From Eutreptiella sp. 'Long Island Sound 2002' (lineage: Eukaryota > Euglenozoa > Euglenophyceae > Eutreptiales > Eutreptiaceae), in the NCBI GenBank assembly GCA_964036045.1, contig OZ038387.1:19716348-19780347 (forward strand): a DNA stretch of 64,000 nucleotides. Direction: 5' to 3'. How positions within the stretch are numbered: position 1 is the stretch's first letter; the number at the start of each line of letters is the position of its first letter. A program made the translations under genes and the position numbers. The notes under the pieces are model-generated. The model made no database searches, was not told the DNA's origin, and worked only from the letters and a program-made list of their open reading frames with translations. Positions 1 to 64,000 of this stretch are shown piece by piece.

Positions 1-492
1 TACGCACTCACCCCCCCCCCCCCCATTCCCTCGGGGGCTACAAAGGAGGACGTGACCTCTCCTTCTGATACCCCCACCCACTCAAGAAAGGAGGGGGAAA
101 AAGTAGCCTCTTTCAGCACCAGTTCTGGGTTTTCTGCATTTTACAAGAAAAAATGTTGGACCCCAGCCTATGCCTGGGCCTAGAGGCATCCTCACTAGCG
201 TAAAGGAATCCTCACTGGCCTAGAGCAATCCTCACTGTGGTGGGAGAAAAAATTTTTGCAGGCGGGGGGGGGGGGGGGTTGAGCCCCTTTCCTAAAGCCC
301 CCTTCTTCAGGGCTCATACGTCAGGCAGCCCAAAAAGCGGCAGAAAAAAAGACCACTCAATGATGAAACCTGTTTTTCAGGACTTCCCCACCCCCCACCA
401 ACAATGGTGGTGCTTATTTCTGGTCAATTCCAACTACATCCCATAGCACAAAAAAAAAGGATGCAGCACCCCACCATGGCATCCTGTTAGCA
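1..492. other. Homopolymer-rich DNA without a gene
   Basis: The stretch opens with a run of about 14 C and has a run of about 14 G near position 264-278. The only open frame is short and rich in shadow-like composition. I see no splice-flanked coding block and no recognisable motif. Confidence 0.6.
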
Positions 493-945
493 CTATAACT
501 CAGAGTGAGAAGAAGAATCTGACGAAGGGGAGGAGGAGGAAGAGGAGGACACTGGGGAGAGGCTGGAGCCCTTTGCACTTATGCCAAAGAAATCAGTGAT
601 GGTGGCCCTGCATGGTGTGGATGGCTGGGTAGGGGTATAGGGGGCAGGGGAAAGTGATGCCTCTTTGTCCAAAATGGTTTTCAACAAAGAGTCGCATATG
701 TTGTTTGAGTGGGCGTCATCATTGTGGTGTGGGCAGGTAGTGGCCGCAAACGGGCGCACTTGGCACGTTCCAATGCTTAGCCCCGCTACAAATGATCCAT
801 GGAGGTAAAATGTTTCCCTGCTCTCAGGCGCTGTGCTTCTTGACACCTTGTCTTTGCTTGGTTTTTTAAAGGCAATAAAGTTCACTGAACACCGGTTGTC
901 TGCTATCCCTTTTGCAACCTTCTGCCGCAACCCCCATATTTCTGT
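493..945 (-). CDS. Hypothetical C-terminal exon with PIP-box-like motif
   Basis: I do not recognise the protein. The frame is open from 945 (just below an in-frame TAG) to a stop at 493. There is no obvious ATG, so it is best read as the last exon of a minus-strand gene; the acceptor would be the cag at about 942-944, with a poor pyrimidine tract. The product is Lys/Cys/His-containing at first, then Pro/Thr-rich, and ends in a Ser-Asp tail. Near the C-terminus is TITDFFG, which resembles the hydrophobic core of a PCNA-interacting peptide (Qxx[ILM]xx[FY][FY]), but Arg stands where Gln is expected. PCNA binding is speculation. It could also be the tail of a transposase-like protein or a chance ORF. 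Confidence 0.35.
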   Translation of the reverse strand, partial: TEIWGLRQKVAKGIADNRCSVNFIAFKKPSKDKVSRSTAPESRETFYLHGSFVAGLSIGTCQVRPFAATTCPHHNDDAHSNNICDSLLKTILDKEASLSPAPYTPTQPSTPCRATITDFFGISAKGSSLSPVSSSSSSSPSSDSSSHSEL

Positions 946-1607
946 CTATCTAGTTTCTGCCCTTCAAAGGGGTGGAAGGAAACATCTCATCCATTAAAAA
1001 CATGCTCTGAATTCCAGGACTCTTCATAGGGGGTGCATGGCACAAGAAAGGCTTGGTGGCTATCCCCTGCAAGCAGTATAGGTCCATGTGGGCTTGGGTC
1101 ATTCAGGGGTGTTGCCACCGCTGCTGCCTATTTCTTCAAGATGATGGGTTTCCATACCTCCTTCTTCTCGCCGAGCATCCCGCTATGTGGCCAATTAATG
1201 GCAGCCAAGCCTCCACTGGAAAGGCCTGGGCTCATTAGCACGCCATTTCTGGGACATTTTGGCATAGCAGGCAAGCAGTCTGTAGCCGGGTTTTGCGGTA
1301 AAGTCCCTAAGTCATTTGGGACTCGGTGGTAGGTCCAAGGGGCAGGTACTCTTATCAGGGGGGCGTTGTGACAACGAATATGAGCACCCATGGTCAAGGC
1401 AGCCTGCAAGGCCACTGGCCGGCAGTAGGAGTGCATCCGAAGGATGTGTCAGCACAGCAAAGCCCAACCTTCGTCCGAATAGCAAACTTATTCATGTCCC
1501 TGGGGATACTGCATCGCTTCAGTATTGTCTGCAGCAAAGGATGTCCAGCCCCCATCCTCCCCAAGTATGTTTGCCAGTGCAGGACCTGCCTCCTGGCATT
1601 TTTGCAG
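946..1607. other. No confident gene; presumed upstream intron or 5' region
   Basis: Several overlapping open frames exist on both strands, but none shows the splice-flanked coding character of the exon at 1608. A donor-like gtatgt at 1565 sits only 43 bases before that exon, too close to call an intron with confidence. Any first exons of the downstream gene should lie here or outside the window. Confidence 0.4.
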
Positions 1608-1775
1608 GCGTTCACACCATCTGCTTGAAGGCTGGCGGTGTGTATGTCGCCATTCCCGATGTTGTGACTGTGACCGGGCTCAAGAAGGTGGATGCCGAGT
1701 TCACGAATGGCACTCTCTACGACCTCAACACCACCATTTTGCATTTGTTCGAGTATTTCAACGTCAAGTTTGAAG
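1608..1775 (+). CDS. Ectodomain exon 1 (internal)
   Basis: The acceptor is a T-rich tract ending tttgcag at 1607; the donor is gaag|gtgatt at 1776. The exon is symmetric (phase 1-1). It translates as a beta-rich stretch containing TGLKKVDAEFTNGTLYDLN, with two N-x-T sequons consistent with an extracellular segment. Upstream exons are missing, so the N-terminus and signal peptide are not seen. Confidence 0.6.
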
Positions 1776-4700
1776 GTGATTGCAAAGTGGATGGTGATTG
1801 GAGGGTTGCAGTATTGGGCCGTATTGCTCCTCCTCTTGAAAAAGGAGCGTTCCCTGAAGTGCGATGGCGTTCCAAAGGGAAAGGGATAGCTGAGGGCGAT
1901 CAGTCTGGAAAACAGTGTCATGTTTGGCATACATCCAGTGTAATTCCTTCCAAACCAATTCAAAAAGGATTCCAGGGTCCGGGGCCCACGACTGGCCAGT
2001 GTGCAATGAGGCGAGGTGTAGTCAACCAATACCATCTCGGATAGTTTCCGACTTCGAGTTTGAACCCTAGCGTGGAGACCTTGTGCTTTACTCCCGGCGC
2101 TGCTCGTATGTTGTTTCCTTACCTGCGGCTCATGCCTGGGACTGGATTCCAAACCACGAAGGTAGCTCGATATTCTTGTTCTTCGGTAGACATCCCTGCA
2201 CAGGGACGACAATCTATTCATTCATGCAGCCCTACCTTCGCCATAGCGCTGTGGCATCCTTCTCCTGCTGTGCCTTCATGATGTATAGTGCTATGCCTCT
2301 GTTGCCAGTCACTGGGGGCGTGAGTGGGGAAGGGGGCTTTCGTTCGCACTCAACCTCAACCTCTTGTTTCTGCTCCTTTGAATGTCCTGCTCGACTCCCA
2401 CCAAGTCCTGCATTGTACATGACAAAGAGGCGAGCGATTGTGCTTCACCACAAGGCCGTTGTCAGACCTCGGGCATGCAAACGACACAGAAGCCAAGTGT
2501 TCTCCCACCCCGGCACCTGAGCGCCAGCATGTACGTACATCCAGAGGCTCAACCTCCACAAACAAAACAGGGCACAGCATCAGATCTTTCCAGCTGGTAA
2601 TTATTACCTGCATATCTCCCACCCTCACCCCCCCTGTGCCACCACCTGGCAAGGGAGAGGGTGGCAAGAGGCAATAGGCGCCGCTAGCTTCAGACAGTCA
2701 CGCATCTTTGCCAGCAACAGCTGGATATGGCCACACATTGGTCCTAGTTTTCGGAGCAAGATAGATAGGTTTGCTGAGCAAGGTACATGACTACACCCCC
2801 CGCTTCTAATTGGAGGTCAGTCGGCAAACACGTGTGTGTTGCGGGGCGGCCTGCCCCGCCTATGTGTGGTGGGTAATCCACAGTATAAAGCGGAATAAAG
2901 GGCAAACACTGTCGAGGGAACATGCGGGAGTCTGATTTTGTCAACATGGGGGTTCGGGAATGCCATCCATCACATGCACGTTCGTGAGTTTTTATGAGGC
3001 GTCTTGGTGCATTGCATTTGATGGACAGGATTCCGCGTCTCAAAGAAAGACGTGTACACCCTGGATGATACATGTCCTCCCGGAGAAGGCAACAAGGAAT
3101 ACAACCCTTGTGATTATGGGCCGAACTGTCGCCAGGTCAACGCTGACACGTTGGAATGGACCAAACGCAATCTGCAATTCACGAAGTCCGGCGCCTACAA
3201 GGTACAGTGTGCTGTGCTGTGTGCCTCTAACACAAAAGTCTTAGAATAGGGGTGGTGGGGACCCATCTCAGATTGCTGAAAGCAGGGGGGCGGGACGGAG
3301 TGACGTCGGGCGCTGCTGGCATGCATCCGTTCCTGGTATGGCCCCGCCTCTGTTCAACGTCGGTACATCCTTTACACAGAACACCAGCGAAGCGCTTTGG
3401 GCATGGGCTCAGCTGCAAATCACCCCCCCCCCAACGAATGTTTTCGGTAGGGAACCGCTTGACCCCTGAACTGAAAGCCCACTTTTGAAGGGGAAAGGGG
3501 GGGTGTTGCCATCAAGGCTGAGGAAGGCGGGGGGGCGGGGGGCAGTAGATGAAATACGTCCCACATCTCACATTCAACCTTTTTCTCCATATGGAACCTC
3601 TAGCGAATGGTGGGGGGCCAGGCCTACCTCTGAGTACCCCTGATCAGCCCCCCCCCCCCCTGTGGCAACTAGGCCCACCTATGCCATGGGCCCTAAAAGG
3701 GCTGCTGTCGGGCTATATCAGCCCATATTTTTATCATATTTATCACCCAATATTTGGCCAAAAGTGGTATGTTGTTCGGAGCCATTGTCTGCGAGGTGGA
3801 CTTGCTGAAGGCAGTAGAGTTTCAACCAGAATGCTGCTTCCGGCTGCTAGGCGGGGGAGAAACTACAGGGACCATTGCAGAGCAGGGCCAATACAGTGGG
3901 TGAACCAAGCAGCCTTGGGTCCAACCTGGGGTATCCAGGCCACTAACGAGAAGAGACTGAACCCCTAGCGGATCGTCCTCAGGGTCTGTTACGGGCGTTT
4001 TGATTTCGCTGAGAAGGGAACGGCAGGTGAATTTAATGGCAGCACAAACGGAATGGTGCAATTTCTGCGTGATTTTATCGGGAGCCTAATAGGGGGCTGG
4101 GGGCCACACAATGTCCTCTAACTTTCTGCCATTGTTGTACTGTTACAATACAACACCACCAATCTGACCTCCGTCAGGCTGTGGCCATCCCTGGGACCGC
4201 CAAAGCCACTTCCGCCCTTCGACGCCACTTTGCTATTTTGGGGTCCCAGCCCCAACATTATCAATACTGCGGCCCACTGCCCGTGGCCCTTTCAAAAGCC
4301 ATTTGCACTCGTTTGTTGAGAAATGTGGGTTGCAAATGCCCCAGCACCCAAGAGGTCATCCCGGCAGTCCAGGTGGCAATAAACAACCATTGTTTCAAAT
4401 ATGTTCTATGATCCCAAATGTGACTGTAGCAACACTTTCGTTAGGCAGTTTGAGCAACTGTAAGACCACATCCATTGATTTATGGGGCTTTTTTACTTTT
4501 CAACTCCTCCAATGCATCCCTCCCCTGCTCTGTTCTGTTGTCTGCTTGTCCTTTCCTTTTTTTTTTTGGTCAAGAAATTCCCCCGGAGGCTGCTCCCATA
4601 ATCCGTCCTGATTGCCGTGTGCATCCTTGCTCAAGAGGTGCGGGGTGGTCCGGTCGTTGCCCTCATCCCCGCCCCCCTTGGCGTGGAACAAGCAATGCCA

Positions 4701-6973
4701 CCGATTTATATCCGAAAACTCAAAGCACTGCATGCACCCGGAAGTACCAATTAGCGTACTTACTTAGCCTGTATGGCAACCCCCCACCCTCCCACCCCCC
4801 CATCCAGACAACGGCTGCCAGACTCCCTATCTCGGAGTTGTGTGCTCCCTGTGAGTCCCCCTCCTCTTCCACAACACAGAATGGGGCTACTACTTGTCCA
4901 CGGCGGCAGTGCGCGGGGGTGGGGGGTGGCATCAAGGCTGAGGTACTGTGCCGGTTGGCCAAAGGGGGGGGCGGGGCGGAAAAGACTAGCCAAAACACCG
5001 GTTTCCAAATGCCAAACGCAGTCCCTTTTCGTGTAGGTGACAGAGCTCCGATGCTTCCGACGATGACATGAGGGAGAAGGAGGGAAGGGCAGTACCAGTC
5101 CACTGGTCTGTATGCCCGCTGGCATTCGGGGGGGGGGGGGGGGTGGCAGGAACTGTTGTACACAGGGGCATGCCATCTCAGGTCCTTGCAGGAGGGCAGG
5201 GGCAGGGGAGGGTCCTGCTCTTAAAGGGGGGAAAGGTGCAATGGGTTGGGACTCACCCCTGCCCCCTGCCGGACCTGCGATATGCGTTGCGCAGTGTTAA
5301 TGGGGACGCAATGGTCGCTGCGTTTCCTTGCATCCATGTCTGACAAGGATTGGATGCCATGTGCCACGCATCCGCCTTCACGTGACCCCCTGCATTTGCA
5401 GCTCTGCTATTTCCACCAAGTCAGCAAGAGTTGGGAGGAGCTGCTCAATTTCGAAGTGGACAACTACAAAGTGGGAGGGGCTCCAGGCGGCACGGCAACA
5501 GGACCATTTCATTGGATATGGTGGGTGTTCATCGGATGTTGCATTCTGGTAATCCTGTTGCTGATCTTCCTCGGGTGGTATTGTCTGTTTGGTTACAAGA
5601 AGCCACAAGAAGCACCTCGGAAGCAAGTCACTCCAACGCTACCGATATCCAATGACAATGTATGTGCTACTGTTTGGTATTGTATCGGGCACGGCGGTCG
5701 AACAGCACGGATTTGAAGTACAGGGCTTGCTCATCTGTTCAAGGCTTTATTTGGGACCCTGTTGCATGAACCCACCCACTCCGCACAACTAGGGGACATC
5801 TCGGCAAAGATTGTCTGCTTGGCTCGAAGGGGCGCGCGCTAGGCACCAGGGACGGGGTCACACTGAGGCATGGAGGGTTGACAGCAGCAGCACAGGTCTC
5901 ACCAGAGCACCAGTCATCTGCTATGGGCATGGCCTGGGCTGAGATTGTCAGCCACCACATTGCCCCCCCCCCCCCCGTGATGTATTAGAACGGCTGTACA
6001 CCGTAGGGGGAGGGGTAGGTACCTCCCCTGACCCCCCCCTACCCCCCTCCCCTTTGACCCCCCCCTCCTCCCCTTCTAATGTGTAATTGAATGCACGGAA
6101 TTAGGGTCCCCCCTTTATTGGGGGTACCCGGTTCATCAGTCAGTCACAGGCCATCATACCCCTATAAGTTCCTCTCCTGCCCTCCCCACCTGGGCCACCC
6201 CCACCTTGTTTGAGTAAACCATCACAGAGCACTGTTCTGGCAGGGGCCGTCAGTGCCCCAGTGGTGAATCACTGGATTTGTAAAGCATCTGGCGTGGCTT
6301 CGGTTCCAGGCATTATGCTGGAATCATCTGCAGGCTGGCACAGAAAAAGAAAAACTTCCTCTCCATTTTTTCACAGCTCATGATGAAAGTACTGAAAGTA
6401 CTGGGACACCCTGGGAGGAGGGGGGTCCCAGCCAAACCCCCCCCCCCCTCAGACCCCCCCCTTCTAATACATCACTGCCCCCCCCCCCCCCCCCGCCCGC
6501 AGAGGACTGCAACGGGGGTGAGTGACGTATGCCTCTGTGCCCTGAGCGCCCCCGTTGCGCCGAGTGTGGGGATCGGCTCTGCCTGTGAGCACATATGTAA
6601 GTGTGCTGACTGCCCGCTCCGTCAGAACTCACAGTGTGGCCAAATAGCTTTGGGTCTCACCTGGGGGGAACTATTACTTTGGTCCACCTGTGAGGGAATC
6701 CTGAACCAGAACCAACCAGCAAAACAGATGTGGAGGTTTTGTGCAAAGTTGACCTGTGAGCCACAGGGTTATTCAAGGGACCAAGACCCCCTGCACCCCC
6801 CTCCCCCTCCAGAATCCGAAGCCCATGCCCATGGGACCACGAGATCCCACGGGATCCAAACCAGGCGGCTCACATATATTTGAGACGCCACGCGTCCCCC
6901 TGTGGTTGGCTACTGGTGTATATTGTGGGGTGCTGTAGCCCAAGGGGTTGAATTGCGGTTTGAACAATTTGTG

Positions 6974-7024
<51 letters not shown>

Positions 7025-10000
7025 AAAAGTATCCCCCAATAAGTCACATTGCCAGCGGTGTTGTTTGATCACCCCAGCTGTCAGAAAGTACCTAGGGCAT
7101 TTTTGGGGTATGTTGGCTCGGGTATGCTGGTGTTTTTTTTTTTGTGCGGGGGTGGGGGCCTTTTTGGTTCTGGTTTTTTTCCCCTTGATTGGCACCTTCA
7201 AATAGGGGATTCCCTGGGAACCTGGCGGCCGCTGGATCCGGCGGGAACCCGAACTCATCAACGCCAGGCTCCCGCAACCCGGCAAACGATGGGTTCGGCT
7301 ATACAGGGTTCTCCAGTCGCAGACCATATTGGGTGTGGTGGACACGGGGGGGGGGGGAGATGAGGACACCAGGACCCTCCCCCGCCCACTGGGGACACCA
7401 AGACGCAGCCATCAAACCATACACCACTTTCTGTACTCTGTTCTTTGAAATTGTGCGATCTGTCCAAGCACACATTCCCGTCTTATATGGCCCATGTTGC
7501 AGGGGAAGTCAGGTTTTCGCTTGTTGGGGGGGGGGTGTCGATAGAGCCCCCAAAACCTGGGGGGCTGGGTTCGGGAAAAGGGCTCAATTGACAGGGCCAT
7601 TCATCAGTTGTTATGAACTCTGGCGCCAAAGGTGCCGAAAATTTTTTTGAAATGCAAGTGGTCATTTTTTTTCCACCAAATTCATGGCAAATGATGATTT
7701 TTCTGAACCCCCTCGACACACTGATTCCAAAAATCCCATTTTCATGTTTTACCGAACTTTGGGTCCGGGTCACCTCTGGCCCAGGGGTCAGGCCCGTCAA
7801 TTGAGCCTTTTTGGGGGCAGGTCCTAGTCAGAGGGCTGTATTGACCCCCCCCCCCCTCCGCAAACGAAAGCCCACCCATTCCATCTGCCGAGATCCTGGA
7901 GCTTTGCGGACTCTGTTTGCGCCTTTCAGGGAAAGGCCAGAGATCCAGACATCTTACTCACCCCAGACCCTGTGGGCCCTTCATTGAATCCCATCTATCC
8001 TGGGAAGCAAGAAGATGATGCTGCAGTCACTATTGACATGGTATTCCCATGCCTCTCAGGCGTAATGACAGTGGGGGGTCAAGTTGCGAGATTTGCCACT
8101 CCCAGACGTCGATGCCCCATGCATCACAACCCATTGTTGCCAATGCCCCACAATGCACACTGTGGGGCTGCTACATGTGGTTCATTTGCACACATGACTG
8201 GAGCCCCTGTATACCACCTGAGGATAATTTTAGAGAGGGACAAATTTGATGTGGACAAATTTGGAAGCCCTACCTCGTACCAAATATTTCCTTCAATTTT
8301 AAGGATGCGATGTGTCAAAATGTGTGCACCACGCATGGGCTGCAGGAGGGGTGGGTTTTCTGCGCGCTGCATGCAGTGTGAATGCGCAACAAAGATGAGA
8401 CGTTGTGTCAACTGACACTGCGTTCTCTGTAGGTCCTCAAGACCGCCGATGTTCACATCAGAAGGAGAGTCGTGGGCAGATGGACAGTGGTCCAGCGGGG
8501 GCTGTGCGCAGTCTTCACACCACTGTCTTTTTCAGCCCACAGGAAATAACAGCAGCCATGCAGAGCCCACAAGGAAATAGCAGCAACCATCCAGAGCCCA
8601 CCAGGAAATAATAGCAGCCATGCCGAGGCCAGCACGAAAGAACAGCAACCATCCAGAGCCCACCAGGAAATAGCAGCAACCATCCAGAGCCCACCAGGAA
8701 ATAACAGCAGCCATCCAGAGCCCACCAGGAAATAGTAGCAACCATCCAGAGCCCACCAGGAAATAGCAGCAACCATCCAGAGCCCACCAGGAAATAACAG
8801 CAACCATCCAGAGGCCACCATGAAATAGTAGCAACCATCCAGAGCCCACCAGGAAACAGCAGCAGCCATCCAGAGCCCACCAGGAAATAGCAGCAACCAT
8901 CCAGAGCCCACCAGGAAATAGCAGCCATCCACTATGAAGCAACAGCAAGGGACCTTATACCAAAAATATCCTTCATTTCTAAAGACCAGTTCCAAATCCC
9001 CCCCCCCTAATTTTATCCCTCCCAAAGAAAAACCCCCTCAAATTAATCCTTCGGTGGTATCTAGATTTGGTTAATGCCATGCTCTATTTTGCTCTTGATG
9101 CAGTAGATAGGCCACACAGAAGAGCATTTGGTGTTTGGGGCTCAGTATTGAGATCCAGCAATGACATTTTCTTGTCCAGTCATTTGTGGTGTTGAAGGTG
9201 ATGGAAGGCATAGCTCTCCATGTTGACTGTACCACCATGCATAGGGTGACCCCTGGTAAGGCTGTGTCTTACATCTGCTGTGACAGGAATGACAGAGCTT
9301 GTAGTTCCACGGTGTTGTCCGTTGGACTGAGTGAGTCCCAGGGTCCATAGCTTCATGTTCTCTCAGGGGTTGGGTTCGGCCTCAGTTTAGCGTTGGGGGG
9401 GCGCCATGTTCGTATAATTGTCACATTTCCGACAGTTTACACCACTGGGTCAGAAGCACAAACACAAGACCCCGCAAGGTTCTGGATTGTTGGTGGCCAA
9501 TACCCTTTCCTCCCATGCCATCATTCTTGATCAAAACTCCTACCTGCTAGTACTTTGCATTTTAGCATCTGCCTGCTGATGCCCACACACCATGGTCCTG
9601 ATTGTGCTGCTGTTTCAAGTGAGCACTGACGATACGCAGAACGACTATTTCTTCAAGAAGGATGCGTGCATTAATGACTGCCGTAGGGCACCATAGGTTC
9701 TGAGTTTGGATTTGCAGGTGCATGGTCTCCTGAACCTCAGGTTGTGGAGGAATCATAATGCACTGTCTGTCTTTCCAGCCCCCCAGCCTGTATGGCAACC
9801 CCCCCACCCCCCAGCCTTTCATTTGGGCAAAACAACCTGTTTGTTTCGTTCAGGGACTCCCACAGGCTCAACAACTTCAGCCAGAAAGGGGTTGGCGCTT
9901 ACCAGGGTGAAGATCCTGAGAGTGTGGGCGTCCAGAATCTTTTCAGCATAAAACGGCAACTATGAAGCGCTTAAAGACAGTTATGGGGTGGGGTGCGGGT

Positions 10001-13000
10001 CAGTGTGCCCCCACTTTTTTGGTGTGTTTTCAAATGCTTCCTGCATCCACGTCCCACCATCATTCTGCCTCATTGCAAGAGAACACATTGCAGCTGCCCT
10101 GCTGCAAGGGAATGAACCACAGGAGCCTCTTGCCAGTCTTCTTCAGCAATTTGGCCAGAGATCAGGTTGCTGGCAGACTACTTGAGGGGATTCCTGAACG
10201 GATCGAAGGTGCTCCAACGGGTGTTCGCAGCAGGGCCCTTCCCCCACAGGGTAGCAATTGCATGTGTACGTGCTGCAATGTCTGCTTGCAGGACAAATCC
10301 ATTAGGAGCCCGAACTCTGCCAGAACCGCTTGGACTGAGGCCACTTATGATATGTCGCCACGTGCTGCTCCTGATCAGGTTCTTGCGCGTGCCGGTCATG
10401 CATTCTGGGCTCTTCCGCGGTGGCGCTCGGCTGACAGCAGGCCTCAGGGTGGCAACAAGGGTTTACCTGTGTTCTTTGGGAAGGATCCCAACGTTGTCGC
10501 TGCGCACTAGACAGTGGGGTGGTCTTTAGAGATATTAGCGATTTTTTGTTGCTGTGAACAACTGCCTTTCAAGACCACCCTGTCATTGCTCGGCAGAGGC
10601 TCCGGCTGGTTGAGTGGTTTTAGTGTTTCAGGCTGATACAGCCAGGTCTCTGGATCACTGGATGGGGCACTGCTCCGGAAGCGAAGCTGAGGGTGCCGAA
10701 CACTGCCTGGAAGCCTACCCAGAGGTCATGGGTTCGAGCTCAAGGTTCGACAACGATGGTCGGAAACACGTTTAGTTTCGCGCCAACTGGCGGGATTCCC
10801 GTTCGGTTGAGAGCACATGTTTCATGCACTCATAGTCCCAGTTTCAAATCCCAGCAGTTGAACGCGGTCGTTTTTTCTTTTTTTTTTCTTCGGTGAGGCA
10901 CTGCCATGTCTTCATTTACCGTGGAGCTGACGGTGTCTGCCAGCACCCTTTGATAGGCGTCCAGGGCTGAATCTGGCGGGGAGGTGGCTCTCAGGTCTGA
11001 ACAGTCCGCTGCACCGCACTCATTGAACCAGAGCTCATTGCCTCAGCCTGTGGGGCAAGGAATGTGGCAACTGCCAAAGCCACCCACCCGCTCCGGCCCC
11101 CCATTGTGAAACATGCCGTTCTCGCATTTCGAAACATCCACTTTTTGGTGGATTTGAGATGTCACAGACCCGGGGTGCTTCGCATTGCCCTTCGTGTCAT
11201 CTCTGCAGAGCGCGCCTGTGGCCTCGCCTGGTATGGTGAGCCCGCCTGTCGTGACGAGCCCTGTGCAGTCAATTCAGAAGCCTGACAAAGCGGAGGCAGA
11301 CTTCGCAGCAGCCCCACCTCCACCTGCGCCTCCACGTCCCCATCTCGAAGTGCCAAAGAGTCCCGGAATTCCCGCCCATAGCCCCACCAACACCGTTTCT
11401 CCCAAGACACGCACTTCAGCATGGCTGGAAATGACCCGGGCCATGGGGGCAAACGCAAGCATTATGTCGCAGGTGGCCCTCCCCTGCACACCAGGAAGTA
11501 GTGCCTCTTACATCCCTTGTGCTCGCTCGTGCAAATGGTTTGTCTGTCCCAGGGCTGTCCGTGAGGACCCATCGTTGTTTTTGCGCAGGACAGTCGTCCT
11601 CAAGGATGACCCTTGGGGCCGGCGGCAATTGGCGAACCGCCTTTGGTCACCAATGCTGCAGTGGTAGTCCCACCACCACCTGCTGTCAACCCCAGTTTTT
11701 GACTGGCCCCCTGCTGTGGGAAATTGTCACACTGTTGGTCAATTATCGTCCTTTGCACCATTTTGGGTGAAGTATAACGGAAAAAATTTGTTCTCGCTAC
11801 AGATGGCCCTGCCTGTTCCACTGGTGAGGGGCTTGGGATCCTATTCAGCTCTAAAAAGAGCAACTCACAGATTTGCCAGCAGATGTGGTCTGGATGGCTG
11901 AGAATAGCTTGTCAATGTCAGCTGGTTGATTGAATTGCCCCATGCCGGGTGGTGTTTGCACAGATAGGTGGTGTTTGCACAGATGCCTGACAATAGTTTG
12001 CAGAAGTGTCAGGTGCGGTGCAAACATATAGGCACATGCTTTGCAATCTTTCTGGCGTATGCTTACATAGTGCCATCACCACTGTCGTATTTGTGACATT
12101 CGGCTGCTGACCGGAGAACCCGCTTGGGGGGGGGGGTTGAAAAAATTGCTGCACCAACAACCGCCGAGCCAATTTGCACCTCCAATGGGAGCGTTTTGGC
12201 CTCCAATGCGCCTGTGGTGGAAGGTGAGGGGGAGAGGTTGGAAAATGGGGCTCTGGTGACCCCCAACCCCCCGCGGAGCAATGTCCCCCGGCACAGAGAT
12301 ATAGAAAACCCGACATTGCTAGTGCCGGAAGTTTTATTGGCGGCTCAAAGCAGCCACATGCACCCAAAGCACCCAAGAAATTTTCATGAAAGTTCATGGC
12401 ATGTAAGGCTGCTGAAAGGGAGGATGTGTGGCCTCATACACAAAATATCACTGTCGTTGCTGCCCTGGACCCTCAGGATTCAATTTGGGCTTGTCAATAG
12501 AGCCTAGGGCTGAAAGTAATAGTGACATGTTTATTTTTGGTAAGGGTGATTACGGAAATCTTTTGTCCCTCTTATGGTAACGGGTAAATTTAGGCGCTGA
12601 AGCTGCCAAAATTTTCTCTGGGGGCCAAAAGTGGTCCAAAATCTCAAAGAAAATTTTCTTTCAAAAACTGTCATGAGGCCCATCAAATTGGTCAGAATCA
12701 GTTTTTGATCAGAATGTACAGAACACGAAGATGTATGTGGTGGGGGTCAACAATGACTATTTTTTCAGGGGTCAAAAGTGGCCAAAATTGGCCAAAATTT
12801 GTCAGCCTGTCGTCATCGTCATTTTGTCATTTCGTCATTGGGGTGTGGGGGGACAGGGCAGGGCGTTGCTTTAATTTTCATTTTGGCAGGGGGTGGGGCT
12901 CCCCCCTAGACCCCTTTCCCCCTCCCCTGGACCTCCCCCCTCCCACCTCGCTCTAAGTCACCTAAGAATCATGGTTCTGGGCACCTTCTTTCGTTGAAGC

Positions 13001-15443
13001 CACTCTTTTTCTCCTGCGCCTTCGGCGCACCTCTAGCCGGGTTGTTTGGTCATTCCACTCGTATGTCGCAGTGTCCCATAAGTACATACTTTGGAACCCC
13101 GGTGCAACCGTGCCCCGTGCAAAACACAACAACGTTATAACCGCAATCCTCTATTTTCGTATTCAAGATAGACGGAGTGGGAAGAAAAGGCAGGAGCCAT
13201 ACAATGCTGCACAGAAAGCATGTTCCATACTTTTTCTGAACGCTCCAATGGCAACTCAAATTCTTCTATTTCTGAACGCTCCAATGGCAACTCAAATTCT
13301 TCTAGTTTCTCTTCCAGCTCAGAAGAGTATGACAATGGTGAGTCCAGCTCAGGTGAGTCCAACCCTCATTGATCTTCGAAGAATTCAATGACAACGAGCA
13401 TTCCTCCGCGTTGCCCATTTGTGTTGCCTGGCGGTGTTTGGGTGAGGGCACAATGTATGGACCCAAAAAGATGAGTTTCACTGCCTGTCTTCAGACATTA
13501 TGACAAATGTATCTGTTGAATGTGTCAGTGTGGTACATTTTTGCACGTCCATGTGGATGTGCTGCATTTCAGGAGGGGGGAAACCCCTCCCCTAGACCCC
13601 CCCCCCCTCCCCCCTCCGCTCTGGCAATGCCCTGGTGGGGAGGTCACATCCCCACACTATCCATCCCTGATGGGGCCCTGAGGAGGTGAAGCAGGATCTA
13701 TTGACTTTGTCCCCCTTCCAGAGTTTACATGATGTGTCTTTTTGAAGTTTAATTCTGAATCTGGAGAATACAGGTGCACTGAGCTCAGGTTACAGAGTGC
13801 TTCAATGCCTCGAAATTTCACTGCTTGGCGTCTTACACCTAAAGCTGAAAAGCTGAGCAGCCCCCCACAACCCTCTACCACTCTCCACCACAATTGTCCG
13901 CAGACCCCCCCCCCCCCACCCACCCACCCCATCCCTCTGTACTGATAGAAGCCCGTTGCACATTGATGGCTGCTTCTTTTTTGCAGTCATTGCACGATGT
14001 GGCTCTCCTCAGCCCTGGTGCCGTGCGGCCTGACATTGGCGCTCCTGCATCGTTTTCTCAAGCCTCCTTTGACCGGTGTGTTTGCCAGTGCATAACGGCA
14101 TTGCATGCGACTCGAGAACCCTTTTTTGAGAGAGATGACAGTGGTGATGCTCTAGTGACGAGCCTGACCACAGGTGGAAGCTGGAATGAGCCCTGCAACA
14201 TGTGTGCCTGCAATTTATGTCTTTCAATCATTCTGCTGGGGGTTTAGCACAGCAATAAAATGGAAGGTTCGCCCAAAATTTTTTTGGGGTGTTCCTCCAG
14301 TTCATGCATTCCTGCAATCCAGTTTGCTAGTGTTCTTGGCACACAGTCAACTTGTCACTGTGTGCACTTGCGTCCGACTGGCTACCAACTCAGGGACTGT
14401 GTCACAGTGGAAGACACTGATGGCGTTGATGATCCATTTCCATTGAATAGGGCAGGGGATGTACATGGACCGCCCCCCCTCCCAGCATGCATTGGTGAGA
14501 GAAATTGGATGGGGAGATCACCACAAGGGGAATTACAGTGCACATACAAAGGGATACTTTCAACACATTGATCCACAATGAATGGTTGGTGTTCTCCATC
14601 TTACAGGCAAAGCACAAACAGCAAGGGATAATGTTAGCAAATTTGTGTGATTGCCAGGCCCCAAACAACTACTCATGCCTCTGTTCTACCGGCAGGTTGA
14701 GGTTGGTGGGGATTGTTCCCATGCGCATACCAAATACACGTTAAGGCAAAAACCCCCAACCCACTGAAGGGCCCGTGGAACAAACATGGACTGCAGGGCC
14801 TTGGTGGTGAGGAAAAAACGATGCAGAAGCCCAAAGCACACAGCCACCCAAGTTCCAGCACAAGGATTTTAGTGCAAGAAACCCCGAAAGCTCATAACCA
14901 CTCATCGTCGCACCCACCACCACCAGTAGCCAGAAACCAGCAGTCTCCATCACAAGGTCCAGTGAGCTGCACTAGGAGGGCAGTGTCCCCCTCCAATGAG
15001 CAACCTCCAATTTTCACCATAACGCCAATGACTGAATGTGAAGCATGCCGGTGCCGGCATGGGAGGGACGCCGAAGGGTAAAAGCAGCCATTGTGAGCAA
15101 AGCACAACAGCCCCACTCACCATACTGAAATAGCCCTGCATGGGGCCATGGCCCATTTGAAAGACATTAAATCATTTTTGCGCTGAAAATAGGGCCAAAA
15201 CTGCACAATTCCCAAACCAATGTTTTCCACATTGTGACCACTCGCAATCCTCAAGTATCATATGTAAAGCATGCTTTAGGCCCTTTGTATGTATTTTTCA
15301 CTCCATTTCACCAGAGCTCCCAAGGGACTAGTGCATTGCTTCCTGAGCAATTTTCAGCCTCAAAAGCTCAAGATTTTCAACATGTGTCCACCGGCAATGA
15401 TCAAATCACACACAGAAAAGGGTGCCAGTCTTGCACCCTTTAG
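1608..15443 (+). CDS. Multi-exon single-pass membrane protein gene (exons listed separately)
   Basis: This is a split gene assembled by eye. Candidate exons are 1608-1775, 3029-3201, 5402-5659, 7930-8040, 10292-10378, 11209-11472, 12169-12402, then less certain 13172-13372, 13987-14173, 14347-14460, 14797-14961 (or to 15081) and 15315-15443. The first junction is phase 1-1; most later ones are phase 0, so the frames connect without shifts. The assembled protein has an ectodomain with Cys residues, one transmembrane helix (in 5402-5659) and a long disordered Pro/Ser/Thr-rich cytoplasmic tail. Introns of 1.2-2.3 kb carry a TIR-like element (5.96-6.5 kb), a CT repeat and a minisatellite. Function is unknown. 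The 3' end is ambiguous, because a stop at 13370-13372 could end one gene and a second could supply the later exons. Confidence 0.5.
3029..3201 (+). CDS. Ectodomain exon 2 (internal)
   Basis: It starts after ggacag at 3028 in phase 1, matching the previous donor, and ends at tacaag|gtacag in phase 0. It encodes a Cys-containing segment (DDTCPPGEG, NPCDYGPNC) and ends GAYK. Spliced to the next exon this reads GAYKLCYF, resembling a GxYxLCY pattern I associate with protist cell-surface proteins, which supports the junction. Confidence 0.65.
5402..5659 (+). CDS. Transmembrane exon
   Basis: The acceptor catttgcag ends at 5401 and the donor is caat|gtatgt at 5660; both are good and the exon is phase 0-0 (86 codons). 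After a short juxtamembrane segment comes a hydrophobic helix of about 24 residues (from WIWWVFIGCC to WYCLF), then a basic GYKK stop-transfer and a Pro-rich start of the tail. The positive-inside rule puts the C-terminal side in the cytosol. Confidence 0.7.
5959..6497. mobile_element. Possible C-run flanked inverted-repeat element in an intron
   Basis: A C15 run is followed by gtgatgtattagaa (5977-5990). About 470 bases on, the exact reverse complement ttctaatacatcac (6462-6475) is followed by a C18 run. The interior is C-rich with no coding sequence. I infer a short TIR element; the two C-runs being on the same strand is odd for a simple TIR. Confidence 0.35.
6975..7021. repeat. CT dinucleotide microsatellite
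   Basis: About 23 uninterrupted CT units inside an intron. Confidence 0.95.
7930..8040 (+). CDS. Cytoplasmic tail exon
   Basis: The acceptor gcctttcag ends at 7929 and the donor is gacatg|gtattc. The exon has 37 codons, phase 0-0. The product is polar and Pro/Asp-rich (starts GKARDPDILLTPDP) with no recognised motif. The donor is weaker than at other exons. Confidence 0.5.
8539..8930. repeat. 31-bp minisatellite, about 12-13 units
   Basis: Unit aggaaatagcagcaaccatc plus cagagcccacc, with scattered substitutions. 31 is not a multiple of three, which is why long open frames occur in all three minus frames here. They are by-products of the repeat, not genes. It lies in a presumed intron. Confidence 0.9.
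10292..10378 (+). CDS. Cytoplasmic tail exon (short)
   Basis: The acceptor gtctgcttgcag ends at 10291 and the donor is gatcag|gttctt. The exon has 29 codons, phase 0-0, and is Ser/Arg/Pro-rich (DKSIRSPNSARTAW). The same frame stays open beyond both sites, so boundaries rest on the consensus sites only. Confidence 0.45.
10600..10885 (+). repeat. Possible tRNA-derived SINE-like element
   Basis: A box-A-like ggctggttgagtgg (about 10602) is followed by gggttcgagctc (about 10731), close to the pol III B-box. A second half has ggttgagagcac then gtttcaaatccc, again box-like, ending in a T-rich tract at about 10870. I could not fold a canonical cloverleaf, so a tRNA gene is not called. This may be two fused tRNA-like heads or chance. 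Confidence 0.3.
11209..11472 (+). CDS. Proline-rich cytoplasmic tail exon
   Basis: A strong acceptor (catctctgcag) ends at 11208 and the donor is tcgcag|gtggcc; 88 codons, phase 0-0. The product has SPPVVTSP and an uninterrupted PPPPAPPRP block, both candidate SH3/WW or profilin ligands. It ends in a more ordered segment (SAWLEMTRAM). Codon-like composition and two good sites make this one of the best exons of the gene. Confidence 0.65.
12169..12402 (+). CDS. Cytoplasmic tail exon
   Basis: A strong donor ggcat|gtaagg ends the exon in phase 0. The acceptor is proposed at ccgccgag (12168), also phase 0, but its pyrimidine tract is poor; the frame is open from 12097, so the true start may lie a little upstream, after the G-run. 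It is 78 codons of polar Glu/Pro/His-rich sequence. Confidence 0.5.
13172..13372 (+). CDS. Serine-rich exon with 36-bp internal duplication; possible 3' end
   Basis: It starts in phase 0 after attcaagatag and reads an acidic/Ser-rich protein that stops at TGA 13370-13372. A 36-bp tandem duplication gives two copies of a 12-residue unit (SERSNGNSNSSI/S), followed by a Ser/Glu tail. Two GTGAGT donors (13338 and 13353 region) lie just before the stop, so the exon could instead be spliced in phase 1. If terminal, the gene ends here and exons after 13.9 kb belong to another gene. Confidence 0.4.
   Translation, partial: TEWEEKAGAIQCCTESMFHTFSERSNGNSNSSISERSNGNSNSSSFSSSSEEYDNGESSSGESNPH
13987..14173 (+). 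CDS. Probable exon, 3' boundary uncertain
   Basis: An excellent acceptor (ggctgcttcttttttgcag) ends at 13986, phase 0. The product contains SLHDVALLSPGAVRPDIG and an acidic end. Donor choices are weak (gt at 14155 in phase 0, gt at 14174 in phase 1), and the frame also runs on to a stop at 14245-14247, so a terminal exon is possible. Confidence 0.4.
14347..14460 (+). CDS. Probable internal exon
   Basis: Acceptor ggcacacag at 14346, donor ggggat|gtacat at 14461; 38 codons, phase 0-0. The product is Cys/His at the start and acidic at the end (EDTDGVDDPFPLN). No domain recognised. Confidence 0.4.
14797..15081 (+). CDS. Pro/His/Ser-rich exon, internal (to 14961) or terminal (to TAA 15081)
   Basis: The exon starts after ggactgcag at 14796 in phase 0. 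The frame is open to TAA at 15079-15081 and ends with a Cys-rich tail (ECEACRCRHGRD). A good donor, caaggtcca|gtgagc at 14962, would end it in phase 0 and join the exon at 15315. Both forms are plausible and could be alternative 3' ends. Confidence 0.45.
   Translation, partial: GLGGEEKTMQKPKAHSHPSSSTRILVQETPKAHNHSSSHPPPPVARNQQSPSQGPVSCTRRAVSPSNEQPPIFTITPMTECEACRCRHGRDAEG
15315..15443 (+). CDS. Probable terminal exon
   Basis: A long pyrimidine tract ends caccag at 15314; phase 0; 42 codons then TAG at 15441-15443. The product is Ser/Gln-rich (starts SSQGTSALLPEQFSA, ends CQSCTL). Its phase fits the gtgagc donor at 14962. Confidence 0.45.
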   Translation, partial: SSQGTSALLPEQFSASKAQDFQHVSTGNDQITHRKGCQSCTL

Positions 15444-16437
15444 ATACGGGGTAATCGTTAATTGCCAATAAGCAGCAGACTCCCCTGTATTCTCCGAGGT
15501 GCCTCGCTGAAGGCAATAGAATCACTTTAAAGAGAGGTTGTTGGATCAAGCGCTACCATGAACGCCATGCAACCCCCATTTTGGGTTAGTATTTGTGTAG
15601 CATACCCGTGTATGAAATCCTCAAAATCCTCATTTTGGGAGATAACAATGATCCCCTGATGCATTTTGACCCCTCAGCCCCCCCCCCCCCCCGGCTGGTT
15701 GCTGTTTTGGTTTGGGGGGGGGGGGGGGGTTGTTTGGCCGTTTGTGGCCGCTATATGTCGATCCAAACCTAGGTCCGATTGTACTTTTTTCTGCTTCTAT
15801 ATTGACCTCATTCAATTGGTCTCAAGTTTTATCTCTGGGCACCGGTGATCAGCCCCCTGTGGGGCCCCACCGGTGAGGATTTGGCCGTTTTCAAGCCAGC
15901 AACCGTTTCCCTTCCATTTTGAGTGGGTTTTAGGGTTGTTTTGGCTGAAAATTGGCTCTTTTTGGGCCCAAGCTGTGCAGATTTTGGAGGGCCACTCGTC
16001 ACTTGCCATGGGTGAGTTTTTGGCTCAAAAGTTGAATTTGGCAAGGCCACCACACATCAAGGCCACTGGCATAGCCAAACTTCTGCAGCTCCTTGTCCAG
16101 GACAAAGGTCAGCTTCCAAGCCTCAAAACTTGGTCAGCTTCCAAGCCTCAAAACTTGTTGCAGTGTGCACAATGCCAGCAAACTTGGGTGTGACCAGTTG
16201 CTTTGCCAACAAAAATTTCCTGTGTTGCACCAGAATGGCAAAAAGATGTGAACCGTCGGGGGAAGGGGTTGGGGATGGAGAACAGGGGGGTAGGAAAATT
16301 ATACTACCTTTGGCATTGCACTTCCAGGGGTGGGGAACACATAGTTAAATGGAACATTGTCAGTGCTCAGTTGTATTCCTCGCTTTTTGACCGAAATCAA
16401 ATCAATTTAGTTAATGTACATCGGTAAGAAAGTATGA

Positions 16438-16876
16438 AGAAGAGGCGAAACATGCTGTACATGTGATATTAGATCATCATGGGCGGTTCCATTATCTAAA
16501 ACCAAATGGTTTGGAGGTTTTTGATGTTTGAACAGTTTGGGGCGGAAAAGGTGCAGGAGCAGGTTGTGCAGAGGTCCCTTGGGAAGCCCCAACCCACACA
16601 CCCAATCACCCCATGAAAAACGTACAAAGAAGGCCTAAAACATGATATACATGTGATAATTGATCATTCACGGTGGCCAGAATACGAGAAGAAAATTGGT
16701 TGGGAATTCTTGACAGTTGAGCTGTTCAGGGTGAAAATTGCATGGGCAGGTTGTGTACCAGTCCAGTACCTTGGGAAGCCCCCGGCCCTGCCCAATCACC
16801 TGATAGCCAACTCAGTGAAAAGCACACAAAGAGGGCCTAAAACATGCTGTACATGTGATAGTTAATCATTATGGGT
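16438..16876. repeat. Three diverged direct repeats spaced about 200 bp
   Basis: The core aacatgctgtacatgtgat recurs near 16448, 16640 (one variant base pair) and 16843, each followed by an A/T-rich atta-atcat block and, further on, by similar ttcagggtgaaaa and cttgggaagccc words. This indicates a tandem array of about 200-bp units now diverged. Confidence 0.7.
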
Positions 16877-17104
16877 GGACACAAAATAAAAAACTTGGTC
16901 TGGGAATTTTCTATTTCTTCAGCTGTTCAGGGTGAAAAGCTGCAGGTTGAGTACCAGTCCCTTGGGGAGCACAAGGTGGCTTGATTTCCTCGCGTTAGAG
17001 ACCCCTTTGGAGCCCTCCAACTAGACATTATGTCTGAGAAACGTCCAAAAAGGCCCCCAACAGCCCCAAATCTGTGCAGATTGGCCGCAACTAGCCCCAA
17101 ACCA

Positions 17105-17250
17105 AGAACAGGCCGTATCTTGGGCTGCGCAGCCCAAAAAGTGATTTTGTGGGCACCCAATCCACCCGCAAAACCCCACTTTTTGTGGTTTCAACCCCTC
17201 AGAGTTGCTCAAACGGACACCTAGACCGTGCAATAGTGCCGACTAGGCTA
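17105..17250. repeat. Dispersed repeat, copy 1
   Basis: Shares with 20495-20660, in the same order and orientation, the words cttgggct, ccacccgcaa/ccacctgcaac, cccactttttgtgg/cccattttttgttgg, and caaacggacacctagacc/caaacgggcacctagaccc. Non-coding; origin unknown. Confidence 0.6.
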
Positions 17251-17756
17251 CAGCAAGCTGCAAGCTCAAGCCCGAACAAGTGAGGTCCCAAAATGGGTCA
17301 AAGATTGGGGTATCTAGTCCATGTGGGATTCCAAAAGTGGTTTTACCCCATTTTGAGCCCGTGGTGGCCCGTTTTGGACCTCAAAAAATCCCCAAATGCT
17401 TTGGAAATGGGCTCCTTTGGGACCATAAGTGGGTCACAATGGCATTCGGGGTGTACAAACAAGTGGAATGACGCCCGTTTTGGGCTTGTTTTGAGCCATT
17501 TTGGCCCATCAAAGGTCCAAAAAAACCCTTGAAAATGGGCCATACTAGGACCAAAAGTGGGCCAAAAAGTGGGTCAAGAACGCGGGTTTCCAAAAGTGAT
17601 GCTAGACCTTTTAGGGTACACAAAGGGGGTGAGTTGAGCCCATTTCGCGCTGTTGTTTTGACCAACTTTGGCCCAACTAGCCACATCAAGGCACTGGTGG
17701 CGTACCCTAGAGCCCTACTCCGAGGCCACCCAGAGAGAGAGGGGGGCGTAGATTAG

Positions 17757-17776
17757 AGACAGACAGACAGACAGAC

Positions 17777-17821
<45 letters not shown>
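17757..17821. repeat. GACA/GA compound microsatellite
   Basis: About six GACA units followed by about twenty GA units, next to the end of a dispersed repeat. Confidence 0.95.
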
Positions 17822-17824
<3 letters not shown>

Positions 17825-18306
17825 TCCTTTTGCAAGATTCATCGCTCTTGGGGGTTGCGTCTTGGTGGCTTTCAAGGTTATTTATTTGCTTCCTTGTCGA
17901 CACTTGTACCAATGACTAAGGAAATTCATGTGGTCGAATAATGTAAAACCAAATTTCTCAGAAAGATTTTGACCTATTGATGTTGCATGCGGATTTTGCA
18001 GGGCGTTGGGTAGGGCTGAGAACCACGCTGCCGAGTTCAGTTTCTGCACGTGGTGTTGCTGCATGTTTGCATGTATTTTCGCTAGATGAAGACATGTGGT
18101 ACACGCAGTCTTTTTAGACCAGCGTCACAAGTTACATTTTTTCCCCCTTAAGCAGCATCTCAGCACCAGCATGCAATTCAAAGCAAGGTTTGACATGTTT
18201 GACACGGCGAGATATGCCCTACCAGAATTTCAAGAGCGATTTTCTGAGGGCCCCTGTGTATTTTCCCTCCCAGCCACTGGAAAAGGAAGGCAGCATTGGT
18301 TTGCAG

Positions 18307-18469
18307 TCACAATCAGTGTTCAGTGGTAATTGGTCAGGTCTAATTTGCAGCCCTGGAATTGCATGTGCTGCTGTGAACAGGGCTCTGCAACTTCAAGATG
18401 AAATGTACGCTGAGCATGAAGACACCTACGCACAACGTGAAAGGGCAAGGGCACTCCAAGAACGAGCAG

Positions 18470-18471
<2 letters not shown>
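18307..18471 (+). CDS. Internal exon with coiled-coil-like segment
   Basis: The acceptor ggtttgcag ends at 18306. The exon has 55 codons, phase 0-0, and ends gcagag directly against a (GT)n repeat that supplies the donor gtgtgt. The second half is a charged, heptad-like helix (LQLQDEMYAEHEDTYAQRER). It probably belongs with the exons up to 19851. Function unknown. Confidence 0.45.

Positions 18472-18508
<37 letters not shown>
18472..18508. repeat. GT microsatellite at a presumed 5' splice site
   Basis: About 18 GT units. Its first GT would be the intron donor of the preceding exon. Confidence 0.9.
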
Positions 18509-18509
<1 letters not shown>

Positions 18510-18949
18510 ATGTCTCCAAGTGCTTCTCACGTTGTGTGCATGCGTGCATGGTTACCTGCCTGCGTGCCCAGCAGGGTGATTTCTATGGTTTCCATAAACC
18601 CGAGCAGTCCATTGAAGTCTCTATTTCCCCCTATTCACCCCCTCCCATTTTTTCTTCGGAATGTTGTTGGGAAGCCTATCGCCAGCCATGTCAGGAGGTT
18701 CTGGTTCCTGATTCTGCCAGTGTCTGGTTGTCCTGGTTGATTGGCGCACTGCAAATTTGGCACAACAACAGAGTGCCAGATTATGCCATGGTATTTTAAG
18801 GTCCGTCGCCATCTTTTTAATTGTCATCTTTAGCGCTCTTGGCATGCACATTCCGATTGTGCCCATGCAGTTTACTCTACAGGGACCTGTTGGCAGGCTG
18901 GTTGGAGCAGCTGCAATATGTCTGTAGATACCTCACATTTTGCTTAAAG

Positions 18950-19179
18950 GGGATGTAGTGTTCGCTAGGGGTTTTGGGTTTGCTTTGGCCTGCTTCTTGT
19001 CGCTGTGTGAGATGAGGAGGTGGTTAGTCAACAATTTCCAAGAGAATAGAGCGCCACATGTTGTCCTGTGCAGTGCTAGGGGCGTGATCTGTCGCGCCCT
19101 TTTGAAATATTTGATCATTTTGCGTCAGTTAGTGCCCAATGTGTTCACATTGCTGGAAGCTCGTGCTGGGGCACACCAG
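18950..19179 (+). CDS. Possible exon, unidentified
   Basis: The frame is open after gcttaaag (18949), ends at caccag|gttgca in phase 0, and joins in phase with the exon at 19311. The product is hydrophobic then Arg-rich (HVVLCSARGVICRALLKYL). The HVVLC start briefly suggested a nucleotide-binding or RCK-type fold, but the rest does not support it. Confidence 0.3.
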
Positions 19180-19310
19180 GTTGCATTTTTGCAATGACAG
19201 TATGTGCAAGGTCATGTGATGCCAATCAATTCCAGTAGTGTTGTGATGCATTTCTTTGTGCCCGATGTGTAACATGTATGCTATCCATCAATACCCCGTT
19301 TCATGCACAG

Positions 19311-19402
19311 CGAATCTTGAAGGAAGTGGGGCCCGTTCCTGTACCAAACCCGTTGATCAGACAAGCCCTCCCTGAACCAGCAAGACTTCCCACAGAACCC
19401 AG
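19311..19402 (+). CDS. Penultimate exon, unidentified protein
   Basis: Acceptor catgcacag at 19310 (phase 0); strong donor acccag|gtatgc at 19403 (phase 2). It encodes a Pro-rich segment (RILKEVGPVPVPNPLIRQAL) and connects in phase to the terminal exon at 19746. Confidence 0.55.
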
Positions 19403-19745
19403 GTATGCGCTTGTGGCACCTGGTCGTTCGTCCAACAGTGTGCAGACTCACAACTGTTTCCCATGGCATAACCATGTTGGCCCGGTTTTTGGCTGGATTC
19501 GGCCGAAAATGCCACGCCACAGCCAAGCTGACCTCCCAGCGCTGGCTCACCGTGGCCAAGCGTGCACTAGATCTAGGTGTCTGTTTTAGGTGTCTGAGGG
19601 GTGGAAACCATGAAAAGTGGGGGTTATCAGTGGAATAGGCGGCCTCAGAATTGTATTTCGAGCCATGCAGCCCAAGATGGAGCCCAATCTTGGTTTCGTA
19701 CAACAAACATGCACCAGAAAACCACTGCATTTGTTTCAATTGCAG

Positions 19746-19851
19746 GAACCTGAGGTTCATCAACAGCCAGTGTGGTACACAAGAAATGGGGACTTGGGTG
19801 GAACGTCCTGACTCAGACACGGTACCGATCCAGCTTGCTTTCCTCATGTAA
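19746..19851 (+). CDS. Terminal exon, unidentified protein
   Basis: Acceptor tttcaattgcag at 19745. The first G completes an Arg codon begun by the donor exon at 19402. It ends at TAA 19849-19851. The product starts NLRFINSQCGTQEMGTW and ends in a hydrophobic LAFLM. The phase match across a 343-bp intron supports the pair. Confidence 0.55.
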
Positions 19852-23044
<3,193 letters not shown>

Positions 23045-23310
23045 GTTGCCCCTGATGTGTGCGATGGCAAGGATTGCGCTTGTATCGCCTGGAAAGTGGC
23101 CCCAGGGAGCGACGCACGCTTGGGTTCAAGCCAATCCACATTGTTTTTTCAGATGGGATGGTGGTGCAATGGAGAGATTTTGAACATATCAATGGCCTGA
23201 GCACTGCCGTCGGGGTGCAGTGGAGTAGGGAAGGGGGGGGGCGTCTGGAAATTTCAGTGACGCGCCTGCAGAGATTCTTTGTTCAACACGATACCCTTCT
23301 ACCCAAGTGA
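23045..23310 (+). CDS. Possible terminal exon
   Basis: A frame open from about 23045 ends at TGA 23308-23310. A pyrimidine-rich acceptor (cacattgttttttcag, ends 23152) inside it may be the real exon start, in phase 1. The product after that site reads GMVVQWRDFEHINGLSTAVG and continues polar to the stop, with a beta-strand pattern loosely like an extracellular domain. Upstream, a different frame (23030-23150) is also open and Cys-containing (VCDGKDCACIAW), so exon choice is unsure. Confidence 0.35.
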
Positions 23311-23917
23311 CACCTCAGAACGAAAGTCTACCCCCGTAGTGCATTGTGGTGAGCTTTCATGAGGTGGTTCCTGGGAGGTCCCGTGGGTCATTGCCCGCCA
23401 CTGCACAGCACCAGACGCACGAGCGGGGAGTCTACAGGCATACATGGATATGCCTGTCGCCCGAGACCAGGGCGGTGGTTAAGTTGAATTTTCCCAATTC
23501 ATGACTTGCCGTTAGCCAATGGTCGTCGGTGTCGGCAGTCTTCGAGTTTGTGTGAATCTTGAGGGTTTTTGGGATGCGACACGGCCCAGCACTTTTCGGT
23601 TTTTCCATTCTAAACCGCCCTGGTCGAGATCCCTGTCGCCATCCAGAATGCACCAGCATGTGGTGGCAAGTGTCTGCGTGGAAAGCACTCCCCTCGTCGA
23701 AGGCACACCATAATCTCAGGTGCAGTGGACGCACGCACGGTGCTGAATTGGTGCGTATTTGTACTCGGTGCTGAATGGAGGCGAGAGTTTCGAATTGAAC
23801 TCGCATTGTGCATGGAGGACAGGATCATGCTGTCAGGAGCGCGCGTTCAAATGTCCTCGCCCTTGAGATCCTCGATCTGGTGATTTTTTTTGGGCATGAT
23901 GGGCAGGCCTGGATCTC

Positions 23918-24526
23918 GTGATTGGTAGCAATGGCACAGGGCATCCCAAGATCAAGGAAAACACCTGTCAACAGCTTCGGCGTGTTGGCCACTGGGTACA
24001 CCTGCAAGCCCCCCCCCCCCCCCCACAAAGAAAAGCCCCAAAGTATACTATAATTGTGGTCACTGCGACCAACATGGACTTCCACCCACAAGACTGCGCT
24101 TTTCCTCTCTCCTCTCAAGAAGCACCGATGAGCTCAATCAACACCTCTGGACACCGGTTGGTACTGCATGGCCACCAATCATCACGAGTTCCAGTGCAGG
24201 AATCGTTGTCGTTCGGCCCCTGTGTTTTGTGTAAGGGCGCAAACCCGGTGCCTGCACAGTCATGGTGCGCATTCATGGCTGGGGGCAGAACGCATTTTTG
24301 CCAACAAATTGAATCATGCAACAGGCGAGGAGGGGATGCGTGTGTGTCAAGATATCAAGCCCCCGTAGGCGTATGGGATCAATTTGCCTGGGCGTACCTG
24401 CCATGTGTTCCTGCCTGTAAAAGCGTTCCCCAGCCGTTAGTTTGGGTTTACTTAATTTTGTGTTGTTGGATTTTGCTGCAGCACTTTCTTCCCTGCAGAT
24501 CCCCCACCCTCCCAAGAGAGGAGTAA
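23918..24526 (+). CDS. Doubtful Cys-rich open frame
   Basis: A 202-codon frame contains a Cys-rich block (CVLCKG, SWCAFMAGG, HFC, ESCNRRGGDAC) reminiscent of small disulfide domains, followed by a hydrophobic stretch. That stretch coincides with a T-rich tract ending ctgcag, which looks like an intron 3' end. At most part of the frame is an exon. Confidence 0.2.
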   Translation: MIGSNGTGHPKIKENTCQQLRRVGHWVHLQAPPPPPQRKAPKYTIIVVTATNMDFHPQDCAFPLSSQEAPMSSINTSGHRLVLHGHQSSRVPVQESLSFGPCVLCKGANPVPAQSWCAFMAGGRTHFCQQIESCNRRGGDACVSRYQAPVGVWDQFAWAYLPCVPACKSVPQPLVWVYLILCCWILLQHFLPCRSPTLPREE

Positions 24527-26070
24527 TGGGCTCTTGGGTGCTCCCAGCATGCATGCATTGAGAGGTGCTGCGGAATGGACGAGATTTTCAGCACTTCAGA
24601 CCACCTTTTTGCCCAACTTTCCATGGCAGAGGTGTGTGGAGGGTTTTGCATGAGCATTTGCTTGTGGCCATGCGCCAGCTGTGGAAATCTGTTTGAGCTT
24701 GGTTTTTGAGCAGCACCAAAACTGTGCACTGACACATACGTTTTGCGTGTCACTGTCGCAGGCTGCTCAGAGGGTAACACCACTGCTAATGCAGCAACAA
24801 TTGCGCCCTGGGGCAATCAAATTCAACTGCACTTAGGCACACACAACTGTGTCAACTGTGTGGTGTGTGAAATGCCGTAACGTCATCTGCGCATTCGTTT
24901 GCAATGCTTCCCTCAAAGCATGCATTGCATTCAGGTCGCAGTATTTTATTCTGGCATCATTGTTTTTGGTTTGGGGAAATCAAATTGCTTTCACAATCTA
25001 CATCGTGTGGAGTATTTGTCAAATGCAAAGTCCTACATCAGAACCTGTGTCTGTAACAGCCAGCCAGAGTGCGATGTTGGGGTTGTGTGGAGAACTGAGC
25101 AGCCATTTTGGCGTGATTGGCTGGAAAAGAGCGGCTGACCCCCCCCCCCCCCTGCTCCTACACATGCTCCCACTAACCCATTACCCCATAATCGAACCTC
25201 ATTAGCGTGCTTATATGCCAGAGTGTCTATGATGCCCTGAGTCTTGTAAGCCCTGGAGATTGCTTTGATTTGTTGTTGTCTCTTGAAAAATGTCTGTTTC
25301 AAAGAATATTTGAGTGTTCGTGCATATCTGCTTTCTCGTTATATTGTCCGATGTATGTCTTGTATGTGCTGTATCAGCCCAGGTGCATGCTGTGCATGTT
25401 TTTTTTTTGTGATTTTCCACCATGTTGCATGTGCTATTTGCAGCTTGTTGCAATTTCTTCGCCCCACCCACGGAAATTGGGCCATTTCAAGGGGTTTTCG
25501 AGCCAGCTGCTTGTAGTGTGAGCTCAGGCTTGGGCATGCAAATGATGCACAGCATTTATTCCCGCTGATGCTGACAGAAGCCTTTACTGCTGGTTGAGCT
25601 GTTGTGCTCATGTTATGTCCAATAGCAGATGTACTGTTGCAGTGTTCAGTCAACAACCAAATCGTCTGCCAGTGGCATTTGACACATGCATGTCTGGGAG
25701 CTCATGACAGATTTACTGCTGCTGTCATTATTATTTTTAGTATATCGTTTTTCGACAGTTTTGCTGGTTTCGTGTGATCCACCCACGCTCCTCAACACTG
25801 TGGTATTCATTGGTTCATTCATTTGTGGGGTTTGTTCTGCAGTGATACTTGGCACAGCGGAACAAGTCCCAGATGGGTGTTGTTCGTCCATTCTGTGGAG
25901 TGTGTACAAGAGAGATGGATTGTGTGTCTCCCCATATTATGCAGGTGTGCACAGGTCATAGCTGCGCAGTAGCAGAGATACTGCTTCCATTGTTGTAGCT
26001 TGCCAGCTGAATTGTGAAGCATGGGAATGTTCACAGACCGTTCATCTATTTTGGAAGATAAAGGCAAGTT

Positions 26071-26980
26071 AGGGGCTTAAGTGCAGTGCTCGCGCAGTGC
26101 GACTACTTGGGCACCTGGCTGTACTAGAAACCCATATTTTGACCCCGAGAGGGCAGGGAGCCATATTGATCTCTCCCCACCATGGGGACCCGGAGAAGGC
26201 AGGGGTGGTGTAGCCATATTGATCTCTGGAGGGGATCTGGTACTGAGTTGCATGAGTACGTGCGTGCACTCTTGCATTTGCAACAATTTTTGATTCGAAG
26301 ACAAGTGCGGTGCCGAGGCTACATCATCCTGCCTTCTCGGGGTCCCCATGGTGGGGAGAACCCAACCTAGAAAGGAGTGGATGTGGTGAAATGAGTAACA
26401 AGCGTGTGAAAAGGGTCGGAAATGGGTGAAACCCGGTGAAACTCCAAACCAAAAATGCCACATTCCCAATGTGGAAGAAGCATCAAAACCTGCTGTCAAA
26501 CAACAATGATTCCCAGAGTATCACAGAACACGTACTTGCACATGTATTGGTTGCACCTACACAGGAGGACAATGGTGATGAGGACCGTGAGAAGATGTCT
26601 ATGTGTGACAAGTGTCACAGTGTGACAATTGCATTGACACACACACACACATGTGACAATTTCATAGTGCTTTAAGTCTGCAACTGTGTCATGTTCTGCA
26701 CACAAGTTGCTCATTCTGATTTTGTGCTTAGTGGACATTCGAACAGAAAGAAGGATATGTGTTGTTCAGGGTGGATACCCGGGGTGGCGACCATTGCTGT
26801 TCATGGCTGTCCATATTTTGCACGATGTCTTTTGTGAAGGGAAGGTAGTTTGCAACAGTTCTTGAGCTAGGGTGGTTAGTGGGGTCGCCTAATTTTAAGG
26901 CCGTTTGGAAGAGGCGTGCCTGGGGGCTCTTTGGGGGGAACATAGTCTAGCACACAGTGCGCACGCAGTGCACGGATTCC
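26071..26980 (-). repeat. Dispersed element, minus-oriented copy
   Basis: Its ends match, in reverse complement and in the same order, the block at 35780-36570. The segment 26826-26975 matches 35795-35960 (shared words gagcccccaggcac, agctcaagaa, gttgcaaactaccttccctt). The segment 26071-26135 matches 36477-36545 (atgggtttctagtac, gcccaagtagt, cactgcgc). Both copies carry cgcgca-type alternating repeats. The interiors differ, so this is a family of non-autonomous elements sharing ends or a diverged element. Confidence 0.6.
26175..26359. repeat. 31-bp inverted repeat
   Basis: 26175-26205 (ctccccaccatggggacccg and on) and 26329-26359 are reverse complements with one mismatch, bracketing about 123 bases. 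It could form a stem-loop or mark a small element nested in the dispersed repeat. Confidence 0.8.
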
Positions 26981-29029
26981 CTCTTAGCCACTGGGTAGCC
27001 ACCGCTTCATGGGGAAATGCCTGCTATATCTGCCTGCTGTGGTGAACTGCGAATTCTGAAAATGTCGAGTAGCACAAAACCATTTGTCCACCTGGTAGAA
27101 GTTGGGGTTTAAGGCAAATGACCACTATGTTCACCAACCTGATGATTTTTCTGGATATGGATGCCACTGCAGATTGATAGCGTCCTGCTTTGTGATGATT
27201 TATCTCATGATTTACTTTCATCTCTGCTCTCATGTACCAGTATACACAACTGGCTGCAGTTGCTGGCCGTGGTGGCCAAGACACTTGCTGTTGAGGTGAC
27301 GAATTGAGTCTTTGGTGTCGCCACAGCCTGCATCTGGCAATGTGCAGACAGTATCCCCAAAGGATATTTGCTGGATTTGCTTCATTCTCCTGGTCACCAT
27401 GGTGTTTTCTTTCCGGTCCCATTCAAGAGCTCCTCTGGCCTAAATGTTTTTGTTGGTATGAATAATCTGTGATTAATATGTCCGAGACTGAGTGATTCAA
27501 AGGGAGACTGATTTCAGCCACTTGAAGTTTTTGGTGGTTCCATATTGTTGCTCATGAGTAAGGTATGGTGTTTCTTTTTTGAAAACCCAAACCTCCCGTT
27601 CGGAGCTGGGGGCTATTGTGCGTGTGGCCCAAAAATAGAAGGGGGGGGATGGAAGATGACTGCATGGCGATGAGTGACCCCTGTTTGTTCAGAGGCCTGT
27701 TTGCAAAAAGATGGCTAGCTTTTATTCTTTATCCTTATTTGTATTTACATTACCAGTTGTATTGTTCTTTCTGCAGCACCAGCATGTGACATGTGTGTTT
27801 TTTTTTTTGTCCCAGTGCCCTGTTCTGTCACTTTTTGCAGACAATCCAAAGGACGCTGCTGGGGTAGGGTTGTTGAAACATGTTTTTTGTTGTATTGGGG
27901 ATACGAGGTCAACAAATAGTGATCTAACCAGCAATGGTTTCAGATTTGCAAAGAGCACAAATGTGCAACAAACTAGCTGCACCAAATGTGTTGTGATGCA
28001 AATTGCAGTTCCATGCAAATTGCTGTCCAAATTTGCACTACAATGCAACACCTAGATGTGGTGTGATGGCTGCAATGTGTTGCGGTGAATATGATGCTTT
28101 GTATGGCACCCATCCAAATTGATGTCTTTGATAAACAGTAAATGTTCTCTCGTGCTCCATGGTTATTTTCGTCATTTTTGTATGATTTTTTCTCTTTTTA
28201 ACATGTCAATTGATTTTTGTTGTCGCATAATAATTTCAAAAAAGTTAAATGGCTCTGTTGTGGAGATTCATATGCATGCAAGTTGTTTCATGCAGAAAGA
28301 ATTAGTGTTAGTTTTGTGTTGTTTTTAATTGTTTTCAAATTGTCCCCTGTTTTTGGCTTAAGTCCGAAACCCCGAGTGCATGCCAGTAGCCCACAGGTGA
28401 TGTCCATTTTTCCGGCTCCAAATGAGTTGGATATATTTGGTTGACAATGGGGTTGCTACTTTGTTGGGAGGTACAGTTTCATGTTTGTATTTTTCAAAAC
28501 AATCAATGGTTTTGCCATGCAAATGTACATGATAAAAAATTATGCAAGAACCAGTAAAAATGGAACACCGGAATGTGTTTTTTTTTAGTTGTAGCTTTCA
28601 AGGATTGGATGTGCTGTTTCGCACCAAATGGTGCAAAGACATGAAAAATATCGCTAAAAATGGAGGGGAGATGTGAGTATTCTTTAGCTAAAAAGTAGTA
28701 CCTAAAATGGTATTTTTCAACAATGCTAATGCGACATGAATTTTCAAGCCCATTCACATTTTTGTTGCTTTATGTTTGCTTTTACTATTGTTGCGTCGTG
28801 TATTTTGTTTTTGTTTTGGGTTCGTGTGTAAGAGCCTGCACGTGTAATTTTTTTTGTTGTTGGGATGTGTACAAAAAAATGTCACACCGCATACTTTTCT
28901 TTGTTGCCAATGTGTGTGTAGGTACGTAGGTAGGTAGGTAGGCAGGTCGATCCCTGGGTAGGCAACCACAGTCTTTTAATGTGGCCCTTATGACGAGCAG
29001 GCCGAGGGTCCACTGCAGAACTTCGCTGA

Positions 29030-29450
29030 AGATCTCACTTTCACCTCGAAATGTACCATCGGGTGGCACCATGGCATGGTACATGCTTTATTCAACACCC
29101 GTTTGCCATCTTTTGATAGTCCAATCGCCATGAAAGAACAACGGCCCTCATCAGAAACACCTACTTGGCGCAGTGGCGATCGTCTTGAGCTTTCAGGACG
29201 ATTGTCCTGAAAACAGCCCCAAAACGGCCATTTTTGGACACTAAATCGGCCATCGAACAGGCTAGACGGCTTGAAACGACACGAAATCTGTTTGTGGTGA
29301 TGCGCGTTTGCTCCTCGGTCATTTTGAGCTACTTGGATGCCGGTTTTGAGCCACGGTGTGGTTGCAAGGACTTTTTAACCGCCTGTTGCTACTACTTGGT
29401 GCTGCTGCTACTGTTGCTGTTGCTTGCTAAAATGTGTTGCTCACCCTTGG
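29030..29450 (+). repeat. Repeat arm 1 (inverted partner at 32775-33190)
   Basis: The two arms match in opposite orientation over about 410 bases (shared words acatgctttattcaa, gggccgtt/ggccctcat, cgatcgtc, ctagacggcttgaaacg, ggaccctaaaaggtggt). Arm 1 leads directly into ORF1-like coding sequence, which suggests it is the 5' region of a retroelement. Similarity stops at acag on both sides. Confidence 0.7.
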
Positions 29451-29485
29451 ACCCTAAAAGGTGGTCTAAAACCTCAACAGGATAA

Positions 29486-30110
29486 CCCACTCATTTACAG
29501 TGAGCTGTTTTCTCTGCTTGAGGGAAACGGAAGTAGGTTGCCAGAAGACCACTACCGAATCATCCTCACCTCATTCTCAAACATTCCGAAGCTCATTCTT
29601 TACGTGGTTCGGAACAGGCAGCAATGCTTTAAGAATCTGGTGAGTGAAGGTCAGAGTGTTGAGGAACATCTGTTTGATGGCGAATTGAAGGCCATCATTT
29701 TCGTGAAAATGCCCGCAAGCACGGGTGCTTCGTTGAAGCAGGAATAGTCCAATGAAAAGGTGAAGCCCTGGTGGACTAAGGTCACCAATTTCCCTGCAAG
29801 TATGGGCCGTTTTCAGGTCAAAGATGCCCTAAAAAAATGGTCTCGTTGCAATTATTCCCAGTACAAGGAAAAGAACGGTGTGTGGAGATTGAAATTCATG
29901 GAGAAAGAAGACGGGGATAATTTTAATGAAGTGGTTAACCGAGGTGTCTCCTTTGGAGGAACTCGGCTTGTGGCGAAGCCATGGGTTTTCAGCTTCACGC
30001 CCACTGAATTGTGCGATGATTTGGAAAAATTGGCGGATGCCAATCATCGGCAATTCCACGACCGATTGAGCCGAAATGCCTCTCTAAAGGTGGGAATGCG
30101 AAGAATGTAA
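29486..30110 (+). pseudogene. ORF1-like retroelement fragment with an in-frame TAG
   Basis: One frame runs from 29486 to 30110 and is broken only by TAG at 29745-29747. Coding character continues across it (before: PASTGASLKQE; after: SNEKVKPWWTKVTNF). The second part contains VWRLKFMEKEDGDNF and GGTRLVAKPWVFSF, the sort of sequence seen in RNA-binding ORF1 proteins of plant-type non-LTR elements (DUF4283-like). The assignment is by eye. No reverse transcriptase follows, so it is a truncated or rearranged copy. Confidence 0.45.
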
Positions 30111-30239
30111 ATAATACACAGTCAAAAGACTGTGCCATTTGTTTGTTGTTCGGTCACACTAACCGTGCCAAGTCACGGAGATTGAATTCTCTTGAGGTCG
30201 CGCTCCGGCTCTTTTCTCATGGGATCTAGAGCTTCGTAA

Positions 30240-30540
30240 CTCCACAAAGCGGCTCTCCACGCATGGACAAGGGTGTGACCGCTGGTGTGGCTCGGTGTCC
30301 CACATCAAGGAGGGTATGGCCCCACACAAATGCTAGCTCGTGTGTCCTGCTTTTGGACAGAGCCTCTAGAGGCTCACCAAACACTAGGCGTATCCTTTTC
30401 CCCGGGGTTTCTCGAGCCCCGGGTATGGAGGTTGCGAAGGGGCGTGGTTTTTGCCCCTTCCGCCGTGTGTCCTAAGCAGCGAGCACTGCATCGGTTTACC
30501 TGTAGGGTCCGGGACACGTTTGCGTGGGTCTTCGATGCCA
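30240..30540 (+). repeat. Diverged repeat, copy 1 (copy 2 at 31480-31780)
   Basis: Both copies start ctccacaaagcgg and end with similar words (ccgggacacgtttgcgtgggtc and ccgggtcacgtttggctgggtc). They share a gaggctcac/ggggttcac block. Each is followed by G/T-rich low-complexity DNA, 30580-30900 being a degenerate ggtatgctggt repeat. Non-coding. Confidence 0.5.
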
Positions 30541-31479
30541 CCCTAGTTGCCTCGGCCCCCTCTGTTATGTTCCGGGCTTCCTACTACTTTGGTATCAGCT
30601 TGGTATGCTGGTATGGTGCTGCGGTCTGCGGTGGTATGTTTTTTATGCCTGGTACGCCGGTGCAGAGTTGTGCAGTGGTTGGCTTGGTACGCTGGTGCTT
30701 TGCTGTGTTGTGCCATAGTCGGCTTGGTGTGCGGGTGTGCCGTAGTGGTGCTATGTTGTGCCCTGGCTGGTGTTTTGTCATTTTGCGGTGTGTTTGGCGG
30801 TGTTTCGCCATTTTGCGGTGTGTTGAGCGGTGTTTTGATGGTGTGCCGTGTTTAGTTGTGGTCATCTTGCCGTGGCCGGCTTGGTACGCCGGAGCCGCGC
30901 CGTGATGTGCCGTGTTGTGGTCTTCGTCCTCACTGTTTGACAGCTTGCATGACGCGAGAACACACATCTCAGTGTCGAAGCCCTGTAGGCTGCATTCCAA
31001 CAGTCCTAGGGGCTCCGCTGTGTTGTGCAAAGGTAAAAATGTTACCGCTTGACAAGGGTACATAACCCTGCCAACCACGAGAGGTTCCTGCCTGCAAGGA
31101 GTGTTTTTCTGTCACATAGCCTTGGTCACCACTCGTACTCTCAGTAACGTCGCGGAGGTGGACTCTTAACTTGGGCAACTTTAGCATCTGTGTAATGTGG
31201 TAGCCCCTGAGAAGTCCATTTTAGTGGCTGCTCTATGTTAACTGGATATTAACAACAAACAATGATAGCGGCTGAAGATTTCTCTAAAATCACAAAAAGA
31301 AAAATCCTTGGGCAAAGCAAATCAAAATTTGCACAACCCCCAACCAAGACGAGGCAAGTAGATTGGTAGGTGCACTCGGTCGTGGAGAGGCGCCCCATGG
31401 TTCCCCCTCGCATCGCTCTTGTAACGGTACAAGAAGAGGCCCGCGCTTGAAGATCCCGCCAAACCTATCTGGTGGCCCT

Positions 31480-31780
31480 CCACAAAGCGGCCCCGGGCAA
31501 CACCGTGAGGGCTAGTTGCCGCCAGCGTGAGGAACTTACCACGCCGGGAGGGTTTGCCCCCGTGCTTGCGCACGGCCCCTCCTTTTGGCGGAACCCTAGG
31601 GGTTCACTTGACTTCCTGGCGTATCACGTTCCCAAGGCATACCGGCGGCATTGTGTTGATAGTTGGGTTCCGAGGTGCTTGGGTGTCACACACTCCGCCC
31701 CGAGCCCCAAAGTAGCGCGGGCCTTAGGATGCAGCCTTAACCCCGGACTCCGGGTCACGTTTGGCTGGGTCACCTGCATG
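31480..31780 (+). repeat. Diverged repeat, copy 2
   Basis: Partner of 30240-30540, in the same orientation. It lies between two retroelement-derived pieces, so both may be parts of the same element family. Confidence 0.45.
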
Positions 31781-31988
31781 GTGCGGGCTGCTTCAGCGCC
31801 CGGGCTATAGACATTGGTTTTGTTATGGTTGTGCGGGTTCTACCTTTGCGCCGCCAATCCTGGCTGCGGGTTGTGGTGTGTGTGTTTGAGTTAGGGTTTT
31901 GCCTCAACCCTGCCAATCCTAGTTCGGGTTTGTAGTGCGTTTGTTTCGTTACGGGCTTTGGCCTTTGCCCCTCCAATCGTGGCCTCTA

Positions 31989-32605
31989 CTATTGATCACA
32001 TCCCTCGTACTCCTGATGTACAATTTCCGAAGAACCCTCCTCGTCCTCCCGCTGCTCCCTCAGACCTTTTTCGCCCAGATTCCCATCGTCATTTGGGGCA
32101 TCTTCGCCCTCCATCGACACATTGTCATAGTAATCTGCGTCGGAACCAGAAACCCATGCACTGAGCGAAACGACTTGAATGAGCATTCCAGTGACCATAT
32201 GATCCTTTCCCTCGTCCACCTTTCGTGCCCTGGGATGTTCCCTTGCCTTTGCCAGCATTGATTCCCGTGGAATTTCCTGAGAATTGGCCACTTGATTGGC
32301 CTTTTCTCTTGAAAAATTGCCTTTTCCACCACTTCCCTTGGCGGAATTGGACTTTCCATTTCCAATTCTAAAATTTTCTGGAGTGCGTCCCTAGCTAGAT
32401 TGGCCCTGGTTTCCTTTACCTCTAGAAGTCTGCGGGCCGCTGCTGCCTTTACCTTTCCCACTAGGGGCTGTTTGGCGATTCTAATCCACTTTTTTGGTGG
32501 GAGCCTTGGGCGGATCCTTGCTTGCTTCTTGAGCCACTCTCTCCGCGTCGTTCTTATGTCACCATTGATTCTCCGTGACACGTGTGTGTTTGAGCCGTGT
32601 TTCAA
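31989..32605 (-). pseudogene. Frameshifted charged protein, probably retroelement-derived
   Basis: A basic, helix-like segment (32605 to about 32290, containing KVKAAAARRLLEVKETRANL) continues in another frame (32291-31989) as an acidic segment ending DEEGSSEIVHQEYEGCDQ. A one-base shift near 32290 joins them. It follows repeat arm 2 in the same orientation, as the ORF1-like fragment follows arm 1, but the proteins are not visibly alike. Function unknown. Confidence 0.4.
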
Positions 32606-32633
32606 GACGATCGGCCTGACCGTAGAGGCACGT

Positions 32634-32735
32634 CTCTAAAGCAAGCGGTCTTTCTTCCACGGTGATTTCCAATGCGTTACGCAAAAATAGGACCCAGGTC
32701 GGTCCTAGTTTGAATCTTGATTACCGAGCTAGGTT
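32634..32735 (-). repeat. 100-bp direct repeat, copy 1 (copy 2 at 33245-33342)
   Basis: Both copies share aagcaagcggtctttcttcc, gtgatttccaatgc, ttacgcaa, taggaccca and tcttgatta. They flank repeat arm 2 on both sides, which suggests that arm 2 sits inside a duplicated or inserted unit. Confidence 0.75.
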
Positions 32736-32774
32736 TACGCTGTCAAGTTTTGATACCACCTTTTAGGGTCCTAG

Positions 32775-33190
32775 GTTGAGCAACATATTTTAGCAAACAA
32801 CAGCAGCAGCAGCAGCAGCAGCCACAGCAGCAGCAGCAGCAACAACAGGCCGCCAAAAAGTCCTTGCGACCACACAGTGGCTCAAAACCCGCATCCAAGT
32901 AGCTCAAAAATACCGGGAGCAAATGCGCATCTCCAAAAACAGATTTCGTGCCGTTTCAAGCCGTCTAGCCCGTTCTGCGGCCGATTTAGTGTCCAAAAAT
33001 GGTCGTTCTTGGGCTGTTTTCACGACGATCGTCCTGAAAGTTCAGGACGATCGCCGATGTGTCCAGTGGGCATTCGCAATGAGGGCCGTCGTTCTTCCAT
33101 AGCGATTGGGCTATCAAAAGAATGCAAATCGATGTTCAATAAAGCATGTACCATCCCGTGATGCCATACAGTGGTCCATTTTGAAGTGAA
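32775..33190 (-). repeat. Repeat arm 2, with CAG repeat
   Basis: Inverted copy of 29030-29450. It includes a CAG-type repeat at about 32801-32848, where arm 1 has a matching but shorter gctgctgct tract (29400-29425). The CAG expansion is therefore within the element. Confidence 0.7.
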
Positions 33191-33244
33191 AATGAGCCGT
33201 TTTTGAGCCGCGATTCACGAAAATCGTCCTTACCATGGAAGCAC

Positions 33245-33342
33245 ATCTGCAAAGCAAGCGGTCTTTCTTCCACAGTGATTTCCAATGCCTTACGCAACAC
33301 TAGGACCCAGCTCGGTCTTAGTTCGAGTCTTGATTAGAGAAG
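33245..33342 (-). repeat. 100-bp direct repeat, copy 2
   Basis: See copy 1 at 32634-32735. This copy abuts the 3' end of the gag-like pseudogene. Confidence 0.75.
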
Positions 33343-34147
33343 TGTTGCCCTGTTGGTGTAGGATCTAATCGAGGTATCCCGGATGGGCCCTCCAGACACT
33401 CAAGAAGAGCATCAAGCTTCTCACCGTCACGGAGCTTATTCCTTCCAACCCACAGGGAGAATTCTCTCTTAAAAACAGCCCACCAGCGAAGATTACCATT
33501 GTATTTTTGTTGTTTTGCAATGGCTTTAAGCTTACCCCTCACAGGGTGGATAATGTCTTCAATGCCACCACCACCAGCCAAGATTGGGTTTACCTTGGCG
33601 GCATCTAAGGCGCCGATGGCACCCAAATGACTCTGCACCAACAGCACCTGAGCAGTAACCGGTGGATCTGTGTACCCTTTTTCCATCAAAGTTTCCGTTT
33701 TTTCTTTCTTCCTGGCTTCCAAAACACGCTCACGATTTTTACTCTCGATGACTCTCTCTTTTAATTTTGTCCTGGTGATTTTCTTATCTTCCGCTCTGGA
33801 ATCTTCGGGGGGCGCGAGTGAAAACCTTGAGACACTGCATCGACTGTTGAACTTGCAGATCCGGCTGGCGGATCCTTCGGGAGAAAAGGGGAAGGAGCGA
33901 AAGTTCTTCCCATTGTAAAAAAAGAGAGAAGTCTTTCTTGATTAAATTTTATCTCCTCATTATCACGCTTAAGCGTGGCGATTTCCTTACGGCACGAACA
34001 GTGGTGGGCACACGAGACATCAAAGGCCGTCTCAGACCGCGAGGCAATTGCCTCTCGTCTTCGGACCACGTCCTCCTGTTCGTTGAGCCAGGACTTGATC
34101 GTGTTCGTGATGGGCGGATCCTTCGACTCCCGCTTCGCCACATTCAA
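33318..34147 (-). pseudogene. Gag/ORF1-like pseudogene, one frameshift
   Basis: 34147-33761 encodes a charged coiled-coil-like protein (KSWLNEQEDVVRRREAIASR) ending in a Pro-rich stretch. In the next frame, 33722-33318 continues with LMEKGYTDPPVTAQVLLVQS and KREFSLWVGRNKLRDGEKLD. Upstream of 33722 that frame reads RTKLKERVIESKNRERVLEA, overlapping the end of the first frame, so a single-base shift near 33765 splits one protein. It probably derives from a retroelement; no RT domain lies nearby. Confidence 0.4.
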
Positions 34148-34365
34148 GAAGGCCTTAGAAAGAACTTAGAGGTTAAGGTGGAGGTGCACATGGCACAAAC
34201 GGAGCAGGCGCATATGGAGCTCACTGCGGCGATCCAAAGTCTCCGGGATTCGCGAGTTCCGCCGCCCCCAGCCATGTCCAGCGACCGGGCCGAGCCTAGG
34301 GCACCCTATGGGGCAGATTATGATCCAACGTCCATCCACAACCAGAAAAACATGTTGGTAAACAG

Positions 34366-34769
34366 CTACCCCCCCCCCCTTTGTATAAGCTACGCCAAAG
34401 TCCCAAATTAATACGGTCCCTACGCCTAAGGTAGCTTGGACACGGGCGTACCATGCGCGCGACACATATCACTACCGACACCGGGCGCCCAGGTTCAAAA
34501 AGAGAGGATTGCACGGTGAGCTGGTGCAAGCAAGGGGAATATAATGCACAAGGATACCAAAAATCAGAGCTATGTGGGTTCAAGTGGGCAAACACTCACA
34601 ACAAATGTGTCCATGACTCTATGCGACTCGCAAATCCGTCACCAAACCCATGTCTTATGTGGCTGCACTCCGTTTGGTTCCGAATTAAAATTAGGTCCCA
34701 AATTAATACGGTCCCTACGCCTACTGTAGCTTGGACAAGGGCGTAGCTTATACAAGGGGGGGGGGGGTA
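34366..34769. mobile_element. MITE-like element with C-run/G-run terminal inverted repeats
   Basis: The left end reads cta, about C11, then ttgtataagctacgcc (to 34396). The right end (34740-34769) is its reverse complement, ending in a G-run and tag, with one inserted T on the left. Inside each end lies a direct copy of cccaaattaatacggtccct (34403 and 34699 onward). There is no coding capacity. No target-site duplication is obvious. Confidence 0.55.
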
Positions 34770-35779
34770 GGATGATATCATTGCTCATCATGCTGCAGAC
34801 TCTGTTGTTGGCGTAAGCAATCACGTCACCTGAGGGGGTACAGCAGCACAATCCAATTTCTAACCCTGGTTGTGAACAGAGGGTGGAACAAATCCCTTGC
34901 ATCCCTCATCTACCCTACCCATGAGCAGTGGGTGTACCTTGGCATGATATGAGCTGATGAGTGAAAAGAAGGGAGACTCACTAACAGAGGCAAGATGGGG
35001 ACACAATTGGATACAGCAGAATGCACCACCTAGCACAACAAGATGATGGCACCTACAGCAGCACCAGCATGAAGCACAATGGTTTTTTGCTTTCCTTGGT
35101 CACTGAAATCGTTAAGTAAATCCTGACGTTCAGTAGAATGCTGCAGACGTGGGAAGGAAACCTGTTTTTTTGAATTGTACACCCACCAAAATATCCAGAC
35201 AGGGACACAGCCCCTGTTGCAAGTTTGGAGAGCGAGGATCAAGAATGAACATTGTGATGAGGGCTCGCCCAGGTGGGAAGGAAACCTGGACAGAAAATGA
35301 TTGCACAGCTCACCAAAGGATGGGGGGCGGTGAGGGTGTAATTACTCAAAACACACAAATTGAAAAAAGCTTGTAACCAATGCTGCAATCCAGCAGCGTC
35401 AAATATTCTCATCATTGGATTACTGCATTGGATCATTGCATTGCATCAAATAATTGTGTCCATGAGCATCTGATGTAATGTACATTAAATGGAGGCACCA
35501 GAGAAAACGGGAGATGGCAAACACATCAGCAATCGACAGAACTGCTCAGGCGCAAGTAAAACAGAAAATGATTCCGCATTCCCAAAGCTTTCCATGCCAC
35601 TGCTGCAGATCCTTGGCTTTTCTTCAGGCACACTTTTGCCAAGCACGCTCTTGCGTGAACAATAGAACCAATCAGGTATTACCTAGCACAGAAATTTTCG
35701 CCATGTGAAAACTTTGTTGCAAAAACTGCTGCAAAAACTTTTGTGGTATCAAGCAGGTTTGGAGAGAGGTGCAGAGTGT

Positions 35780-36570
35780 CTTGGGGGAATCTTTGCACTG
35801 CGCGCGCACTGCGCGCGCACTGCACGCGCACTGCGCGCTACTTTTAGACTATATTCCCCCCCAAGAGCCCCCAAGCACACCCCTTGGAAACGCCCTTAGC
35901 ATTAGGTGACCCAAACTGCCCCAGCTCAAGAAAGTTGCAAACTACCTTCCCTTAACATAACACACACATGTTCCTTACGATGCCCCACTGCCACATGTGT
36001 GGTTTCGGTTGTGAGGAAGGGGCTCTCTCCTTTCCCTTGCGGTTAGAATCGGATTGGGGTTGAGATTGTGTAGCCACGGGGTGTTGTGAGGACTGAGAGG
36101 GTTGAGGGAAATTGGAGCTGGACGAAGCCACATCGGCCCGAGGGGGCGCAACAACACAAAAAGCATCCAGTGTGCGTTGCTTTTCTAGGAACTGCTGCGC
36201 ATGTTTTGCTTGTTTCTTGGCCTCTCTCTCTCTTTTCTCACGGCGCAAACGGTCAATCGCAGGCTGCAGTGATGGCGCTTCACTGCTGCCTTCAGAGAAT
36301 GGTTGGCCATCAAGCCCGTCCGTGATTACACTTTCTTCATCCCTTGGTAATTGGTTACCCTTGCCGAACCGCAAGATCTGCTCAATCACCTTTGGCACAC
36401 CCAAACAAAGGGGGACAAAATCAGAAGTCGAAACCTCCGCTAAGGGTCACCATGATGCCCCTAGGGGCCCCTAGTATCTCAAAGTATGGGTCTCTAGTAC
36501 GGCCGGGCGCCCAAATAGTTGCACTGCGCTCGCACTGCACGCGCACTGCGCTTAAGGCTCCCCCCTTGTG
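35780..36570 (+). repeat. Dispersed element, plus-oriented copy, with cgcgca tandem repeat
   Basis: Partner of 26071-26980 (inverted). At 35795-35838 there are four units of about 10 bases of the type ctgcgcgcgca, an alternating purine-pyrimidine tract; a similar but shorter tract is at 36521-36553. The interior contains the minus-strand ORF 35952-36404. Confidence 0.55.
35952..36404 (-). CDS. Hypothetical coiled-coil protein within a dispersed element
   Basis: 150 codons, open further upstream without an ATG (the listed start is at a codon near 36404), ending at a stop at 35952. The order is an acidic start (RDEESVITDGLDGQPF), a strongly charged helix (DRLRREKREREAKKQAKHAQ), QRTLDAF, and then a Ser/Gln/Pro-rich basic tail. 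QRTLDAF fits the start of a PCNA-interacting consensus (Qxx[LIM]xxF) but lacks the second aromatic. The other copy of the repeat lacks this ORF, so it is either cargo of this copy or a host exon. Confidence 0.35.
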   Translation of the reverse strand: MGVPKVIEQILRFGKGNQLPRDEESVITDGLDGQPFSEGSSEAPSLQPAIDRLRREKREREAKKQAKHAQQFLEKQRTLDAFCVVAPPRADVASSSSNFPQPSQSSQHPVATQSQPQSDSNRKGKERAPSSQPKPHMWQWGIVRNMCVLC

Positions 36571-39500
36571 GCAACTCCCTGGTCTACAGGGAAAGAGAGG
36601 TAGCCATCTGAAGGGGGAGCATTTGCCTGGTCCACTCCTTTTTGGCAAATCTGCTAGATGCTCAACCCTAGCCCTGGACCACCCATGCACATCATCGTAT
36701 GACTGTTGGCAGGAGCCGGGAGGAGGAGTTCATCTGCAGGAGCGCACCCCTTGGGCTGGATGGCTTATGGGCCCCCATTTTGGCAGGAAATGAGAGTTTC
36801 AATCCTTCTCCAAATAAAGGGCACAACAAGATGCACCTGGCCCTAAGCAGGAATATTTGGTGGCCACATAACGCCTGCTGTATCGGGTTGACCAAAGCAG
36901 GGAAGAGCTGGATCGCCCCTTGGATTGCATTGGTTGGGGCGTTCAAGCCTGAAAATTACGAGCTGCGTGCCTGTGGCCCGCGCGGCCTTGCAAATTTTCC
37001 TCAACTACCCACAACAAGAAACAAATTAATTTCCTGCTCAAGAAATCTTGCTGGGATGTGCGCGAAAAACCTTATTGTAGCTCCAGTTTCAGCACACACA
37101 ATGGGGTAGGGGGGATACAGTTTCTCTGATCCGCACAAAACATCCCAATTAAAGCACTGAAACTATATTGCAGACAGGGGCTGAATGAGCAGCAGCTACG
37201 AGAGCGTGCAGCAAATTCATTATCTATCGGCACCAAATATCAATGGCAAACCATTGAAATCAGCCTTTGGAACACGACTCAGCTGCGTATGGTTGATACA
37301 ACAAACAAAGGACACGGCCGAAACACCTGCTGAAACAATCATAAGTGAGCAGCTTGGTGATTCGCAGATGCTGCATAAAGATACTGTGGCTTACAATCCC
37401 AGACAGACAGCATAGAGCAATGCATGTCATTTCACTGCAGAAGTGACACAAACACGAAATACCAGAGGGGAATCAAGGCAATGCTGACAGAATCATGCAG
37501 CAGCTTGCTTGCCATGCACTGGCCATGGCCATGAGACAGCAATGCAAAGAGCCCTGCCATGGGCAACCAGTGTACACATACGCGCACACACAGGCACACA
37601 CACTGCACTGAACACATAAGGCATACAGCATACGCACACTGGGCTGTATATAAAAAACTTGCAAAGGTGTAATGCCTTCTGGCCGACCTGAAACTGTGGG
37701 TGAGTGTTTGCCATGCACACGTCCTGTGCACAACACTTTTTGGTCAATGCACCGGCATTCAGCCCCCAGCCTGGCCCTGGGAAGCACTCAGTCTTCAAAA
37801 AAAGCACGGAAATGTGAAATGGCTCCGTAAACCCTACCGAATCGGGGAGAAATGAAATGGCTGTGCAAACTGTGCCGTCTCCAGGAGGAAGCAAAGTGGC
37901 TACATAACCAAGCCGCAAATAAACGCTGGCCAGAAAGGCTTTGGCCAATGGCCAACAGATTGTTTATTTGGGTGTTTTTTTTTGTTTTTTGTTTGTTTGT
38001 AGAAAATGCCCTTTCGAAATCAGTGTCATTTGTTGCACACACCAATGTACAGGTCAGATGCATATAAAATTGAGCCCCCTTGCACGCAACAAAGAAGAAA
38101 CGCAGCATGAGAACCCTGATAGCCTGGACTCCTGCCAATTATTGGTTGGAGAAACCTGTCAGCTGACAAACGCAAACTAGGTGGATTGCAACACCTGGAA
38201 ACGAGAATATGGAACATCCACCAGTGTTTCACAAGGTAAGGAGGCAAGATAGGGTTTTACACAGTGCCAAAATGCACCAGTATCGAACCACATGGGCGGC
38301 CAGCCCAGCCCTGCCCTGCCCAACCCTGCCCAACCCATTCACTCTTCTAGCCAAAGATTTGTGAAGAATATTGCTGGTGGCCGCCATTCTGTCATGTAGG
38401 GCCTCATGTCAGCAATTTTGACATTGGTGCATGAACCGTTTCTTTGCAGTGGGTGAAATTGAACTCCTGGCAAAGAGACTGAGTCAAATTGCATGGAAGT
38501 ATCTTGAGTATTTTACACACAGCACCTGCTGCACCACGCTGCAGCTCCAAACAAGGGACAGCAGTTCAAAGCTTTTTTGCTGCATCTGGCCACCAAAAAG
38601 GCAATGGGGATAAACTGGGAATAATCTCACCATATCCCCTGGAAAACACCCAAATGCTGTATGGCCAGCAACCAGCAGCTAATTGAACTACTGACCTTCC
38701 TCTTCATCCGTAATGCCTCCCACCTCCTATGACTGCCGCCATCACAACATCTGCAACTGTAGGGAACCATGCTCATCCGTGCAAATCCTTTCTGTGTTCA
38801 AATGCAGCCCTTGGAACGCGTTGTATTCAGGTGTCTACATTTAAGTTGATGGAATGTGTTGCGTATATTGGCAACTCAAGACAAACAAGTCAAACCCTTT
38901 GTCGCAGTATCCCCTGGGGGAGTCGTGCATGGTGGCTGCAGGTGCAACGGGGCTGGATATTTACGGTGCAGGCACCCAGTCAGGAAGCTTCCAAGCAAGG
39001 GGGGATGCCACTGTGATGGACTAGAGGCTGAAAGTGTTTATGACGGGGCACTTCGTGTGTCAGAACTAACCACCGAGCGTGTCTCCTTCCAAAGAAAGTC
39101 CTAAGAAAGCAGCAGAAAGTCCCAAGCAAAAATCATCTTGAAGATATGTGCTGCATACCTTGGATTCAACCAACCTTTGCTCAATGCAACTACTGGTTAT
39201 CAGGGTGATCACTTGCCAGAGCCAACGAAACACACACCACACACACGCGCGCGTACGCACAGCACGATTGGAAAAATATAACCTCAAGAAAAACCACTTT
39301 GCAAGGACTTGAAACCTTACGGAGAGGCACAGAGATTGACTTGAAATGAGGAAATTTCCATGGCCCCGTGTAATTGTTAGACCTCTTACACACAGCACCT
39401 GTTACCTTGAGGCGACCCTGCGAGAGCTAAAGAGGTGCAAAAACATGATGGAGCATGTTTCTGAGGACCTGGCCACCCGACAATTCCAAACCGGGAAACC

Positions 39501-40054
39501 TTGATAATATTCAGAAACTGAGCCCCCAAACTTTCCACAACCCTTGCAACACACGCCATGGTTGTGAGCCGGTGGCTAAGATCACCTGGTGGTTGCCAGC
39601 ATCTCCAAACTAGTTGGTGTGCAGCCCAGGTGCAATCCAAGTGTTGCAGCGCCCCAGCCCACAAAGAAGATGGGTGGTAAGGGCACAGTCCGCGACACTT
39701 TCGTTCCATGACATGCATAAATGATGCGCAGAGATTTGGGCTCTCTCCCAGCCTCCAGTGGGTCCCTCACAGTGGTTGCTACTGAGCTCCTCATTGAGTA
39801 AGAGGAGAAAACAACATTCCCACGTTGGGCGTTGGCAGTGTAATAAGGAAACAGGTTCCAATACCACAAGAAATGGAACCGCTTGGTCCTACGGTGTCTT
39901 GTCTGCATCACAAATTCGTCCAATGTGTATGTCATGTGCGCTGCAAATTCGTCTTGCACACAGAATTCCAGCCATTTCGTCCTATGGACAGTGCACAGCA
40001 TGGGGCCAGGGATGTTTCACTTGAAACGCAATTCACCTGCAATGCTACAAACCA
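36571..40054. other. No convincing gene
   Basis: Only short or low-complexity frames. The content includes CA-rich patches (about 37575-37605, 39232-39262) and a gccctgccc-type repeat at 38300-38335. No splice-consistent coding chain was found on either strand. Confidence 0.5.
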
Positions 40055-40059
40055 GAGAC

Positions 40060-40408
40060 TTCCAACCAGACGTCGTGTTAGTGTGCGGCAAACCACACGT
40101 CGGCGCACGCGAGCGCAACCTCCCGCCAGACGTCGGCACACGCGGAACCACCCCCCTGCCAGACGTCGGCACACGCCGGCACACGTCAATGTCGGGCACC
40201 TCCGAACAGTTGGGTATGCGGCCCAGGTGCAGTGATCCGATGTTCGCCGGTGAGGTGTTCAAAAATACACAAGGGGAAGAAAAAAACTGCATTGCACATT
40301 TGCCAGATGTCGGCGCACGCGGACCAGCCAGTCCGCCAGACGTCGGCACACGTGGAACCACCACCCCGCCAGACGTCGGCACACGCCGGCCCAACCTCCC
40401 GCCGCACA
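40060..40408. repeat. Minisatellite based on ccagacgtcggcacacg; retrotransposon target
   Basis: The word ccagacgtcggcacacg or close variants recurs at about 40067, 40122, 40159, 40308, 40336 and 40366, separated by 15-40 bases, with gaaccaccnccc fillers. The last unit is the left target-site duplication of the retrotransposon; an earlier unit (about 40113) has almost the same aacctcccgcc word. Confidence 0.7.
40389..40408. repeat. Target-site duplication, 3' side of the element
   Basis: gcccaacctcccgccgcaca, identical over 20 bases to 54190-54209. It directly abuts the poly(T) run (poly(A) tail on the element strand). Confidence 0.95.
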
Positions 40409-40424
40409 TTTTTTTTTTTTTTTT
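40409..40424 (-). other. Poly(A) tail of the retrotransposon
   Basis: Sixteen T on the plus strand, immediately next to the target-site duplication and 143 bases past the stop codon of ORF F. Confidence 0.9.
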
Positions 40425-40567
40425 GATCAAAAAGGCCAGTTCACAAGTGCCAGGGGTCACAGTGGACCAAGTTCGAAGTAAGATACAGATTTCGGCGAAG
40501 CCAGGGTATGCATACGGGCTGCAGCTCGTGACTGTGCCCCCATGGTTTCCCATTGAGGTTGGTGTAG

Positions 40568-43552
40568 TCATGTCAGTGGTATTTCCCACTCATTCGGGTC
40601 CCAGTGCGTTTTGTGGCGTTTCGGTAGCGGTTGTAACGGGACTTCCCACAAGGTGGGGTCCCAGTGCTCCCGCGGCCGCTTCCGTATCAGGTATATCGTC
40701 TGTCGGGCTGGTCGGGTTGTTTGCCAGTATTGTGATGTCTTGTGTTTGCAGGCGTCTCGGTAGTACTGTGCCATGGCAGTCAGGTGTGTCTGCTGCTGCC
40801 ACATGTAGGTCGCTTGTTGATGGTGCAGGTCAAGTAGCTTGGCAGTGCCTGCAACCAGCCTCCAATAGCGGTCATTGACCATCAGTAGCAGTTTTGCGTC
40901 AGTGTACCACAACCTTGTGTCTTCCTTCGCTTGTTCGTACCATTGCCTGCGTATTTGGTACAGGTGTGCATGTGTGTCGTGCAGTCGTTGTGTTTGTCTC
41001 TGTTGGTCGACTAGTTTGACGACAAGCCTGTGGTAGTCGGTTTTTGCCGTCAGTGCGTTGGTGTAGCCCATGTGTAGCGTGCGCAGGTGTTGTCGTGCCA
41101 TCGCCTCCATGTGTGCTTTGTGGTATATGTCCCGTGCTTGCTGTGCGTGTTCGTTTGCCAGCCTGTCTGTGGTTGTCTTGTACTGTTCCCACCGCTGTGT
41201 GTCAGCGTTGAGGCGCTGGCGTTTCTTTATGTGGTCGTCTGCCCCTGTGTTAGTGGCTCGCGCGACGAACCATGCCACTGCTTCACTATCGCCCGCGTTG
41301 CGTGCATTTTGTAACCATTGGCCGGGGTCGATTGGGTCAGCCGTTGTGTCCTCGGCCTTACGTTTGCGTTTCGCGCCGCACCACGTGGGCACCCCGACTT
41401 GGTTCCGTAGGTTTTGGGGCGTTTCTCGTGGCGGAAGTGCCTGTGCCATGTATTTGGTGAGCCACAGGGGCGACGGTGGTTGTTGTGGTGTTGGGTCGGC
41501 GTACTTCCGTCTCAGTGTTTGGACGGACTGTATCATGCGAAACTGGAACAGGCCCACCTCCGTTCGCAGTTTGTGTCGTTCCGCAGTGGGTATGGCGTCG
41601 ACGAGGGACAGTGGTATGAGCAGCCTGACACATAGCCACAGTTCTTGGTTGTCGGCCGCTTGCAGCCATTGGTGCGTGTATGGGGTCCAATCAGTCCAGC
41701 TCTTGCGCCACAGATCCCAGAAGTCGCTCCAGGCAGGACAGTAGGCCAGTTTTGACTGTACTGATGCTCCGTGTTGGTGGCCACATTGGGAGCAGAGGCG
41801 GGGTGTCCGTTCCCAGGGGGCGCCCATTCCCCACCATCGCACTTGCCCCCACATCCGGGGTGTCCACGTGTTTCGTCTGTAATGCTTCATGGGGAGCCAG
41901 CTCACCCAGTGTACGCCTGGTGTTTGTTTTTGTCTACGCACTTGCATGATCCATGCCTTGGCAGGCGTGGGCATGATCTGTCCTGTGATGACAATATCAT
42001 GGGGTTGTGGTTGTTGGGAATCCATGGGCAGGTTGTCGCCCATATTGGCGAGGACGTCAGAGTGGTTGTTCCCCTGTATGTCCTGGTAGTCTTTATACGT
42101 GGTGGCTTGTTCTAGTTTGCGGTGCCCTGGTGTCCATCGGATCGTCAGTCGTTTCGTGGTGGAGTTGAGGTACCCTATGTCGCGGTAGTCCTGGTCCTTG
42201 ACCACTCCTTTGCGTTTTATAGGTGTGGCCTTCACCACACTCTGGTTGTCTAGTATAATGTCGTCTCCCGGCTTGGCCAGCTCTGAGGCTAAGGCGCAAG
42301 CGATCGTTTCGGCCCGATAAACCTGTTGAGGCCCGTGCACCCGGAAGGCCGCACGGTATGTTCCGTTGTAGATGCCCCCTCCCGCTCGTCCGTGTCGTTT
42401 CGACCCGTCTGTGTACCACCGGGTGGTGGTGGGTTCTCCTGTGTAGTGTATGGTGATTCCGTGTAGTTTTTGCTGGTGGGGGAGTGCCTGACAAACCTCA
42501 TGGGTTTCCTCAGGGGTTGGCTCCTCTGTGGGGTTCATCCAGCTGTAGTCTATGCGGTTGGTAGCTGGCCGTGTCTTCCCTGCATGCGTCTCCTGGTCCT
42601 CTTCTGAGCTCTCCGAGTCGTAGAGTCCCTCGGACAAGGGTCGGTGTTGTCGGGGTTGGGATATACGCTGTCCCACCGTGCCCCCTAGGGCTCGAATGGC
42701 GTCTATGTATTTATATTGGGTTGCGGTGAGTTGTTGTGTAGGGCCGGTGCGCTGCAGTTCTTGTTGGCCAATTGTGACCCACCGGGTGATGTAGAACCAC
42801 CACAGCTGGCGTAGGCCAAGTCCCCCGTGACTGAGGTTGGTAGTCAGCCGGTGTTTGTTCATTTGTTGTTCTACCCCGGGTGTATCCCTGATGAACTGCA
42901 GCAGCATGTCGTCCCAGTACGCCATTCGCGTCCTATTTCCGAGGAACAGTCCCCTGTACGTCCATCGGGGGATAAGGACGGCGTTGATGATGGCCACCTT
43001 TTCGTAGGCGTTGAGCGGCAGGGTCCTGTACGCCGCTACGTCGTGGTGTAGCTGTGTTGTGACCATGTCCCATGCTGTGTCTTCTTGTGTGGGGTGGGCT
43101 AGCACATGCCCCAGGTATGTCATTATAGGTGGCCGCACGGGGATGAGCTGATGCCGCCACGTGATGGGCGTTAGGTCGTAGTCCTTGGCCCAGTGGCACA
43201 CTTCAGTTTTGTCCTTGTTGAAGCGTAATCCCATTGTGTGGGCCACGTCGTGGAGGGTATCCAGGGTGTGCAGCAATGCTTCCCTCGTGGGCGCACGCAC
43301 AGCTATGTCGTCAACGAACACGTACAGTCGGGCTCCAGGGCATCGTTCCATGGTTTCACGTAACAGTATGTCGTAGTATAGGAGAAATAGCGTTGGGGAG
43401 AGGGGGCACCCCTCCTTCATACCCCTGGTGGGCCGTATGGGTAGGTCTTTTCCGTGTAGGGTTAGCACGGCTGGTGTATGCTGGTATATTTCCCCCAACA
43501 TCCGTATGATGTTCTCTGGTGCCCCTGCCTCCTTGACGATCCCAGTCAGCAT
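40568..43552 (-). CDS. ORF F: C-terminal half of reverse transcriptase, RNase H, Cys/His knuckle
   Basis: 994 codons from ATG to TGA. Residues 1-90 continue the RT palm begun in ORF E: motif B region RGMKEGCPLSPTLFLLYYD (43-61) and catalytic FVDD (79-82), then thumb. RNase H follows at about 377-505 with YTDGS (D382), RAET (E415), ILDNQSV (D435), WTPGHRK (H477) and NNHSD (D499), so the D-E-D-D set is complete. Further on, a CSQCGHQH...C cluster resembles the Cys/His knuckle found after RNase H or EN in some LINEs. The last 250 residues are basic and helical. The ATG overlaps the stop of E (atgctga). Since the RT fold is split exactly here, F on its own cannot give an active polymerase: a -1 shift, or a repaired base, is required. 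Confidence 0.85.
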   Translation of the reverse strand: MLTGIVKEAGAPENIIRMLGEIYQHTPAVLTLHGKDLPIRPTRGMKEGCPLSPTLFLLYYDILLRETMERCPGARLYVFVDDIAVRAPTREALLHTLDTLHDVAHTMGLRFNKDKTEVCHWAKDYDLTPITWRHQLIPVRPPIMTYLGHVLAHPTQEDTAWDMVTTQLHHDVAAYRTLPLNAYEKVAIINAVLIPRWTYRGLFLGNRTRMAYWDDMLLQFIRDTPGVEQQMNKHRLTTNLSHGGLGLRQLWWFYITRWVTIGQQELQRTGPTQQLTATQYKYIDAIRALGGTVGQRISQPRQHRPLSEGLYDSESSEEDQETHAGKTRPATNRIDYSWMNPTEEPTPEETHEVCQALPHQQKLHGITIHYTGEPTTTRWYTDGSKRHGRAGGGIYNGTYRAAFRVHGPQQVYRAETIACALASELAKPGDDIILDNQSVVKATPIKRKGVVKDQDYRDIGYLNSTTKRLTIRWTPGHRKLEQATTYKDYQDIQGNNHSDVLANMGDNLPMDSQQPQPHDIVITGQIMPTPAKAWIMQVRRQKQTPGVHWVSWLPMKHYRRNTWTPRMWGQVRWWGMGAPWERTPRLCSQCGHQHGASVQSKLAYCPAWSDFWDLWRKSWTDWTPYTHQWLQAADNQELWLCVRLLIPLSLVDAIPTAERHKLRTEVGLFQFRMIQSVQTLRRKYADPTPQQPPSPLWLTKYMAQALPPRETPQNLRNQVGVPTWCGAKRKRKAEDTTADPIDPGQWLQNARNAGDSEAVAWFVARATNTGADDHIKKRQRLNADTQRWEQYKTTTDRLANEHAQQARDIYHKAHMEAMARQHLRTLHMGYTNALTAKTDYHRLVVKLVDQQRQTQRLHDTHAHLYQIRRQWYEQAKEDTRLWYTDAKLLLMVNDRYWRLVAGTAKLLDLHHQQATYMWQQQTHLTAMAQYYRDACKHKTSQYWQTTRPARQTIYLIRKRPREHWDPTLWEVPLQPLPKRHKTHWDPNEWEIPLT

Positions 43553-45705
43553 GGGTCGGGGACTGATGGAAAAGCTTTGGCCACATCAAGTAGGGCCACG
43601 TACCCGTCCTCAACGTGCAGATCGTTTAATAGTTTTGTGGCCAACGTTGTGGTGTTTCGGCCCTGTGTGGCGCCGTGTTGTATGTCCAATAGTCCCGGGG
43701 TCATGGCTCCCGATATACGCGTCAGGAGGAGGCGTGTGAGTATACTATATATGGCCGTGGATACGTAGATTGGCCGGTAGTTTCGTGGGTCCTGGGGATC
43801 CTTCTTTTTATAGATGAGCACTACCCTGGACCGCAGCCAAGCCACTGGGATGTGTTGTCCGTTCCAGACTGCAACGATTGCCTGGTATAGTTGCCGCTGT
43901 ACGTGGTCCGGTAGGTGCCGGAGCAGGTGTGGGGGGACACCGTCAGGTCCGGCAGATTTGTTCTTTGGTGCCCGTAGGCACTGCAGGTATTCCTCGTATG
44001 TGGGGGTCGTTGTGTTCCACGTGCGGCGCCGTACATGTTTCCGTATGAGTTGCCGGCACGCGTCTTCGTCGTATGTTGGGTCGCCCGCAAAGTGGTTGAG
44101 TACGTACTGTGTTCCTCCTATTGGGGGCTGCGGTGTGTCCTGGGCTATGAGTCCAGTGCGCCATCTCTTGACCATTTTATAAAAATAGCCCGATTTGTGC
44201 ACTGCCGCCCGGCGCAGTTTGCCGATTTGTCTCCGTATGTGTTGCTCTTGTATTTCCCCGTACTCCCGTAACCGTGTTTTGGGGTCCGTGGTTTCCGACC
44301 AGCCTGCGGTGGTCGCTGTCTTTGCGCGCGTGGGTCGTCGTGGTCGCGCCGCGTGCGCTATAGCAGACAGTATCCGTCGTGCCGTGTGTAGTGGTGGGTC
44401 GTTGTTTGTTATGGGTAGTGTGGATATGGTGTTAGTAAACCGTTGAAATTGTTTTGTATACCACTTCGCGACTGTGGGCTGTGGTTTTCTGTGTGGTGGG
44501 TCGGGGACCCCTATCCTCCATCGGACCCCAAGCAGGACCATAGCATGATCCGATATGGGCATTTGTATGGTGTCATAGTAGGTCCAGGGTATGTTCGGTA
44601 TTTGTTGCCGTATCAAGATGGCGTCTAGGCGACGTGGGCGTCCATGCCTAGGGATGCGGGTATAGTATTGCCGGGGGTCCGGGGGCTGGCTGCTAGCGTG
44701 CAAGGGGTCCAGGAACACTCCGCTGGCCAGGTCTTCCTGCCACGGGCGTGTCGGGTTGGGAGACCAAATGTCATCGTTGTAGTCCCCCATAATGATGTCG
44801 TATGGTCTCAGGGACTGCAGAAATAGGTCTACCTCCTGTTTGTCCTGTTGGCTGAATTTGGAGTACACACACGCAATGGTGCGGCGGGGGCTGTTTGGGA
44901 GCTGTATCCTGATGGCCCCTGCCAATCCGTTGGGGGAGTATAACGTTTCGAGTATGTGAGGGACCACAGCGTTGCGGACAACGAAAGCTATCCGCGGTTC
45001 GTTCCCAGGCGCAGCGTAGCACTTGTAGTCGTTGTTGAGTGCTGTTGTGGCCGCCTCTGGTTTAGGGAAACCTGGGTGATACTCCTGGATGCCGCATAGG
45101 TCGATACGGCACTGGCTGATTAAGTGGAGGGTGTTGGCCCACCGTTGTAGGCTGACGGATCCCTGTGCTCCTTGTATGTTCCAGGAGGCCAGTTTCATGT
45201 CGTGGTCCTTCGCGGTGGTTGCGTCGTCTAGACTGTCATATTGTCGATTGGTGTTGACCACCAGGTGTTGTGCATACTCCTCAATGTCCAGCAACGGTAT
45301 GGGGGGTCCCCGCACATCCCGGCATCCCCGCCGGAGCTGATATATCCTACGGTGCCCGGGGTTGGGGTGCACATCTCCGCATTGGAGGACCCAGTTGGTG
45401 TTATACCGCGTGTTATATGGGCTGGTTACCGTGGTGATCGTGACAGGTGCATGGTAGCGGCATGGCGCTGCCGTGATTGGGGCGGTCGGGGTGTGGAAGA
45501 AACAGACGATATAGAGGAGGAGTAGGCCTGGCCGCCATATACGGTAACTATGGGGGTTGGGGCCCCGTGCGTACCTGTGCCGGTGCCGTAACGGCGGGGT
45601 ATATCGTCTGCGGACTCTCCGGTTCACGGGGAGCAGATACAACGGCCCCTCAGTATGCGTGGGGGCCAGGAGTAGGAGGAGGGCCATAATGGCGATGCAG
45701 GGCAT
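43546..45705 (-). CDS. ORF E: hydrophobic N-terminus, degenerate 2A, APE endonuclease, N-terminal RT
   Basis: 719 codons. Residues 1-20 and 58-72 are hydrophobic, signal- or anchor-like. At 109-118 is CGDVHPNPGH, a decayed 2A. APE-type endonuclease at about 170-400: KLASWNIQG (N176), CGIQEYH (E208), MGDYND (D308, N310), and ISDHAMV (S385-D386-H387), the expected catalytic series for nicking target DNA. RT motifs follow: RVVLIYKKKDPQDPRNYRPI, QHGATQGRNT and motif A LLDVAKAF, then the frame ends. The hydrophobic character starts before the ATG (RCLFLM in the same frame), which suggests entry by a -1 shift from D' near a ggaaaaag tract. Endonuclease and RT identities are secure. Confidence 0.85.
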   Translation of the reverse strand: MPCIAIMALLLLLAPTHTEGPLYLLPVNRRVRRRYTPPLRHRHRYARGPNPHSYRIWRPGLLLLYIVCFFHTPTAPITAAPCRYHAPVTITTVTSPYNTRYNTNWVLQCGDVHPNPGHRRIYQLRRGCRDVRGPPIPLLDIEEYAQHLVVNTNRQYDSLDDATTAKDHDMKLASWNIQGAQGSVSLQRWANTLHLISQCRIDLCGIQEYHPGFPKPEAATTALNNDYKCYAAPGNEPRIAFVVRNAVVPHILETLYSPNGLAGAIRIQLPNSPRRTIACVYSKFSQQDKQEVDLFLQSLRPYDIIMGDYNDDIWSPNPTRPWQEDLASGVFLDPLHASSQPPDPRQYYTRIPRHGRPRRLDAILIRQQIPNIPWTYYDTIQMPISDHAMVLLGVRWRIGVPDPPHRKPQPTVAKWYTKQFQRFTNTISTLPITNNDPPLHTARRILSAIAHAARPRRPTRAKTATTAGWSETTDPKTRLREYGEIQEQHIRRQIGKLRRAAVHKSGYFYKMVKRWRTGLIAQDTPQPPIGGTQYVLNHFAGDPTYDEDACRQLIRKHVRRRTWNTTTPTYEEYLQCLRAPKNKSAGPDGVPPHLLRHLPDHVQRQLYQAIVAVWNGQHIPVAWLRSRVVLIYKKKDPQDPRNYRPIYVSTAIYSILTRLLLTRISGAMTPGLLDIQHGATQGRNTTTLATKLLNDLHVEDGYVALLDVAKAFPSVPDPC
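45352..45381 (-). other. Degenerate 2A-like motif (fifth)
   Basis: CGDVHPNPGH. The NPG core is kept, but the essential final Pro is His and Glu is His, so StopGo activity is unlikely. It lies between a hydrophobic segment and the endonuclease, where 2A motifs sit in several other LINEs. Confidence 0.6.
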
Positions 45706-46082
45706 GAGGAACAGGCACCTCGCTTTTTCCCTTTGCCCTGCGGGTTTTTTGGCGGCCCCTTTCCTTTCCCCTTGTGTCTGTTGTCCACAGTGAAGGCAGC
45801 CGTACTGTCTGCTTGTTGTGTGGGTTGCGGCGATGCAGGCGCTGCCTTCTTCTTTTTTGGTGGTGGCGTTGTTTTTGTGGGCGTTTTCTGTGGTGTCTTG
45901 TTGTGGGCCTTGGTTTTCTGTGCTGGGTGTGGCTGCCGTGCGTGTGGTGTGGTTAATTTTGCCGGGTTGTCTGGTTGCTGGGCGGGGGTTTCATCCGTGT
46001 CCATGGTGGCCATATGTGGGTGGGTGTCTGATGGGGTGTCGTCGTTGTTGGCATGGCCGAGTTCGTTCAGGATGGCCTCGTC
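45624..46082 (-). CDS. D': Lys/Pro-rich basic tail after an in-frame TAG
   Basis: In the same frame as ORF D, starting right after its TAG. Coding character is unbroken: before the stop PEPINVAD, after it DEAILNELGHANNDD. Then come Thr/Pro-rich sequence, a PPPKKKKAAP nuclear-localisation-type cluster and a GKGKGPPKNPQGKGKK nucleic-acid-binding-type stretch. The last 25 codons overlap ORF E. The first ATG is at about 45,98x, so independent initiation is possible but would drop the start. Confidence 0.65.
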   Translation of the reverse strand, partial: DEAILNELGHANNDDTPSDTHPHMATMDTDETPAQQPDNPAKLTTPHARQPHPAQKTKAHNKTPQKTPTKTTPPPKKKKAAPASPQPTQQADSTAAFTVDNRHKGKGKGPPKNPQGKGKKRGACSSCPASPLWPSSYSWPPRILRGRCICSP

Positions 46083-47888
46083 CTAGTCAGCCACGTTGAT
46101 GGGTTCCGGTTCTGCGAAAAGCTGCTTTTCCCTGTTGATTTCCTTGATGACACGTTCAGTCATCATGTCTGAGCCCAGTTGCTTCCCTGCCTTCATTCGT
46201 CTCCTGAAGGCCGCGTCGTCGCCCGTTTCCTGCGGCATTTTGTGCGCGAGCATCTGGTCGATGCGCTCTGCCGCCTGTGCGTCCGTGTTGTCATCTCCCA
46301 GCGTGATGTGGACGTATTCACCGGGTGCCACTCCGATGTATTGTCCGGCACTGAGGGCCACTGCCGTGGCGTGCTGGTATTGGAGGGAGGCGTAGGTGCA
46401 GCCCGCGTCGCTCCACATGTTGGGTTCCGGCTTCCAGCTGGTCCAGCATCCAAAGAATGATGCCACGACTTTCGCCGTGTCGTCTCCTGCGCCCTGTGTC
46501 CACCCTACGAACACCGTCGTGGTGTCGTGCCTAGTCGGTTTTGGCGGCCGCTTGATGTCCCTAGAGCGGCTCGTGGACTGTGTCCAGTTGTTGCGGTTGA
46601 GGATGACGTTGGTCATCACGTGGACCAGTTCGTAGCTTTTCATGCCCTTTAGCAGGTGGGCAATCAAGCGTCGGTCTGCATCTGGGTGGAATTGTACCAG
46701 TAGACGGTATGAGTCCACTGGTCGGAACCCCTTGAGGAAGGATGCAATGCTCCTTCCTAGCTCGAGCTGTTCCCTGTCGAGGTCGTCCAGTATCTCCTGT
46801 ACGGACGTTATTCTGTCTTCTTTGTGTTCCGTGTATTGTTGTCTCAGTATATACAGGCTCTCATAGTCCGTTTCGGTGAGCGAGTACGGTCCAGGGTTGC
46901 CGGCGTTTTCCTCCTCTTGTTTTATGGTCTGCAGTGCTTGTGTCAAGCGAGGCAGCAATTGCATGGGCAGGTGTAGTCTCCAGGCGTGCGACCCACTTTG
47001 CCCTGCGGTGTGTTCGGATGCGCACTTCCACCGAAAAGTGTTGTGGGGGTCTTTGCTTGCTATGGTGGATGCGACGTCAGACTGGTGGCCGTTGATCCGT
47101 TTCATAAATGCGTCTCGCGTCCTAATGCCCGTTTCTGGTGGGCACTCCACTACGATTGTAGTCTTAGCCGGTTCTGGTTGTAGTGTGTCTGTGCGGTCTT
47201 CCAGTCCCACTTGTATGGGTGTGCCCTTCGTGAGTGCGTATGTTTTGTGCGTGGGCTCGTGTCCCATCTTTATGGTGTTGTCCAGGTGGAGGGCCATGAT
47301 GGGTTTGGGTTGTAGGTGGTCGACCATAGTTTCGTGTTCCGGGGACCACTTGCGCACGGGGAATTTGTCGAATTGGTATACGCCCCTTACATAGCGGGCC
47401 AGTTTGCGCAGGGGGGCGCGGTGGAGGCAGTCCATGCTGTAGGTTTGTAGTGCTGTAATGTCTTGGCGGTCCGCCTCGTAAGCCAGGATCAGTTCCTTGG
47501 CCCCCAGGTCGCCGAGTGCCCGTAGGACTTGGTCAACCCGTTCGTCCTCACTTCCGCCCCATTCCGTTTGTATGGCGGCGCGCTGCATGCGTCGTTCATG
47601 GTTGCGGCGGGTCCCGGTTGCCTGTGGCAGTAGTAAGTATGTCTTGTTCCGGATGTCTGGGTTCCCTTGATGGTCGGCTTCTGTGTGTACTGTGTATTGG
47701 TGTGCTTCGGCCATCTCGGATACCGTGTGTATACCGTCAGAGTCTGCCTCATGCCTCACCGTCATGACGTCGCGCAGTTTGTGTTGCGCAAACAGAGGGA
47801 GTTGGTAGGTGTTCCTGTCATACCATACCCCTTCCTGTGTTTGCCTCCTGATGTGCTGTGTGGTCACTGCACGGTTTGGGTGCTTTGT
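46083..47888 (-). CDS. ORF D: RRM-containing ORF1-type protein
   Basis: In the same frame as ORF C, separated by one TGA (47889-47891). There is no ATG until about 34 residues after the GTG at 47867. Mostly charged helical sequence, then an RRM-like domain at 46293-46523: RNP2-like TTVFVGW, RNP1-like GCTYASLQY, with the expected spacing. ORF1 proteins of LINEs commonly carry RRMs and coat the RNA in the RNP, which is the likely role. The C-terminal part is basic (KQLGSDMMTERVIKEINREK). It ends at TAG 46083-46085, after which the same frame continues as D'. Confidence 0.7.
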   Translation of the reverse strand, partial: TKHPNRAVTTQHIRRQTQEGVWYDRNTYQLPLFAQHKLRDVMTVRHEADSDGIHTVSEMAEAHQYTVHTEADHQGNPDIRNKTYLLLPQATGTRRNHERRMQRAAIQTEWGGSEDERVDQVLRALGDLGAKELILAYEADRQDITALQTYSMDCLHRAPLRKLARYVRGVYQFDKFPVRKWSPEHETMVDHLQPKPIMALHLDNTIKMGHEPTHKTYALTKGTPIQVGLEDRTDTLQPEPAKTTIVVECPPETGIRTRDAFMKRINGHQSDVASTIASKDPHNTFRWKCASEHTAGQSGSHAWRLHLPMQLLPRLTQALQTIKQEEENAGNPGPYSLTETDYESLYILRQQYTEHKEDRITSVQEILDDLDREQLELGRSIASFLKGFRPVDSYRLLVQFHPDADRRLIAHLLKGMKSYELVHVMTNVILNRNNWTQSTSRSRDIKRPPKPTRHDTTTVFVGWTQGAGDDTAKVVASFFGCWTSWKPEPNMWSDAGCTYASLQYQHATAVALSAGQYIGVAPGEYVHITLGDDNTDAQAAERIDQMLAHKMPQETGDDAAFRRRMKAGKQLGSDMMTERVIKEINREKQLFAEPEPINVAD

Positions 47889-50309
47889 TCAGTAGGTTTT
47901 TAGTCTGGTTTGTGCGTCGTACACAACTGATGCTTTCAATGTGTCTTGCTCTGCTGTAGTCATTGGTTGTTGTGACGCGCCCGTGTTGAGCTTCACGAGT
48001 TCTTCTATGAGCTGGTATTCCGTAGGTGTGTGTATGGGTAGTTTGCCCAGTGGGTTGTTGCAGTCTTCGTGGAATGTGTATGCCTGTGTATCCTCTTGGG
48101 GTGGAGGGGGGACGTAACTTAGCCCTTCGGTGTGTTGGTCAGGTGGTGTGCTAGGTTCCCCATTCTGGGGGGGCTCCCGCTCAGTGGTATCCTCTGGTGG
48201 GGGGTTTGAGTTTGTCTCCAGGATGTCCGGGTTTTCCTTTTTGTCCCCCTGGTCTTGCACACCAGTGTGCAGTCCGGACGTGTGCCTTTCGTAGTTTTCT
48301 GTCAGGGTGCGCACCAGGCCATGGGGCGGGGCGTTGCTATCCGGGCCTGGGTTGGGTTCCACATCACCATCCTGCGTGGCATCCGGCACCCATGGGGTGT
48401 GTTGTGGGTAGACCACGTCTGGGGTAATGGATGTGATCCCGTCATGGCGCACATCCGATGGGTGGTCGGGTGGCGCCCAGCTGGTGGTGTCGTGCTCCAG
48501 GGGCAGGTCGTGTTGCAGGGGTTGGACCAGAAAGAGCCAGTATCGGATGGATAAGGCCATGTGGAAGCCCTCCCTCGTGCCCGTGAGGACATGCAATCTG
48601 TGTCTTGCGATGTGGTAGTATGGGAGGTCAGTCCTGAGGTGTACCTCCCACAGTTGGCCTGTCGTGCTAGGTAGCCTCCTCCACACGTTGTATGCCACGT
48701 GCACTGGCGGGTTGGGAGTTGCGCAGTGATCCGTGTATGTGAGGAGTCTGTTGTTGTAGATTTGTATGTGGAAATACGCGTATGTTGGGTCATCCGGGGG
48801 TGGGGGGGGTATCTTTGGTTGCAGGGTGCCGCGGCACAGTGGGCATCTTAGCAGTCGTGGGTCGTTGGCGCAGTCCTGGCACAGCCTGTGCCTGGGGTCG
48901 CAGCTCAGGTGTGTATCCGCGGGGCTGTCCAAGCATACTGGGCAGTCCTCCGGCGGTGTGGTCTGGGCTGTGCGTTCCACTGCGGGTGTGGTTAGTCCGG
49001 GGTTGGGCTCTGTGTCTCCGTCTTGAGTCGGGTCGTGGACCCAGCTCGTAGGTCTCGGGTAGGGGCGATTGCGTAGGCGTTGTGTTCGGCGGATCTTCCT
49101 GCGTGGTGAGTCACCTATGACCTGGTCAGTGGTGTCTTCATATGGCCGTTTCACGCGTAGGTTTCCTTGGTTCCCGAGGGGGTGTTGCTCGTCCCAGTGG
49201 GTCGTGCTCTGGTGCCTTTTGGGCAGTGGTTGGTGGGTAGGTTCCCGGTCCGCCTTTCGTTTGTGGTGGTTATATACCAGTGTTGACGATTGATGTTCCT
49301 GGTTCGCCATGGGCACGTGGTCTGCGCGCCTCCGTTTTTGTCCGGGGGAGGTGTTGTCCGCGGTGCGTTTGCGTAGCATCCTAGGTGTTTGGTACATATG
49401 TGGTGTGTCTTGGTTGTATCGCGTGCGCTTCGCTGAGGGTGTTGATGGGCTGGGGCCGGGGTTTGGTTCGACATCCCCGTCGCTTGTGACGTCGCGTAAC
49501 CATCCGTCCGGGGTGTCCTCCACGGTCGGTCGGGGGCCCGTCTTGTGTGGTACTGGCGTGCGGTAGGTTTGCGAGGCGGTGTCCGGTATGGCCTCTTGCC
49601 AGGATTCCTGTCGTGGGTATAAGGGGTCTGGGGACATCACGTTGTAGAGTCGCCGTGGCACCAAGTCTGGGGTATCCGGTTGGTGTATGGCAAAATACTT
49701 GCATGTGGTGCAGCGGAAGTACACAAAGTCGGCCATGTTGCATTGGGGGCAAACTACATCGATGGCTGTGGTCATGTTTAATCCTACCGGTGAGTGGTGT
49801 TTTTGTGTTTTTACAGTCAACTCGGTAGTTTCCAAGGGGGCGGGTCGTGGTGTGCCTGGGCCATGTACCTCTTTCACCAGGGGTGCCTCTGGTGATGGCA
49901 CCTCCAATGTGCCATGTGTGGTAGACGGTTCTGCACATGGAGCGTGTATGTTGTGTCCTAAGGGAGGGGTGGATGCGCGCCGCTTTTTTTGCAGTGCCTC
50001 CGTGAGTGCCTGTGTCGCGTATTTGTATAGTTTAGCGGGGTAGTGGGGGTTGGAGGCCGTTTCGATCTCGCTGGCTAGCCAGGTGACCATCTCTCTGTGC
50101 TGGGGGGGGATGTCGTTCCCTGTGGTCTGCGCATCTTCAGGTCCCGGGTTCTTTTCGATATCACCGTCGACCGTGCGGTCCCGCAACAACCCAATGAGGG
50201 CGGGGGGGTGTCGTCGATTGTTGGGGGGTGCCTGCCTAGATGGTGGGTCGCGAGGCATTTCTCCCATGAGGGGGGGGGGGGTGCCCCGAGGGGTAGGGGG
50301 GTTCCTCAC
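47889..50309 (-). CDS. ORF C: 2A-peptide array with zinc ribbon and RING finger
   Basis: 806 codons, opening at a GTG; the first ATG is residue 15, just past a C12 run shared with the end of ORF B. Order: 2A-like 1 (residues 48-57), zinc-ribbon CPQC...CTTC (187-203), 2A-like 2 (277-286), a basic Arg-rich region (300-415), 2A-like 3 (430-439, degenerate), a C3HC4 RING (C456, C459, C470, H474, C477, C480, C489, C492), and a globular-looking segment, then 2A-like 4 (48342-48371) and an acidic Pro-rich end. RING domains usually recruit E2 enzymes as ubiquitin ligases. Active 2As would release each module as a separate protein during translation. The frame ends at a lone TGA before ORF D. Confidence 0.75.
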   Translation of the reverse strand: MRNPPTPRGTPPPLMGEMPRDPPSRQAPPNNRRHPPALIGLLRDRTVDGDIEKNPGPEDAQTTGNDIPPQHREMVTWLASEIETASNPHYPAKLYKYATQALTEALQKKRRASTPPLGHNIHAPCAEPSTTHGTLEVPSPEAPLVKEVHGPGTPRPAPLETTELTVKTQKHHSPVGLNMTTAIDVVCPQCNMADFVYFRCTTCKYFAIHQPDTPDLVPRRLYNVMSPDPLYPRQESWQEAIPDTASQTYRTPVPHKTGPRPTVEDTPDGWLRDVTSDGDVEPNPGPSPSTPSAKRTRYNQDTPHMYQTPRMLRKRTADNTSPGQKRRRADHVPMANQEHQSSTLVYNHHKRKADREPTHQPLPKRHQSTTHWDEQHPLGNQGNLRVKRPYEDTTDQVIGDSPRRKIRRTQRLRNRPYPRPTSWVHDPTQDGDTEPNPGLTTPAVERTAQTTPPEDCPVCLDSPADTHLSCDPRHRLCQDCANDPRLLRCPLCRGTLQPKIPPPPPDDPTYAYFHIQIYNNRLLTYTDHCATPNPPVHVAYNVWRRLPSTTGQLWEVHLRTDLPYYHIARHRLHVLTGTREGFHMALSIRYWLFLVQPLQHDLPLEHDTTSWAPPDHPSDVRHDGITSITPDVVYPQHTPWVPDATQDGDVEPNPGPDSNAPPHGLVRTLTENYERHTSGLHTGVQDQGDKKENPDILETNSNPPPEDTTEREPPQNGEPSTPPDQHTEGLSYVPPPPQEDTQAYTFHEDCNNPLGKLPIHTPTEYQLIEELVKLNTGASQQPMTTAEQDTLKASVVYDAQTRLKTY
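48342..48371 (-). other. 2A-like motif 4 (intact consensus)
   Basis: DGDVEPNPGP, matching D-V/I-E-x-N-P-G-P. Preceded by WVPDATQ. Would separate the RING-plus-globular module from the acidic tail and ORF D. Confidence 0.8.
48834..48944 (-). other. C3HC4 RING finger domain
   Basis: C-x2-C-x10-C-x3-H-x2-C-x2-C-x8-C-x2-C, a textbook RING-HC spacing, beginning CPVCLD and ending CPLC. It lies directly after the third 2A-like motif. Confidence 0.85.
48993..49022 (-). other. 2A-like motif 3 (degenerate)
   Basis: DGDTEPNPGL: Val/Ile to Thr and the final Pro to Leu. The missing final Pro should abolish StopGo. Preceded by WVHDPTQ, the same upstream pattern as motif 4. Confidence 0.75.
49452..49481 (-). 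other. 2A-like motif 2 (intact consensus)
   Basis: DGDVEPNPGP preceded by WLRDVTS. It separates the zinc-ribbon module from the basic region. Confidence 0.8.
50139..50168 (-). other. 2A-like motif 1 (intact consensus)
   Basis: DGDIEKNPGP preceded by LLRDRTV. It would release everything upstream (A/B products, if joined) from ORF C. Confidence 0.8.
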
Positions 50310-52512
50310 GATACTGTGGCAATAGCACGAAGGGATCTGATCCAGGAAATGCGTGTATTCTGGTCATAGTCGCAGGTGCCTGTCCAGTCCGTTGCCCGTC
50401 GGTCGGGGCCTGCGCGGCGCCCCCGCGTACTGATGGCCGGTTTGGGGCCATATATGACATACCTGTCTGGTTATCGTGTACTGCCTGTCGCTGGTTAGCA
50501 GACTGGGCGTCACCGGGGGCGTCGAGCGCGCCCACACCGGTGTGTAGAGCGGGAGAGTAGTCGGTGGCCAAGGGCCCAGCCGGGTAGGTGCCAGTAGCGC
50601 CTGCCATCCCCACGCATGGTCGGCAGGCGGGCACGTTCACACGGCCCGTCGCCTTCGCAGTCCGTTGCCTGTCTGTCTGGCCCCGCGCTGTTGATGGCCG
50701 GGTTGGGGCCATATATGACATTTTTGTGTGTCCGTCCTGTGCTGTCCGTTGCTGGTCAGCATGCCGGGCATCACCGGTGGCAAAGAAAGCGCCCACGCCG
50801 GTGTGCCCGGATAAATAAACTGCGGCCTGGTAGGCAGTGGCCAAGGTCCCGGCCGAGTGGGTGCCAGCGGCACCAGTCATTAGCGTGCATGCCTGAGGTG
50901 CAATTTCCTTACGGCCGGCTTGCCAACGTGCGGTCACCGTGCGGTCGGCGCGGTCCGTTCCAGGTTGTCCGTTCCCGCTGTTCACTGTGGAGAATGGCGC
51001 AAGGCAGGTGTTGGGAAGGTAGCCACAGGCTCCCGCTGTAACCCTCATGCATATGTATGCACATACCAGCACATCAGGTGACGCGGTATCTCGTTGATCA
51101 GGGGGTGGAATGGTGGGGATGTTGGGGATGACCGTCCCCAGTTCCCCCTTGTGGGTCCTGGGTCGGCGCCTCCTTCCTCGCGGCTGACGGGGGGGTGTCT
51201 GTTGTTCTTGCCGTGCGGCCACCACGTCCCAGCCTCCAGTGAAGGGGAAAACCCCAGCCTGTCCCCAGCCGGATGGTTCCGGTCCCTGTTCTGGTGCCTG
51301 CTCTGCGTGTGCATCGTGCCACGTTGCCCTTTCCCCGTGGATCTGAGGGGGTCCGGGCTGGTGCACGGGGTGCTCGTCTGGTGCGTCCGTTGGTCGTCGT
51401 CGGGGGGCATGCGGGTCTGCCAGTGGTCGTGTGCGATCCCTTGAGAGCCACATGTCCAGATACCCCGTCGCCGGTTCGGCATCTGTGCGTCGCTGTATCG
51501 GTGGCTCGGTTCGCAGGATCTCGAGCGCAGCTGCATTCTGCTCGCTGAACCTGGCCCTGGTCCCTGAAGTGTCCTCTGGCAGTATGTGCTGTCCATGGCG
51601 GTCGACGACGGCCCGATACTGCACCTGTGGTTCGTGCTGTGTCTGTGGTGCATACAGTGGTTCACTGTGGTACACCGGCTGCGCCACCGTGTGTTCCATG
51701 CGTGTGGCTGCCCGGTATTGCGCCTGAGGTTCGTGCTGTGTCTGTGGTACACGCAGTGGTTCACTGTGGTACACCGGCTGCGCCGCCGTGTGTTCCATGC
51801 GTGTGGCCGCCTGCTGTGGGAGGGGCTGTCGGTTTACGTCCCCGTGTCCGTGTTGGAGGGCAGGGACCGCACATGGCACCTCCGGGCTGTGAGGATTGCG
51901 GTAGAAATGCAGCGGTTCGGCCACAGGAGTTGGGGGGCAGAGGGGTGAGTGTTGAGGCTGCTGTCCGGGTTCGTGCAGGGAGACCTGTCGTTCCCCTTGG
52001 CGCGTGTCGATGCTCACGCAGTAGCGTCGCCGTGCCTGTGGTGCCGCCTCGTCTTGTGACGGTTCTGCCAGGGTGCGGGCTTGGTCACTGTGTCTGTCAG
52101 TGCTGTGCTGTGGCGCTGGGGCCTCAGGCGTCACGGTTTGCTGTGGTTGGATCGACCGGCAGATTCCTGCTACAGAGTCCGCAAGGGACGTCATGGCCCG
52201 CAGGGCCTGGGTGAGTTCGCCCTTGGAGCTGCGCTTCCGGGACTTTTTCCGTCGGCTGTGGCTGTCACTGTCGCTGTCGCTGGTGCTGTCACTGTCTGTG
52301 TCTCTCCATGACCGTCTGCCTCCTCCCTTCAGACCCACCAGTCGCAACGTCAGGTGGATGGGTTGGTTGTGGTCGTGGTCGGGGTCGGCCAGTGGTCTGT
52401 GAGCAGCTGTCCTTGGTAGAACAGCCGCTGGTGTTGCGGTGGGGGTAGGTGTGGCGTGAGGTGATGGAGGGCATGTTTGATGCCCTTGACTGACCCGGTT
52501 GCCGGAAGGCAA
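50236..52512 (-). CDS. ORF B: end of ubiquitin-like fold, SR/SD region and tandem repeats
   Basis: 758 codons with no ATG at its 5' end (the frame opens at TTG), so entry from ORF A by a -1 shift is implied. Residues 40-64 (LADPDHDHNQPIHLTLRLVG, then LKGG) are the last strand of a ubiquitin-like domain begun in ORF A. Next come a Ser/Asp/Arg block (about 68-95), a 36-residue unit repeated twice (each with QPVYHSEPL and TQHEPQ), and near the end a long diverged duplication (HTGVGAFFATGDA / HTGVGALDAPGDA; MSYMAPTRPS / MSYMAPNRPS). It ends at TAG 50236. ORF C overlaps by 74 bases, and the C12 run there would fuse B to C if it were one base shorter. Confidence 0.65.
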   Translation of the reverse strand: MPSGNRVSQGHQTCPPSPHATPTPTATPAAVLPRTAAHRPLADPDHDHNQPIHLTLRLVGLKGGGRRSWRDTDSDSTSDSDSDSHSRRKKSRKRSSKGELTQALRAMTSLADSVAGICRSIQPQQTVTPEAPAPQHSTDRHSDQARTLAEPSQDEAAPQARRRYCVSIDTRQGERQVSLHEPGQQPQHSPLCPPTPVAEPLHFYRNPHSPEVPCAVPALQHGHGDVNRQPLPQQAATRMEHTAAQPVYHSEPLRVPQTQHEPQAQYRAATRMEHTVAQPVYHSEPLYAPQTQHEPQVQYRAVVDRHGQHILPEDTSGTRARFSEQNAAALEILRTEPPIQRRTDAEPATGYLDMWLSRDRTRPLADPHAPRRRPTDAPDEHPVHQPGPPQIHGERATWHDAHAEQAPEQGPEPSGWGQAGVFPFTGGWDVVAARQEQQTPPRQPRGRRRRPRTHKGELGTVIPNIPTIPPPDQRDTASPDVLVCAYICMRVTAGACGYLPNTCLAPFSTVNSGNGQPGTDRADRTVTARWQAGRKEIAPQACTLMTGAAGTHSAGTLATAYQAAVYLSGHTGVGAFFATGDARHADQQRTAQDGHTKMSYMAPTRPSTARGQTDRQRTAKATGRVNVPACRPCVGMAGATGTYPAGPLATDYSPALHTGVGALDAPGDAQSANQRQAVHDNQTGMSYMAPNRPSVRGGAAQAPTDGQRTGQAPATMTRIHAFPGSDPFVLLPQYREEPPYPSGHPPPPHGRNASRPTI

Positions 52513-52541
52513 ACCGGGGGTCCGGCGCCGCTCACGATCAC
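52321..52541 (-). other. Ubiquitin-like domain spanning the A/B frame junction
   Basis: In ORF A (residues 538-586): SVKGIKHALHHLTPHLPPPQ, then HQRLFYQGQLLTD, matching ubiquitin's VKxxI...GIPPxQQRLIFxGKxLxD pattern. In ORF B (residues 40-64): LADPDHDHNQPIHLTLRLVG, matching [21 protein letters not shown]. The switch lies at 52395: A's Asp codon then B's Pro codon share one base. A Gly-Gly occurs four residues after the expected position (LKGG). Confidence 0.7.
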
Positions 52542-54152
52542 CGACCTACAGCGCCACGCAGGGTGGGGTTGGGAGGGGGGGGTGGATCGTTGTGAGAACG
52601 CCGTGTTGCGGCAATTCCTAGTTCGCGAGCAGTGCGGTATATGCGATGGCAACGGCGTCACATGCAACACAGGGTGTATGTCCGGTCGTCGGTGCAGTTC
52701 CTGCGCAGAAAACTGCGCAGTGGTTACGGTGTGGTTTGGGTAGTGACACGGACGGGGAGCAGGGCTCCGCACCGTCGTCATGGTTGGCATTGTTGGCGGG
52801 GAGCGTCGCTCCGCTCCGCCGTTGGCCATTCCGTAGTGTGTCATGATGTTTTGGTACGTTGTCTGGTCGGTGGTGTTGGCTGGCGGGGAGCAGGGCTCCA
52901 CTCCGCCGTCCCCGTTGTGTAGCAGGAGCAGGATGATGTGTGTCATCAATCCTATGTAGCACAGCGGTCGTGGCCTCCATGAGGTCGTTTTGTTGAGTCG
53001 TACAGTGGCATGCCAAGGGCGGGGAGCGAGGCTCCGCACCGCCGTTGTGTTGTTCTCTGTCCTGACGGTTGTGTCCGGCGGTTGGTTGTCGGTGTCTGGG
53101 CGGGGAGCTGGGCTCCGCACCGCCGGTTGGATGTTTGGGTGGGAGGCATACCTTGGACTCATCACTTGAGGCTCGAAATGGTACGGGTCGTGGGTGCCCA
53201 CGTCCCGGCTCACGTCTGCCGCCTTGTTGGTGGCGTTACTGGCATCCACGTTCGTCCTTGTCGTATTGGCGGAGGTCGTCTCAGTAGGCCTTTGCGTGCC
53301 CTCGGTGTAGAACTGGTTGGTGTAACGGCGGGGGGCAAGTTTGGCTCGCGGCGGTGCGTCTTCGGGCAGTCTGTTATAACCCATCCAGCCATGCTCGGGT
53401 CTCGGGCCATCCGGACGGCGGTCGTCTGTAGCATCATCAGAGGGACCCAAAGGGTTGATACGGTCAGCCAACTCGTCTGTCGCATGGCCAGAGGCAGCGC
53501 TGGGGCCCTCACTGGTGACCAAGGCCTGGACATAGTAGACCAACATGTAGATCATCGTTAAGCGGGCGTGCGTGATCTCATTCGCCTTCAGCTCGGCAAC
53601 GGCCACGGGATCGTCAGAGGGACCCAGGGGGTTGAAACGGCCAGCCATCTTGTCATTCGCATGGTCAGAGGCAGCGCTGGAACCCTCACTGGTGACCCGG
53701 GTCTGCACGTAGTGGTCCAACATAGCGATCATAGCTAGGTGGGTGTTCCTGATCGTGTTCCCCTTTAGCGTAGCGGCGGCTTCAGGGTCGTCAGAGAGGC
53801 CCATATTGTTGAGGATGACTGTGCTCACACCAGCGGTGTCCCAATCGTAGTCTCCTGCGGTGGCGGTCTTGACGGGTCTGTCGGGTCTTCTGTCGGTGTC
53901 TTTCAGCGTGAGGAGGGAATCCTTCAGGTCGTCCTTGCCCAGGGCGGGGTCGTACTTCGCCCCGGCGGAGGCGTACTCGGCGGTGTCCGTCACAATGTCC
54001 GTTTCGGCCGTGACTGCTCCCTTGGTGTCGGCGTTGCTGTTGACCGTGTCGATGGTTGCGGGTGTTGCCAAGAACGCCTGCCGTAACAAGGCTCGGAGCC
54101 AGGCAAAGCGTCTTGCATCACGGTGCCCCATGCTGGGCTTTCCGTGGTCCAT
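52350..54152 (-). CDS. ORF A: LHC-like helix repeats, start of ubiquitin-like domain
   Basis: 600 codons from ATG, 37 bases from the element's 5' end. Residues 1-35 are Arg/Ala-rich and amphipathic, transit-peptide-like (inference). Residues 100-170 and 173-240 are two copies of a chlorophyll a/b-binding third-helix module (see separate entry). Then Thr/Pro/Asn-rich disorder, a hydrophobic patch (CYIGLMTHIILLLL), five DNA palindromes encoding SPAPRP or GGxExxSPP, and from 538 the ubiquitin-like start. It ends TGA at 52350 after leaving the ubiquitin fold unfinished. Nothing here is usual for a LINE ORF1. An origin by capture of a host LHC mRNA is inferred. Confidence 0.75.
   Translation of the reverse strand: MDHGKPSMGHRDARRFAWLRALLRQAFLATPATIDTVNSNADTKGAVTAETDIVTDTAEYASAGAKYDPALGKDDLKDSLLTLKDTDRRPDRPVKTATAGDYDWDTAGVSTVILNNMGLSDDPEAAATLKGNTIRNTHLAMIAMLDHYVQTRVTSEGSSAASDHANDKMAGRFNPLGPSDDPVAVAELKANEITHARLTMIYMLVYYVQALVTSEGPSAASGHATDELADRINPLGPSDDATDDRRPDGPRPEHGWMGYNRLPEDAPPRAKLAPRRYTNQFYTEGTQRPTETTSANTTRTNVDASNATNKAADVSRDVGTHDPYHFEPQVMSPRYASHPNIQPAVRSPAPRPDTDNQPPDTTVRTENNTTAVRSLAPRPWHATVRLNKTTSWRPRPLCYIGLMTHIILLLLHNGDGGVEPCSPPANTTDQTTYQNIMTHYGMANGGAERRSPPTMPTMTTVRSPAPRPCHYPNHTVTTAQFSAQELHRRPDIHPVLHVTPLPSHIPHCSRTRNCRNTAFSQRSTPPSQPHPAWRCRSVIVSGAGPPVCLPATGSVKGIKHALHHLTPHLPPPQHQRLFYQGQLLTDHWPTPTTTTTNPST
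52751..53124. repeat. Five 26-bp GC-rich palindromes
   Basis: At 52751-52776, 52795-52820, 52882-52907, 53018-53043 and 53099-53124. Each has the form grcggggagc-nnn-gctccgcnccgyc, able to fold as a stem with a small bulge. They fall in two different reading frames of ORF A (encoding VRSxAPRP or GGxExxSPP), so the repetition is at the DNA level. They resemble the mobile hairpin elements seen in some organelle genomes. Confidence 0.85.
53433..53855 (-). other. Two LHC (chlorophyll a/b-binding) helix-C-like repeats
   Basis: ORF A residues 100-240. GDYDWDTAG matches the LHC luminal/helix-A approach GDYGWDTAG. Then DDPEAAATLKGNTIRNTHLA with YVQTRVTSEG (copy 1). Next FNPLGPSDDPVAVAELKANE, then ITHARLTM with YVQALVTSEG (copy 2), and a third INPLGPSDD start. 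The LHCII pattern is FDPLGLADDP...ELKVKEIKNGRLAM...FVQAIVTGKGP. Of the known pigment-contacting positions, copy 2 keeps Glu192, Arg197 and Gln209 (Asn replaced by His195). Copy 1 keeps Asn136 and Gln150 but has lost Glu and Arg. Confidence 0.75.
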
Positions 54153-54189
54153 TTGTTGGTACCGAAAAAAATAGACACTCAGAAAGTGA

Positions 54190-54209
54190 GCCCAACCTCC
54201 CGCCGCACA
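54190..54209. repeat. Target-site duplication, 5' side of the element
   Basis: gcccaacctcccgccgcaca, identical to 40389-40408. Confidence 0.95.
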
Positions 54210-54511
54210 CTAACACGTGGTCTGCTTCCAACTGTTGCCCTTCCTTTGCGGTGCTGAGGTGGGGACGGCAAATGATGCTGAAATCTGCACCATCACAAGC
54301 ATTCCCACCATCTCAATCTTCCCAAGGTAATGCCCAAGGAGAAACAGAGAACTGATGCAACAACATCGTAGCAAACAAAAGCAACACACGCTGCAATGCG
54401 AGGTTTAGAAACCAAACTCAATATCCCACCAAGGTCTTTATGCTGGGCCACGTTCTCACTGCAAATTTAGAGTTGCTGGCAATGCCACAAATGGATCTGC
54501 AGCGAAAAAGA

Positions 54512-54540
54512 CTAACCCTACCCTAACCCTAACCCTAACC
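54512..54540. repeat. Interstitial telomere-type repeat
   Basis: taaccctaccctaaccctaa, then two more ccctaa units, i.e. TTAGGG-type read on the minus strand. It lies 300 bases outside the retrotransposon. It could be a relic of repair or a short chance array. Confidence 0.8.
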
Positions 54541-55751
54541 TGCACAGGCAGGTATATATGCAGGTCGCAATCAGCAACACACCCTGCTGTCTCGCTCAAC
54601 ATTAATATCACCACTGTTTCAATTCCCTCTGTAGACGTGTGCACCAATGTACACACGTCTTCAATGCTAGTCCCACTTGGCAATACTAAGTATAGTGCTC
54701 TCCATGGCGCTGATACAGGTCGCAGCAAAGAGGCAGTGTGCGCATGTCAGGAACACAAGCTACTCACGGACCAACCGCCGAGATGGTCATTTTCATGTGC
54801 AACTGCTGATGACCAAGATTTGCAGTGATGGTGGATGTTTGGTGCGCAATGCGCAAAAAACATGTGGCCAAAGCATGAAAGGATGGGCATTTGAAAGTCA
54901 AGTGATTGCTTTGGTTCTGGCAAGACAAGACTTTGGTTCAAGACAGTCAATGAACAAATTTTTTCGTGGTTCACATTCCCAACTCAGCACCAGCCACTAA
55001 GGACGGCCAAGATGGAAAGTCCGGCTTCGTTGGGGTGCAATGCTGCCCAAATTTTCCTTTTTCCGCATACTTAGGATGCGTATCGGGATACAGCCGACAG
55101 TACTCCTTCATTCGATTCTTTTTCTCGGAATGCACGTCTGATTAAAAGATTCGGAGGGAATAAGGGTGCGCCTGATGCACAAAGCGGCAAGAACATGCAG
55201 GTTGCAAGAAGGAGGCCCTCCACAAAGCGGCAAGAACATGCAGGTTGCAAGAAGGAGGCCCTCCTGTCCATGCTGCGTCACTTTTTAGATCCACGTTGCC
55301 AAACTATGCATAGAAGCAATGTTGAGAAGCATTCCGGCTTTGAGAATCAGGAAGACGGGGCGTGGAATGGACTGAATTTAGCACGTGGAATAACAGAATC
55401 TCACAGATTCTTGCATTTTTCATGTGCCGGGTGATTGGCAGCATGCCGAGTTCAGCTGATGAGGCTGCTTTGCACGATTGCTAAAAACTCGGCAGCCCTA
55501 AAAATGTGAAATTGTTGGAAGGGATCAAACACTTACCTCGACTGAACACGAGACAGTGTACCGCGCCGTACCACTACGCATGCACGAACAAACATTCGAA
55601 CCACAAGGGGTCCATCAGGTGGTTGGCGTTCCTGCCAACTCAAAGCCCGATGGTGCTTTGGAGCCTCTCAGGTCCTCAGTTCGGGCACTGATGCAGCATC
55701 TTCAGCCCATCCAGCAACAGGAAATCAGACGGAATTTGGAATCTGGGCCTA

Positions 55752-55763
55752 CACAAACACACA

Positions 55764-55798
<35 letters not shown>

Positions 55799-55853
55799 GA
55801 TTGAAGCAATACGCCACGAACCAACCCTACACACACACACACACACACACACG
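55752..55853. repeat. Two CA microsatellites
   Basis: CA tracts at 55752-55798 (with a cgcgcg interruption) and 55830-55853, separated by 31 bases. Confidence 0.95.
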
Positions 55854-56537
55854 TGACACAAAAACAAACAGGTGAAAAAAGCGGTTGCCGGAGTGCCTCG
55901 TTAGGCTGCAAGCAACAACAAAGCACACGTGTGAGTCCATTGCCCGGGAACGGTGAGCAGTGTCAGACGGGTCTGGTGACACAACAGGGTCCGGGACGGC
56001 AGTGCGGACAGAGCAAATACTTCTGGAGCTGGTGAAATGGAGATGCAAGACTGACGCGTATGTTTTTTTGTGCCGCATCTTGCAGTGGCGTAGTAAATGC
56101 TCAATTTCGGCTCCATTTGTTTTTGCTGAAGCGGTATCAGGACCCTCAGGACCCATTGTGTCCATTCTCTCAGGGTTTTCCGGGGAATTATGCGGGAACT
56201 AGCAGCCCGCGGGCACGACGATTTTTCCTGGTGCGCGGAATCGATCAAGATTTCAATGCCTGATCAAATCGTGTTGTTCCCGTCCGAAATCTCGTCTTCT
56301 CTGGCGAGATGATCGGCTTTTTCTGACAGGCGTCGCCGTCGCAACCGCCTGGCGCCGCCGTCGCCTGTTAAAAGTCAGTTTCTTTTGCCAAGTCAAATTT
56401 TACCCCAGACCCCCACAATGTGTTCTTGGGGTCATGGCGGTCATGATGAGCCATCAAGCGCCAAGGAGATCTGTACTTTATTGCTCCCACCGGAACTTCA
56501 CATTGGAATTCCTTGGGACCCATAGGAAGTTGAGTAG

Positions 56538-56729
56538 TCGACAAGGGCACTATTGTATCGTCCTTGTTGTCTACTTTACGAATCTACTTGGGTTTGGGTG
56601 TCTTTGGGTCAATTTGGTAAAGATATCCACATATCTTTACAAATACAATATGCAAGGAGGGACACATGGTACCAGCCGATGGGTACCATTGCATGCAATG
56701 CGCGTCCCACGCGACATATGACGATGTTT
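56538..56729 (+). repeat. 192-bp direct repeat, copy 1
   Basis: Identical to 57015-57206 except for about three bases. It starts tcgacaagggcactattgta and ends gacatatgacgatgttt. Spacer of 285 bases. The ends are not TG...CA, so I do not call LTRs. Confidence 0.95.
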
Positions 56730-57014
56730 GGTCCCGACTACATTGCCCATGGCGAGTTTGAGCCCAATTCACCCCACACCAATAGCTAGCAATTTTTCTT
56801 TGCGCCCAATTTTGGACATGTTTGGGCTGGAACCCATTTTTGGCCCAAATGTGACCCTGCTGGTGAACCCCCATACTCCGAGACCACAAGGTCCCGGAAC
56901 AAGGCAAGTATATGGGGTTCACACACATGCTCCCCACCCCACGTGTGTGTCTTCGCGGGTTCCAAGGGGAGTGTGGCTTGGCTGGAGGCCACCATCAATG
57001 GGGGCGATTTTTTT

Positions 57015-57206
57015 TCGACAAGGGCACTATTGTATCGTCCTTGTTGTCTACTTTACGAATCTACTTGGATTTGGGTGTCTTTGGGTCAATTTGGTAAAGA
57101 TATCCACATATCTTTACAAATACAATATGCAAGGAGGGACACATGGTACCAGCCGATGGGTACCATTGCGTGCAATGCGCGTCCCAAGCGACATATGACG
57201 ATGTTT
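57015..57206 (+). repeat. 192-bp direct repeat, copy 2
   Basis: See copy 1. The near-identity indicates a recent duplication or two insertions of the same short element. Confidence 0.95.
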
Positions 57207-60200
57207 TTATAATAGAAAACATCGGCGCCGTCTTGGTTGGGCAATCTCCATAGCCCAAACATGCGCACATAGCCACATATAGCACCTATATGTGCAATAT
57301 TGGACAAATATGCAATCCAATATGCCATGTTTCGTCCATTTGTAATATACTCGGTGTCATGAGAGCATGTATGGCTCTAGATTGCATGGTTGGCACATTT
57401 GGGTGTATACTAGGCTATCCATGTCGACGCTAGTGCCTTCGGGGCACGGTACATATTTTTGGCATAAATATGCATGTCACTGATATCACAATTTGGGCAT
57501 TTTTGCATGATATATGACATATTGCGATGTTCATATGCGGTTGTTTGGTTTTGGATCGAAACAATGGCCAATATGTGACACATGGGTACTACCCTTTTCG
57601 GACCCTAGGTCATTGGCTGGCCAAACCCCATGGGTTTGGATATCATACCCCAGTAGGGGATGCCTTTCCAATTTTTTCCATTGCGTGTGCTCACTTGAAA
57701 AATTCATTCCAAGGAGCCACAACGTCAAATCGATCCAAAACTGAAACATGTAATGTGTGTTGATCCCTACTTCGCATTTTAGTCAGTTGGCCGCCTCACG
57801 TATTTTTCTCCGCCTTCGGCGATGCAATCTTTGGCCTCAATTTGAGATTCAGCGAAAATTGCGTACCCCTATATTTGGGTCCACAATCGACCCATATTTG
57901 GGGAGTTGGAGCCGGCCAAGCTAGATATGTGAAGTAGAGGACATGTATGTATATGTGTTAGAAGGGCAAGGTTTGGTTGGCAACGGGTCTTTTAAATATT
58001 CCTTTGGGGATACCCATGGTTTGGGGAGATTTTTGCATGTTTTGTCATGCATGTGCATTTTAGGTGTTGTTTGCGACCCCAATTGGCGATCCTACAGTAA
58101 GAAGCCTATGGCGGCTTGGACCGCCATATTCTCGCACAGGGTTAACATGATTCCTTACGTGGAATCTAAGCGCTTGGCTCCACCTACAGCGACCGTGGCG
58201 GCGCCGTAGACCCCCCAAAGTTATCGCCAATTGGAGCCACTCAGCACCGTGACCCATGTTGCACTAATTGCCATTCCCAAATCCGGAGGGGTTTTGTTCA
58301 GGGTGAAGGGTCAATCTGGGCTAGGTGTACCCCACATGGCAGAGCGTAAGCCCTCATGGGCTGGGAGCTAGAGGGGAAACGGGGTCCAGGACTAGGGGTG
58401 AGTTTGGGGACATATTTTCTCCCTCTGACCCTTGTCGTGCTACCGTGCATGTACATATGAACCCAACCACTCATATGTACATACTCCCTGTTCTTTGTTT
58501 ATAGCGTGGCAAGGATTTTGAGACGCTTTGTCTTTCATGGTGATGTTGTGATCTTCGCATCCAGTGCTTTGCCTGTTTGCCTATCGCCCCGTTGCCCCAG
58601 GGACGCCTTACCTAGGGGTGACGCGTCACTGCAACCCGCAAATGTATACCAGACACAGAGACACAAGCGAAATAAACACGCGCGCAACAGGAAAAAGAGT
58701 GGATATCTTGTCATTCGTGCGTTGGTGTACACACAGAGACCGCAAACAGTAGTAAGCCTAGCTCCAAGCGCTGCGCACTTCTCGAGCAAACGCACGCCAT
58801 GCCATTGTTAGTGTCTTGCTCCCATGTGTGAGAGTAACTCTGCATTAAGGCCTCGAGGCATGGGAACAGGGGAAACTATTGGAACACTAGAACACAGCGG
58901 AATGGAGGTTAATGACCCTGACTGCCAAGCAGTCAATGGGTTCAGTAAAAAGGACGTCCTGTATTGCAACAGGATGTCACGTTGTCCCGCAGCCCCTAAG
59001 GGGTTACTAGCTGGGTACATTTCTGCAGACTGATGTATCAAAAAGAAAATGAACACGTAGGCTCAACCGCATCCACTGAGCTCCACAACCATTGAACGAA
59101 ACACGAAACCTGAATTATCCTATTAATGGGCGCTCGCGACAACACAGGTATCATTCGGTACCGCGCTCTGGCATGCAATCAGAGATGGATATAGTACCTC
59201 GAAAACTGATGCCTTGGCAGACACACGGAGCCCGCGTCGAAGGAAAAAAAACGCACAAGCAGTAGACAAGTTTCTGCTCGCAGCAATCAGCTCGGTGCCG
59301 GGCCAGTGCCACCCTGTGCCATACAGTGCATACTCGCGATTGACAAACAATCCGGACTGTCTCGTCACTGGCCTGTAGGCTCCTGCACACGTCAATGCTA
59401 AGGTCGTCAAGGGAGCTTGCAATTGGGTGCGCTTTTCCCGTCCAGTATCGGCCATCCAGACCACGCTGATGAGTATGACTACTGTCGGCGTAGGCGGCAC
59501 GCTGCAACAGCGCCGACAACTGGCGGCTACCCGAACATCTCAGCCCTGAGCACTCCTGCCCCCGTGCCACTAGTTTTCTGTGGTGGGGGATTTCAGCGAC
59601 TGACGGCAGAAATCATGTGCGCCCATGTGGCCCTTGGTTTTGGACGGGACATACACTTTCCAAGCAAAACACGTTATCCATCATCTGAGACATACCCAGT
59701 CAAGGAACTAAAATAGAGGCATACAAACACGAATCCGGTACCCAACCCGCAGGCAAGGCTCCATGAGGGGATACGCTCCAAGGCACTTGAACAGGAACAT
59801 GAGACAATCAGAATCGAATGCTTCTGCAAGATATCGATCACACTTTCGGAGCAGAACGCAATTCGGGGCAACCGCCACACTTGCCCGTGCCACGCAGGAG
59901 CTAAGGGACCCCCCTATTGACGTTTTTCAGCTGAACCCGCGAAAGCCCTCGACGCACTCACAACCTATCGTTGCCAGCGGATAGATGGACGGCCGATGGT
60001 ACCAAGGTCTGTGCACGGCCGCAGTCGGACAGCATAATCTTGCCCGAGAGCTGAACTCTCAGTGTGCTGCAGTGCAACTTCCGCACCTGAGATCCAATTG
60101 AAACGGATCGAGGGCCCTGGATTAATTTCATTCCGCAGAGCCTTCAACTAGAGTGTTGCGATGTTTCTTCATTTCAAGTTCTTCAGGCATTCAGAAAGTA

Positions 60201-60852
60201 GTTTTTCCGAGGCAAAATAACTATGGAGAAGGATTACAGGCAATATAGCAACAGCACTAAAAATGACCGAACCCTAAGCGTGAGAGGTGAAGTATCGCGA
60301 CAACGTGCTATGTAGAGTGGGCCGCGACAAAGCCGTAACCGGGACCAGGCGTGTACACTCCATCGCGAGAATTGCAAAAGAGCACACTTCCTGAGTCACA
60401 ACGCAAGCTGCTGTATGAGAAGCAAGGCTTGCACCGCGACGTATTCCGCGAGTACGGATGCTCGTGTTCCGTAACGGGCGATCAGTTAGCAGGAGACTTC
60501 TAATTCCGCTGTCGAACATGTGGATTTCGTCTGGTGTCACCTCGCCCAAGGGAGGTGCTCCTCGTGTCCTCCTACACACCATCAACACCTCCCGAAGGTG
60601 CAGAGATGGGGACTGCCGGCTGCATCGCAGCAGCCCATTGGGGCTTGTGTCGCAACTTTGTAGAGCTAAAAAATCTTGGCTGCAGTTGCCACATAGATCA
60701 CCGGCATTGCACGCATCTGCCTGAGCATGTGGCAAAAAGCATGACAACCGTTGGCCGTGGCAGAATTATCTGGCAAAAAGGGTTGTTCACGACACCCACC
60801 GACGCTCTGCCCGCTGCTCTCACTCCCTCCTTCCGTGGTCCACAAGAGCAAG
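57207..60852. other. No convincing gene
   Basis: 57.2-58.4 kb is rich in catatg/atatgc words. 58.5-60.8 kb has a different texture, without the C/G homopolymers and with even base use, but its open frames are short and unsupported. Confidence 0.45.
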
Positions 60853-61518
60853 CTACGCAGCGCGGACCTCCGCCTCGTAATCGCGCAGCTGGCACTGGAA
60901 CCCACTGTTCACTGAGACCGAGGGGCGCTTGTTGCGCACCATGGCCAACGCTTTCTCAAAGCTCACACGCCGCGACTGAATGATGTACGCCATCACCGTC
61001 GCGACAGAACGTGAGATCCCCGCGACTGAGTGCACCAACACGTTGGTGTCTGCCCGCTTGCGGATGAACCGGAAGGCAGGCTCCCAGTGCGACCGGATGT
61101 CCTCAGACGGGTCGTCATCCACATCGAGCTGCAAGTACGCGATACCACAGAATTGTTTGATGTGCCCGCTGCGCTTCGCCACCGTGAGCACTCTGTCAAT
61201 GCGGTGCTCCCGGAGCCAAGCTTCGTTCAAGGTAGTGCCTTCCGGTCCCAAGTAGATGTTGTCCACGATGTGCTCCGCGGGCTGGAAATTGCGTTTTCGC
61301 GGCACTCGAGTCACGGCTTCCGAGCCACACACTTCCGAGCCACACATTGCGAAGGCTCGCTTGTAACATTCGGGACACACTGGAAAAGCCCGGTACTGCG
61401 ACTGCCCGTCGAAAAAGGCGTTGCATAGCGTGCATGCCGTCTTGGAATCCGCAAGTTCAAAGAAGGTTGCCCCGAAGCCTGCATGAATAGAACGTGTAAT
61501 CATGATGCTCATGAGCAT
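60853..61518 (-). CDS. Dual-specificity-phosphatase-like protein with Ser in place of the catalytic Cys; N-terminal zinc motif
   Basis: 221 codons, single exon, ATG at 61518 with further in-frame ATGs at residues 3 and 6. Residues 28-59 carry a CTLC...CPEC paired-Cys motif, probably a zinc knuckle. Residues 77-216 match the DUSP fold: start HIVDNIYLGPEGT, substrate-loop region RIDRVLTVAK, the general-acid region LDVDDDPSEDI, P-loop VHSVAGISRSVATVMAYIIQ, and the C-terminal SVSVNSGFQCQL (NxGFxxQL is usual). The P-loop should be HCxxGxSRS; here cac tca gives HS, so Cys is Ser. Such proteins cannot form the phosphocysteine but may bind phospho-substrates (STYX-like pseudophosphatase). Residues Gly, Ser and Arg of the loop are intact and the frame is unbroken, so it looks maintained. 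No introns, unlike other genes here, so a retrocopy is possible. Confidence 0.8.
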   Translation of the reverse strand: MLMSIMITRSIHAGFGATFFELADSKTACTLCNAFFDGQSQYRAFPVCPECYKRAFAMCGSEVCGSEAVTRVPRKRNFQPAEHIVDNIYLGPEGTTLNEAWLREHRIDRVLTVAKRSGHIKQFCGIAYLQLDVDDDPSEDIRSHWEPAFRFIRKRADTNVLVHSVAGISRSVATVMAYIIQSRRVSFEKALAMVRNKRPSVSVNSGFQCQLRDYEAEVRAA

Positions 61519-62769
61519 GATTCATGCATCCCTTTGTTAACACGCCATGTTGATTCCGATTGGAGCAAAGATTTTGTTTCTAACCTCAACTAAGAAACAA
61601 CGTCGACCCGTTTCTTGGCACGGGTGTGCCACAACGTTTCTACATCACGGTGGGGATGCTAACAATGGGTTGGCTTAGCTTGCTACGGTTGGGACCTACC
61701 TTCACTCGGGAACCCATTTTTCCAGCCTAAAGCTCAACATGAAAGTTACATGCAAAGGTGGTCATTTCTAACCATAACAATGACGACGGGGGACAAAGAG
61801 GACAAAGAGTAAGATACATGATAGGACATGCCAGCGATACCCTTCAGAGACCTTTGGTGTGGATTGGGGGATCCTAGTCCCCGTTGAAAATGGCAGCATT
61901 GGTGCTATGGATGGAAAGTGGTACCACCGCACCTTGCACAATTGAATTGCAAGCCACAAGTAGACCGACAAAGGCCTGTGTGAAAAGGATTTAAGTTAAA
62001 CTAGTGGTTGGCAAAGCTCAAAACACGAGGAAAGCCATGCATAAAATGTGCACATGGCAAAATTTGAAGTCATTAGGAACCGATTGCAGAAAGGGAAGGG
62101 TCGGATTTATAAGTGCAATAGTTGGCCTAACGATAACGACACCTTCTGTAAACACGCCCCGCTGCCGCGCGTCAAACAACCCTCCCGAAAGACGGCGCTT
62201 TAGAGACGGCGCTTCAAAGAACTCAAGAAAATGCAATTCTTCGGCTCAAGTTTTTCACGTTCTTCGGTTCAAGGGGGGCCCAATTCGTTAAGTTGCTGCC
62301 TAAAGTATAAATCAGACAAACGAGCCTTGTGGTGTGCGCATCGTTCACAATTACAAAGTAGACAAGGAACCTATTTAGGCCATTACTCCGTGGGGCGTAT
62401 AGCGAGGGGTTGTCTACCTTTTATGGTACTTGCAAGGGTGGGAGGGTGTGGGATTTTTTGTCATTTGAAGTGAATTTGTTTGGGGTGTATGCTAAATTGC
62501 GAGAGGTGGGGGCTAGAATACACATGTGAAGGAAGCCGATGATAGTGGTGACAACATTGTGTACACAATGCTCGGAAATGACCAGCAAAGGCTCAATTGC
62601 TCAACAAAGCGTCAATCGACTGCCTCATGCCTTGCGTCATGCCTTCACATTGTGTACTTCACAACCTCTTGTGTACTTCACAACCTCTTGATGCATCCGT
62701 GAGCCTCTTGATGCATCCGTGAGCGGCTGTTCTTCTACTCTTGCAGCCTCACTATGCTCGCTTGGTAAA
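61519..62769. other. No convincing gene
   Basis: Mixed A/T-rich sequence with short frames. At 62649-62725 there are two neighbouring tandem duplications (about 19 and 18 bases: cttgtgtacttcacaacct and cttgatgcatccgtgagc, each twice). A promoter for the phosphatase-like gene should lie just above 61518, but no clear element was recognised. Confidence 0.5.
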
Positions 62770-63282
62770 CCCCCCCCCCCTTATAATATCAAGCGCTTGA
62801 TATTGTTTTGACGCTTGATATTATTTTGTGCTTGATATTATTTCGCACATAGCATTTTTTCCTTTGCAATGGCGTCAAATGACACGGACCTTTGTTGTCG
62901 GCGTGGTTGAGGCTCGGCAACATGATGAACTTGTAGTTGAGCACTTTTTTGAAGCCAACACTGACAATGAGGATTCTGACGTCAACCGGTGATGAAGTTG
63001 ATGAGTGTGGCAGTTCCTGATGCTGGGAGCATTGATACAGCCCTAGCTGCATTGTACAGAACTGCACACCACAGGTTGTACATGTCCCACATGGAGGGGG
63101 GAAAAAATTACCTGCAGCTGAGTGTACTCCATGATGCTGAAAATCTGAGTCACCGTGCAATCGTGCAATGTCTTTTGCGTTGGGAGTTGCAAGAATTTGG
63201 TGCTTGATATTAATTTGATAGGGCACAATTATATCAAGAGTGCTTGTTATTATTTTGACGCTTGATAATAAAAGGGGGGGGG
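62770..63282. mobile_element. MITE-like element with C-run/G-run terminal inverted repeats
   Basis: The left end is C11 then ttataatatcaagcgcttga, followed by repeated gcttgatattattttg words (three copies). The right end has the same words inverted and ends gcttgataataaaa then G9. The interior (62850-63180) has open frames on both strands without recognisable motifs. The organisation parallels 34366-34769 but the sequence differs. Confidence 0.55.
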
Positions 63283-64000
63283 TCTTAAAGGGGTGGTGAC
63301 ACCCCTAGGTGCCACTTTTCGGTAAAAATGGTCGCGAAGAAGAAATCTTTATGTAATCTTTTTCTTTACTTTTGCGTCCCACCCCCATTGTGCCCGTTTA
63401 GGCTTGCTCGGAGAGTGCAAAGGCAAGCACAAAAGCGTATAAGAGCCCCTCGAACAAGCATAATGGCCACCAGGCTGGTGGCATGTGAAGGGGGGGGTGA
63501 ATGGTTCACACCAACCGGCTCAAGAAGTGAACCCGCCTATTGCACTTTTTGTTGGAGATACTTGCTCGCCACCGGTTCGTGAATCACCCTGCAACCCAAC
63601 CTCAACTTCCCTTCTAAGACAAAATTAAAGTTGAAGTGGTTGAAATGCACACATGGCCTGCACACAACGATTCACAAGCTCCATCGCCCCCCCAAACTCG
63701 CACAATTCATTACTACTCGTTGAGGGGGTTTGCTCATACCAACGACCGTGGCGCGCTCGCCCACGAGTTGGTGCAGTATGTCTTCGACGAGAGCCTCTGA
63801 TTCGGTCGCTTGTGAGGTTGGGTCTGATGCGGTCCCTTGCGAGATCGGGTCGGGCCGAGTGATAATCAAGTGAAGCCCAGAAAACTTGGAATTCAACCTG
63901 CTCCTCAACATTCCCTTTTTCATCGCCATGCCGTTGGTGGTGGTTATGCGACGACAAAGCTACAGATAAATACAACGTGCGTTCAAAAGGATAACCTTTC
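63283..64000. other. No convincing gene
   Basis: Short frames on both strands with no motif. 63795-63850 contains a locally repeated gcgagatcgggtc/gtgaggttgggtc word. The window ends without a feature boundary. Confidence 0.45.

Follow-up and report, generated by a model that had tools for sequence, protein, structure and literature searches.

How a piece of a photosynthesis gene comes to lie within a reading frame of a retrotransposon is the question raised by a locus of the euglenid Eutreptiella sp. 'Long Island Sound 2002'. An earlier note on this DNA had described a duplicated part of a light-harvesting chlorophyll a/b-binding (LHC) protein in the first open reading frame, ORF A, of a complete LINE. 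We analyzed the whole stretch of 64,000 nucleotides, here called the window, and compared ORF A with related ORFs on other contigs. Our overall reading is that an LHC fragment was probably captured once at the 5' end of the LINE and was then duplicated and reused as a variable N-terminal cassette. The capture itself is well supported.

The element and its parts are located as follows.

40409-54189, minus: full-length LINE of 13,781 bp, with the spliced leader at its 5' end and poly(A) at its 3' end, its extent also marked by a block of AT/GC skew at about 40-54 kb
54190-54209, no strand: 5'-side copy of the target-site duplication, 20 bp without mismatch
40389-40408, no strand: target-site duplication, 3'-side copy, 20 bp, identical to 54190-54209
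54163-54187, minus: Euglena spliced-leader sequence, with seven T against eight, two bases from the target-site duplication
40409-40424, minus: poly(A) tail of 16 A
52350-54152, minus: ORF A, 600 amino acids, with the LHC modules and the start of a ubiquitin-like domain
50236-52512, minus: ORF B, which in this copy encodes the end of the ubiquitin-like domain
47889-50309, minus: ORF C, which contains a RING finger and four 2A-like motifs, three of them NPGP and one NPGL
46083-47867, minus: ORF D, no confident family
44545-45189, minus: endonuclease domain (Exo_endo_phos, Pfam E 1e-10)
43106-43809, minus: reverse transcriptase, split between ORF E and ORF F by a frame change (RVT_1 in both, the ORF E piece below the cut-off)
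42044-42424, minus: RNase H-like region (18.3 bits, below the cut-off of 25.8)

On its own strand the element starts with TC-ACTTTCTGAGTGTCTATTTTTTTCG and ends with the 16 A. ACTTTCTGAGTGTCTATTTTTTTCG is the published spliced leader of Euglena gracilis (PMC6242988, in excerpt) minus one T; a single occurrence was found in the window and none in 100 shuffles. Together with the LHC matches described below, this leader makes a euglenid host highly probable, E. gracilis or a close relative. As a control for the target-site duplication, 1,980 random pairs of similar window stretches were compared; in five pairs the shared stretch was at least 12 bp long, with a maximum of 15 bp. The AP-type endonuclease and reverse transcriptase, together with the target-site duplication, the 3' poly(A) and the lack of terminal repeats (LTR) in a self-comparison of the element, identify it as a LINE. 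Since its DNA spans the spliced leader to the poly(A) between target-site duplications, the template was a trans-spliced, polyadenylated mRNA, and this copy is its full-length retrotransposition product.

The description of the LINE as complete holds for its length, as the duplication, tail and leader attest, but not for its coding capacity, which is broken by frame changes and stops. The open frame shifts between ORFs A and B, B and C, and E and F, the last within the reverse transcriptase, and stop codons lie between ORFs C and D and after ORF D. The A/B frame change is peculiar to this copy, since 15 of 32 relatives read across that point in a single frame. The B/C and E/F changes and the stops between C and D and after D may represent either damage or natural ORF borders, except that the reverse transcriptase match is split.

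The segment at 53433-53855 of the minus strand consists of a short LHC motif and two tandem modules of the helix-C type found in chlorophyll a/b proteins.

53829-53855, minus: GDYDWDTAG, a motif that precedes helix A in LHCs (ORF A residues 100-108)
53640-53813, minus: LHC helix-C module 1 (ORF A residues 114-171)
53463-53636, minus: LHC helix-C module 2, with Glu, Arg and Gln kept (ORF A residues 173-230)

GDYDWDTAG starts 334 bases, and module 1 starts 376 bases, from the 5' end of the element. ORF A matched Pfam family PF00504 in two stretches (E 3.4e-9, 37.9 bits, cut-off 22.3), and residues 95-245 by themselves, the range for which the earlier note had proposed a profile search, gave a significant match of 43.7 bits; two shorter cuts of these residues scored 17.9 and 17.8 bits, below the cut-off. 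With phmmer and an E limit of 1, residues 95-245 matched 391 distinct PDB sequences; the best E was 1.7e-23, a value summed over repeats. Among the best 60 of these 391 matches, 59 are named as LHC or chlorophyll-binding proteins and the other is 8bd3_Y, a "Multifunctional fusion protein"; the CP26 chain 8bd3_S scored 56.9 bits. Independently of the profile search, TRF reported a 177-bp tandem repeat at 53433-53803 with 76% matches. The duplication of LHC helix C that the earlier note had placed at these positions is thereby confirmed.

Searched singly, all seven modules examined (from five proteins) matched PF00504 and no other family. Their joint profile, searched against the PDB with an E limit of 1e-3, matched 284 sequences, and the best 60 of these 284 again comprised 59 LHC or chlorophyll-binding proteins by name and 8bd3_Y. 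The best PF00504 matches in ORF A begin at profile positions 112-131 and end at 160-161 of 162. Helices A and B are absent, and a GDYGWDTAG-type lead-in is fused directly to helix C and a short following stretch. Because the match is confined to these profile positions and the units are of the helix-C type, the segment is, as judged from its sequence, LHC-derived and not an LHC.

Aligned rows were read by eye, with the pigment ligands of LHCII for comparison. Module 2 (NEITHARL...YYVQ) has the Glu, Arg and Gln claimed for it previously; module 1 keeps Asn and Gln and has lost Glu and Arg, so that it retains Gln alone of those three. Neither module has a His at the later aligned His position. 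Module 2 is close to the LHCI-2 helix C of the E. gracilis LHC polyproteins in PDB 9vfj, a PSI-LHCI structure (PMC12577709, in excerpt), with 24 of 44 positions identical, and is identical to three other LHC helices at 22 of 44; module 1 shares 21 of 44 with the LHCI-2 helix.

Protein searches, one of which scored the 7,997 candidates with the most shared words, yielded 33 distinct proteins (P0002-P0034). One of them, P0002, comes from the window and is the same ORF as P0001, so that 32 others remain; no relative in viral contigs was confirmed. We scored a module profile, to which P0003, P0005, P0006 and P0007 contributed rows, on the 34 ORFs. Strong modules were found in six of the 32 relatives (P0003, P0004, P0005, P0006, P0007 and P0034), partial ones of 13-26 bits in P0017, P0025 and P0030, marginal ones of at best 8-9 bits in P0011, P0012 and P0024, and none in 20. 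In 3,400 shuffled sequences, nine gave any match and the best reached 6.5 bits, whereas the real score exceeds 100 bits. Pfam, which is independent of the module profile, placed P0003, P0005, P0006 and P0034 above the PF00504 cut-off and P0004 and P0007 below it, with no match at E up to 10 in the six weakest carriers (those with partial or marginal modules).

The number of modules varies: P0003, P0005 and P0034 have two, P0006 has one and a part, and P0007 has three. A single Pfam match spans profile positions 14-161 or 15-161 in P0005 and P0007, and lays the first unit on helix A. LHC helices A and C resemble each other; because these first units carry YVQALVT or similar, we read them as probable helix C. 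Four module-less relatives, P0008, P0009, P0014 and P0019, extend 355-443 residues upstream of a shared landmark (413 in the window ORF), a reach that would accommodate the modules, and therefore truly lack them; P0013, P0018 and P0020 are among the module-less relatives that start downstream of the module region. Two of the four true lackers sit behind a spliced leader. With at least four relatives truly lacking modules, two of them behind a leader, the cassette is dispensable. In a small phylogenetic tree, built from 58 sites at most, the eight modules included cluster together and separately from four LHC helices (support 0.997). The LHC fragment was likely captured only once.

The N-terminal half of the protein has been exchanged as a block. 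P0007 and the window ORF are identical at 254 of 265 positions C-terminally and at 65 of 127 N-terminally, and a similar contrast is found in P0010, P0011 and P0025. Four of the 34 ORFs include the spliced leader in their translated sequence, in two reading frames: it is exact over eight residues in P0030 and over five to six in P0008 and P0025, and has two substitutions in P0019. This pattern did not occur in 34,000 shuffled proteins. The translated leader is followed by YQQMDHGKPS, GAI(S/F)S(S/A)M or CHFFVHGRP, and these three kinds of sequence indicate that at least three different N-termini stand behind the spliced leader.

Two explanations would deny the LINE its LHC fragment. Were the PF00504 match a chance or compositional resemblance, small cuts of the segment might well score under the Pfam cut-off, as they do; however, the module pair scores above it, each of the seven modules searched singly matches the same family, and the shuffled sequences stay far below the real score. 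We reject this explanation, which the single-module matches and the shuffle control render vanishingly improbable. Alternatively, the segment might be a host LHC pseudogene or retrocopy lying beside or inside the LINE insertion and no part of the element. Retrocopies of host genes do exist in spliced-leader organisms, namely, dinoflagellates (PMC12014239, in excerpt), but here the segment is enclosed by the boundaries from target-site duplication and leader to poly(A), is continuous with element-specific sequence in a single ORF, and is found again in other element copies on other contigs. Comparison of the element with the whole window revealed no second copy of the LHC segment outside the element. 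The earlier note had envisaged both that other copies might lack the segment and that it might align to a nearby host pseudogene; at least four of 32 relatives do lack the modules, but there is no sign of a pseudogene. The element boundaries and the recurrence lead us to reject a neighboring pseudogene as very improbable, and an LHC origin of the segment, located inside the LINE, is virtually certain. Capture of an LHC gene by a LINE with duplication inside the element, as proposed earlier, is supported by the significant profile search, the position of the segment within the leader and duplication bounds, and its recurrence in other copies.

What the modules do now is a separate matter. The two window modules differ at 44 of 177 bases (dS 0.58, dN 0.23), and their dN/dS of 0.40 (Fisher p 0.008; bootstrap 0.19-0.84) was matched or undercut by 1.7% of 2,000 neutral simulations. 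As this is one pair of 59-codon modules, it provides modest evidence that they diverged under constraint. Such constraint, and the LDYYVQ core, which P0011, P0012 and P0024 retain despite the erosion of their modules, speak against the modules being a functionless passenger, kept open only since translation of ORF A must reach the ubiquitin-like domain and beyond. That 20 of 32 relatives have no module match, at least four of which cover the region, and that modules are eroded in P0017, P0025, P0030, P0011, P0012 and P0024 are points in favor of a passenger, which we consider quite possible though somewhat doubtful. We lean slightly toward a cassette under selection.

An antenna is an improbable role for such a cassette. 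LHCs have three membrane helices per unit, whereas the modules consist of helix C alone, and five of the six modules examined place Asp or His in mid-helix, at the position of the Gly of LHC helix C. Over 17 residues, five of the six modules have a hydropathy of 0.54-1.14 and window module 2 has 1.44, against 1.34-1.84 in four LHC helices. Given the absent helices A and B, the loss of Glu and Arg from module 1 and the Asp or His mid-helix, an antenna function appears unlikely, and pigment binding by the modules is very unlikely indeed. A structure model of the LHC region was uninformative (pLDDT 44). Import into euglenid plastids needs a signal-peptide-like segment. The suggestion of the earlier note that the N terminus of ORF A targets an organelle found no support: the best hydropathy over 15 residues within the first 60 is 0.93, and no such segment is present. 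We infer that the modules serve as a variable helical N-terminal cassette of the first protein, more likely in interaction or membrane contact than as an antenna.

Several other parts of the polyprotein bear on how it might be processed.

52318-52556, minus: ubiquitin-like domain with C-terminal LKGGG, its first and last parts in different frames in this copy
48834-48944, minus: RING-type zinc finger CPVC...CPLC (zf-C3HC4_3, 23.7 bits, cut-off 27)
48336-50207, minus: four 2A-like motifs in one ORF, with the RING finger among them
45346-45420, minus: fifth 2A-like motif, NPGH, ahead of the endonuclease

Both a beta-grasp fold and a sequence match were found for the ubiquitin-like domain, which is well conserved among the relatives. 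Of the 34 ORFs, 13 have LKGGG, most of the remainder stopping short of the site; P0018 has LKEGG and P0029 PKGGG. The 2A (StopGo) motif is D-x-E-x-N-P-G-P. The three NPGP motifs of ORF C fit it in full, and the NPGL of ORF C and the NPGH before the endonuclease fit it in part. These putative 2A-like motifs may separate the polyprotein, and host deubiquitinases could possibly cleave behind LKGGG. A degenerate 2A-like sequence, GDGGVEPCSPP, follows a leucine-rich run in 25 of 34 ORFs; we did not call it 2A because EPCSPP is extremely constant. Short GC-rich units (GGGGAGC...GCTCC, by eye), with self-matches of 71-93%, are repeated at 52795-53125 on the minus strand, where they code for VRSPAPRP- and EPCSPP-type motifs of ORF A. 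ORF B contains a 99-bp tandem repeat at 51611-51811 in two copies that are 91% alike, and P0020 and P0032 have one copy fewer.

We infer the route of capture as follows. The LINE would have been located in or behind an LHC gene, so that a read-through transcript began upstream; this RNA may have been trans-spliced at an acceptor of a host LHC exon, making the host exon the new 5' end of the element, and the chimeric LHC-LINE mRNA would then have been retrotransposed. An additional step would have deleted helices A and B, and the helix-C unit would have been duplicated after capture, with later copies varying in number and decaying. Capture through trans-splicing is plausible, and we hold to it tentatively. 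The proposal allows for an alternative in which the reverse transcriptase switches template to an LHC mRNA. Such switching, from the LHC mRNA to the LINE cDNA, would take place in target-primed reverse transcription and leave to trans-splicing only the addition of the leader. The fragment is a single open frame near the 5' end, where switching would put it, and exchange of N-terminal halves between subfamilies is expected from switching among related RNAs; yet the occurrence of the spliced leader ahead of three or more different N-termini is directly accounted for by trans-splicing at varying acceptors. Template switching, the main rival, is possible, if doubtful, and the loss of helices A and B requires an extra step under either route. 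E. gracilis produces its LHCs as polyproteins, translated from long mRNAs (PMC12965295, in excerpt). A protein search for the donor LHC gene, which needs shared exact words, scored 615 candidates and returned five element ORFs, including that of the window, and, contrary to expectation, no LHC protein. Taking trans-splicing further, LINEs of spliced-leader organisms might grow at the 5' end in this manner, with host exons joining their own frame; the LHC fragment and the swapped N-termini, several of which stand behind one and the same leader, would be products of such growth, and the ubiquitin-like and RING parts would process the polyprotein or act on host ubiquitin pathways. We regard this broader scheme as speculative and rather unlikely as a whole.

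The L1Tc/ingi elements of trypanosomatids are not known to carry LHC, ubiquitin-like or RING parts. They do resemble the Eutreptiella LINE as non-LTR elements of Euglenozoa with an AP-type endonuclease, reverse transcriptase, RNase H and a 2A sequence (PMC4748587, in excerpt). Luciferase reporter mRNAs from constructs with the Pr77 promoter of Trypanosoma cruzi L1Tc are reported there to lack the spliced leader, whereas the present LINE has the leader built into its DNA, so that this sister-group LINE differs as far as the reporter test goes. SymbioLINE-Dnmt of Symbiodinium (PMC5890265, in excerpt) is an algal LINE with a host gene, a DNA methyltransferase, captured in an ORF upstream of the reverse transcriptase ORF and kept across copies. 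Its captured part is an enzyme domain with reported purifying selection, in contrast to the duplicated fragment of a photosynthetic membrane protein described here, which shares its ORF with a ubiquitin-like domain and belongs to an element with 2A-like motifs, a RING finger and a 5' spliced leader. DinoSL-tagged retrogenes of dinoflagellates, in which reverse-transcribed trans-spliced mRNAs leave the leader in the genome (PMC12014239, in excerpt), are copies of host genes; at the present locus, the retrotransposon itself bears the tag.

As these excerpts attest, host-gene capture into a LINE ORF upstream of the reverse transcriptase is already known, as are leader-tagged retrogenes. Among the literature matches listed, which comprise titles and abstract openings with thin coverage of subscription papers, none describes a LINE with an LHC fragment or with a ubiquitin-like domain, or a euglenid LINE that carries a spliced leader. 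The E. gracilis assembly, in which LINEs make up 1.485%, is reported in a paper whose examined parts mention no comparable element (PMC11252322). The literature matches listed weakly suggest that the combination of a duplicated, LHC-derived cassette with a 5' end tagged by the leader is new. The locus offers a concrete example of a photosynthesis gene fragment that became part of a mobile element's protein and was multiplied there. Acquisition of N-terminal domains is a step in LINE evolution that is hard to observe elsewhere, and the 5' spliced leader offers a testable route for it in trans-splicing organisms. Caution is also warranted with PF00504 matches in euglenid genomes, which may stem from transposon ORFs instead of antenna genes.

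A search of the whole window gave no Rfam match at gathering thresholds. Repeats of 33 bp (CCAGACGTCGGCACACGCGG...) at 40093-40403 adjoin the insertion site, the LINE having inserted beside a repeat array. Positions 56540-56729 and 57017-57206 form a near-identical pair that starts with GACAAGGGCACTATTGTATCG (ends placed by eye); the second is preceded by ATTTTTTTTC(G), which also equals the 3' end of the spliced leader. A short CTAACC repeat at 54512-54540 is telomere-like, and a hexamer repeat at 21471-21651 on the plus strand codes for an Arg-Asp run in the ORF at 20907-21761. An ORF at 60853-61518 on the minus strand has a dual-specificity phosphatase domain (PF00782, 5.2e-23) and is perhaps a host gene.
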